The notes under the pieces: generated by a model
Database searches by the model: none
The model's input: the letters and a program-made list of their open reading frames with translations, nothing else
Told to the model about the DNA's origin: nothing
From: Actinomycetota bacterium
GTDB lineage: Bacteria; Actinomycetota; Actinomycetes; Actinomycetales; Microbacteriaceae
Reading direction: 5' to 3'
Length of the DNA: 41,396 nucleotides
Assembly (NCBI GenBank): GCA_020161315.1
Contig: JAIUOH010000029.1
Span: 1-41,396, forward strand
Shown here: positions 1 through 41,396 of the stretch, piece after piece
How the letters are laid out: the number at the start of each line of letters is the position of its first letter
Position numbering within the stretch: position 1 is the stretch's first letter
Translations under genes and position numbers: made by a program

Positions 1-1
1 C

Positions 2-64
2 ATTGCCACACTGATGAAACGCGACCAGGAACTCGGCCTTCAGCCGAGCGATTTCTTCTCGTGA
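2..64 (+). CDS. C-terminal end of an unidentified protein (partial)
   Basis: An open frame enters from the left edge and ends at TGA 62-64. It encodes about 20 residues ending in LGLQPSDFFS. The codon choice is GC-rich like the neighbours, and a strong hairpin starts 10 bases after the stop, which is what the end of a real plus-strand gene would look like. The fragment is too short to assign a family. It converges on the acyl-CoA ligase that follows. Confidence 0.5.
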   Translation: MATLMKRDQELGLQPSDFFS

Positions 65-73
65 AAACGACAC

Positions 74-114
74 GGTCGTCGCAACTCCTCAAAACTCGAG
101 GTGTTGCGACGACC
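74..114. terminator. Long hairpin between convergent genes
   Basis: A 12-bp perfect stem pairs 74-85 (GGTCGTCGCAAC) with 103-114. It continues after one mismatch as a 4-bp stem (87-90 with 98-101). It lies 10 bases after the stop of the plus-strand gene and beyond the end of the minus-strand fadD. There is no clear T-run on either side, so its termination strength is uncertain. Confidence 0.6.
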
Positions 115-121
115 GCTAGAA

Positions 122-150
122 CCCGCCCTGAGCTTGTCGAAGGGGGCGGG
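122..150. repeat. REP-like palindrome after fadD
   Basis: CCCGCCC (122-128) pairs with GGGCGGG (144-150) around the core CCCTGAGCTTGTCGAAGGG (126-144). From memory, this core, read as CCTTCGACAAGCTCAGG, is a dispersed intergenic repeat in many bacterial genomes. Only one copy was seen in this window. It sits 17 bases beyond the fadD stop and could serve as its terminator. Confidence 0.5.
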
Positions 151-166
151 GCCGCTTTTGTGGTGG

Positions 167-1996
167 TTACTTGGTGTCTACTGCTTCGGTGGCTGGGTTC
201 TCACCGTACATCGCAGTGATCTCTGCCGAGAAGTCATGCAGAATGTTGGCGCGCTTGATGCTCATCTTTGGTGTCAGGTGGCCGCTCGCCTCGGTGAACT
301 CGGTCGGCAGAATCACCCACTTGCGAATGCTCTCGGCGCGTGACACGTACTTGTTGCCGTGGTCGATTGCGCGCTGCACCTCGGCGAGCACCGCCGGGTT
401 CTTCGCGGCATCTTCGACCGACATGTTCGGGTCAAGACCGTTGTTCTTGAGCCAGGTCGGCAGCATCTCTTGGTCGAGGGTCACGAGCGCCGAGATGAAC
501 GGCTTCTGGTCGCCAACGACCACAACCTGGCCGATCACGGTGAATGAGCGAATGGGATCTTCGAGGCCGGCCGGTGCGACATTCTTGCCGCCGGCCGTCA
601 CGATGATCTCTTTCTTGCGGCCCGTGATGGTGAGGTAACCGTCGCTATCGAGCGAGCCCAGATCACCGGTGCGGAAGAAGCCATCTTCAGTGAAGACCGA
701 CTTCGTGGCTTCAGGGTTGTTCCAGTACTCCTTGAAGACGTCGATGCCCTTTACCTCGATCTCACCGTCTTCGGCGATGCGCACGGTGTGACCGGGAAGC
801 GCGGGGCCAACGGTGCCGATCTTGAACTTGTCCGGCAAGTTTACCGTGACTGGTGCGGTGGTCTCGGTGAGGCCGTAGCCCTCGAGAATTTTGATGCCGA
901 GGCTGTGGTAGAAGTGGCCGAGGTAGTGGCTGAGCGGAGCTGAACCCGAGACCGCGTACTTCACGCGGCCGCCCATCTTCTCGCGCAGCGTCGAATAAAC
1001 GAGCTTGTCGAAGAGCTTGAACTTGAGCGAGAGACCGAAGCCCGGTTTCTCGCCGGCCATGACCTTCTGGCTGTGCTGCACCGCAACCTGAGCCGCAGCG
1101 CGGAAGATCTTGCCCTTGCCGCCGGCCTCAGCTGTCTGCTCTGCCGAGTTGTAGACCTTCTCAAACACGCGCGGCACGGCGAGCAGGAACGAGGGCTGGA
1201 ATGAACCGAGCGAGGGGAGCAACTTCGTGGTGTCGGGCTGGTGGCCAACGCGAACACCCGCATGCACTGCGAGCACCGAGATGAAGCGAGCGAACACGTG
1301 AGCGAGGGTCACAAAAAGCAACGTCGACGCGCCCGGTTCGTTCACGACGTTGCCGAGGGCCGCAGCAGAGTTGCGCGACAGGTCAACGAAGTTCGAGTGG
1401 GTCAGCACGCAGCCTTTGGGGCGCCCGGTTGAACCCGAGGTGTAAATGAGGGTTGCAGTGTCGTCGCCGTTTGCGATGGTGCGGCGGCGCTCGATCTCTT
1501 CATCGGCAACCTCAGCGCCCGATGCGGTGAGCGAGTTCAGTGCCCCCTCGTCAAGTCGCCACACATGGTCGATGCCGGTGACATCTGAACGAATCTCGTC
1601 GAAGCGTGCCGCGTGCTCGGGAGTCTCGGTGATGAGTCCGCGTGCCCCCGAATCCTCGAGAATCCACTGAATCTGCAGCGCCGACGAGGTTTCGTAGATG
1701 GGAACCATGACCGCGCCTGCGTAGAACAGCGCGAAATCGACCAGCGTCCACTCGAACGAGGTCTTGCACATGAACCCGATGCGGTCGCCGGGCTGCACGC
1801 CAGCAGCGGCGAGTCCCTTCGCGACACCCACGACCCGGCTGCGGAACTCTGCTGCGCTCAGGTCATTCCAGCCGTCACCGTTCGGAGTCGCGAACAGCAC
1901 GCGATCGGGCGTTGCGGCGACACGCTGTTCGAGCAGATCGGTCACGTTGTCGCCCGGAACTGGCGGAATGAGGATCGGTGTTTCAGTGAGATTCAC
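167..1996 (-). CDS. Long-chain fatty acid-CoA ligase (FadD15-like)
   Basis: This 609-residue member of the adenylate-forming (ANL) superfamily would activate long-chain fatty acids to acyl-CoA using ATP and coenzyme A, in the cytosol or at the membrane face. The AMP-binding P-loop YTSGSTGRPKG is at residues 185-195, the GYGLTETT motif at 373-380, the TGD motif at 443-445, and the C-terminal hinge with GRKKEIIVTAGGKN at 459-472. The length fits the FadD15/FACL family. The start is GTG at 1996, preceded on the minus strand by a GAAGGAG ribosome binding site. It diverges from the acyltransferase at 2138, and the pairing of acyl activation with acyl transfer suggests a lipid synthesis role. In Mycobacterium, fadD15 occupies the equivalent position upstream of aroG and pknL. 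The exact chain-length preference cannot be read from the sequence. Confidence 0.93.
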   Translation of the reverse strand: MNLTETPILIPPVPGDNVTDLLEQRVAATPDRVLFATPNGDGWNDLSAAEFRSRVVGVAKGLAAAGVQPGDRIGFMCKTSFEWTLVDFALFYAGAVMVPIYETSSALQIQWILEDSGARGLITETPEHAARFDEIRSDVTGIDHVWRLDEGALNSLTASGAEVADEEIERRRTIANGDDTATLIYTSGSTGRPKGCVLTHSNFVDLSRNSAAALGNVVNEPGASTLLFVTLAHVFARFISVLAVHAGVRVGHQPDTTKLLPSLGSFQPSFLLAVPRVFEKVYNSAEQTAEAGGKGKIFRAAAQVAVQHSQKVMAGEKPGFGLSLKFKLFDKLVYSTLREKMGGRVKYAVSGSAPLSHYLGHFYHSLGIKILEGYGLTETTAPVTVNLPDKFKIGTVGPALPGHTVRIAEDGEIEVKGIDVFKEYWNNPEATKSVFTEDGFFRTGDLGSLDSDGYLTITGRKKEIIVTAGGKNVAPAGLEDPIRSFTVIGQVVVVGDQKPFISALVTLDQEMLPTWLKNNGLDPNMSVEDAAKNPAVLAEVQRAIDHGNKYVSRAESIRKWVILPTEFTEASGHLTPKMSIKRANILHDFSAEITAMYGENPATEAVDTK

Positions 1997-2125
1997 GGTA
2001 GCTCCTTCGGTACCCGAATGAATATTGGAAAGATTCGCCGACGGCGGTGTTCGGGCTTGTGGGTCAAGCCTATTGCACTCGCATCAACGACCGGCCTATT
2101 CGCCGTGGGGTATCTACAAATCGGA

Positions 2126-2131
2126 TATCCT
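2126..2131 (+). promoter_or_regulatory. Candidate -10 element of a leaderless plsC transcript
   Basis: TATCCT lies 6 nt before the ATG at 2138. Transcription starting about 7 nt after the hexamer would begin at the start codon. No ribosome binding site is visible in the gap. No convincing -35 element was seen. Confidence 0.45.
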
Positions 2132-2137
2132 GACTGC

Positions 2138-2824
2138 ATGATCTACTGGATCCTCAAGCACCTCGTCATCGGCCCCCTGCTGAAGACCATCTATCGTCCC
2201 TGGGTCGTGGGTGCTGAGAACCTGCCCGGCACCGGCCCCGTCATCATCGTGGGCAACCACCTCTCGGTGATTGATTCGTTCTTCATGCCGCTCATGATCG
2301 ACCGCCGCGTGCACTTTTTGGCGAAGAGCGATTACTTCACCGGCAAGGGCCTCAAAGGCTGGTTTGTGAAGACCTTCATGCTCGCCGTGGGCCAGATTCC
2401 CATCGACAGATCCGGCGGTAAGGCGTCTGAGGCGTCGCTGAACACGGGTCTCGCAGTGCTCGAACACGGCGACGTGCTCGCGCTCTACCCCGAGGGAACG
2501 CGCAGCCCTGACGCGCGGCTCTACCGGGGCCGCACGGGCGTGGCACGCCTCGTGCTCGAATCGGGCGCGGCAGTGGTGCCCGCGGTCATGATCGATACCG
2601 AAAAATGCATGCCTATCGGCGCGAAGATTCCAAGAGTGCGTAGGATCGGCACGATCATCGGCAAGCCGCTCGATTTCAGCCGCTTCGCCGGTATGAGCGC
2701 AGATCGCTTTGTGTTGCGCAGCGTGACGGACGAGATCATGGTTGAGATTCAGCGCCTGAGCCAGCAGGAGTACGTCGACGTGTACGCCTCAAGCGTACGT
2801 TCGCGGGTGCCAGCTGCCCGCTGA
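2138..2824 (+). CDS. 1-acyl-sn-glycerol-3-phosphate acyltransferase family protein
   Basis: This 228-residue PlsC-family protein would transfer an acyl group from acyl-CoA or acyl-ACP to a lysophospholipid at the inner membrane face. The catalytic NHxxxxD motif is NHLSVID at residues 40-46, and the substrate-binding EGTRS motif is at 119-123. Both are at the usual spacing. A longer frame runs upstream, but the family's N-terminus begins at MIYWILKH. The ATG at 2138 is preceded by a TATCCT hexamer at leaderless distance, which supports this start. It is divergent from the acyl-CoA ligase, and the Rv2182c acyltransferase holds the same place in mycobacteria. The acceptor (lysophosphatidic acid or another polyol phosphate) is not determined by sequence. 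Confidence 0.9.
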   Translation: MIYWILKHLVIGPLLKTIYRPWVVGAENLPGTGPVIIVGNHLSVIDSFFMPLMIDRRVHFLAKSDYFTGKGLKGWFVKTFMLAVGQIPIDRSGGKASEASLNTGLAVLEHGDVLALYPEGTRSPDARLYRGRTGVARLVLESGAAVVPAVMIDTEKCMPIGAKIPRVRRIGTIIGKPLDFSRFAGMSADRFVLRSVTDEIMVEIQRLSQQEYVDVYASSVRSRVPAAR

Positions 2825-2898
2825 TCGCCGATAGACTGGGCGGGTTGCGGTGAGCGTCGCAGCACCCATTTCTATTCCCCTCATGAGAGCAGGCGAAC

Positions 2899-4263
2899 GT
2901 GAGTCAGCAGACGGCCCAGAGCGTATCAACGAGCGCGCTGGAGCTCGACAGCTATCGCGAGCGCCCGGCAAAGCAGCAGCCGCCATGGTCTGACAAGGCC
3001 GCCGTGCAGACGGTGTCGGCAGAGCTAGCGTCGCAGCCGCCGCTCGTGTTTGCGGGCGAGGTAGATCGTTTGCGTGAGCGACTCGCTTCGGCCGCTCGCG
3101 GTGAGGCCTTCCTGCTGCAGGGCGGCGACTGCGCCGAGACTTTTGAGGCGGCCACCGCTGACAAGATTCGTGACCGCGTGAAGACGCTGCTGCAGATGGC
3201 AGTTGTGCTCACCTACGGCGCATCGATGCCAGTGATCAAGGTTGGCCGCATGGCTGGTCAGTTCGCAAAGCCACGGTCGAGCGAGACCGAGACCCGCGAC
3301 GGCATCACGCTGCCCGCTTACCGCGGCGACATTGTGAACGGCTACGATTTTACGCCCGAGACCCGTGCCGCAGACCCGCGCCGTATGCTGCGCGGCTACC
3401 ACGTCTCATCTTCGACACTGAACCTGATTCGCGCGTTCACACAGGGTGGCTTTGCCGACCTGCGCCAGGTGCATGCGTGGAACCAGGGTTTCGTATCGAG
3501 CACCGCAAATCAGCGATACGAGGCACTTGCGGCCGAGATCGACCGCGCCCTTCGCTTCATGGAGGCCTGCGGTGTCGAGAGCGCTGCACTTAACCAGACC
3601 GAGTTCTATGTCAGCCACGAGGCGTTGCTGCTCGATTACGAGCGCCCGCTCGCGCGTATCGACTCGCGCACGGGGGCACCCTACGGCACCTCGGGTCACA
3701 TGCTCTGGATTGGCGAGCGCACGCGCGAGATCGACGGCGCACACGTCGAGTTCCTCTCGAAGCTGCGCAATCCCATCGGAGTGAAGCTCGGGCCAACCGC
3801 ATCGGTTGACGACGCGATGCGCCTCATCGACAAGCTTGACCCCGAGCGCGAGCCCGGTCGCCTCACGTTTATTACTCGTATGGGCGCCGAGAAGATTCGC
3901 GACGTGCTGCCCCCGCTGCTCGCGGGTGTGCGCGACGCTGGAGCGACGCCGCTGTGGGTAACCGACCCGATGCACGGCAACGGCATCACCACCGCGAACG
4001 GCTACAAGACGCGCCGATTCGACGACGTAATGAACGAGCTGCTCGGCTTTTTCGAGGCGCACCGCGAGGCAGGTACGTTCCCCGGTGGTGTGCACATCGA
4101 GCTCACCGGCGATGATGTCACCGAGTGCCTCGGTGGTAGCGAGAACATCGACGAGGCGACACTCGAGACCCGCTACGAGTCGCTCTGTGACCCGCGTCTC
4201 AACCACATGCAGTCGCTTGAGTTGGCGTTCTTGGTCGCTGAAGAGCTGAAGAAGCGCGCCTAG
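2899..4263 (+). CDS. aroG: Class II 3-deoxy-D-arabino-heptulosonate 7-phosphate synthase
   Basis: This enzyme condenses phosphoenolpyruvate and erythrose 4-phosphate, the first step of the shikimate pathway to aromatic amino acids. The 454-residue length matches the plant/actinobacterial class II family. Visible landmarks are GGDCAETF at 75-82 (the Cys is a metal ligand in the family), KVGRMAGQFAKPRS at 114-127, SGHMLWIGERTR, GVKLGPTA, RMGAEKIRD and DPMHGNG. The start is GTG 2899 after a weak GAGCAGG. A TAGACT hexamer at 2832-2837 would give a leader of about 55 nt. The gene ends just before a bidirectional terminator shared with the kinase. The order acyltransferase-aroG-pknL matches Mycobacterium (Rv2182c, Rv2178c, Rv2176). 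Allosteric control by aromatic amino acids is known in the family but cannot be judged here. Confidence 0.96.
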   Translation: MSQQTAQSVSTSALELDSYRERPAKQQPPWSDKAAVQTVSAELASQPPLVFAGEVDRLRERLASAARGEAFLLQGGDCAETFEAATADKIRDRVKTLLQMAVVLTYGASMPVIKVGRMAGQFAKPRSSETETRDGITLPAYRGDIVNGYDFTPETRAADPRRMLRGYHVSSSTLNLIRAFTQGGFADLRQVHAWNQGFVSSTANQRYEALAAEIDRALRFMEACGVESAALNQTEFYVSHEALLLDYERPLARIDSRTGAPYGTSGHMLWIGERTREIDGAHVEFLSKLRNPIGVKLGPTASVDDAMRLIDKLDPEREPGRLTFITRMGAEKIRDVLPPLLAGVRDAGATPLWVTDPMHGNGITTANGYKTRRFDDVMNELLGFFEAHREAGTFPGGVHIELTGDDVTECLGGSENIDEATLETRYESLCDPRLNHMQSLELAFLVAEELKKRA

Positions 4264-4281
4264 CCAGGAGCAACGATCTCA

Positions 4282-4316
4282 GATCGGCCTGTAAGAAGTT
4301 CTCTTACAGGTCGATC
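4282..4316. terminator. Bidirectional terminator between aroG and the PASTA kinase gene
   Basis: A 15-bp stem pairs 4282-4296 with 4302-4316 (one G-T pair), with a 5-nt loop at 4297-4301. On the plus strand it is followed by TTT. The stop codon of the convergent kinase gene (4304-4306) lies inside the stem, so the hairpin also encodes the last residues of the kinase. Confidence 0.8.
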
Positions 4317-6241
4317 TTTGCTTTGACCTGGACGGTCGAACCCTTCTTGACCTTTTCGCCGGCCTTCGGGTTCGTGCCGCTTGCCACGGCAAAACCGCGA
4401 AGCGAATCGGGCACGTTGGTGGTCGCGTCGAACCCGAGCGAGGCCAACAGATCCATTGCTTCTTGCAGCGGCATGCCGTCTACAGTGGGGATCTCCACAA
4501 GTTCGGGGCCGAGCGAAATCTTGAGGCTAACCGTCGAGCCGACGCTTACGGTGCCCTCTGGCAGAGTGACCGCGATTACACGCCCCTGCTCAATCTCGTC
4601 GTTGTGCTCCTCGGTGTTGAGCGTCGAATCGACAAGGAGGCCCGAATCGGTAAGTGAACGGGTTGCGTCTTCGGGGGTGCGGCCAGAGACATCTGGCACC
4701 GATCCCGCTGAAACGATGAGGTCGATCACACCCTGTTCAGGGTAGGTGTCACCAAGGCCCTCGCCGTTCGTATCGATCGCGAGAATGACGCTGCCGGCTT
4801 CGCCGTCATCGAAGCGCTCCTCTACGACCTTGCCGAACGAGAATCGTGCCTCTTTGATTGCCTGCTCAGCCTCTTCAAGTGTGAGGCCGACGAGCGCGGG
4901 CACGGGCAGCAGCTCGGGGCCTGTCGATGTGCACAAGCGAACAGCGCTGCCGCGGTCTACGCGTGCGCCGGCCGCTGGCTCGGTGCGTGCAGCAAGCCCC
5001 GCGTCAACCTCGAGGCTCGCGCACTCGAACGGTTCGACCGTGAATGTGGCTTGCTCGAGTGTCTGCTGCGCCGCGGCTGGGTCGAGGCCAGCGACATCTG
5101 GAACCGCCACGGTTGAACCTGGGCCCTGCCCAAACCACCAGCCGACTCCGCCGGCGAGCACGATGAGCATCACAACAACCGCAGCGATGACGCGCCCCCG
5201 CTTTGCCCGCGCGTTTGCGGCTTTGCCCGCGCGCGCGACAGACGCGCCCTGGAGCGGGGCGACCGGTGGGCCGGAGGGTGGTTCTGTCGCTGCCAGGTGG
5301 CCAGCCAACTGTTGCTGATCAAAGTCGCTGAGCACCGCGGTCGACGGGGTAATGGTTGCAAAACTCGTCGTGGCTGGCAGCACCGCGGTAGCGGCGGCCG
5401 AATCGCCCGCGCGCACGGCGCGAAGGTACTCGAGCGCCTCGGCGGCGGTATCAGGGCGGGAGTCTGCGTCTCGCCCTGTGGTCCACTGCACCAGACGATC
5501 CAACTCTTCGGGCACCTCTGGTGCGATCGAAGACGGTGCCGGCACGTCGGAATGCGCGTGTTGGTACGCAATCTGCATCGGTTGTTCGCCGGTATATGGT
5601 TGGCGACCGGTCAGCATTTCGAAGAGCATGATGCCGAATGCGTACAGATCGCTCCGCGCATCGGCGATGCCTCGGGTCACGAGTTCGGGGGATAGGTAGG
5701 CGATCGTGCCGAGCAGGGCCTGGCCGGTGGTGGTATTCGCGCTCACCGCGCGGGCGAGTCCAAAGTCGCCGATTTTGATGCGGCCGTCGTCGGCGAGAAG
5801 CACATTTTCGGGCTTCACATCGCGGTGCACAATGCCAGACTCGTGCGCCGCTGCGAGCCCGGCGAGCACTGCCTCTGCGATTTCGGCAACCTGATCAGTG
5901 GTGAGTTGGCGCTGCTGCTTCAACAGGTCGCGCAGCGTGATCCCGGGCAGGTACTCCATGACCAGGTAGGGCACGCCGTGTGACTCGCCCTGGTCAAAGA
6001 CGTTGACGACGTTCGGGTGCCCGAGCCCGGCCGCGCTGCGCGCTTCCTGCTCAAAGCGGCGCGTAAAGTTCTCGTCGTCGGCGAGGTGCGCGTGCATGAT
6101 CTTGACCGCGACGTTTCGCCCGAGGCGCAGGTCATCGCCGAGATACACCATTGCCATGCCGCCGCGTGCAATTTTTGAGCGCACCACGTATCGGCCATCG
6201 AGCGTTTGCCCGATGAGCGGATCGACGGGGGCGGAGCTCAC
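4304..6241 (-). CDS. Membrane Ser/Thr protein kinase with four PASTA domains (PknL/PknB type)
   Basis: The protein has 645 residues. The cytoplasmic kinase domain (about 14-275) carries the glycine loop ARGGMAMVYLG (25-35), VAVK with the ATP-anchoring Lys47, HRDVKPEN with catalytic Asp141, and DFG at 159-161. Threonines at 170-172 fit the activation loop. A Pro/Ala-rich juxtamembrane stretch leads to one transmembrane helix (about 351-370). Four extracellular PASTA repeats follow, starting near VPDVAGLDP, VPALVGLTL, VPDVSGRTP and IPTVDGMPL. PASTA kinases bind muropeptides or lipid II and tune cell wall synthesis and division. Its position next to an Rv2175c homologue identifies it as the PknL locus, although the architecture is equally that of PknB. 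Start GTG 6241 sits 6 nt after a TAGAAT hexamer and lacks a ribosome binding site. Confidence 0.93.
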   Translation of the reverse strand: MSSAPVDPLIGQTLDGRYVVRSKIARGGMAMVYLGDDLRLGRNVAVKIMHAHLADDENFTRRFEQEARSAAGLGHPNVVNVFDQGESHGVPYLVMEYLPGITLRDLLKQQRQLTTDQVAEIAEAVLAGLAAAHESGIVHRDVKPENVLLADDGRIKIGDFGLARAVSANTTTGQALLGTIAYLSPELVTRGIADARSDLYAFGIMLFEMLTGRQPYTGEQPMQIAYQHAHSDVPAPSSIAPEVPEELDRLVQWTTGRDADSRPDTAAEALEYLRAVRAGDSAAATAVLPATTSFATITPSTAVLSDFDQQQLAGHLAATEPPSGPPVAPLQGASVARAGKAANARAKRGRVIAAVVVMLIVLAGGVGWWFGQGPGSTVAVPDVAGLDPAAAQQTLEQATFTVEPFECASLEVDAGLAARTEPAAGARVDRGSAVRLCTSTGPELLPVPALVGLTLEEAEQAIKEARFSFGKVVEERFDDGEAGSVILAIDTNGEGLGDTYPEQGVIDLIVSAGSVPDVSGRTPEDATRSLTDSGLLVDSTLNTEEHNDEIEQGRVIAVTLPEGTVSVGSTVSLKISLGPELVEIPTVDGMPLQEAMDLLASLGFDATTNVPDSLRGFAVASGTNPKAGEKVKKGSTVQVKAKIDL

Positions 6242-6247
6242 GCGCCG

Positions 6248-6253
6248 ATTCTA
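6248..6253 (-). promoter_or_regulatory. Candidate -10 element of the leaderless kinase gene
   Basis: On the minus strand TAGAAT occupies 6253-6248, and the GTG start begins at 6241 after exactly 6 nt. This spacing places the likely transcription start at the start codon. It is divergent from the similar element at 6300-6305. Confidence 0.45.
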
Positions 6254-6299
6254 TTCAGGTTGCGAGGGGCATACGTGGCGGCGCGCCGCCCGATGCCGT

Positions 6300-6305
6300 T
6301 AGGCT
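6300..6305 (+). promoter_or_regulatory. Candidate -10 element of the Rv2175c-like gene
   Basis: TAGGCT lies 7 nt before GTG 6313 with no ribosome binding site between. It forms a divergent promoter pair with the kinase promoter about 50 bp away. Confidence 0.45.
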
Positions 6306-6312
6306 GTAACAC

Positions 6313-6660
6313 GTGCCTGAACTTCTGCCCGCTGACACCGCCTACCTGACCGTTCCCGAGCTCGTTGAGCGCTGGCAGACCACGCCCAGCCGCTTGCGCC
6401 GCATGATCGAGGAGCGTCACCTTGCTGCCGTGCGCATTGACGGTGTGCTGCGTATTCCCGCTGAGTTTGTTGCGGGTGGTGAGCCCCTTGGCTCGCTTCG
6501 AGGCACCCTGCTCGCGCTGCACGACGCTGGGTTTAGCGACGACGAGGCCGTCGCCTGGATGCTGAACGAAAATGACGAACTGGGGGAGCGCCCAGTTGCG
6601 GCCCTGAACGCGGGCCGCAAGAGCGCGGTGCGTCGAGCGACGCAATCTCTCGCCTTCTGA
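6313..6660 (+). CDS. Rv2175c-like DNA-binding protein
   Basis: This 115-residue protein resembles mycobacterial Rv2175c: an N-terminal winged-helix-like region (YLTVPELVERWQTTPSRLRRMIEERHL, about residues 11-37) and a C-terminal helical region with GFSDDEAVAWML (92-103 approximately). In M. tuberculosis the homologue binds DNA and is a substrate of PknL, whose gene is adjacent. Here the genes are likewise adjacent but divergent. The start is GTG 6313, placed by the TAGGCT hexamer and by the N-terminal MPELLP that precedes the conserved domain. The targets of the protein are unknown, and phosphorylation by the neighbouring kinase is an inference from the mycobacterial pair. Confidence 0.85.
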   Translation: MPELLPADTAYLTVPELVERWQTTPSRLRRMIEERHLAAVRIDGVLRIPAEFVAGGEPLGSLRGTLLALHDAGFSDDEAVAWMLNENDELGERPVAALNAGRKSAVRRATQSLAF

Positions 6661-6700
6661 CGGTCGCAGCGACCGGTGCCCACACGGAGTGTCGTGTGGG
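6661..6700. terminator. Tandem hairpins between convergent genes
   Basis: CGGTCG-CAG-CGACCG forms a 6-bp hairpin at 6661-6675 directly after the stop of the plus-strand gene. CCCACACG (6679-6686) pairs perfectly with CGTGTGGG (6693-6700) across a 6-nt loop. Neither has a long T-run. Together they fill the 45-bp space between the convergent stops. Confidence 0.6.
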
Positions 6701-6705
6701 GTTGG

Positions 6706-7809
6706 TTAGGCGATCCTGCGTGCCGCTTTGTGCGCCAGCTGCACCAGCCGTTCGCGCACGCCAGCGTCGAGCGGCGCAAAATCGAGAGCGGCCTCTGCGC
6801 GTTCAACGTTGCGCGAGATCATTTGCTCGACCTGTGTGACCGCGTTGCTGCTGCGTATGGTGAGTTGCAGCATGCCGAGTTGCTCGTCGTCGAGCGAGGG
6901 GTCGCCGAGCAGTTCATCGAAAATGAGGCGCTGCGTTGCCGGGAGCGACTCGCGAGCAAGCGTGACCAGCACGGTGCGCTTGCCCTCGAGCAGGTCATCG
7001 CCTGCGGGCTTGCCGGTAAGTTCTGCGTCACCAAACACGCCGAGCAGATCGTCGCGCAGCTGAAAGGCGACGCCGACCGGCAGGCCAAATTCGCTGAGCG
7101 CCTGTTCTTGCGCTGCGGTCGCGCCGGCGAGTGCGCCGCCGATGAGCAGGGGAGCCTCGACGCTGTACTTCGCTGACTTGTACACCAGCACCCTGGTCGA
7201 GCGCTCGAGCTGTTCGCGCTTCTCGGCAAACTCTGCCCGCTGCTCTTCGACCACGTCGAGGTACTGACCTACCGCGACCTCGCTGCGCATTCGGTTGAAG
7301 TGGGCGCGTGCCGCACTGGCAGCAGCTCGGTTGGGTGTTGAGTCGCAGGCCCGCTGCAACAACTCGTCAGCCCAAGACTGCAGCAGGTCACCGAGCAGAA
7401 TCGCGGCGGCAACGCCAAAATGAGAGGTATTGCCCCGCCAGCTTCGCTCTTGGTGCAGGGTCTCGAAGAAGCGGTGCGCGGCCGGGCGACCGCGCCTGGT
7501 ATCTGAGCGGTCGATGACGTCGTCGTGAATGAGTGCCGCGGCGTGAAAGAGCTCGAGCGCGCAGGCGGCATCGAGCACAGCTCCCAGCTCTCCCTCGGGA
7601 GCGTCGTCGAGGCTCAGCGGTTGCACCGCCTGGTATCCGAGCACCGCAAACTGGGCGCGCATGCGTTTGCCGCCGGCGAGGTATGCGCGCGCTTCAGCAA
7701 GGAAGGGCTCGGGGTCGGGGCCAAGCTGTTCTAGCTCAGAAACATGTTGCGAGATGGTGTCGTCGAGGCGCTCCTGAATAAGGCCTGCGAGTCGAGTGGT
7801 TTCTTGCAC
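6706..7809 (-). CDS. Polyprenyl (geranylgeranyl-type) diphosphate synthase, IdsA-like
   Basis: This 367-residue trans-isoprenyl diphosphate synthase would condense isopentenyl diphosphate onto allylic primers. GGKRMR (46-51) binds isopentenyl diphosphate. The first aspartate-rich motif is DDVID (96-100). The second is RDDLLGVFGD (252-261), followed by GKPAGDDLLEGKRT. Length and motifs match actinobacterial IdsA proteins, and M. tuberculosis has idsA2 (Rv2173) at the same place. The product, probably C20 or longer, could feed quinones, carotenoids or polyprenyl carriers, and the exact chain length cannot be called. The start is GTG 7809, 6 nt after a TAGGCT hexamer on the minus strand. Confidence 0.92.
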   Translation of the reverse strand: MQETTRLAGLIQERLDDTISQHVSELEQLGPDPEPFLAEARAYLAGGKRMRAQFAVLGYQAVQPLSLDDAPEGELGAVLDAACALELFHAAALIHDDVIDRSDTRRGRPAAHRFFETLHQERSWRGNTSHFGVAAAILLGDLLQSWADELLQRACDSTPNRAAASAARAHFNRMRSEVAVGQYLDVVEEQRAEFAEKREQLERSTRVLVYKSAKYSVEAPLLIGGALAGATAAQEQALSEFGLPVGVAFQLRDDLLGVFGDAELTGKPAGDDLLEGKRTVLVTLARESLPATQRLIFDELLGDPSLDDEQLGMLQLTIRSSNAVTQVEQMISRNVERAEAALDFAPLDAGVRERLVQLAHKAARRIA

Positions 7810-7815
7810 GTGGCT

Positions 7816-7821
7816 AGCCTA
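7816..7821 (-). promoter_or_regulatory. Candidate -10 element of the leaderless idsA-like gene
   Basis: On the minus strand TAGGCT (7821-7816) is followed by AGCCAC and then the GTG start at 7809. No Shine-Dalgarno sequence fits in this space. Confidence 0.45.
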
Positions 7822-7838
7822 GCTGTGATTGCGCGGCG

Positions 7839-7844
7839 TAGACT
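7839..7844 (+). promoter_or_regulatory. Candidate -10 element of the DUF3040 gene
   Basis: TAGACT lies 35 bp before the start codon of the DUF3040 gene and 18 bp from the divergent idsA-like -10 element. Initiation near 7851 would give a short leader containing the CGGGAGG ribosome binding site. Confidence 0.4.
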
Positions 7845-7879
7845 GGAGGGAAGTCTTATTTGAGTATCGGGAGGCCATG

Positions 7880-8248
7880 ATGGCGCTGTCAGAGCGCGAG
7901 CAGCAGCTGCTCGATGACATGGAGCGGCGGCTCTACCAGAGCGAAGCCGACGTGATGCAGACCGCGCACGCGAGTTCTCGTCTGAACCTGCGGTCGCTGG
8001 TGCTTGGCATTCTCGTGGTGATCGCCGGTATTGGTGCGCTGATTGCTGGTGCCGGGTTGCAGTTGTTTTGGCTTGGCCTTGTCGGCTTTGCGATCATGCT
8101 TGGCGGTACGCTGCTCGCCTTTTCGAAGCGCGAGAACGACCTTGAGTCGCCGGCGCAGGGCGGTACGCCAAAGGCTGCCAAGGCTCGTGAGTCGCTGAAC
8201 GATCGCATGAACCGGCGTTGGGAAGAACGCATGGACGGCGAACGCTAA
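7880..8248 (+). CDS. DUF3040 family membrane protein
   Basis: This 122-residue protein starts with the DUF3040 signature MALSEREQQLLDDMERRLY, a soluble amphipathic helix. Two transmembrane segments follow (roughly residues 37-59 and 61-82), then a charged tail rich in Arg and Glu. The family is common in actinobacteria just upstream of mraZ and has no established function. The ATG at 7880 is preferred over the ATG at 7877 because it lies 5 nt after the GGGAGG ribosome binding site (7869-7874). A strong intrinsic terminator follows, so it is a transcription unit separate from the dcw operon. Confidence 0.88.
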   Translation: MALSEREQQLLDDMERRLYQSEADVMQTAHASSRLNLRSLVLGILVVIAGIGALIAGAGLQLFWLGLVGFAIMLGGTLLAFSKRENDLESPAQGGTPKAAKARESLNDRMNRRWEERMDGER

Positions 8249-8275
8249 GGCGTAACCCAAGCGCAAACAACGCTT

Positions 8276-8311
8276 GAGGGGCGGTGGATGTTTCCACCGC
8301 CCCTCTTTTTT
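8276..8311 (+). terminator. Rho-independent terminator after the DUF3040 gene
   Basis: A perfect 12-bp GC-rich stem pairs 8276-8287 (GAGGGGCGGTGG) with 8294-8305. It has a 6-nt loop (ATGTTT) and a six-T run at 8306-8311. This is the clearest intrinsic terminator in the window and it insulates the dcw operon from upstream transcription. Confidence 0.95.
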
Positions 8312-8386
8312 GTGTGCCCGGGAGGGGGAGCGAAATGGGGGTTGTGGCGCGAAGTGGAGCAAATAGTGGAGGAATTATGAGTGAAG

Positions 8387-8411
8387 TGGGGTGAAGTGGG
8401 GTAAAGTGGTG
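8387..8411 (+). promoter_or_regulatory. MraZ-binding box array in front of mraZ
   Basis: TGGGG (8387-8391), TGGGG (8397-8401) and TGGTG (8407-8411) are direct repeats with exact 10-bp spacing, separated by TGAAG and TAAAG. Known MraZ operators are TGGGN repeats with 5-nt spacers. Degenerate TGG boxes continue upstream at 8336, 8345, 8355 and 8367, the last in phase with 8387. A candidate -10 hexamer TAAAGT (8402-8407) overlaps the second spacer and third box, so MraZ binding would block RNA polymerase. The binding is inferred from family knowledge. Confidence 0.8.
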
Positions 8412-8473
8412 TTGCGGGGTTCGTGAGTAACGGATCCCGCGCCAACTGATCACCAGAGCGGGAGGGAGCGGCC

Positions 8474-8905
8474 ATGTTTCTCGGCACGTTCACTCCGAAG
8501 CTTGATGACAAGGGGCGGCTCATTCTTCCGGCGAAGTTTCGCGACGACCTCTCCGGGGGCCTCGTGATTACCCGCGGGCAAGAGCGCTGCCTCTACGTCT
8601 TTAGTGAGAGCGAGTTCTCGCAGATGCACGAACGCATTCGCGAAGCTCCAATCACGTCGAAGCAGGGGCGCGACTACTTGCGTGTGTTTCTCTCTGGTGC
8701 TCACGCAGAAACCCCAGACAAGCAGGGCAGGGTCACCGTGCCAGCAGCCCTGCGTCAGTACGCGAGCCTCGACCGAGACCTCGCAGTGATCGGTGCGGGC
8801 AGCCGCGCTGAGATCTGGGATGCCGAGGCGTGGCAGCGCTACCTGTCCGAGCAAGAATCAGCGTTCGCAGACATCGAAGAGGAGGTGATTCCGGGCATGT
8901 TCTGA
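8474..8905 (+). CDS. mraZ: Transcriptional regulator MraZ
   Basis: This 143-residue protein has two tandem SpoVT/AbrB-like swapped-hairpin domains. The first begins [23 protein letters not shown], and the second contains [16 protein letters not shown] (about 78-93). MraZ forms an oligomeric ring that binds direct repeats upstream of its own gene and controls the dcw operon. Matching repeats lie 63-87 bp upstream of the start. The ATG at 8474 follows the strong ribosome binding site GGGAGGGAG (8460-8468). It is the first gene of the operon, with rsmH 100 bp downstream. Confidence 0.97.
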
Positions 8906-9005
8906 TCCGGTTCTCGTGGTTTCTCGTCTACCGCCCTGACGCACTTCCCCGGCGCCAGGTGGGCTGACGGGGAACCAGGATTACCGATCCTCACCCGAAA
9001 CGCTT

Positions 9006-9977
9006 ATGACCGAACTCACACAAGACCCGGGCTCGCTGCACACACCTGTGTTGCTCGAGCGCTGCCTCGAATTGCTTGCACCCGCGGCTTCGCGCCCCGG
9101 GGCGGTCGTTGTTGACGCCACGCTTGGCATGGGTGGACATAGCGAGGCATTGCTTGAAGCGCACCCCGGTCTCACCCTCATTGGTCTGGACCGCGACACC
9201 GATGCCCTCGCGCTGGCGAGTGGTCGCCTGGCGCGGTTCGAGGGTCGCTTCGTGCCGGTGCACACGGTCTATGACGGCATCGCCGATGCAGTGCGAGGTG
9301 CTGGTTTCGATCGCATCGACGGTGTGCTCTTCGACCTCGGTGTTTCGTCGCTGCAACTCGACGAAGCTGAGCGCGGCTTCGCTTACGCCCAGGATGCGCC
9401 GCTTGACATGCGCATGGATCAGAGCACGGGCACCACAGCGGCCGAGGTACTTGCGACTGCCAGCGAAGGGCGTCTGCGCGCAATCTTTGAGCGCTACGGT
9501 GAGGAGCCGCTTGCTGGTCGCTATGCCCGCGCTATTGTCGCGGCCAGGCAAGAAGCGCCGATCGAGCGCAGCCTGCAACTCGTCGACGTGTTGCAACAGG
9601 CAACCCCGGCGAAGATCAAAGACCAGCGCCACCCAGCCAAGCGCGTGTTTCAGGCGCTGCGCGTCGAGGTGAACGCCGAGCTCGTTGCGCTGGAGGGTGC
9701 GCTGCCGGCCGCGCTCGAACTGTTGAACCTGGGCGGGCGCACAGTCGTGATGGCTTACCAATCGCTCGAAGACCGCTTTGTAAAGCGCTTGTTCGCCGAG
9801 CGCAGCAAGTCAACCGCGCCACAGGGCCTGCCTATCGAACTGCCCGAGCACAAACCCGAGTTCAAGCTGCTGACCCGCGGCGCAGAGCTTGCAGACGAAG
9901 ACGAACGCGCACGCAATAGCCGGGCTATCCCCGTGCGATTGCGCGCCGCCGAACGAGTGAGGGAGGCCGCGCTGTGA
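9006..9977 (+). CDS. rsmH: 16S rRNA (cytosine-1402 N4) methyltransferase RsmH
   Basis: This 323-residue S-adenosylmethionine-dependent methyltransferase (formerly MraW) modifies C1402 in the ribosomal P-site. The N-terminal LHTPVLLERCLELL and SAM-binding VVDATLGMGGHSEALLE (about 34-50) are typical, as are DGVLFDLGVSSLQLDEAERGF and RVFQALRVEVN. The ATG at 9006 has no good ribosome binding site. The 100-bp gap after mraZ contains a TTCCCC/GGGGAA hairpin (8945-8974) and a small AGGAT/ATCCT hairpin near 8980, which may affect its expression. The stop overlaps the GTG of the next gene (GTGA at 9974-9977), implying translational coupling. Confidence 0.97.
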   Translation: MTELTQDPGSLHTPVLLERCLELLAPAASRPGAVVVDATLGMGGHSEALLEAHPGLTLIGLDRDTDALALASGRLARFEGRFVPVHTVYDGIADAVRGAGFDRIDGVLFDLGVSSLQLDEAERGFAYAQDAPLDMRMDQSTGTTAAEVLATASEGRLRAIFERYGEEPLAGRYARAIVAARQEAPIERSLQLVDVLQQATPAKIKDQRHPAKRVFQALRVEVNAELVALEGALPAALELLNLGGRTVVMAYQSLEDRFVKRLFAERSKSTAPQGLPIELPEHKPEFKLLTRGAELADEDERARNSRAIPVRLRAAERVREAAL

Positions 9978-10600
9978 GTGCAAACACCGTGCCGCTCGAT
10001 CGCGACGAGCTGCAGCTCGCAACTGACGAGGCCGACTGGCTGCTCTCGCAGCCCGGTACCGCGCCTGTTCGCGCCCCGCAGCCGGGGCCAGATCTTCGTA
10101 TTGTCCCAGAGGCTCGCTCGCGCTCGCGCCGGCTCAGCCCGCTGGTGGCGGCGCTCACCGGAGTCGGCGTGATCCTCGCCACACTCTTTGCCCAGCTCGG
10201 CCTGAGCATCGCAGTATCACAGGGCGCATACGAAGCCCGTGCACTGCAATCTGAGCTGCGCGACCTGACCCGCGTTGAGCGCGTGCTCTCGCAGAACACC
10301 GACAAGCTCGCTTCGCCGCAAAACCTTGCTGACAACGCCGCAAAGCTCGGCATGGTGCAAAACACCACGCCAGCCACGCTGCGTCTGAGCGATGGGGCAG
10401 TACTCGGCACGCTGGGCGGCCCAACCGCGGCAATCGCGAGCAGTTTGGTGCCCAACGCCACACTCGAGGGCCTGCCGGTTGTCGACGCCGACGGGCTGCT
10501 GACTGAGCGCAATCCAGAACAGGCCGCAGCAGCTGCGGCTGTGGCCGCTGCAGCGGCGATACCTTGGGAGGGGCCACTGCCCGCACCGCAAACACACTGA
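9974..10600 (+). CDS. ftsL: FtsL-like bitopic division protein with an alanine-rich tail
   Basis: This 208-residue protein occupies the ftsL slot between rsmH and ftsI. A roughly 54-residue cytoplasmic segment precedes one transmembrane helix (about 55-79). An extracytoplasmic coiled-coil-like stretch follows (about 80-112, EARALQSELRDLTRVERVLS), then the FtsL-like LASPQNLADNAAKLGMV. The family normally forms a complex with FtsB and FtsQ to activate FtsWI. The remainder (about 128-208) is a low-complexity extension with an alanine run at 184-195 and a Pro-rich end. FtsL is poorly conserved, so the assignment rests on topology and position. The start is GTG 9974, overlapping the rsmH stop. Confidence 0.8.
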   Translation: MSANTVPLDRDELQLATDEADWLLSQPGTAPVRAPQPGPDLRIVPEARSRSRRLSPLVAALTGVGVILATLFAQLGLSIAVSQGAYEARALQSELRDLTRVERVLSQNTDKLASPQNLADNAAKLGMVQNTTPATLRLSDGAVLGTLGGPTAAIASSLVPNATLEGLPVVDADGLLTERNPEQAAAAAAVAAAAAIPWEGPLPAPQTH

Positions 10601-10614
10601 TCAGGAGCCTGAAA

Positions 10615-12390
10615 ATGCCGAAACTGCGACCGCTCGCCGTACGACGGCTCATCGCAATGGCGGTCGTGCTGATCGGCGCGGTGGTCTTCAGCGTCAGACT
10701 CGTTGATCTGCAAGTGGTGCAGGCCCCCAAACTCAACGCCGAAGCTCTCGACAAGCGTGGCGTACCCGTCACCGTTCCGAGCCTGCGCGGCGACATTGTT
10801 GACCGCAACGGAGTGGTGCTCGCCGCGACTGATGAGCGCTACGACGTGCAGCTCTCGCCGAAGAACGTGCGGCTCAACGGCGGTAAATTCTGGCCGACAC
10901 CAGACAAAGAGGTCTCTGCCGAAGAAGCATTCGCCCAGATCGGTGCGATCACCGGGCAGGCGCCCGAAGAGATCGCCAAGATTGTCGATGATGCACTCGC
11001 TGAGAATCCGAAGTCTGACTTTGCCTATGTCAAACGCGGCGTTGATCTGACTGCGCTGAACGCTCTCAAGAAGCTACTCATTCCCTGGATCACCTTTGAC
11101 GTGAATCACGAACGCGTCTACCCGAACGGGGCCGTGGCGGGAAGCATGGTCGGGTTCATCGGTTCAGAGGGGCAGCCGCAGGCAGGCATCGAACTCTCGC
11201 AAGACGAGTGCCTCGTCGGCGTCGACGGCGAAGAAACCTATGAGAAGGGCGCCGACGGAGTGCGGCTGCCCGGCAGCGTCGTTGTGACAAAGGCCGCGCA
11301 GAACGGCGGCACCGTGCAGCTGACGATTGACCGCGACCTGCAATACGAGGTGCAGCAGGCGATCAACAAGCAGGTCGAGTCGAGCAACGCGGAGTGGGGG
11401 CTCACGACCGTGCTCGACGTTAAGACGGGTGAGCTCCTTGCCGTAGCCGAGGATCACTCGGTAGACCCAAACAACGTCGACGGGGTGAGCTCGGACTACC
11501 GAGAAGCTCGGTCGTTCACCTACCCCTACGAGCCCGGCTCGACCTTCAAAACGCTCACGGCGGCGGCGCTGATCGATCAGGGGGCGGCCACAATCGCGAC
11601 GCAGAACTACACTCCGTTCCGCTGGGATCCGGAGCCAGGCGTCACGTTCGCAGACTCGACTCCGCACGCCGACATGCCGTGGACTCTTGCCGGCATCATC
11701 GTGGAGTCTTCGAACGTGGGCATTTCGATGCTCGGCTCCCGGCTCGATGAGCAGACCAGGTACGACTATCTCAAGAAGTTCGGCATCGGTGAGGAGACGC
11801 ACGCTGGCATGCCGCTCGAGAGCGCGGGCATGTTCACCGACGCCTCTGAGTGGGATCGCCAGACCAACTACAACACGATGTTCGGTCAGGGTCTGTCAAG
11901 CACGATTATTCAGACCGCAAGTGCGTACCAGGCGATTGCGAACGGTGGTGTGCGGCTTCCTCCCGTGCTCGTGAAAAGCTGCACGGCGGCCGATGGGAAG
12001 GTGACCGAAACGAAGCCTGAGGCACCCGTTCAGGTGATTTCTGCCGAGGCCGCGGCTGAGACACGAAAGATGCTCGAGGCAATGGCTACCGAAGGCTGGG
12101 TCGCCGAAGACGCCGCGATTGCGGGGTATCGCCTTGGAGGCAAGACGGGCACCGCCGAGCAGAGCGACGGCGAGGGCGGCTATCGCCCCGACTACGTCTA
12201 CACCTTCGCCGGGATGTTTCCGATGGACGACCCCCAGTACGTAGTGGTGTCGACAGTTGCGTACCCGAAATCTCCAGCCAGCACCATCGTCGCAGTGCGG
12301 GCCTGGCACGCATCCGTTGAGGCCACGATCCGCACGTTTCACGTGCCGCCATCGAGCGGCGCGTACGAGCCACTGCAGCTCACCTACTGA
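10615..12390 (+). CDS. ftsI: Septal peptidoglycan transpeptidase FtsI (PBP3/PbpB type)
   Basis: This 591-residue class B penicillin-binding protein crosslinks septal peptidoglycan as the partner of FtsW. The N-terminal transmembrane helix is at about 9-33, and the dimerisation/pedestal region begins at RGDIVDRNG (58-66). The transpeptidase motifs are STFK with nucleophile Ser309, SSN at 365-367 and KTG at 510-512. There is no PASTA domain after the transpeptidase. The start is ATG 10615, with AGGAG at 10603-10607. An in-frame extension upstream lacks such a site and overlaps ftsL. It is followed by murE after a 49-nt gap that holds a possible internal promoter. Confidence 0.96.
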   Translation: MPKLRPLAVRRLIAMAVVLIGAVVFSVRLVDLQVVQAPKLNAEALDKRGVPVTVPSLRGDIVDRNGVVLAATDERYDVQLSPKNVRLNGGKFWPTPDKEVSAEEAFAQIGAITGQAPEEIAKIVDDALAENPKSDFAYVKRGVDLTALNALKKLLIPWITFDVNHERVYPNGAVAGSMVGFIGSEGQPQAGIELSQDECLVGVDGEETYEKGADGVRLPGSVVVTKAAQNGGTVQLTIDRDLQYEVQQAINKQVESSNAEWGLTTVLDVKTGELLAVAEDHSVDPNNVDGVSSDYREARSFTYPYEPGSTFKTLTAAALIDQGAATIATQNYTPFRWDPEPGVTFADSTPHADMPWTLAGIIVESSNVGISMLGSRLDEQTRYDYLKKFGIGEETHAGMPLESAGMFTDASEWDRQTNYNTMFGQGLSSTIIQTASAYQAIANGGVRLPPVLVKSCTAADGKVTETKPEAPVQVISAEAAAETRKMLEAMATEGWVAEDAAIAGYRLGGKTGTAEQSDGEGGYRPDYVYTFAGMFPMDDPQYVVVSTVAYPKSPASTIVAVRAWHASVEATIRTFHVPPSSGAYEPLQLTY

Positions 12391-12427
12391 TGTGGGCGAC
12401 CGGCAGACGAGCATCGCAAGAGATGGG

Positions 12428-12433
12428 TAGGAT
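12428..12433 (+). promoter_or_regulatory. Possible internal promoter for leaderless murE
   Basis: TAGGAT lies exactly 6 nt before the GTG at 12440, in the only substantial gap in this part of the operon. It could start a transcript at the murE start codon inside the dcw operon. AGGAT might instead serve as a weak ribosome binding site. Confidence 0.35.
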
Positions 12434-12439
12434 CAATTG

Positions 12440-14026
12440 GTGACCAGCAACGACCCAGAGTCCGGACAGGACGCCCGCAGCATTCGCCCCTCCCGCCCCA
12501 TAGGGGAGACGCTTGAGAACTTGGTTCTGCGGTTTGGGCTGTCGAGCGACGCTTCCAAAGCTGAGCTGCACACTCGTGCGACTGGCACGACCCTCGATTC
12601 GCGCGATGTACGCCCGGGCGATCTCTATCTCGCGCTTGCCGGTGCGAGACGACACGGAGCAGAGTTTGCTGCCCAAGTCGAAGAGAAGGGCGCGGCAGCG
12701 ATCCTCACCGACCAGGCAGGTGCGGAGCTCACGCGAGCAGCCGGCGTGCAGGTGCCCGTGCTCGTCGCGCCCGGCGATCCTCGTGCCATTGCCGGTGTTG
12801 TCTCGGCGGCCGTGTATGCGACCGCGAATCTCGACGCCAAAGTATTCGGCATCACCGGCACCAACGGCAAGACGAGCATTGTCTATCTGCTCGCTGAGCT
12901 GATGCGCGCAGCTGGACTCAAGACTGGGCTGAGCTCGACCGCTGAGCGTCGCGTCGGCGATACGGTGATCACGAGCTCGCTCACGAGCCCCGAGGCACCC
13001 GAATTGCATGGGCTGCTCGCTCGCATGATCGAGCAGCAAGTCGAGGGTATTGCGCTTGAAGTCTCAGCTCATGCGACCGCGCGTCACCGCATTGACGGCG
13101 TGAACTTCGACGTCGTGGCGTTCAATAACTTCTCGCGAGACCATCTCGATGATTTTGGCGATATGGAGACTTACTTCGCTGCGAAGCTTGCGCTATTTGC
13201 GCCCGAGCATGCGAAGCAGGCGGTCGTCGTGGTCGACGGCCCCTTTGGGCAGCGCATCGCGCGCGAATCGAAGGTGCCCGTGACGACGCTTGCAACCGAA
13301 TACGGCGTGAACGCCGACTGGCACCTTGCGATCACGCACCAAAACCTTGACGGGGTGAGCTTTGCGCTGCAGGGGCCCGGCGGTGCGCACTTTCGGGGCA
13401 GCGTGCCGGTGTTTGGCAGGTTCATGGCAGAGAACGCTGCGCTCGCGCTCATCATGCTGCACCAGGCAGGAATCTCGCTTGATCGAGTGGCTGCGGGCCT
13501 GAACGCGGGGCGTATTCCGGTCTATATTCCCGGCAGGCTCGAGGCGATGAACCCCACTGCGCCCCTTGATCGCTCCGCACGCTTTTACGTCGACTACGGC
13601 CACACACCGGGTAGCTTCGAAGCGACTCTCGCCGCGCTCGGCGAGGTAGCACCAGGCCGCGTCCTTTTCATGTTTGGCGCAGACGGCGATCGCGATGCCG
13701 ATAAGCGCGGTGAGATGGGGCGAATCGCGGCGAAGGGCAGCGACATCGTGATTATCTGCGACTATCACCCCAGAAGCGAGCCACCCGAGGCGATCAGGGC
13801 GCAGCTGATCGAGGGGGCGCTCAGCGCAAACCACGCCGAGGTGCTTGAGGTGCCCGACGCGCGAGAAGCGATTAGGCGCGCCATTTCGCTCGCTGCCCCC
13901 GGCGACGTTATCCTGTATGCCGGCCCAGGCCACGAAGATTTTCAAGAAGTCGCCGGTGCGCAGCTCGCGTACTCGGCTCGAGACGAGGTACGCGGGGCGC
14001 TCCGCGAGGCGGGAATGCTCGAGTGA
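12440..14026 (+). CDS. murE: UDP-MurNAc-tripeptide synthetase MurE (non-DAP type motif)
   Basis: This 528-residue Mur ligase adds the third residue to UDP-MurNAc-dipeptide using ATP. The ATP loop GTNGKT is at 140-145, a candidate carbamylated lysine at 249 (DMETYFAAKLALF), and the C-terminal nucleotide motif is near GADGDRDADKRG (413-424). The residue-3 recognition motif that reads DNPR in meso-diaminopimelate enzymes is YHPR here (442-445, within CDYHPRSEPP). The substrate may therefore be another amino acid such as L-diaminobutyrate, ornithine or lysine, as in the type B peptidoglycan of Microbacteriaceae. The start is GTG 12440, with TTG 12437 possible. The stop overlaps murF by GTGA. Confidence 0.94.
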   Translation: MTSNDPESGQDARSIRPSRPIGETLENLVLRFGLSSDASKAELHTRATGTTLDSRDVRPGDLYLALAGARRHGAEFAAQVEEKGAAAILTDQAGAELTRAAGVQVPVLVAPGDPRAIAGVVSAAVYATANLDAKVFGITGTNGKTSIVYLLAELMRAAGLKTGLSSTAERRVGDTVITSSLTSPEAPELHGLLARMIEQQVEGIALEVSAHATARHRIDGVNFDVVAFNNFSRDHLDDFGDMETYFAAKLALFAPEHAKQAVVVVDGPFGQRIARESKVPVTTLATEYGVNADWHLAITHQNLDGVSFALQGPGGAHFRGSVPVFGRFMAENAALALIMLHQAGISLDRVAAGLNAGRIPVYIPGRLEAMNPTAPLDRSARFYVDYGHTPGSFEATLAALGEVAPGRVLFMFGADGDRDADKRGEMGRIAAKGSDIVIICDYHPRSEPPEAIRAQLIEGALSANHAEVLEVPDAREAIRRAISLAAPGDVILYAGPGHEDFQEVAGAQLAYSARDEVRGALREAGMLE

Positions 14027-15429
14027 TTGCACTGACACCATCTGAGATCGCGGTCGCGATAGGCGGGCGCCTTGTGCACGCGCGGGGCGGCACCGATGAG
14101 ACGCCGATTGCCTCGCAGTCGCAGACCGATTCGCGTGAGGTTGCACCCGGCGAAATATTTGTTGCGCGTCGCGGCGAAGAAACCGACGGGCACCTGTTCG
14201 TGGCGCAGGCGGTCGATCGAGGCGCCGCGCTGCTGGTTGTAGAGCGCGAGATCGATGACCGCGTGCCGCAGATCGTGGTCGATGACGCTACGCTCGCGCT
14301 CGGGCGTCTTGCGAAGGCGGTGGTGCGCCTTGCACTCGATGCAGGCAAGCTGCGCATCGTCGGCATTACGGGTTCGAACGGCAAGACCACCACAAAGAAC
14401 CTCGTCGCTGCGATGGCAGAGCGCCTTGGGCCTACCGTGGCCAGCGCCAGGTCGTTCAACAACGAAGTTGGTGGCCCGCTCACCATGCTGCGTGTCGAGA
14501 CCGATACCGAAACTCTTGTGGCCGAGATGGGGGCGAGCGGTGAGGGCGAGATTGCGCGGCTCACCGACATGGCGCCGCCTCATATCGGCGTGGTGCTCTC
14601 GGTCGGGTTGGCCCACGCCGGCGAATTCGGTGGCATCGAAACCACGTTCCGCACCAAGAGCGAGATGGTGCGAGACCTGCCCGAAACCGCCGTCGCGGTG
14701 CTGAACCGTGACGACCCCTGGGTGTCGAGAATGGCCGAGCTTACACAGGCACGCATCGTCTGGTTTGGCCAGCACAGCGAGGCCGAGGTACGGGCAAGCG
14801 ACATCGAGGGATCAGCCGAGGGTACGACGTTCACACTGCACCTGGGCGGCGAATCGTTGCCGGTACGGTTTCGGGTGCTCGGCGAGCACCACGTGGCAAA
14901 CGCGATGGCGGCAGCAGCGATCGGTCTCGAGCTCGGTCTCGCGCCCGCGCAGATCGTAGAGACGCTCGAAGCGGCAACCCTGGCAGCGCCTGGCCGCATG
15001 CAGGTGTTGCCCGGTCGAGACGGAATCACCGTGATCAACGACGCCTACAACGCGAGCCCCGACAGCATGAGTGCTGCGCTGAAGACCCTCGCCCAGATCG
15101 GCAAACCGGGTGCGCGCACCGTGGCGGTGCTCGGTGCGATGAGCGAACTGGGCGGCCTCGCGGGTGAGGAACACGATCGCATCGGTCTGCAGGTGGTGCG
15201 GCTGGGTATCAGTGAGCTCGTTGTCGTCGGCAAAGAGGCGCGCAGACTGCATATCAGTGCAGTTAATGAAGGCTCGTGGGACGGTGAAAGTGTGTTCTTT
15301 GAAGACCACGATGAGGCATTGCGATACCTCGCTGACACAGTGCAGCCGGGCGACACCGTGTTGGTGAAGTCGTCGAACGCAGCGGGCTTGCAACGGCTTG
15401 GTGACAGGCTAGGGGAGGCGCTCGTATGA
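14023..15429 (+). CDS. murF: UDP-MurNAc-tripeptide:D-alanyl-D-alanine ligase MurF
   Basis: This 468-residue Mur ligase adds D-Ala-D-Ala to complete the UDP-MurNAc-pentapeptide in the cytoplasm. The N-terminal domain contains [23 protein letters not shown] (about 35-57), the ATP loop GSNGKT is at 117-122, and the C-terminal part has [13 protein letters not shown], a hallmark of MurF. The start is GTG 14023 in a GTGA overlap with murE, and the end overlaps mraY by ATGA (15426-15429), so translation is probably coupled on both sides. Length and order are as expected. Confidence 0.97.
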
Positions 15430-16511
15430 TTGCGTTGCTGATCGCGGGAGCATTCTCAATGCTTTACTCGCTGCTGCTCACACCGGTGTTCATTCGCATC
15501 TTCAACCGCCTGCGCTGGGGGCAGCCCATTCGCGTCGACGGCCCGAAAGACCACGAGGTCAAGCGGGGCACCCCGACTATGGGCGGCATCATCTTTCTGT
15601 CGGGCTCGGTGCTTGCCTATTTTGTGGGCAAGCTGCTCATGGGCGAGACGCCCTCGCCTTCGGCGCTACTCGTCGTGTTCATGGCGCTCGGCGCGGGCCT
15701 TGTCGGGTTCATAGACGACTACATGAAGACCCGCAAACAGAACTCTGCAGGCCTTGGTGGGTGGGCGAAGATCGGCGGTCAGGTAGTGATCGCGGTGACC
15801 TTTGCGCTGCTTGGCCTGCGATTTGCGAACGAGAACGGGGTTACCCCGGCGTCGACGCAGATATCACTCTTTCGCGATCTGCCCATCGATTTCATGTCGC
15901 TCGGGACGGTGCTCGGTCTTGTCGTGTTTGTGATCTGGGTCATGCTCATCACCACTGCAACCACCAACGCGGTCAACGTGACGGACGGCCTCGACGGTCT
16001 TGCCGCGGGCGCCGCGATCTTTGCGTTCGGCGCATACTTCATCATCGGATTCTGGAAGTCGGCGCAGAACTGTGCGACAACAGCCGGTGAGCTTGGCTGC
16101 TACATTGTGCGCGACCCGATGGATCTCGCGGTCATTTCGGTGGCGTTTCTCGGCGGCCTGGCAGGGTTTCTCTGGTGGAACACAAACCCAGCTCAGGTGT
16201 TCATGGGCGACACCGGCTCGATGGGCATCGGCGGGGCAATCGCCGCGCTCGCAATGCTCACCCGAACTGAGCTGCTTCTGCTGCTCATCGGCGGCCTGTT
16301 TATCGTTGAAACCGGTTCGGTGATTCTGCAGCGCGTATATTTCAAGCTCACCAAGGGCAAGCGCATCTTCCGCATGAGCCCGATTCACCACCACTTCGAA
16401 CTCAAAGGCTGGGTTGAGAACACCGTGGTCGTGCGATTCTGGCTGGTCGCTGGTCTCTTCGTGATCGTGGGTATCGGCGCTTTCTACACTGAATGGTTGT
16501 TGCGGCAATGA
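15426..16511 (+). CDS. mraY: Phospho-MurNAc-pentapeptide transferase MraY
   Basis: This 361-residue polytopic membrane enzyme transfers phospho-MurNAc-pentapeptide to undecaprenyl phosphate, making lipid I. Family motifs are [16 protein letters not shown] with the Asp pair at 97-98, [12 protein letters not shown] at 180-191, FMGDTGS at 258-264 and the HHH motif within [13 protein letters not shown] at 320-322. About ten transmembrane segments are evident. It starts at ATG 15426, overlapping murF, and ends in an ATGA overlap with murD. Confidence 0.97.
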
Positions 16512-18070
16512 CATACGAACAGAACATGACGGTGCGTAACAGGGTTGCCGCACTGCGCAGCTGGCACGATGACTGGTCTGGTCTGCGCGTGGCGGTGTTG
16601 GGGCTCGGTATGACCGGGTTCTCGGTCGCAGATACGCTGGTTGAGCTTGGCTCGAGGGTGCGCGTCATTTACGGGAGCGAAGACGCTGACCGCGAACGTC
16701 TGCTCGACGTCATCGGAGCAGAGCGCGCACTCCTGCGGGGTGACGACGCGCAGCTCGCTGATCTCGTGGGCTTTGACCCCGAGCTCGTCATAGTGTCGCC
16801 GGGCTATCGGCCGGATCATCCGCTGACGACCTGGGCAACGTCACACGGGGTCACTGTCTGGGGCGACATCGAACTTGGGTGGCGTCTGCGCGACAAGACC
16901 GGCCGCATCGCCGACTGGATCTGCGTGACGGGTACCAATGGCAAGACCACCACGTCGCAGCTCACCGCACACATGCTCGTTGCTGGGGGGCTGCGTGCCG
17001 CGCCCGTCGGTAACATTGGCGTGCCGATTCTTGACGCGCTGCGCGACCCGCAAGGCTACGATGCGCTCGTCGTGGAGCTCTCAAGCTTTCAACTGCACCG
17101 TCTCGGTCCAGACGCCGAGAACGGCGTGTCACCCTACGCGAGCGTGTGCTTGAACATCGCTGACGATCACCTTGATTGGCACGGCTCCTTTGACGCGTAT
17201 GCTGCGGCGAAGGCAAACGTGTACGAGCGTACCCAGGTCGCCTGTGTCTATAACCGTGCAGACGAGCGCACCATGCGCATGGTCGAAGAGGCAGACGTTG
17301 TTGAGGGGGCCAGGGCCATCAGCTTCGGTCTTGACAGCCCGCCCTCGAGCGGACTCGGTGTGGTCGAGGGCTTGCTGCTCGACCGCGCCTACCACGCCGA
17401 GCGTCGCAACGAAGCCTTCGAGCTGGTCTCGGTTGAAGAGTTGATCGAGCGGGGGCTGCACGCACCTCACATGGTGCAGAACATTCTCGCGGCGGCCGCG
17501 CTCGCGAGGGCCAGGGGCGTCGAACCCGTGCAGATTGCTCAAGCGATCTTGAGTTTCGAGCCAGACCCGCACCGCGTTCAGCGTCTTGGCGCGGTGCGCG
17601 GGGTGCAGTGGGTCGACGACTCAAAGGCGACGAATGCCCACGCGGCAGACGCGTCACTGCGCGCATTCGGTGACGTGGTGTGGCTTGTCGGTGGGCTATT
17701 GAAGGGTGTTGATATCGGGTCTCTCGTGGCGGCTCACGCTTCTCGCCTGCGCGGGGCTGTGGTGATCGGTGCCGAGCGCGATGCAGTGTTGGAGGCGCTT
17801 CAGCGACACGCACCCGAGGTGCCGGTAATCGAGGTATCGCCGGTGCAGACTGAAGACACGATGACCGAGGCAGTGGCAGCTGCGCTCTCGCTCGCTCAGG
17901 CTGGCGACACGGTGTTGCTCTCACCCGCCGCGGCCTCGATGGATCAATTTACGGACTATGCGGATCGCGGTCGCCGTTTTCAGGCTGCAGTAGCCGCGCT
18001 TGGCGGTGACCAAGGCAGTGGAGGTGACGCGCATGGCGACGACACAGCGGCCGGAGTCGACGGCGTCTGA
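16508..18070 (+). CDS. murD: UDP-MurNAc-L-alanine (or glycine):D-glutamate ligase MurD
   Basis: This 520-residue Mur ligase adds D-glutamate to UDP-MurNAc-aminoacyl in the cytoplasm. The N-terminal domain opens with [19 protein letters not shown], the ATP loop GTNGKTTT is at 142-149, and the ligase regions [20 protein letters not shown] and [12 protein letters not shown] are clear. The length is slightly above the typical 450-500. The start is ATG 16508 in an ATGA overlap with mraY. An in-frame start 15 bases upstream would lie within mraY and is less likely. The last 38 bases overlap ftsW. Confidence 0.96.
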
Positions 18071-19256
18071 CGACGCTAGCGGGGGGAGTGGGTTCGCCCG
18101 TATCCTGCTTGGCTCCGAGCTGAAGCTCTCATCGAACCTCACGGTTGTTGCGCTTTACGCCATCACTTTTCTGCTGGTGGGCATCGGGCTCATCATGGTG
18201 CTTTCGTCTTCTTCGATCACTTCATATCTTGACGACGAGGGGTTCTTTGGCGGTTTTTGGCGCCAGGCGACCTACGCGGTGATCGGTATCCCGCTCATGC
18301 TGCTGGTGTCGAGGTTTCCTATTTGGTTCTGGAAGAAGTGGGCCTGGTGGCTGCTTGCCTTTGGCGTATTTCTGCAGTTGCTGGTGTTCACACCGCTTGG
18401 CGTCGAGGTGTGGGGCAACCGAAACTGGATTCAGATCGGCAGCTTTGGCGGTCAGCCGTCTGAGATGCTCAAGCTCGCGCTTATCGTGTGGATCGGTGCC
18501 ATTCTTGCGGCGAAGGAGCGAATGCTTGGGCAGATCAAGCACGAGCTGATCCCGGTCGTGATTCCCGGAGCCGTGATCGCGATTGGCCTGGTGCTCGCGG
18601 GGCGCGATCTTGGTACGGCCATGATCATGGGCGCCGCCGTGCTGGGTGCGATGATTTTTGGTGGGCTCAACTGGCGCACCATCTGGCTCACCATTGCGGG
18701 CGGTCTCGCGGGTGTGCTGCTGCTTGTGATCACGAGCCCCAACCGTATGATGCGACTCTTCAGCTTTGCAGACGGGCACTCTGACTACAGCGGCTCGGGG
18801 TGGCAACCGACCCACGCGCTGTGGGCCTTCGCGAGCGGGGGGCTTTTCGGCGTGGGGCTCGGCGGTTCAAAGGCGAAGTGGTCGTGGCTGCCCGCCGCTG
18901 ACAACGACTATATTTTTGCGATTATCGGTGAAGAGCTCGGAATGATCGGCGCGCTGCTGGTGATCGTGCTCTATGTTGCTCTTGCTTTCGTGATGCTGCG
19001 CGCCATCGGGCGCGCGCGAGATCGCTTCGGCAAGGCCGTAATTGGCGGCATCATGGTGTGGATCATCGGTCAGGCTTTCGTGAACATTGCCGTGGTGATG
19101 AACCTGCTCCCGTCGCTCGGTGTGCCGCTGCCGCTGATTAGCGCCGGTGGCACCGCTTTGATCGCCTGTCTGCTCGCGATCGGTGTCGTGATTTCGATCG
19201 CGCGAGACGGCGATGAGTATCAGGAAGAGCGGGCGCGAGCTCGGAGAATGCAGTGA
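18033..19256 (+). CDS. ftsW: Septal peptidoglycan glycosyltransferase FtsW (SEDS family)
   Basis: This 407-residue polytopic SEDS protein polymerises lipid II into glycan strands with FtsI. About ten transmembrane helices are visible. Characteristic regions are GNRNWIQIGSFGGQPSEMLKLALI, GRDLGTAMI, SDYSGSGWQPTHALWAFASGG, NDYIFAIIGEELG and PLISAGGTALIACLLAIG. The start is ATG 18033, 8 nt after GGAGG (18020-18024), which places the start inside murD with a 38-bp overlap. A longer in-frame start upstream lacks this support. Confidence 0.96.
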   Translation: MATTQRPESTASDDASGGSGFARILLGSELKLSSNLTVVALYAITFLLVGIGLIMVLSSSSITSYLDDEGFFGGFWRQATYAVIGIPLMLLVSRFPIWFWKKWAWWLLAFGVFLQLLVFTPLGVEVWGNRNWIQIGSFGGQPSEMLKLALIVWIGAILAAKERMLGQIKHELIPVVIPGAVIAIGLVLAGRDLGTAMIMGAAVLGAMIFGGLNWRTIWLTIAGGLAGVLLLVITSPNRMMRLFSFADGHSDYSGSGWQPTHALWAFASGGLFGVGLGGSKAKWSWLPAADNDYIFAIIGEELGMIGALLVIVLYVALAFVMLRAIGRARDRFGKAVIGGIMVWIIGQAFVNIAVVMNLLPSLGVPLPLISAGGTALIACLLAIGVVISIARDGDEYQEERARARRMQ

Positions 19257-19275
19257 TGAGAGGATCAGCACAATC

Positions 19276-20361
19276 GTGACGAAGTACTTGCTGGCAGGCG
19301 GTGGCACCGCAGGCCACGTCAACCCGCTGCTCGCCCTCGCCGATCTCATTACTCGCTTAGAGGCAGATGCTGAGATCGTGGTGCTCGGCACCAAGGAGGG
19401 GCTTGAAGCCCGTCTGGTGCCCGAGCGGGGCTACGAGTTGCAAACCATCGAGCGGTTGCCGTTTCCGCGCCGCCCGAATGGGTATGCGCTGAAGTTTCCG
19501 GCGAAGTATGCCCGGGCGGTAAAGCGTGTTCGCGCACTTATCAGCGAGCGCGGCATTGAAGTAGTTGTCGGCTTTGGCGGGTACGCCTCGGCTCCCGCGT
19601 ACCGGGCGGCGTTTCTCGAGCGGGTGCCCTACGTGATTCACGAGGCAAACGCGAAGCCAGGCCTCGCGAACAGGCAGGGTGCGAAGCGCGCGAAGTTCGT
19701 TGGGGTGACTTTTGCGGGCACCCCAATTGCGGGCGCCATCGTAACGGGTATGCCGTTGCGCCCGGAGATCACGGGTCTCGACCGCGTAGCGCTGCGGGCC
19801 GATGCGCGCGCGCATTTTGGGCTCGACCCGAAGCTGCGCACGCTGCTGGTTACCGGCGGTTCGCAGGGCGCCCGCGCGATCAACCGCGGCATCGGCGGCT
19901 CGGCTGCCGAGATTGTTGCGACGGGGGCTCAGGTGTTGCACGTGTGGGGCGGCCTGACCGAGCTCGAAGACCCCGGGGTTAACGGCTACCACGTCATCCC
20001 ATACTGCGACCGCATGGATCTTGCGTTCGCCGCGTGCGATCTTGCGGTGTCGCGCGCAGGTTCGACCACAGTGAGTGAGCTGTCGGGCCTTGGCGTGCCA
20101 GCAGTGCTTGTGCCCTACGCTGTGGGCAACGGTGAGCAGCGTTTCAACGCGGCAGGCGTGGTGCGTGCAGGCGGGGCGATCCTCGTCGAAGATAATGAAC
20201 TGAACCCAGAATGGGTGCGCGCGACGCTCTTGCCGCTACTGTCGAGCGACACCAGGCTTGCCGAGATGTCGGCGCGCGCGAAGACCGCGGGAACACTCGA
20301 CGGCACCGAGCGGTTGTACGATCTTGTGCAGGCCGCGCTCGGAACGAAGGAGAACTCATGA
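19276..20361 (+). CDS. murG: UDP-GlcNAc:undecaprenyl-PP-MurNAc-pentapeptide GlcNAc transferase MurG
   Basis: This 361-residue GT28 glycosyltransferase adds GlcNAc to lipid I to form lipid II at the inner face of the membrane. The N-terminal glycine-rich loop is [13 protein letters not shown] (about 5-17), and the membrane-associating region includes [14 protein letters not shown]. The C-terminal UDP-GlcNAc site has [11 protein letters not shown] and [12 protein letters not shown]. The start is GTG 19276, chosen because the family begins one or two residues before the glycine loop. AGAGGA lies about 13 nt upstream, a long spacing. It ends in an ATGA overlap with murC. Confidence 0.96.
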
Positions 20362-21785
20362 TTTACCCCGACCTCGAGTTGGAGATCCCAGAGGCACTGG
20401 GACGCGTGCACTTTGTGGGTATTGGCGGCTCGGGCATGAGCGGCATTGCTCGCATGATGCACGAGGCCGGGGTAACAGTGACCGGCTCAGACCGCAGTGC
20501 GAGCTACACCACCGAGGCGCTCGAAAAGCTGGGTGTGCGAGTCTCAATTGGGCATGACGCGGCAAACGTCGGCGAGGCAGATACTCTCGTGGTGACTGGG
20601 GCCCTCTGGCAAGACAACCCCGAATACCAATACGCGCTTGCGCACGGACTGCCGGTGCTGCACCGCTCGCACGCGCTCGCTTGGCTCGCGCGCAGGGGCC
20701 GTCTCGTCGCGGTGGCTGGCGCACACGGTAAGACAACTTCGACGGGCATGCTCGTGACCGGGCTCATGGGCGTCGGCGCAGACCCCTCGTTCGTGAACGG
20801 TGGCGTGATCGAATCGCTCGGTGTGAGCTCGGGTTCGGGTGCCGGTGAACTCTTTGTGATCGAGGCAGACGAAAGCGACAAGTCCTTCTTGCTGTACGAC
20901 ACCGCGGTGGCACTCGTCACCAACGTTGATCCAGAGCATCTCGACTTCTACGGCTCGCGCGAGGCATTCATGCAGGCCTTTGTCGACTTCTCGCTCGGCT
21001 CGCGCGAATTGCTCGTGATTTCCGCCGACGACCCGGGTACTCGTGAGGTGCTCGCAGCGCTCGCATCGTTGGGCGGCGAGGATCGCAAGATGCCAGCGAT
21101 TCGCACCTTCGGGGAGCACTCAGACGCCGACGTGCGCATCGTCGCAATCGATGACTCGGGCCCCGTGAGGTTCACCATCGAGATCGACGGAGCGCAGTTT
21201 GCTTCACGGCTTGAGGTGTATGGGCGGCACAACGCGGTCAACGCGGTTGGTGTGGTCGCGGTGCTGACCGGGCTCGGTTTCGAGCCAGAGGCTTCGCTTG
21301 CCGCCGTTTCTCAGTTCGGTGGCACGAAGCGCCGGTTCGAGTTTCACGCAGAGGTCGGCGGCGTTCGTGTCTACGATGACTATGCTCACCACCCGACCGA
21401 GGTGGCAGCGCTGCTCGACTCTGCCCGCGCTGTAGTCGGTGGGGGGCGTCTCATCGCGATTCATCAGCCGCACCTCTACAGCCGCACCTCGCTGTTTCAT
21501 CGTGAATTCGCCGAGGTGCTTGAGCGCGGTGCAGACCACACCGTGGTGCTCGAGGTCGATGGCGCGCGCGAAGACCCGGTTGAAGGCGTCACCGGTGCGC
21601 TCGTGTCGAACGACTTTGGTGACGCTTCAAAGGTTGCGTACGTTGACGACTGGCAGCGAGCGGCTGACTATCTTGCCGAGATTGCGAAACCGGGTGACGT
21701 CATGATTACCATGAGCTGCGGCACCGTGTACCGCATTATTCCGCAGGTGGTCGAGGCGCTACGCGGTCGTTTCGAGCGACCATGA
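20358..21785 (+). CDS. murC: UDP-N-acetylmuramate:L-alanine (or glycine) ligase MurC
   Basis: This 475-residue Mur ligase adds the first amino acid to UDP-MurNAc. Landmarks are [15 protein letters not shown] (20-34), the ATP loop [29 protein letters not shown] and [16 protein letters not shown]. In type B peptidoglycans the first residue is glycine rather than L-alanine. If the organism belongs to Microbacteriaceae this enzyme may use glycine, which the sequence alone does not prove. The start is ATG 20358 with AAGGAG at 20347-20352, overlapping the murG stop. It ends in an ATGA overlap with ftsQ. Confidence 0.96.
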
Positions 21786-22759
21786 AACGGCCCGGTGGCT
21801 TCGACGGTGAGCAGGGCGAGGTAGCGGGGGAGCAGACCCCGTCGCAGCTAACCCCGACCCCGATCGTTGCCCCCGCCCTCGCTGAGACAATCGACCTATC
21901 TGAGGTTCGCTCAAAGCACCTAGCCAGGGCTGTCGGGTATCAGGCCGTCGAGCCGCGGGCCGCTGAACCGCAGATCGCTGAGCCTTCCGTGGACAGTGTG
22001 CAGCTCGCAGAAGACAGTCTGAAACGCGCAAAACGGGAGCGTCGCGGGCGCGAGCGTCGCGAACAGCGCAGATTCACCGAGCACTTGAGAATTCGGCGCA
22101 GGCGCTGGCTCGTTGCGGGTGGTGCGGTCGTCGGGCTGGCACTGTTTGTCGTGGTGGGTGTGTTTACACCAATCATGGCGGTGCGCGACATTCAGATACA
22201 GGGCGCACAGACCGTCAACATCGAAGAGCTGCAGCACTCACTCTCGCGATTCGAGGGGGTGCCACTTGCGCTGGTGAGCGACCAAGACGTGCACCGTGCG
22301 GTGGAGCCGTTTCCGCTGATTCAGCGCTACGCGATCGAACGAATTCCGCCGCACACCCTGGTCGTGCGAGTGCAGGAGCGCACAGCGGTGATTGCTATGG
22401 AGCGAGAGGGCGGTTTTGCCCTACTTGACCCCGCCGGCGTGCTACTCGGCAGGGTTACTGAACGCCCCGCTGGTGTGCCGCTCGGCAGCCCCGAACTCAC
22501 GGATACCGCGTCGCCAGCATTTCTCTCGGCCTCTCGCGTGATTCGCGATATGCCAGGAGATCTGCGCGAGCAGCTGGTCAGTGTGCGCGCGAGCAACGCC
22601 CAAGATGTCAGTTTTGTGCTCGCCGGGGGCACAGAAGTGCTCTGGGGTGAGGCGAACGAGACGCAGCGAAAGTCGGTTGTGCTCAGGTCGCTCCTCGCCT
22701 CGATCGGCGCGCCAAGCCTGATCGATGTCTCGGCTCCCGAGGCTCCTGTTTTCAAGTAG
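21782..22759 (+). CDS. ftsQ: Cell division protein FtsQ
   Basis: This 325-residue bitopic protein links early and late divisome proteins. A long charged cytoplasmic N-terminus (about 1-105, ending in an Arg-rich [11 protein letters not shown] region) precedes one transmembrane helix (about 109-130). The POTRA domain begins at [20 protein letters not shown], followed by the FtsQ domain with [15 protein letters not shown]. Start ATG 21782 overlaps the murC stop. It is the last gene before a 170-bp intergenic region that separates the murein block from ftsZ. Confidence 0.94.
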
Positions 22760-22795
22760 CGCAGTCACGCACGCCGCATTTAAGAAAATCAGAAC

Positions 22796-22801
22796 TATTC
22801 T
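22796..22801 (+). promoter_or_regulatory. Candidate -10 element upstream of ftsZ
   Basis: TATTCT lies in the AT-richest part of the ftsQ-ftsZ gap, after an A/T-rich stretch (22779-22794). Initiation near 22808 would give a long ftsZ leader containing the inverted repeats and the hairpin described below. No clear -35 element was found. Confidence 0.3.
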
Positions 22802-22843
22802 TCGCACTTGCGCGGCGTGTCCGTCTCTCAGAGATTGGCGCGC

Positions 22844-22913
22844 ACCGTACGGTAAAAACCGTCAAGCGTATACGCCAATACTAACTTTCACCTTCAGGTA
22901 GAGGTTGAAAGTT
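22844..22913 (+). promoter_or_regulatory. Inverted repeats and leader hairpin before ftsZ
   Basis: Three elements follow one another. ACCGTACGGT (22844-22853) is a perfect palindrome whose right half (22849-22853) also forms an inverted repeat with ACCGT at 22858-22862 across AAAA. GCGTATACGC (22866-22875) is a second perfect 10-bp palindrome. AACTTTCA (22883-22890) pairs with TGAAAGTT (22906-22913), extended by CCT/AGG with one bulge, making a hairpin directly before the ribosome binding site. The first two look like operators, the third like a leader RNA structure. Function is inferred. Confidence 0.5.
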
Positions 22914-22929
22914 GAGGGAGGACCCCACC

Positions 22930-24102
22930 GTGTCGAACCAGAACTACCTCGCAGTCATCAAGGTCGTTGGCGTCGGCGGGGGTGGTGTCAACGCGGTGAA
23001 CCGCATGATCGAGCTCGGCCTGCGCGGCGTCGAGTTCATCGCGGTGAACACCGATGCGCAAGCACTGCTCTTGAGTGATGCAGACGTCAAGCTCGACATC
23101 GGGCGTGAGATCACCCGTGGCCTCGGCGCGGGCGCAGACCCCGAGGTGGGTCGCCGTGCGGCCGAAGATCACGCCGACGAGATCGAAGAGGTGCTGACCG
23201 GCGCAGATATGGTCTTCGTGACGGCTGGCGAGGGCGGTGGCACCGGCACCGGTGCAGCACCGGTTGTGGCGAGGATCGCCCGCTCGGTCGGCGCCCTGAC
23301 CATTGGTGTGGTGACTCGCCCCTTCGGGTTTGAGGGTAAACGTCGCGCGGCTCAGGCAGACACCGGCATTCACACGCTGCGCGAGTCGGTTGACACACTG
23401 ATTGTTGTACCGAACGATCGCCTGCTCGAGATCAGCGAGCCCGGTATCAGCATGATCGAGGCGTTCGCCGCGGCAGACCAGGTGCTGCTCGCCGGCGTGC
23501 AGGGCATCACCGACCTCATCACGACTCCTGGCCTCATCAACGTCGACTTCGCTGACGTGAAGTCGGTCATGCAGGGGGCCGGCTCGGCCCTCATGGGCAT
23601 CGGTTCGGCACGGGGCGCAGATCGCGCGATCAAGGCCGCTGAGCTTGCCGTGGCGTCGCCGTTGCTCGAGGCATCGATCGAGGGCGCACACGGCGTGCTG
23701 CTGTCGATTCAGGGTTCTTCGAACCTCGCACTGAGTGAGATCACCGAGGCTTCGCAGCTCGTGCACGATGTGGTCCACTCCGAGGCGAACATTATCTTCG
23801 GTACCGTTATTGACGACACGCTCGGCGACGAGGTGCGTGTCACGGTGATCGCGGCGGGCTTCGATCCCGAACAGCTCGAAGCGAATACCGGCCGTAGTGC
23901 CGAGCGTGGCCGCTTCGCGAGCCGCGTTGAGACCATCGATGACCTCCCTGCGGCTCCCGCGCGCGCAAAGTCGAGTGAGTCGTCAGAGAATGCTGCTGAG
24001 TTCGGCGAGGTGATTGTGAGCCCTCCGGTTGAGGAGCAGCTCGTTGATCCCGCGTTTGATGGCGAAGACCTCGATCTCGATATTCCTGACTTTCTGAAGT
24101 AA
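22930..24102 (+). CDS. ftsZ: Cell division GTPase FtsZ
   Basis: This 390-residue tubulin homologue polymerises into the Z-ring. The GTP-binding start [14 protein letters not shown], the tubulin signature GGGTGTG (102-108), and the T7 synergy loop region [11 protein letters not shown] are present. The C-terminal conserved peptide is [10 protein letters not shown], the anchor for SepF and other partners, after a roughly 60-residue variable linker. The start is GTG 22930, 8 nt after the GAGGGAGG ribosome binding site (22914-22921). A TTG upstream in frame is inside the leader hairpin and unlikely. yggS starts 2 nt after the stop. Confidence 0.98.
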
Positions 24103-24104
24103 TC

Positions 24105-24815
24105 GTGGCAGTGAACTCGCAGTCAGGGGCTCAGGCCTCGCTCGCTGCTCGTCTCGAATCGGTGAAGTTGGGGCTTGCCGATGCGGCGAAGCGGGCGGGC
24201 CGCTCACCTGATGATCTCACCCTGATCGTCGTGACGAAGTTTCACCCGGCAAGCCTTGTGAGCGACCTAGCCGAGCTCGGAGTGCGAGATGTCGGTGAGA
24301 ACCGGCATCAGGAGGCGCAGCTCAAGAGCGCCGAACTTGCCGAACTCGATCTGCGCTGGCACTTTATCGGCCAGCTGCAAACCAAGAAGGCGCGGCAGGC
24401 CGCACAGTACGCTCACGCGATTCACTCGATCGATCGTGAACGGCTTGTCGACGCACTCGCGACGGCAGACGTAGCAACCCCGATTGAGGCCTTCGTGCAG
24501 CTCAACCTCACTGACGACCCGGGCAGAGGGGGAGCCGCCCCGGCAGAGCTCGAACGGATCGCCGAGCGCGTGCTTGAGACGCCGACGCTTCGCTTGCGTG
24601 GCGTGATGGCGGTAGCTCCGTTGCCAGAGGAAGAAGAAGCTGCCAGTGCGTTTGCTCGGTTGCGCGAATATTCCGAGCGCCTTCGCGCGCTCGCGCCAGG
24701 CGCAAGCGACATTTCTGCGGGTATGACCCACGACTACGTTGAGGCGATCGACGCGGGCGCGACACACCTACGAATCGGTAGCGCAATCACGGGCAATCGG
24801 CCGATCGCCGGTTAG
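24105..24815 (+). CDS. yggS: YggS-family pyridoxal phosphate homeostasis protein
   Basis: This 236-residue PLP-binding TIM-barrel protein of the YggS/PROSC family has no known catalytic activity and buffers cellular PLP. The PLP-binding lysine is in IVVTKFHP (Lys45). VGENRHQEAQLK, WHFIGQLQTKKA and the phosphate-binding end THLRIGSAITGNR are typical. The start is GTG 24105, 2 nt after ftsZ with only a weak GAAG upstream, so translation probably depends on ftsZ. In many actinobacteria a yfiH/pgeF gene lies between ftsZ and this gene, but it is absent here. Confidence 0.94.
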   Translation: MAVNSQSGAQASLAARLESVKLGLADAAKRAGRSPDDLTLIVVTKFHPASLVSDLAELGVRDVGENRHQEAQLKSAELAELDLRWHFIGQLQTKKARQAAQYAHAIHSIDRERLVDALATADVATPIEAFVQLNLTDDPGRGGAAPAELERIAERVLETPTLRLRGVMAVAPLPEEEEAASAFARLREYSERLRALAPGASDISAGMTHDYVEAIDAGATHLRIGSAITGNRPIAG

Positions 24816-24868
24816 TCTCGAAATACGTAAGGCGTAACCAAGCTGCACTCGTGAAGGAGAGAGCGAAC

Positions 24869-25363
24869 ATGGGTAATCCGTTGAAGAAGACCATGGTGTT
24901 CCTGGGTCTTGCCGAGGAAGAGCTCGACGAGCAGGGAAACCCCGTCGAGCCGGCTCGTGCTGAGAGCGAACCTGCTCCCGCAGCTCAGGCTCCAGCTGCG
25001 GCAAAGACCGTGCAGCGCGCACCCGTGACCCCGCTGCGCAAGGTTGCGCCAGTACGCCAGGTAGTGCCGCAGGCGATGAACGAGATTCTCACGGTGCACC
25101 CGACGCAGTACCGCGATGCTGCGACTGTTGCTGAGAGCTTCCGTGAGGGCGTGCCGGTGATTCTGAACCTTTCGCGCATGAACGAGGCAGAGGCGAAGCG
25201 CCTCATCGACTTTGCGAGCGGTTTAACGATGGGGCTCTCGGGCCGTATCGAGCGCGTCACAAGCAAGGTGTTTCTGCTGTCGCCAGAGCACGTTGCGACG
25301 ACCAACGGCGAAGCGCCAAAGCAGGGCGAGAGCGGTTCGTTCTTCGTCAGCGCTACCGCGTAG
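24869..25363 (+). CDS. sepF: Cell division protein SepF
   Basis: This 164-residue protein has an N-terminal amphipathic membrane-targeting helix (MGNPLKKTMVFLGLAEEE), an Ala/Pro-rich linker (about 24-65) and the C-terminal SepF domain with PVILNLSRMNEAEAKRLIDFASGL. SepF anchors FtsZ to the membrane through the FtsZ C-terminal peptide and is essential in many actinobacteria that lack FtsA. The start is ATG 24869, with AAGGAGAGAG immediately upstream (24854-24863). The in-frame GTG at 24851 would start before that ribosome binding site. Confidence 0.95.
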   Translation: MGNPLKKTMVFLGLAEEELDEQGNPVEPARAESEPAPAAQAPAAAKTVQRAPVTPLRKVAPVRQVVPQAMNEILTVHPTQYRDAATVAESFREGVPVILNLSRMNEAEAKRLIDFASGLTMGLSGRIERVTSKVFLLSPEHVATTNGEAPKQGESGSFFVSATA

Positions 25364-25366
25364 TAG

Positions 25367-25660
25367 GTGGCTACCGCGCTATTCATTGCCCTCCTCGTGC
25401 TGAGGCTGGCAATTCAGATTTACATCTACCTGCTGTGGGCGAGATTCATTCTCGACTGGGTGAGGGTGTTTAACCCGAGATTCAGGCCGCGTGGCGTGTT
25501 GCTCGTCATCTTTGAGTTTGTGTTCACGCTCACTGACCCGCCAATCAAGATGTTTCGGCGAATTTTGCCGCCAATTCGCCTGGGTCAGGTGTCGCTTGAC
25601 CTCGGCTGGATGGTGACGATGTTCTGCTGTTTGATCCTTTTGATATTGATTCCTGTGTGA
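25367..25660 (+). CDS. YggT family membrane protein
   Basis: This 97-residue integral membrane protein of the YggT family has two hydrophobic segments (about 3-23 and 75-96) around a conserved central part with LLWARFILDWVRVFNP and TDPPIKMFRRILPP. The family is almost always encoded between sepF and divIVA in Gram-positive bacteria and is linked to division or osmotic tolerance, without a proven mechanism. The start is GTG 25367, only 3 nt after the sepF stop. Confidence 0.9.
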   Translation: MATALFIALLVLRLAIQIYIYLLWARFILDWVRVFNPRFRPRGVLLVIFEFVFTLTDPPIKMFRRILPPIRLGQVSLDLGWMVTMFCCLILLILIPV

Positions 25661-25733
25661 CCCGCATACGATTATTTGCTAGCGTTACCTAGACGGCCGC
25701 GTAGGCGGTCATCCAAGCGAAAGAGACTTTACG

Positions 25734-26354
25734 ATGGCACTGACTCCTGAAGACGTGTTGAACCAGAAGTTCACGATCACCAAGTTCCGTGACGGTTACG
25801 ACCTCGACCAGGTCGATGAGTTCCTCGACACAATCGTCGAAGAGCTCAAAGAGCGCGAGCAGAACGAGGCTGCGCTCCGCGAGCAGATCGAGGCGGCAAA
25901 CGCCGAGATCGAGTCGCTCAAGGCACAGCTTGCTGATGGCGACGTCACCCCAGCTTCGGAGCGCACCATCGTGGTCAACGCTCCCGCGCCGCAGCCGGTG
26001 GCTGTCGCAGAGGCGCCCCGTTCGCACGATGCAGACGCAGTGAAGTCGAGCGCAATGCTGCAGCTCGCACTCGAACTGCACGACAAGCATGTGCACGAGG
26101 GCGAGACGACTCGCGACCAGCTCATCGCAGCTGCCGAGACGAAAGCCGACGAGCTTGTCTCTGAGGCCGAAGACAAGCGCGCCGACGTGCTGCGCAAGCT
26201 CGAGGGCGAAAGCAACGATTTGCGCGACGTGATCAAGGAGCTGCGTGACTTCGAGGGCGAGTACCGCTCGACGCTGCGTTCGTACATCCAGTCGCAGCTG
26301 CGCAACCTCGACGGCTCGCCCGAGCCTGACGGTGCGCCCTCTGGCCTCAACTAA
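25734..26354 (+). CDS. divIVA: DivIVA/Wag31 polar growth protein
   Basis: This 206-residue coiled-coil protein marks cell poles and directs tip growth in actinobacteria. The N-terminal membrane-binding domain is MALTPEDVLNQKFTITKFRDGYDLDQVDEF, containing the FRxGYD signature. A first coiled coil (about 28-68) leads to an Ala/Pro-rich linker (about 72-102), and then a long second coiled coil rich in Glu/Asp/Lys (about 105-192). ATG 25734 has only a weak ribosome binding site, GAAAGAG. The 73-bp gap after yggT contains a possible TACGAT -10 element (25667-25672). Confidence 0.96.
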   Translation: MALTPEDVLNQKFTITKFRDGYDLDQVDEFLDTIVEELKEREQNEAALREQIEAANAEIESLKAQLADGDVTPASERTIVVNAPAPQPVAVAEAPRSHDADAVKSSAMLQLALELHDKHVHEGETTRDQLIAAAETKADELVSEAEDKRADVLRKLEGESNDLRDVIKELRDFEGEYRSTLRSYIQSQLRNLDGSPEPDGAPSGLN

Positions 26355-26362
26355 TTCGGAGC

Positions 26363-26965
26363 GTGCAAGAGCAAACTGCTCCTGAGTCAGCCGAGAACGC
26401 GGCGCCCTCGAGGCACCGCGTTTCGGCGTTGGCGCTGCTGAGCCTCGCAATTGTTGTATACGCGACCGACCAGCTCACGAAGAACTGGGTGGTGGCAAAC
26501 CTGCCCGAGGGGCGCAGCGTGCCCGTGCTGGGCGAGTTTTTGCAGTGGCACTTCGTGCGCAACCCCGGCGCTGCGTTTTCGATGGCAAGCGGTGCGACGT
26601 GGGTGTTCACCCTGCTCGCGCTCGGCGTGGTAGGTGCAATCATCTGGCAGGTGCGGCGGCTCGGTTCGCGCACGTGGGCGATCTTCTTCGCGCTGCTGCT
26701 TGGCGGCGTGCTCGGTAACCTCACGGACCGCCTGACCCGCGACCCCGGGTTTCCTGTGGGGCACGTGATCGACTTCATTTCGACTCCGTGGATGTTTCCG
26801 TGGCCGCTGAGCCCCGCGATCTATAACGTCGCAGATATTGGTATCGTCTCGGCAATGTGCCTGTTCGTGCTCATCACGATCCTGGGCCTACCCATTGACG
26901 GTTCGCCGCGCGCGGGCAAAGAGGCGACTTTGGAAGAAGCGACCACAGAAGAGGTTGAGTCTTAA
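26363..26965 (+). CDS. lspA: Lipoprotein signal peptidase (signal peptidase II)
   Basis: This 200-residue polytopic aspartyl protease cleaves signal peptides of prolipoproteins after lipid attachment. Four transmembrane helices are evident. The catalytic aspartates are Asp122 in GNLTDRL and Asp158 in YNVADIGI, and the family motif VRNPGAAFS (65-73) is present. The N-terminal 18 and C-terminal 30 residues are polar extensions. The start is GTG 26363, 8 nt after the divIVA stop, with CGGAG as ribosome binding site. The stop overlaps the rluD start by one base (TAATG). Confidence 0.95.
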
Positions 26966-27882
26966 TGGAGTATCGCTCGCTACCGGTTCCTGACGGTCTC
27001 GTGGGCAAGCGCGTCGACGCGGCGCTCGCATCGCTGCTCGGCTTTTCGCGCAGCTTCGCCGCCGACGTCATTCAGGGCGGGGGAGTCGCCCTCGACAGCC
27101 AGGTGCTCGGTAAGTCTGACCGGCTGCACGCAGACGGTTGGCTTGAGGTCAGCTGGATCCCGAAAACAGGCCCGCAGGTAGTGCCCATCGATCTGCCCGA
27201 ACTCGGCATCGTCTACGACGATGACGACTTCGTAGTTATCGATAAGCCAGCTGGCGTTGCGGCGCACCCGTCGCTCGGTTGGGAGGGCCCGACGGTGCTC
27301 GGTGCGCTCGCAGGTGCGGGCTACCGTATCGCGACCTCGGGCCCGCCCGAGCGGCAGGGAATCGTGCACCGCCTCGATGTTGGCACGAGCGGGCTCATGG
27401 CCGTCGCGAAGAGCGAGATGGCCTACAGTGCGTTGAAATGGGCGTTCAAACGGCGCGAGGTCAGCAAGATTTACCACACTGTCGTGCAGGGGCACCCAGA
27501 CCCGCTCGCCGGCACAATCGACGGCCCTATCGGGCGCCACCCCGGTAGCGAATGGAAATTTGCGGTCACCCGCGACGGCAAGCACTCGATCACGCATTAC
27601 CGCACGCTCGAAGCGTTCCCGTATGCCTCGCTGCTTGAGGTAGAGCTCGAAACCGGCCGCACTCACCAGATCCGCGTGCATATGTCGGCGCAGCGCCACC
27701 CGTGTGTCGGCGACTCGATGTATGGTGCCGATCCCACGCTGAGCGAAAGACTCGGCCTCGACCGGCAGTGGCTGCACGCGATGCGTCTCGGTTTTGCACA
27801 CCCCCGCACGGGTGAGCCGGTCGAGTTTGAGTCGACCTATGCTGCAGACCTCGAACACGCGCTCGACGTGCTGCGCGGCTGA
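26965..27882 (+). CDS. RluA/RluD family 23S rRNA pseudouridine synthase
   Basis: This 305-residue enzyme isomerises uridines in 23S rRNA. An N-terminal S4 RNA-binding domain (about 13-60) precedes the RluA catalytic domain. The catalytic motif is HRLDVGTSG with Asp138, and [23 protein letters not shown] is also present. The gene is coupled to lspA, the usual arrangement in Gram-positive bacteria. Which uridines are modified cannot be read from sequence, and RluD is the closest named type. Confidence 0.93.
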
Positions 27883-27979
27883 GTAACTTCGAACTCCCGC
27901 GCGACTGTCTTCGGCGCGGCGACGCAGCTTGGCGCGGTACCCTTGATGGGTTGGTTTGAACGCGGTGAGAGGTGCATGA

Positions 27980-30900
27980 GTGTCAGAAAAAGACGGTTTC
28001 GTTCATCTGCACGTACACAGCGAGTATTCGATGCTCGACGGGGCTGCGCGAGTGAGCCAGTTGATGGATGCGGTGCGCGACCAGGGCATGCCAGCGATCG
28101 CGGTCACCGACCACGGCAACACCTTTGGCGCCTTCGACTTCTGGAAGCAGGCGAAAGACCGCGGCATCAATCCGATTATTGGTATTGAGGCGTATCTCAC
28201 CCCGGGCACCTTCCGTGGTGATCGCTCGCGCGTGCGCTGGGGCGATGGCGGAGGCGACGATGTCTCGGGCGGCGGCGCGTACACGCACATGACGATGCTC
28301 TCTGAGACTACCGAGGGCATGCACAACCTGTTTCGGCTCTCGTCGCGTTCGAGCATCGAGGGGCAGTACTTCAAGCCTCGCGCCGACCGCGAGTTGCTGC
28401 ACCAGTACTCGAAAGGGATCATTGCCACGACGGGCTGCCCCTCTGGCGAGATTCACACTCGCCTGCGTCTCGGCCAGTACAAAGAGGCGCGCGAGGCGGC
28501 GGCCGAGTTTCAGAGCATCTTCGGCAAAGAGAACTTCTTCTGCGAGATCATGGATCACGGCCTCGAGATTGAGCGTCGGGTGCAGAAGGAGCTGCTGCAC
28601 CTCGCCCGCGAGCTGAACATTCCGCTGCTTGCCACAAACGACCTGCACTACACGCACCAGCACGACGCGAAGTCGCACGAGGCGCTGCTGTGCGTGCAAT
28701 CGGGCTCGCGCCTCGACGACCCCAACCGCTTCAAGTTCGACGGTGACGGCTACTACCTGAAGAGCGCCGCCGAGATGCGGCACCTGTTCCGCGAACTGCC
28801 GGAGGCCTGCGACAACACGCTCGAGATCGCCGAGCGCTGCAACGTCTCGTTCAACACCTCGGCGAACTACATGCCGCGCTATCCGGTTCCCGAGGGCGAG
28901 AGCGAAGACAGCTGGTTCGTGAAAGAGGTCGAAGCGGGCCTGCACTATCGCTACCCGCAGGGCATCCCCGATGCCGTGCGGAAGCAAGCGGAGTACGAGA
29001 TCGGCGTCATCGTGCAGATGGGCTTTCCCGGCTACTTTCTGGTGGTCGCCGACTTCATCAACTGGTCGAAGAACAACGGCATTCGTGTTGGCCCAGGGCG
29101 AGGATCGGGCGCAGGCTCAATGGTCGCCTATGCAATGCGCATCACCGACCTCGACCCGCTACAGCACGGCCTGATCTTCGAGCGCTTTCTGAACCCCGAT
29201 CGTGTTTCGATGCCCGACTTCGATGTCGACTTCGATGATCGCCGCCGTGGCGAGGTCATCAAGTATGTGACCGAGAAGTACGGCGACGAGCGCGTGGCAC
29301 AGATTGTGACCTACGGCACCATTAAGTCGAAGCAGGCGCTGAAAGACGCGTCGCGCGTGCTTGGGTTTCCGTTCGGTATGGGTGAGAAGCTCACGAAGGC
29401 GATGCCGCCAGCCGTTATGGCGAAAGATATTCCGCTCTCGGGCATCACCGACCCGAGCCACGCGCGCTACAAAGAGGCCGCAGAATTTCGGGCCGTGCTG
29501 CAAGAGGACCCGGATGCGAAGACCGTCTACGAGACCGCGCTCGGCCTCGAGGGGCTGAAGCGTCAGTGGGGCGTGCACGCCGCGGGTGTGATCATGTCGA
29601 GCGACCCGCTCATCGACATCATCCCGATCATGAAGCGCGAGCAAGACGGGCAGATCGTCACGCAGTTCGACTACCCGACCTGTGAGGGCCTCGGCCTCAT
29701 CAAGATGGACTTCTTGGGGCTTCGAAACCTCACGATCATCTCTGACGCGCTCGAAAACATCAGGCAGAACAAGGGCGTCGAGCTCGATCTTGAGCACCTC
29801 GAGCTTGACGACGTCGGCTCGTACGAGTTGCTCGCTCGTGGCGACACGCTCGGTGTCTTTCAGCTCGACGGTGGCCCCATGCGAGGCCTGCTGCGCCTCA
29901 TGAAGCCCGACAACTTCGAAGACATCTCGGCCGTGCTCGCGCTGTACCGCCCGGGCCCCATGGGCGCAGACTCGCACACGAACTACGCGTTGCGCAAGAA
30001 CGGCCTGCAGCCGATCACCCCGATTCACCCGCAGCTCGAAGAGCCGCTGCGCGAGATCCTTGACACCACCTACGGCCTCATCATCTACCAGGAGCAGGTG
30101 ATGTCGATCGCGCAGAAGGTGGCTGGCTTCTCGCTTGGCCAGGCAGACATTCTGCGCCGAGCGATGGGCAAGAAGAAGAAAGAAGAACTCGACAAGCAGT
30201 ACGAGGGCTTTGCCGGCGGCATGAAAGAGCGTGGCTTTTCTGAGGCGGCGATCAAGTCGCTCTGGGACATCCTGCTGCCGTTCTCTGACTACGCCTTCAA
30301 CAAAGCGCACTCGGCCGCCTACGGCCTCGTGAGCTACTGGACCGCATACCTGAAGGCTCACTACCCGGCCGAATACATGGCGGCGCTGCTCACAAGCGTC
30401 GGCGACTCGAAAGACAAGCTCGCGGTGTACCTCAACGAGTGCCGCCGCATGGGCATCAAGGTGTTGCCGCCCGCGGTGAACGACTCGTTCGCCGACTTCT
30501 CTGCCGTCGGCAGCGATATTCGCTTCGGCCTGGGCGCGGTGCGCAACGTGGGCACCCACGTGGTCGCCGGTATTCGTGAGGCCCGAGAGGCCAAGGGATC
30601 ATTCGAGAGCTTCAGCGACTTTCTCAAGAAAGTGCCGCTCACCGTGCTCAACAAGCGCACGATCGAATCACTCATCAAGGCAGGAGCCTTCGACGGGCTC
30701 GGCGGAACTCGCCGCGCGCTCGTCGAGATTCATGAGGCCTCGGTTGAAAGCTCGGTGAAAGAGAAGCGGGCCGAAGAGAACGGCGACGTCGGCTTCGACT
30801 TTGACAGCCTCTTCGCTGAGGCCGCAGAAGACGCCGGCGAGAGCGCCGATAGTGTCTCGATGGTGCCCGATCGCCCCGAGTGGACGAAGAAAGACAAGCT

Positions 30901-31522
30901 CGCATTTGAGCGCGAGATGCTCGGCCTCTACGTGTCTGATCACCCGCTGCGCGGGCTCGAGAATGCGCTCGCAAAAGAGTCGTCGTTCTCGGTCGAACAC
31001 CTGACCAACCCCGACAACAAGGTTGACGGGGAAACCGTGGTCGTTGCGGGCCTGCTTACCGGTGTGCAGCACCGCACCGCGAAGTCAGGCAACCTCTATG
31101 GGCAAGTCACGATCGAGGACTTCACGGGAGAGATCTCGGCGCTCTTCATGGGCAAGTCGTACCAGGAGTTCGGCTCGCTCTTGCAAGCAGACACGATCGT
31201 CGCGTTGCGTGGCAAGATTAACGTGCGCGACGACGGCGTTTCGATGCATGCCTACGGAGTAAAGCCCATCGATACCGGGGTGCAAGACGAGGCGACAACG
31301 CTGCCACTCACGATCTCGGAAAACCGGGCGACCGAAGACCTCATGGAAGAGCTGAAGCGCGTGTTCCAGCGGCACCCCGGTACCAGCGAGGTGCGGTTGC
31401 ACCTGCTGACCGCGACGGGGGTCAGGGTATTTGAGCTTCCGATCACGGTACGAGTGAACGCCGATCTGTACGGCGAGCTGAAGGGGCTGCTCGGGCCTCG
31501 CTGTCTGGTGGAAGTAGGCTAG
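27980..31522 (+). CDS. dnaE: DNA polymerase III alpha subunit DnaE
   Basis: This 1180-residue replicative polymerase (DnaE1 type) starts with the PHP domain (HLHVHSEYSMLDGA), a proofreading-related metal-binding domain in actinobacterial DnaE1. The polymerase catalytic core has GPGRGSGAGSMVAYAM and the aspartates of PDFDVDFDDRR (about 411-421), then the tau-binding and helix-hairpin-helix region. The OB domain begins near 1018 (VVVAGLLTGVQHRTAKSGN). The start is GTG 27980 with GAGAGG about 8 nt upstream. A TACCCT hexamer at 27939-27944 is a possible -10. The TAG stop (31520-31522) coincides with the edge of the inserted repeat element. Confidence 0.97.
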   Translation: MSEKDGFVHLHVHSEYSMLDGAARVSQLMDAVRDQGMPAIAVTDHGNTFGAFDFWKQAKDRGINPIIGIEAYLTPGTFRGDRSRVRWGDGGGDDVSGGGAYTHMTMLSETTEGMHNLFRLSSRSSIEGQYFKPRADRELLHQYSKGIIATTGCPSGEIHTRLRLGQYKEAREAAAEFQSIFGKENFFCEIMDHGLEIERRVQKELLHLARELNIPLLATNDLHYTHQHDAKSHEALLCVQSGSRLDDPNRFKFDGDGYYLKSAAEMRHLFRELPEACDNTLEIAERCNVSFNTSANYMPRYPVPEGESEDSWFVKEVEAGLHYRYPQGIPDAVRKQAEYEIGVIVQMGFPGYFLVVADFINWSKNNGIRVGPGRGSGAGSMVAYAMRITDLDPLQHGLIFERFLNPDRVSMPDFDVDFDDRRRGEVIKYVTEKYGDERVAQIVTYGTIKSKQALKDASRVLGFPFGMGEKLTKAMPPAVMAKDIPLSGITDPSHARYKEAAEFRAVLQEDPDAKTVYETALGLEGLKRQWGVHAAGVIMSSDPLIDIIPIMKREQDGQIVTQFDYPTCEGLGLIKMDFLGLRNLTIISDALENIRQNKGVELDLEHLELDDVGSYELLARGDTLGVFQLDGGPMRGLLRLMKPDNFEDISAVLALYRPGPMGADSHTNYALRKNGLQPITPIHPQLEEPLREILDTTYGLIIYQEQVMSIAQKVAGFSLGQADILRRAMGKKKKEELDKQYEGFAGGMKERGFSEAAIKSLWDILLPFSDYAFNKAHSAAYGLVSYWTAYLKAHYPAEYMAALLTSVGDSKDKLAVYLNECRRMGIKVLPPAVNDSFADFSAVGSDIRFGLGAVRNVGTHVVAGIREAREAKGSFESFSDFLKKVPLTVLNKRTIESLIKAGAFDGLGGTRRALVEIHEASVESSVKEKRAEENGDVGFDFDSLFAEAAEDAGESADSVSMVPDRPEWTKKDKLAFEREMLGLYVSDHPLRGLENALAKESSFSVEHLTNPDNKVDGETVVVAGLLTGVQHRTAKSGNLYGQVTIEDFTGEISALFMGKSYQEFGSLLQADTIVALRGKINVRDDGVSMHAYGVKPIDTGVQDEATTLPLTISENRATEDLMEELKRVFQRHPGTSEVRLHLLTATGVRVFELPITVRVNADLYGELKGLLGPRCLVEVG

Positions 31523-31683
31523 TGTCCCACACCCGAAATCCATTGCCAGTCCCGCGCGCCGAGACAGCGCCTCGCGGTGGCAAACTCGCTCGACTTGCCA
31601 CCGGTAAGCCTTCGCTCGCTTGCCTTGAGATGCACTATCTCTGCATGCGATTCTGCCAACGGATTTCCGGTGTGGGACACTAG
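31519..31683. mobile_element. MITE-like element with 23-bp terminal inverted repeats
   Basis: The ends 31519-31541 and 31661-31683 are inverted copies of each other at 22 of 23 positions, with core GTGTCCCACACC, and similarity continues a few bases inward. A TA dinucleotide borders each end (31520-31521, 31681-31682), as for TA-targeting transposons. Inside are hairpins: a 9-bp stem 31575-31583 with 31595-31603, and a 5-bp stem 31627-31631 with 31637-31641. It has no coding capacity. It fills nearly the whole dnaE-nadE gap and supplies the dnaE stop codon. Confidence 0.75.
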
Positions 31684-31688
31684 AGACC

Positions 31689-32597
31689 ATGCGCGAGATT
31701 CAGCAAAAGATCATCGCGGCGCTCGCCGCTGTGCCTGAGATCGATGTGCCGGCAGAAGTCGAGCGCAGGGTCAACTTTCTTACTGACTATGCTCGCAGCA
31801 TTCCGGGCGTGCGCGGCTTCGTGCTCGGCATTTCAGGTGGCCAGGACTCGTCGCTGGGGGGCCGCCTCGCGCAGCTCGCCGTTGAGCGCCTGCGGGCCGA
31901 GGGTCTGGAGGCCGAGTTCATCGCTGTGCGCTTGCCGTACTCGGTGCAGAACGACGAAGACGACGCCCAGATCGCACTCGACTTTATTTGCGCAGACCGT
32001 GAGGTGACGGTCAACATCGCGGCAGCCGTCGATTGTCTCGTAGCAGAGGTTGATCGTGGCACAGGGCAGCCGACCACCGACTTCAACAAGGGCAACGTAA
32101 AGGCGAGAATGCGCATGATTGCGCAGTACGCCATCGCAGGCGATCGCTCGATGCTCGTGCTCGGTACCGATCATGCGGCCGAGGCGATCACGGGGTTCTT
32201 CACCAAGTTCGGCGACGGTGCGGCCGACGTGATGCCACTCGCCGGGCTCACCAAGCGGCAGGGCGCCCAGATGTTGCAGCACCTGGGGGCGCCAGATCGT
32301 CTCTGGCAGAAAGTACCGACCGCTGATCTGCTCGACGGTGTGCCGGGGCAAAGCGACGAAGACAGCCTCGGTGTGAGCTACACCCAGATTGACGACTACC
32401 TGTCGGGCAAGGAAGTCGATGAGGCCGCGGCAGAGAATCTCGAGCGGCGCTATCGCGTCTCAGAACACAAGCGTCACCTGCCGGTGACGCCCACAGACAC
32501 CTGGTACGCTGCGGGCAGCATTGCGCCGAACACTGCAACGCACGCTACAGCGCAACCAGACAGCAACGGTTCAGATGAGGGAGCAGACACCGCATGA
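31689..32597 (+). CDS. nadE: Ammonia-dependent NAD synthetase
   Basis: This 302-residue enzyme converts nicotinate adenine dinucleotide to NAD using ATP and ammonia. The PP-loop SGGQDS is at 49-54, with downstream motifs [41 protein letters not shown] and [10 protein letters not shown]. There is no glutaminase domain, so it is the short form. A roughly 35-residue Thr/Ala/Ser-rich tail follows the conserved HKRHLPVTP. The ATG at 31689 begins 6 bases after the end of the MITE-like element. The stop overlaps msrA by ATGA. Confidence 0.95.
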
Positions 32598-33118
32598 CCA
32601 CCACCTTCGTACTCGCAGGCGGATGCTACTGGTGCCTTGATGCCGCATATCGAGCTCTTCAAGGCATCGTTGACGTGCACTCGTGTTTCACCGGAGGCAG
32701 CACACCGAACCCCAGCTACGAGCAGGTGTGCACCGGCGCAACAGGCCACGCAGAGGCCGTCAAGGTAACGTTCGATGAGACGGTCTTGCCTGTCGAGGTC
32801 GTGCTCGATGCCTATTTCACCATGCACGACCCCACCCAGCTCAACCGCCAGGGTAACGACATCGGCACCCAGTACCGCTCAGCGATGTTCTACGCAGACG
32901 AGGCGCAGCGCGAACTCTTCGAGACCGCCCGCGCACGCGCCGGTGAGTACTGGCCGGGCGAGGTTGTCACTGTCATCGAGCCTCTGGGCGAGGTGTTCCC
33001 GGCACCCGAGGAGCACCAGGACTTCTTTGCGAAGAACCCCACCCAGGGCTACTGCATGGCTGTTGCGGTGCCAAAGGTGAACAAGGTGCGCGCCAGCTTC
33101 GCGAAGTACATCGCGTGA
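32594..33118 (+). CDS. msrA: Peptide methionine sulfoxide reductase MsrA
   Basis: This 174-residue enzyme reduces methionine-S-sulfoxide in proteins and free methionine. The catalytic motif is GCYWC at 10-14, with Cys11 as the nucleophile. Cys14 may serve as resolving cysteine, a variant seen in place of the more usual [28 protein letters not shown] and [14 protein letters not shown] are typical. The start is ATG 32594 in a 4-base overlap with nadE. A strong hairpin terminator follows. Confidence 0.95.
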
Positions 33119-33148
33119 GCTGAGCGCATCGAGTGATCGGGCGGATTG

Positions 33149-33195
33149 GTGCGCAGACCGGGCATCTCGACAAGATCGATGCCCGGTCTGCGCAC
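33149..33195. terminator. Bidirectional terminator between msrA and ssb
   Basis: A perfect 18-bp stem pairs 33149-33166 (containing GCGCAGACCGGGCATC) with 33178-33195 across an 11-nt loop. It lies between the convergent ends of msrA and the ssb-like gene. There is no strong T-run on either side, but the stem is exceptionally stable. Confidence 0.7.
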
Positions 33196-33213
33196 CCGGC
33201 GGGTCGAGGCGCC

Positions 33214-33738
33214 CTAAGCCGCTGCCTGCCACTCGACCGCTTCTTCGGGCGTCACGTCGCCTGCGAACGCCATGGGCTCATGTCCGGAGGTTTCTGCGTC
33301 GGCCTGAGATGAGGAAACGCCTGAGTCGACCGATGCGGCCGCGGCCGTAGGCTCGGTTACGGCCGCGCTGTCAGGCTTCTGCCCGACTCGTTTGTCGAAA
33401 GAAGAGACACCCCAGCGAACGTCGTGCCCGAGCGCCTCGGCCTCGATTTCAACCGAGACGCCTCTGCGGTCGTCCTTTTCCCAACTGCGCATTCTGAGGC
33501 GACCGGTCACCATTACGCGATCGCCCTTGCGAAACGACTCGTGAGAGTGGCTGGCGAGCCCCCTGAACGCGACGATTCCGAACCAGTTCGTGCCACCATC
33601 AACCCACTCCTGCTTCTCGCGGTCGTATCTACGCTCGTCGCTCGCAAGCCGAAACGAGCAGAGCTGAGTGCCAGAGGCCGGGTTGATGAGCCGTGGGTCG
33701 GTAGCGATCGTGCCGACGACGTGGATGGTGGTAGTCAT
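33214..33738 (-). CDS. Single-stranded DNA-binding protein paralogue (SsbB-like)
   Basis: This 174-residue protein has one OB-fold SSB domain at residues 1-110 (TTTIHVVGTIATDPRLI, WFGIVAFRGLASHSHESFRKGDRVMVTGRL). A Ser/Ala-rich linker follows. The C-terminus ends EEAVEWQAAA and lacks the acidic DDxIPF tip by which SSB recruits partners, so it is probably an accessory paralogue rather than the essential SSB. The start is the ATG at 33738, because the domain begins there. An upstream extension has no family similarity. The same pairing of an SSB paralogue with ettA occurs in M. tuberculosis (Rv2478c-Rv2477c). Confidence 0.88.
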   Translation of the reverse strand: MTTTIHVVGTIATDPRLINPASGTQLCSFRLASDERRYDREKQEWVDGGTNWFGIVAFRGLASHSHESFRKGDRVMVTGRLRMRSWEKDDRRGVSVEIEAEALGHDVRWGVSSFDKRVGQKPDSAAVTEPTAAAASVDSGVSSSQADAETSGHEPMAFAGDVTPEEAVEWQAAA

Positions 33739-33937
33739 GATGGGTCCTATTCTTCGTTGAATGTTGGGGCGCGAAGCCCGTCTTCCCTCAAGCATGCGGG
33801 TGAGCCAGAAGCGCAACTGACCAAATCGCAAAATCTGTGGAGAACCCCGAAACGAGTGCGCTGTGCATAACAAGTGGGGGTCTGCCTTGAGGCTGTGCCG
33901 ATCCCACGTTTCAACCTGGCACCCAGCCTTCGCTAGA

Positions 33938-33943
33938 TACACT
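33938..33943 (+). promoter_or_regulatory. Candidate -10 element of the lipoprotein gene
   Basis: TACACT lies 7 nt before ATG 33951 without a ribosome binding site between, which fits a leaderless transcript. It is in the 212-bp divergent region with the ssb-like gene, where no other clear element was seen. Confidence 0.45.
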
Positions 33944-33950
33944 GTTTGGC

Positions 33951-34427
33951 ATGCCCCGTTCGCGAATGCTTCCGCAGCTCACCGCACTGCTTGTCGCAGC
34001 GACCGTCGGGCTCAGTGGTTGTGTAGCGGCGCCCGAACCGATCGAGCGGCCCTCGAAAGAAGAGAACTTTCAGAAGCCCGAGAAGCCACCGGAGTTCTTT
34101 CCCGAGGGCACGGCAGAAGACAACCTGCCCTACTTTCACGAAACGCTGCGCCAGTTCGGTGCGGGCGCTGAGCCCGTGCAGGGAGTGCCTGTGGTGAACG
34201 CGCTCGCGGCTGCTGGTTTCGACAAGACCAAGATGCAGGTCAGCTTTGACGAGAGCAAGACCGACCTGGTTGCAGACAACATCTTTGCCTCGGTGCTCCT
34301 GGGGCAAGACTGCCTGATTGGGCAGGTGATTGTTGCCGATCGTAGTTTCGTGACCGAGGTTGCCCCTGCGGTTGGCCCCGATAAGAACCTCTGCCTGATC
34401 GGCGCTACACGCCCTATCGACTGGTAG
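33951..34427 (+). CDS. Small secreted lipoprotein of unknown function
   Basis: This 158-residue protein starts with a lipoprotein signal peptide: basic MPRSR, a hydrophobic stretch, and lipobox LSGC with Cys24 as the lipidation site. A Pro/Glu/Lys-rich linker (about 26-50) leads to a compact domain with FHETLRQFGAGAEPVQG, ADNIFASVLLGQDCLIGQVI and KNLCLIGATRPIDW. The two cysteines could form a disulfide outside the membrane. It may belong to DUF6993, an uncharacterised actinobacterial family, but this is only a recollection. It is encoded next to ettA. No function is proposed. Confidence 0.82.
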   Translation: MPRSRMLPQLTALLVAATVGLSGCVAAPEPIERPSKEENFQKPEKPPEFFPEGTAEDNLPYFHETLRQFGAGAEPVQGVPVVNALAAAGFDKTKMQVSFDESKTDLVADNIFASVLLGQDCLIGQVIVADRSFVTEVAPAVGPDKNLCLIGATRPIDW

Positions 34428-34474
34428 CGCCGGGCAAGGTGCACGGGGCGCTGCAGAAGCGGGCATCGCTCGGC

Positions 34475-34480
34475 TAAGCT
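34475..34480 (+). promoter_or_regulatory. Candidate -10 element of ettA
   Basis: TAAGCT lies 10 nt before ATG 34491. Initiation about 7 nt after the hexamer would leave a leader of only about 3 nt. No ribosome binding site is present. Confidence 0.4.
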
Positions 34481-34490
34481 TGTACCCGAT

Positions 34491-36170
34491 ATGGCTGAAT
34501 ACATTTACCAGATGGTTCGCGCCCGCAAGGCGGTTGGCGAAAAACTCATTCTTGACGACGTCACTATGGCGTTTCTGCCCGGGGCGAAGATCGGCATGGT
34601 CGGCCCCAACGGCGCCGGTAAGTCGACGATTCTCAAGATCATGGCGGGGCTTGACACCCCGTCAAACGGTGAAGCAGCGCTCGCGCCGGGATTCACCGTC
34701 GGCATCCTGATGCAGGAGCCCGAACTCGACGAGTCGAAGACGGTGCTGCAGAACATCGAAGAGGGCGTCGCGATCAAGGCGAAGCTCGATCGCTTCAACG
34801 AGATCTCTGCGCTCATGGCCGAGCCCGATGCCGACTTTGACACGCTGCTTGCCGAGATGGGCACGCTGCAAGAAGAGATCGACGCCGTCGATGGCTGGGA
34901 TCTCGACAATCAGCTCGAGCAAGCAATGGATGCGCTGCGCACCCCGCCAGCCGACGCGATGGTTGGCCCGCTCTCGGGTGGTGAGAAGCGTCGTGTCGCG
35001 CTCGCCCGCCTGCTGCTGCAGAAGCCAGATCTGCTGCTGCTCGATGAGCCCACGAACCACCTCGACGCAGAGAGCGTGCTCTGGCTTGAGCAGCACCTGC
35101 AGAAGTACCCCGGCGCAGTCATCGCGATTACGCACGACCGGTACTTTCTCGACAACGTCGCTCAGTGGATTGCCGAGGTCGACCGCGGCCGCCTGTACCC
35201 CTATGAGGGCAACTACTCGACCTATCTGGAGAAGAAGGCCGAGCGCCTTGACGTGCAGGGCAAGAAGGACGCGAAGCTCGCGAAGCGCCTGAAAGAAGAG
35301 CTCGACTGGGTGCGTTCGAACACCAAGGGACGCCAGGCGAAGTCGAAGGCGCGTCTTGCGCGATACGAAGAGATGGCTACCGAGGCAGAGCGCACACGCA
35401 AGCTCGACTTCGAAGAGATTCAGATTCCTGCGGGCCCGCGTCTCGGCAACGTGGTGATCGAGGCGAAGGGGCTCATGAAGGGCTTCGACGGCCGCACCCT
35501 CATCGATAACCTCTCGTTCAGCCTGCCACCGAACGGTATCGTCGGTGTGATTGGCCCCAACGGTGTGGGTAAGACAACCCTGTTCAAGACCATCGTTGGC
35601 CTTGAGTCGCTCGACAGTGGCGATCTGAAGATCGGCGAGACCGTCAAGATCAGCTACGTTGACCAGAGCCGTGCCAACATCGACCCAGAGAAGAACCTCT
35701 GGGAGGTCGTGAGCGACGGTCTCGACATCATCACGGTCGGCAAGACCGAGATTCCGTCGCGTGCATACGTTTCGAAGTTCGGTTTCAAGGGCCCAGATCA
35801 GCAGAAGAAGGCCGGGGTGCTCTCGGGTGGCGAGCGCAACCGCCTGAACCTCGCGCTCACTCTGAAGCAGGGCGGCAACCTGCTGCTGCTCGACGAGCCG
35901 ACGAACGACCTTGACGTTGAGACCCTGCAGTCGCTTGAGAACGCGCTGCTCGAGTTTCCCGGCTGCGCGGTAGTCATTACCCACGACCGGTGGTTCCTGG
36001 ATCGCATTGCCACGCACATTCTCGCGTACGAGGGCACCGATGAGAACCCGGCCCAGTGGTACTGGTTCGAGGGTAACTTCGAGGCGTACGAGGCCAACAA
36101 GGTCGAGCGCCTCGGCCCCGAGGCAGCAAAGCCCTCGAGAGTGACCTACCGTAAGCTCACCCGCGACTAA
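34491..36170 (+). CDS. ettA: Energy-dependent translational throttle protein EttA (ABC-F)
   Basis: This 559-residue soluble ABC-F ATPase binds the ribosomal E-site and gates entry into elongation according to the ATP/ADP ratio. It has two ABC domains. The first has Walker A GPNGAGKST (38-46), signature LSGGEKRR and LLLDEPTNHLD. The second has Walker A GPNGVGKTT (about 358-366), LSGGERNR and LLLDEPTNDLD. The first domain carries the short arm insertion, and a charged linker with NTKGRQAKSKARLARYEE separates the two domains. MAEYIYQMVRARKAVG is the typical EttA start. An intrinsic terminator follows. A long antisense frame covers the gene and is a GC-skew shadow. Confidence 0.96.
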   Translation: MAEYIYQMVRARKAVGEKLILDDVTMAFLPGAKIGMVGPNGAGKSTILKIMAGLDTPSNGEAALAPGFTVGILMQEPELDESKTVLQNIEEGVAIKAKLDRFNEISALMAEPDADFDTLLAEMGTLQEEIDAVDGWDLDNQLEQAMDALRTPPADAMVGPLSGGEKRRVALARLLLQKPDLLLLDEPTNHLDAESVLWLEQHLQKYPGAVIAITHDRYFLDNVAQWIAEVDRGRLYPYEGNYSTYLEKKAERLDVQGKKDAKLAKRLKEELDWVRSNTKGRQAKSKARLARYEEMATEAERTRKLDFEEIQIPAGPRLGNVVIEAKGLMKGFDGRTLIDNLSFSLPPNGIVGVIGPNGVGKTTLFKTIVGLESLDSGDLKIGETVKISYVDQSRANIDPEKNLWEVVSDGLDIITVGKTEIPSRAYVSKFGFKGPDQQKKAGVLSGGERNRLNLALTLKQGGNLLLLDEPTNDLDVETLQSLENALLEFPGCAVVITHDRWFLDRIATHILAYEGTDENPAQWYWFEGNFEAYEANKVERLGPEAAKPSRVTYRKLTRD

Positions 36171-36177
36171 CGCGCGA

Positions 36178-36214
36178 ACGGCGCCCCTGAATCTCACGAC
36201 GGGGGCGTCGTTTT
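36178..36214 (+). terminator. Rho-independent terminator after ettA
   Basis: ACGGCGCCCC (36178-36187) pairs with GGGGCGTCGT (36202-36211), a 10-bp stem with one G-T pair and a 14-nt loop. A TTTT run (36211-36214) follows, 8-44 bases after the ettA stop. Confidence 0.85.
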
Positions 36215-36247
36215 GCATTCCAAGCTCAATGAACGGACGGTAACACG

Positions 36248-36715
36248 ATGGCTCGCGCCAAGGTAGACATTCAGCTCCGCTGGGGAGACGAAGACGCCTA
36301 CGGGCACATCAACAACGTGGCGTTTCTTCGCTACCTTGAAGAGGCGCGCGTGCGTATCCTTTGGAGCGGCAGCGGCCACGAGAAAACCGGCATGGAGGGG
36401 CATTTTCGCGGTGATACCCCTGGCGGCCTGAAGACGCTGGTGGTCGACCACCGGATCGAGTACCTGCAGGTGCTCGAGTACTCCGAGAACTCGATCACGA
36501 TTGAACTGTGGGTCGGAAAGCTCGGCGGTTCGAGCATGGAGGTGCACTACGAGATCGTCGACGGTGCTTCTGCCGAGCGCAGGGTGGTGGTGCGCGCGGT
36601 GACCACCATGGTGGTGGTCGACGGCGAGACGCTGCGCCCGCAGCGACTGAGCGAGGCGGCGCGTGCGTCAATCGAACCGTGGCGTGACGAACCCGTAAAG
36701 CTGCGACACCGCTGA
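36248..36715 (+). CDS. Hotdog-fold acyl-CoA thioesterase (4HBT family)
   Basis: This 155-residue single hotdog domain protein begins VDIQLRWGDEDAYGHINNVAFLRYLEEARV, in which the Asp-x-x-Gly-His-x-Asn-Asn pattern (Asp16-Asn23) is the 4HBT active-site signature. Members hydrolyse acyl-CoA thioesters in the cytoplasm. The substrate cannot be inferred. It follows the ettA terminator, so it has its own promoter or is a separate unit. ATG 36248 is preceded by ACGG only. The ABC transporter gene begins 82 bases downstream. Confidence 0.88.
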   Translation: MARAKVDIQLRWGDEDAYGHINNVAFLRYLEEARVRILWSGSGHEKTGMEGHFRGDTPGGLKTLVVDHRIEYLQVLEYSENSITIELWVGKLGGSSMEVHYEIVDGASAERRVVVRAVTTMVVVDGETLRPQRLSEAARASIEPWRDEPVKLRHR

Positions 36716-36797
36716 GACACTGCTGTGCGGATCACCTCGCAGGCTGATTTCAGGAGCATAATGGCGACAGTGCCAAGGTGTGTTCGAGGAGGCAGCA

Positions 36798-37715
36798 ATG
36801 GACGCGGCGATCGAGATTTCTGGCCTGGTCAAGAAATTCGGGCGGCAGCGCGCGCTCGATGGCCTCGACCTGCGGGTAGAAACGGGCGAGGTGCACGCGT
36901 TTCTTGGCCCGAACGGTTCGGGTAAGTCGACCACCATTCGCGTGTTGCTCGGGCTGCTGCGCGCCGATTCCGGTCGGGCTTATTTGCTCGGCAGCGATCC
37001 GTGGCGCGACTCGGTGGCTCTGCACCGACGCCTCGCCTATGTGCCGGGCGACGTCAATCTGTGGCCGAACCTGAGCGGTGGCGAGACCATCGACCTGCTG
37101 CATCGCATGCACGGCGGTGCGCGTCGTGAGAAGCGCGACGAGTTGGTGGAACGTTTCGATCTCGACCCGCGCAAGAAGTCGCGCAGCTACTCGAAAGGTA
37201 ACCGGCAGAAGGTTGCGCTGATCGCGGCCCTCGCTCTCGACGTCGAGCTCTACATCTTTGACGAGCCGACGAGCGGGCTTGACCCGCTCATGGAGCGCGA
37301 GTTTCAGGAGTGCGTGGCTGAACTACACGCGGCGGGTCGCACGGTGCTGCTCTCGAGCCACATTCTCGGTCAGGTCGACAAACTGAGTGACTCGGTGACG
37401 ATTATTCGCGACGGTCGCGTTGTGCAGAGCGGCAGGCTCGACGAGCTGCGTCACCTGCACCGAGTTCGAATGACGGCGAGGATCGGCGCGCACGCAAGGC
37501 ACGCGGACGTGGATGGGCGCACCCCCAAAAGTCTTGCCGGTGTGCCGGGCGTGCATGATCTGAGCGTGGGGGAGGCGGGGGTGTCGTTTTCGCTTGACCG
37601 CGAACACACTGCCGAAGTGCTGCGGGCGCTCGCCGATCTTGGCGTGAGCGAGATCTCCGCCGCACCTCCGTCGCTTGAAGACCTATTCATGAGTGAATAT
37701 GCGGCCTCGAAATGA
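36798..37715 (+). CDS. ABC transporter ATP-binding protein (drug/antibiotic exporter type)
   Basis: This 305-residue ATPase would energise export by the adjacent permease. Walker A GPNGSGKST is at 37-45. The signature is the YSKGNRQK variant common in ABC-2-like exporters. Walker B and D-loop are LYIFDEPTSGLDPL, and the switch histidine is in LLSSHIL. An extra C-terminal domain of about 90 residues follows the ATPase core, as in DrrA-type exporters. The start is ATG 36798, 5 nt after GAGGAGG (36786-36792). It ends in an ATGA overlap with the permease gene. Confidence 0.93.
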   Translation: MDAAIEISGLVKKFGRQRALDGLDLRVETGEVHAFLGPNGSGKSTTIRVLLGLLRADSGRAYLLGSDPWRDSVALHRRLAYVPGDVNLWPNLSGGETIDLLHRMHGGARREKRDELVERFDLDPRKKSRSYSKGNRQKVALIAALALDVELYIFDEPTSGLDPLMEREFQECVAELHAAGRTVLLSSHILGQVDKLSDSVTIIRDGRVVQSGRLDELRHLHRVRMTARIGAHARHADVDGRTPKSLAGVPGVHDLSVGEAGVSFSLDREHTAEVLRALADLGVSEISAAPPSLEDLFMSEYAASK

Positions 37716-39337
37716 ACGGTGCGCTGAGCGGTTTTGGGGGTTCGCTTCGCCTGGCGCTGCGGCGTGATCGGGCGCGGCTACCGCTTTGGGCGCTCGGCGT
37801 CGCTGCGTTTACCGCCTACTGTTCGCAGGCGCTGCGGCTCGCAGTGCCGAAAGAGAGTGACCTTGCGGCGATGGCCAGCCTGATGTCTGGCCCCGCCGGA
37901 GTTGTGCTTGTTGGCCCGGGCTATGGCTTCGAGCAGCCGTCGCACGCGGCCGTGTTTGCCGGGGGTTACGGCCTGTACGTTGCTCTGCTTGCCGCGTGCA
38001 TGAGCATACTGCTGGTGCTGCGCCACACCCGGGCCGAAGAAGAGAGCGAGCGCCTTGAGCTGCTGCGTGCGCTTCCTCTCGCGAGGTCAACGCCACAAGC
38101 GGTCGCGCTGTTGCTGCTGCTCATCACCAATGTCACTGTGGCCCTGCTGAGCTGGGCGATCCTCGTGACGACTTTTGACCCGTGGTCGTCGTTGCTGTTC
38201 GCGTGCGGTGTTGCGATGGTGGGGTTCGTGTTTGGAACCGCTGCGCTCGTGACCGCCCAGCTTTCGGCGCACGGTCGAACCGCGGGTGGCGGGGCGTTTC
38301 TTGCGCTCGGGGCCGCGTTCGCGGTGCGCGGCGTCGGCGATGTGCTCGGCTTCGCGCATCAAACCGCTGAAGCGAAGGGTAGCTGGCTATCGTGGTTCTC
38401 GCCCCTCGCCTGGGCGCAGCAGACCCGGGTGTTTGTTGCCGACCGCTGGTGGCCGCTCGCCCTTGGCCTCGTCACAGCAGCCATACTCGTTGCCGTTGCG
38501 TCAGCTCTGCAATCGCGTCGTGATCTCGGCGCGGGGATCATCCCGCCGCGCGAGAGTCGGGCGTCTGCGGGTGCGTTGCTTGCCGGGCCATTCGGCCTCG
38601 CGTTGCGAGTGCAGCGCGGCAGCGTGATCGGTTGGGTGGTCGCAGCTTTGCTCACCGGAGTCTCGTTTGGTGCCCTCGCGAAAGAGGTGGGCGACTCACT
38701 CGGCAAAGCGAACGATCCGCTCATCGTTGCCGCACTTGGGGGCGATCCGTCGCGGCTCGTTGACGGCTATCTTGCGGTTTGCCTGCTCTTCGGGGTGGTG
38801 CTCGCGGGGTGTTTCGTGATTCTTTCGGTGCAGCGGCTTGCGGCAGACGAGGCCTCGGGGCGTGCTGAGGCAGTGCTTGCGCTACCTCTCGGGCGGGTGC
38901 GCTGGGGGTTGTCGACCCTCGTGGTCGCGCTTGGCGGGGGAGCGTTGATCCTCGTAACTACCGGTGCCGCAACTGGCGCCGCGACTGCGGTGGCAGTGAA
39001 CGACGCCAGCCAGACCCTGCGCCTCACGCTTGCCGGCTTTGCCTATGTGCCGGCGGTTGCTGTTGTGGCGGGCATCGCGTTTCTCGGTTACGCGCTGCGC
39101 CCGGGGCTGGTCGGAGTCAGTTGGGCGGTGCTCGGCTACGGTCTCTTCGCGAGCATGCTGGGCGGTATGTTGAAGCTGCCAGACGCCGCACAGTGGTTCT
39201 CGGTGTTTCATCATGCGGGGCAGCCGCCGTTCATCGAGCCGAACGCTGGGTCGCTCGTGGGGCTGAGCGCCGTTGCGATCGCGCTGATCTCGCTTGGCTG
39301 CCTGCAGTTGCGCCGACGCGATCTGCGAGCCGGCTAG
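37712..39337 (+). CDS. ABC exporter permease (polyketide antibiotic exporter-like, TnrB3 type)
   Basis: This 541-residue polytopic protein has about twelve transmembrane segments in two similar halves, each starting with a basic amphipathic LRLALRRDR- or LALRVQRGS-like segment. This duplicated layout and the opening LRLALRRDRARLPLWALGVAAF match the family annotated as exporters of polyketide antibiotics. The charged loop RHTRAEEESERLELLRALPLAR is a hallmark. It is translationally coupled to the ATPase gene. The exported substrate is unknown and may be a lipid or toxic compound. Its stop TAG overlaps the stop of the convergent symporter gene. Confidence 0.9.
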   Translation: MNGALSGFGGSLRLALRRDRARLPLWALGVAAFTAYCSQALRLAVPKESDLAAMASLMSGPAGVVLVGPGYGFEQPSHAAVFAGGYGLYVALLAACMSILLVLRHTRAEEESERLELLRALPLARSTPQAVALLLLLITNVTVALLSWAILVTTFDPWSSLLFACGVAMVGFVFGTAALVTAQLSAHGRTAGGGAFLALGAAFAVRGVGDVLGFAHQTAEAKGSWLSWFSPLAWAQQTRVFVADRWWPLALGLVTAAILVAVASALQSRRDLGAGIIPPRESRASAGALLAGPFGLALRVQRGSVIGWVVAALLTGVSFGALAKEVGDSLGKANDPLIVAALGGDPSRLVDGYLAVCLLFGVVLAGCFVILSVQRLAADEASGRAEAVLALPLGRVRWGLSTLVVALGGGALILVTTGAATGAATAVAVNDASQTLRLTLAGFAYVPAVAVVAGIAFLGYALRPGLVGVSWAVLGYGLFASMLGGMLKLPDAAQWFSVFHHAGQPPFIEPNAGSLVGLSAVAIALISLGCLQLRRRDLRAG

Positions 39338-40215
39338 ACTGCGACGCTGGTGCTGCCGGTGCCTTCGCGGTCTCTGATGAGAAAGCCAAAGCCAAAGCCG
39401 AAGGCGATGAAGAACATCAGCACTCCGTAGACCGCAGCGGGCAGGCTGAGTTCAACCGACCCGAGCACGCTCTGTGCAATAACGATCGCGAGCGTCGCAT
39501 TGTGAATGCCGATCTCAAACGAGGCGGCGACCGACTGCTTGCGGTCAACCTTTGCGAGCCGGGGTACGACGTAGCCGACCGTGAGGCTGAGCACGCAGAA
39601 GAGCACGGTGATGAGCGCCAGCGTGCCAAAGTTATCGATGAGCAGCTTCCAGTTCTGTGCCACGGCACCGGCGATGACGATGACGAGGATCAGCACCGAA
39701 GCGATGCGCACCGGCTTATCCATTTTGGTCGCAAAGCCAGCGCTCACCCTTCTGATGATCATGCCGATGATCACCGGCAGCAGCACAATTGCGAACACCT
39801 CGAGAGCTTTTGACCACTGCAGTCCGAGGCGATCCTCGAACGGATCAAAGTAGGCGATTGAGAGGTTGGTGATGACCGGTAGCGTGATGACCGCGATCAC
39901 CGAGTTCACTGCGGTGAGCGAAATATTGAGTGCAACGTCTCCGCGAAACAGGTGGCTGTAGAGATTTGCCGTGGTGCCGCCTGGCGACGCCGCGAGCATC
40001 ATCATGCCGACCGCGAGTACCGGCGGTAGATTGAACAGCAGCACGAGCCCGAAGCAGAGCGCTGGCAAGATGAGAAGCTGGCAGAGCAGTGCGATGAAGA
40101 CCGCGCGGGGGTGCCGAAGCACGCGCGCGAAATCACCGACGGTAAGGCTGAGGCCGAGGCCGAGCATGATGATGCCGAGGGCCACGGGCAGTGCAATGGT
40201 GGTCAACGCTGACAT
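39334..40215 (-). CDS. Bile acid:sodium symporter (BASS/SBF) family protein
   Basis: This 293-residue integral membrane protein has about nine to ten transmembrane helices. It has the BASS features [21 protein letters not shown], a crossover region [31 protein letters not shown], and [14 protein letters not shown]. The family transports organic anions, such as pantothenate or keto acids in bacteria, with sodium. The substrate is not predictable here. A longer frame exists upstream, but the family starts at [20 protein letters not shown] 40215 lies 7 nt after a TAGCAT hexamer on the minus strand. Its 3' end overlaps the permease stop (CTAG, 39334-39337), with no terminator between. Confidence 0.9.
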
Positions 40216-40222
40216 GTGGCCG

Positions 40223-40228
40223 ATGCTA
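40223..40228 (-). promoter_or_regulatory. Candidate -10 element of the symporter gene
   Basis: On the minus strand TAGCAT (40228-40223) stands 7 nt before ATG 40215. No ribosome binding site fits, so the mRNA may be leaderless. Confidence 0.45.
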
Positions 40229-40265
40229 GCAGGGGAGCGAGGCCCCGTGGGGGCGAAGAATCTGC

Positions 40266-40271
40266 TAGAGT
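40266..40271 (+). promoter_or_regulatory. Candidate -10 element of rpsT
   Basis: TAGAGT lies 105 bp before the rpsT start. Initiation near 40278 would produce a leader of about 98 nt that contains the tetraloop hairpin at 40287-40304. Confidence 0.4.
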
Positions 40272-40286
40272 TGACTCTTGGCTTGC

Positions 40287-40304
40287 GTGTGGAGCGATCC
40301 ACAC
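40287..40304 (+). promoter_or_regulatory. GNRA-tetraloop hairpin in the rpsT leader
   Basis: GTGTGGA (40287-40293) pairs perfectly with TCCACAC (40298-40304) around GCGA, a GNRA tetraloop. It would lie about 10 nt from the proposed 5' end of the rpsT mRNA. S20 represses its own translation in E. coli, so a regulatory role is plausible but unproven here. Confidence 0.5.
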
Positions 40305-40375
40305 CCCTTGAGCGGTGCCCTCTCTCACTGCCCAAGATCATCCGAAATAGCTTCAACACGAAGGACACCACCCAA

Positions 40376-40636
40376 GTGGCAAACATTAAGTCGCAGCTTA
40401 AGCGCATCAAGACCAACCAGAAGGCTACCGAGCGCAACCGTGCGTACAAGAGCGAGCTGCGCACCGTCGTGCGTGCAGCACGCGCGGCCATCGCGGCTGG
40501 CGACAAGGCTGTTGCAGAGCAGAAGGTGCAGCTCGCATCGAAGAAGCTTGACAAGGCTGTCTCGAAGGGCGTCATTCACAAGAACCAGGCAGCTAACCGC
40601 AAGTCGAAGCTTGCAGTGAAGGTTGCCGCGCTCTAA
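40376..40636 (+). CDS. rpsT: 30S ribosomal protein S20
   Basis: This 86-residue, very basic protein binds 16S rRNA early in small-subunit assembly. [21 protein letters not shown] is the typical start, and [19 protein letters not shown] the typical end. The start is GTG 40376, with AAGGAC about 10 nt upstream. A longer in-frame extension would merge it with the leader and the symporter promoter, which is not credible. A strong terminator follows. rpsT next to lepA is a common bacterial arrangement. Confidence 0.97.
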
Positions 40637-40652
40637 TCGCGATCAGTTTCGC

Positions 40653-40686
40653 AAAAGCCCTCGCTCCATTCGGAGCGGGGGCTTTT
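40653..40686. terminator. Terminator between rpsT and lepA
   Basis: A 15-bp stem pairs 40653-40667 (AAAAGCCCTCGCTCC) with 40672-40686 across an ATTC loop, with one T-G pair. The flanking A4 and T4 make it symmetrical and efficient for plus-strand transcripts. It starts 17 bases after the rpsT stop. Confidence 0.9.
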
Positions 40687-40707
40687 GTCTGAGAGAATGG
40701 CTTTCAT

Positions 40708-41396
40708 ATGTCTCCTCGCAGCGTGAACCCACCAGCCCCGGCCGCAACCGACCCAGGGCAGATTCGTAATTTCTGCATCATCGCGCACATCGACCACGGC
40801 AAATCGACCCTGGCCGACCGCATGCTGCAGATTACCGGCACGGTCTCTGACCGCGACATGCGCGCGCAGTACCTCGACAACATGGATATCGAGCGCGAGC
40901 GCGGCATCACCATCAAGTCGCAGGCAGTGCGCATGCATTGGGATCTGGCAGACCCAGAGACCGGCAAGCCCCGCAGCTTTGCACTGAACATGATCGACAC
41001 GCCCGGTCACGTTGACTTCTCGTACGAGGTGTCGCGTTCGCTCGCCGCGTGCGAGGGCGCGATTTTGCTCGTTGACGCGGCGCAGGGCATCGAGGCCCAA
41101 ACGCTCGCGAACCTCTATCTTGCGATGGAGAACGACCTTGAGATCATTCCCGTGCTCAACAAGATCGACCTGCCTGCGGCAGACCCCGAGCGTGTGGCAC
41201 AAGAGATTGCTGACCTCATCGGCGGCGACCCCGACGACATTCTGAAGGTCTCAGGCAAGACCGGCATGGGCGTCGAAGAGCTGCTCAATCGCGTGGTTGA
41301 ACGGGTGCCCGCACCGGTCGGTGACGCAAGTGCGCCCGCTCGCGCGATGATCTTCGACTCGGTCTACGACCCGTACCGCGGCGTGGTGACCTACGT
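40708..41396 (+). CDS. lepA: Elongation factor 4 (LepA), N-terminal part
   Basis: The frame runs off the right edge, giving 229 residues of a family usually near 600. LepA is a ribosome-associated translational GTPase implicated in initiation and back-translocation. G1 is [10 protein letters not shown]2 lies in [16 protein letters not shown]3 is DTPGHVDF, and G4 is [11 protein letters not shown], a pattern specific to LepA. The N-terminal extension [20 protein letters not shown] is normal for actinobacteria. The start is ATG 40708. No good ribosome binding site is visible, and GAGAAT (40693-40698) is a weak possible -10. Confidence 0.96.

Follow-up and report, generated by a model that had tools for sequence, protein, structure and literature searches.

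The 159-bp non-coding segment lying between dnaE and nadE in a Leucobacter genome is, with high confidence, a non-autonomous MITE of the IS630/Tc1 type that inserted at the CTAG over the dnaE stop codon, presumably into its TA, with displacement of a predicted promoter box of nadE. The window, by which we mean the whole 41,396-nucleotide stretch analyzed, is contig C18 of this 3.0-Mb, 74-contig genome (G000). We propose that insertion, presumably by cut and paste, would have involved a transposase acting in trans and not found in the genome assembly; that duplication of the TA would have remade the dnaE stop codon, with the outer G of the target going to the right junction; and that the ancestral CTAG would have held both this stop codon and the final T of a predicted -10 box, TAGGCT, in which case nadE transcripts starting from this box would have changed from leaderless to ones with a leader of about 160 nt, almost wholly hairpin. 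The features concerned, in window coordinates unless another contig is named, are as follows.

27980..31522, forward strand: dnaE, DNA polymerase III subunit alpha, with its TAG stop at 31520-31522
31515..31520, forward strand: TAGGCT, predicted -10 box of an ancestral leaderless nadE promoter, intact at the left junction
31519..31522, no strand: left CTAG, whose TA (31520-31521) is one copy of the presumed target duplication, by comparison with the G007 empty site
31522..31680, forward strand: IS630-type MITE, 159 bp, a non-coding long imperfect hairpin (G...C), recognized by its copies, fold, and ends
31522..31541, forward strand: left terminal inverted repeat, 20 bp, of which 19 match the right repeat
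31661..31680, reverse strand: right terminal inverted repeat
31676..31681, forward strand: GACACT, hexamer 7 nt before nadE, where a -10 box would lie; of TANNNT, the A and last T alone are retained; putative role
31680..31683, no strand: right CTAG, whose TA (31681-31682) is the second target copy
31689..32597, forward strand: nadE, NAD(+) synthase, its ATG 5 nt past the right TAG
C3:39579-39743, opposite strand: own-genome copy, 165 bp, 86% identity
C72:60164-60328: own-genome copy, 165 bp, 70% identity

The element and its empty site

The sequence-only reading of the window described a 165-bp block at 31519-31683, which is present, with inverted arms of 55 nt (78% complementary) starting at both of its ends. 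The 23-bp terminal inverted repeat with 22 matches that it reported was counted correctly but takes in the CTA/TAG of the target; without target bases, the repeat is 20 bp with 19 matches. The TA flanks that it described lie at 31520-31521 and 31681-31682, and with the outer C and G the target reads CTAG. Its account of the stop codon also holds: the TAG of dnaE consists of the target TA plus the first G of the element and the reading frame is left whole; with the TA doubled within C-TA-G and the G supplied by the element, a TAG stop would stay TAG. The element is thus short, bounded by terminal inverted repeats and, judged from the open reading frame list only, non-coding; a minus-strand frame (31085-31690) in that list crosses it.

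The folded strand forms a single long hairpin, the tip of which bears two small ones, and weaker complementarity runs throughout the element. Its folding energy is -88.3 kcal/mol, versus -48.4 +/- 4.1 for 200 shuffles (z of -9.8), and a fold so far below that of shuffled sequence, together with full-length copies elsewhere, places the existence of the block beyond chance.

The element-free junction that had been predicted from the window is found in G007, the closest relative by nadE, whose DnaE is 97.5% identical over the C-terminal 120 amino acids and likewise stops at GGC-TAG. Its junction is GTAGG-CTAG-AAGTC-ATG; in alignment, G007 has GTGGAAGTAGG-CTAG-AAGTC-ATG and the window has GTGGAAGTAGG-CTAG-157 bp-CTAG-AGACC-ATG. 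Both dnaE and nadE are presumably essential genes. Matches to nadE were present in 52 of 54 genomes (51 besides the window's own, which has one match), and the best 30 loci provided 29 relatives (L054 to L082). The end of dnaE lies upstream of nadE in 28 of the 29, within 160 bp in 27 and at 633 bp in L066, with no dnaE match in L072. By blastn, the element occurs in none of these 29 nadE loci.

Copies, hairpin, and relationship to IS630 transposons

Besides the window's copy, the genome holds two further full-length copies, on C3 and C72 (three in total), and one 165-bp copy each was found in L. massiliensis (G029) and L. weissii (G044), both genomes agreeing over 400 bp with sequence records of these species and thereby placing the host in Leucobacter. 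These five copies diverge from one another by up to 30%, yet each measures 165 bp from CTAG to CTAG. Used as a query against 100 genomes, the element matched four (G000, G029, G044, and G078), that in G078 being 25 bases long in a genome of another family. The pattern CTAGTGTC-N130-160-GACACTAG occurs in 4 of the 54 genomes of the genus (seven places in G009, two in G000, and one each in G029 and G044), and the reversed control pattern occurs at one place across all 54. In G009, another Leucobacter, there is a sister family of 14 complete copies of 167-168 bp, with CTAG targets and ends of the same kind and a mean pairwise identity of 95.5% (range, 87.5 to 99.4%); these 14, and five partial copies, were counted with one diverged end allowed (loci L045, L047 to L052, and L113 to L124). 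As is characteristic of a MITE, there are several copies at unrelated sites and an empty site. The gene neighboring the C72 copy was also found in G007 (71% identity), and no element lies in the 300 bases around the end of that gene in G007, where the flanks are too diverged for a clean empty site.

Beyond these genomes, a phage search with the window element gave no match, and a plasmid search gave five short, weak matches, two of which fall on the ends of Streptomyces IS630 transposase genes. A G009 copy gave partial matches in 14 plasmid records, the best (5e-7 over 46%) in Streptomyces. The middle of this copy is 80-81% identical over 38-46% to Streptomyces plasmids (H49 to H52) at places with no listed gene; these may be remoter members of the sister family. 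Two further element ends were also observed. A second element end, CTAGTTTCCGGTGCGGAACACTAG, lies immediately to the right of the C3 copy (L002 1662-1685) and is perhaps the remnant of an earlier nested or adjacent insertion; and in G009, near position 2483 of L118, the stop codon of a small gene, similar by eye to RelE/ParE-type toxin genes, is followed by a partial element end. Among the literature matches listed, from a coverage that leaves out most subscription papers, no title deals with these Leucobacter elements.

The strength of the fold could also be read as that of a fixed regulatory RNA belonging to the dnaE-nadE junction (a leader, attenuator, or processing hairpin). Paired changes point the same way: across five copies, 18 of 63 pairs have changed on both sides, versus 8.4 in shuffled and 0 to 5 in slid controls, and they include some well inside the element, beyond the terminal repeats. 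This covariation is suggestive, however, the count being made on five sequences with a structure drawn from one of them, and matched arms would also be expected if a transposase binds both ends or if palindromes are corrected during replication. The covariation may reflect either palindrome correction or a constraint on the hairpin, and we do not take it as evidence of RNA function. The sequence-only reading had held that a lack of further copies or related transposon ends, with the block conserved at this site in distant relatives, would speak for such an RNA; instead, copies exist elsewhere, the 29 nadE loci are without the element, and no Rfam family matches 31200-32000 at E values of up to 1. 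A junction-specific RNA is very improbable, the empty site and the copies elsewhere having largely refuted it.

A transcription terminator after dnaE, which had also been raised as an option, would suit a strong, GC-rich hairpin that directly follows a stop codon, as well as the 11 of 19 complete copies that sit at stop codons. But no T-run follows the hairpin, a scan of 31300-31900 for intrinsic terminators found none in the element (its single site being on the opposite strand, inside nadE), and the position is explained by the CTAG target, such that we consider a terminator very unlikely.

We class the element as an IS630-type MITE because its ends resemble those of actinobacterial IS630-family transposons, and TA as the duplicated target is consistent with this family. 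The IS630-type end sequence is GTGTCCYGCRCC; the terminal motif was present in 4 of 398 genomes of the bacterial family searched, G000 included. One such locus, L128, is a 1133-bp element with the motif at both ends and a 368-codon open reading frame, whose transposase has DDE_3 and HTH_32 domains and is 78% identical to that of L131, from a Leucobacter. Both transposases, the two that were scanned, are assigned to IS630 by NCBIfam NF033545 (256.8 and 262.7 bits; cut-off, 100). Seven plasmid loci, from Rhodococcus, Corynebacterium, and Streptomyces, were drawn from the 40 matches listed, among 2105 records, in a tblastn search with the L128 transposase; six are annotated as IS630, and L140 is without annotation. 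The motif scan covered 11 transposase loci (L128, L131, the seven plasmid loci, L132, and L135, with the weak transposase matches L133 and L134 lying outside it); nine of them carry the motif at each end with no more than one mismatch, and it is missing at L132 and L135, both more distant Leucobacter loci. Two further pattern matches, L129 and L130, have a single exact end each, and no transposase was recognized by eye in their open reading frame lists.

Over their first 24 nt, the two ends of the window element match the 18 ends of the nine IS630 elements at means of 15.1 and 16.4 positions; at 20,606 internal positions, the means are 6.1 and 6.3 and no score is above 14 and 15, respectively. 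Of the 18 ends, 13 and 14 score above these maxima; the ends of L138 and L141 match at 11-14 of 24, no better than the best internal positions. The nine boundaries were placed using the motif (at most one mismatch), so that part of the agreement over the initial dozen bases is built in, but the presence of the motif on both sides of transposase genes chosen by protein similarity is not. C-TA precedes 17 of the 18 ends, the exception being the left end of L139 (GA). In six of the nine (L128, L131, L136, L137, L139, and L142), the transposase frame has no internal stop within the element, runs to the junction, and ends on its TAG, which is completed by the target; the frame of L140 is open at the junction for 272 codons, and those of L138 and L141 stop earlier.

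The element therefore has ends in common with autonomous transposons, ends that are similar, not identical, and no autonomous IS630 with the exact end variant of the window element was found among the loci examined. Nor was an IS630 transposase found in the window's own genome, whose 74-contig assembly may miss repeats; a PF13358 search of five genomes gave none in G000 and two in G009, the longer of which has no matching pair of ends. The element is either an orphan in its own genome or has its partner in an unassembled repeat.

An IS481 origin, which the TGT ends and CTAG had initially suggested, was rejected on the IS630 end pattern and on five PF00665 loci without CTAGTGTC ends. More broadly, the element could be a MITE from a different family that targets CTAG (IS5/IS427 or IS481 type), with duplication of all four bases, as might be suggested by the near constancy of the outer C and G and by the use of CTAG by IS870 and MITEPsy1, the latter being described as doing so (PMC3189936). 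The ends, however, resemble those of IS630-family transposons, and the five loci of the window's own genome with an rve domain (PF00665) are without CTAGTGTC ends in a scan for the exact motif over about 1.5 kb on either side where the contig allows; we regard this origin as extremely improbable. Transposons that share the terminal sequence, and further copies (two more in the genome and related ones in relatives), are both what the sequence-only reading had proposed to look for, and the copies, the empty site, and the shared ends all argue for the mobile element that it described.

CTAG targets, stop codons, and the predicted nadE promoter box

In 27 of the 29 Leucobacter relatives, the aligned nadE start is preceded at 5-7 nt by TANNNT, mostly within GAGTAGGGTGG, versus a mean of 0.38 and a maximum of 3 in 2000 mononucleotide shuffles of the upstream regions. 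It is absent in two relatives; L077, which lacks a start codon at the aligned position, is counted as a miss. A TANNNT some 12 bp ahead of the start codon has been described as a mark of actinobacterial leaderless genes (PMC3160421), and the mapped -10 motif of Mycobacterium tuberculosis is given as TANNNT (PMC3898074). From this spacing, nadE looks leaderless in 27 of the 29 relatives examined.

In G007, the box is TAGGCT-7 nt-ATG, its last T being the T of CTAG. The insertion fell on this box (TAGGC-TA-G), and the copy of the TA preserved it 161 bp further from nadE, such that the distance from TAGGCT to the nadE ATG, formerly 7 nt, is now 168 nt. Transcripts of nadE probably begin at the left edge of the element and would then carry the hairpin; a weak nadE start at the right junction, or read-through from dnaE, is possible. 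A scan for E. coli-type sigma-70 promoters found none in 31300-31900. The copy in L. massiliensis (L034 1501-1690) has a right junction of CTAGACT-CGTGCTC-ATG, which puts TAGACT 7 nt before an ATG and may be another target that overlaps a -10 box, the gene start there being uncertain (the gene caller chose a GTG 6 nt before that ATG).

A role for the element in the nadE leader is plausible from this arrangement. The hairpin might have been co-opted as a leader that tunes NAD synthesis or as a site of RNase III processing of a dnaE-nadE transcript, as would fit the intact left -10 box, the closeness of the hairpin to the nadE start, and the RNase III targets that have been proposed for Correia/NEMIS MITEs of Neisseria (PMC2229807). 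Folding a leader from 31527 leaves the start-codon T and G largely paired (0.09 and 0.01 unpaired, versus 0.77 and 0.71 when leaderless) and positions -4 to -1 paired, but the same fold keeps nine bases open at -13 to -5; there is also no sign of selection at the site, and the element may be neutral. Co-option is, on balance, doubtful.

The target itself can be examined across the 19 complete copies, which exclude partial ones (five in G009 and one in G047). A TA is present on both sides in 18 of the 19, the exception being CTGG, and the outer C and G are nearly constant. Duplication of TA and duplication of CTAG are distinguishable in one copy only, which favors TA. The copy at 259543 in G009 has CTAG on its left and CTAA on its right, and the stop of the gene there is now TAG; this favors a stop that was formerly TAA, as duplication of TA within a CTAA target would predict, the alternative being that the right end mutated later.

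CTAG is about fivefold rarer than mononucleotide expectation, with 250 occurrences versus 1366 expected in G009 (397 kb) and 264 versus 1401 in G000 (421 kb); the window has 18, two of them at the ends of the element, versus 64 in dinucleotide shuffles. Background CTAGs fall on stop codons in 41 of 250 cases in G009 and 49 of 264 in G000 (pooled, 90 of 514). By comparison, 11 of the 19 complete copies are on stop codons, with four intergenic and four in called genes, an enrichment (Fisher P of about 1e-4) that is also seen in G009 alone (8 of 14 versus 41 of 250; P = 1e-3) and with coding sites set aside (11 of 15 versus 90 of 317; P = 6e-4). Coding sites were fewer, at 4 of 19 versus 197 of 514, a difference that is not significant (P = 0.15). 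These P values come from small numbers and a home-made gene caller, and the enrichment had been noticed on several copies before counting; selection against harmful insertions may contribute to it.

We tentatively offer a broader reading, which we consider speculative: that CTAG, being rare in these high-GC genomes and often placed on TAG stops and perhaps on TAGNNT boxes, steers IS630 MITEs to gene borders, where duplication of the TA would remake both signals, and that nadE has in this way become hairpin-led, possibly with consequences for the control of NAD synthesis. Target choice would then be tied, countably, to gene signals, the stop codon and the end of the predicted box sharing four bases and both surviving insertion. 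If true, the insertion would represent a natural switch in the mode of nadE translation, in what is presumably an essential gene, and the window species and G007 form a natural with/without pair for comparing leaderless and structured-leader expression of nadE.

Comparison with known systems

The kind of element is already known; the informative aspect of this case is that one CTAG lies on a stop codon as well as on the predicted -10 box of a leaderless promoter. With the IS630 family (Tc1/mariner superfamily, including ISY100 and the Shigella IS630), the element has in common the TA target and ends like those of nine actinobacterial members, but it is without a transposase gene and shares with them the ends alone. 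The CTAG preference of IS630 was reportedly noted by Tenzen and Ohtsubo in 1991.

Two short elements, compared here by description, are the closest in kind. RUP of Streptococcus pneumoniae is given as a 107-bp element with 108 copies per genome, proposed to be moved by IS630-Spn1 (PMC2229807). Like RUP, the window element is short and non-coding, with IS630-like ends and a TA target; unlike RUP, it has a different length, and three copies were found in its own genome, as opposed to 108. The Correia/NEMIS elements of Neisseria, hairpin MITEs of about 107 or 155 bp with TA ends and proposed RNase III processing (PMC2229807), resemble it as short hairpin MITEs with TA at their ends, RNase III processing being proposed for Correia/NEMIS and hypothetical here.

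In its relation to stop codons, the element is most usefully set beside IS870, in which the target site likewise completes a stop codon. IS870 is of the IS5 type, and it is said (Fournier, in 1993) to depend on CTAG as its target for completing the stop of its own open reading frame. In the present case, the stops that the MITE remakes belong to host genes, and a frame ending on the junction TAG is instead a feature of the related IS630 transposases.
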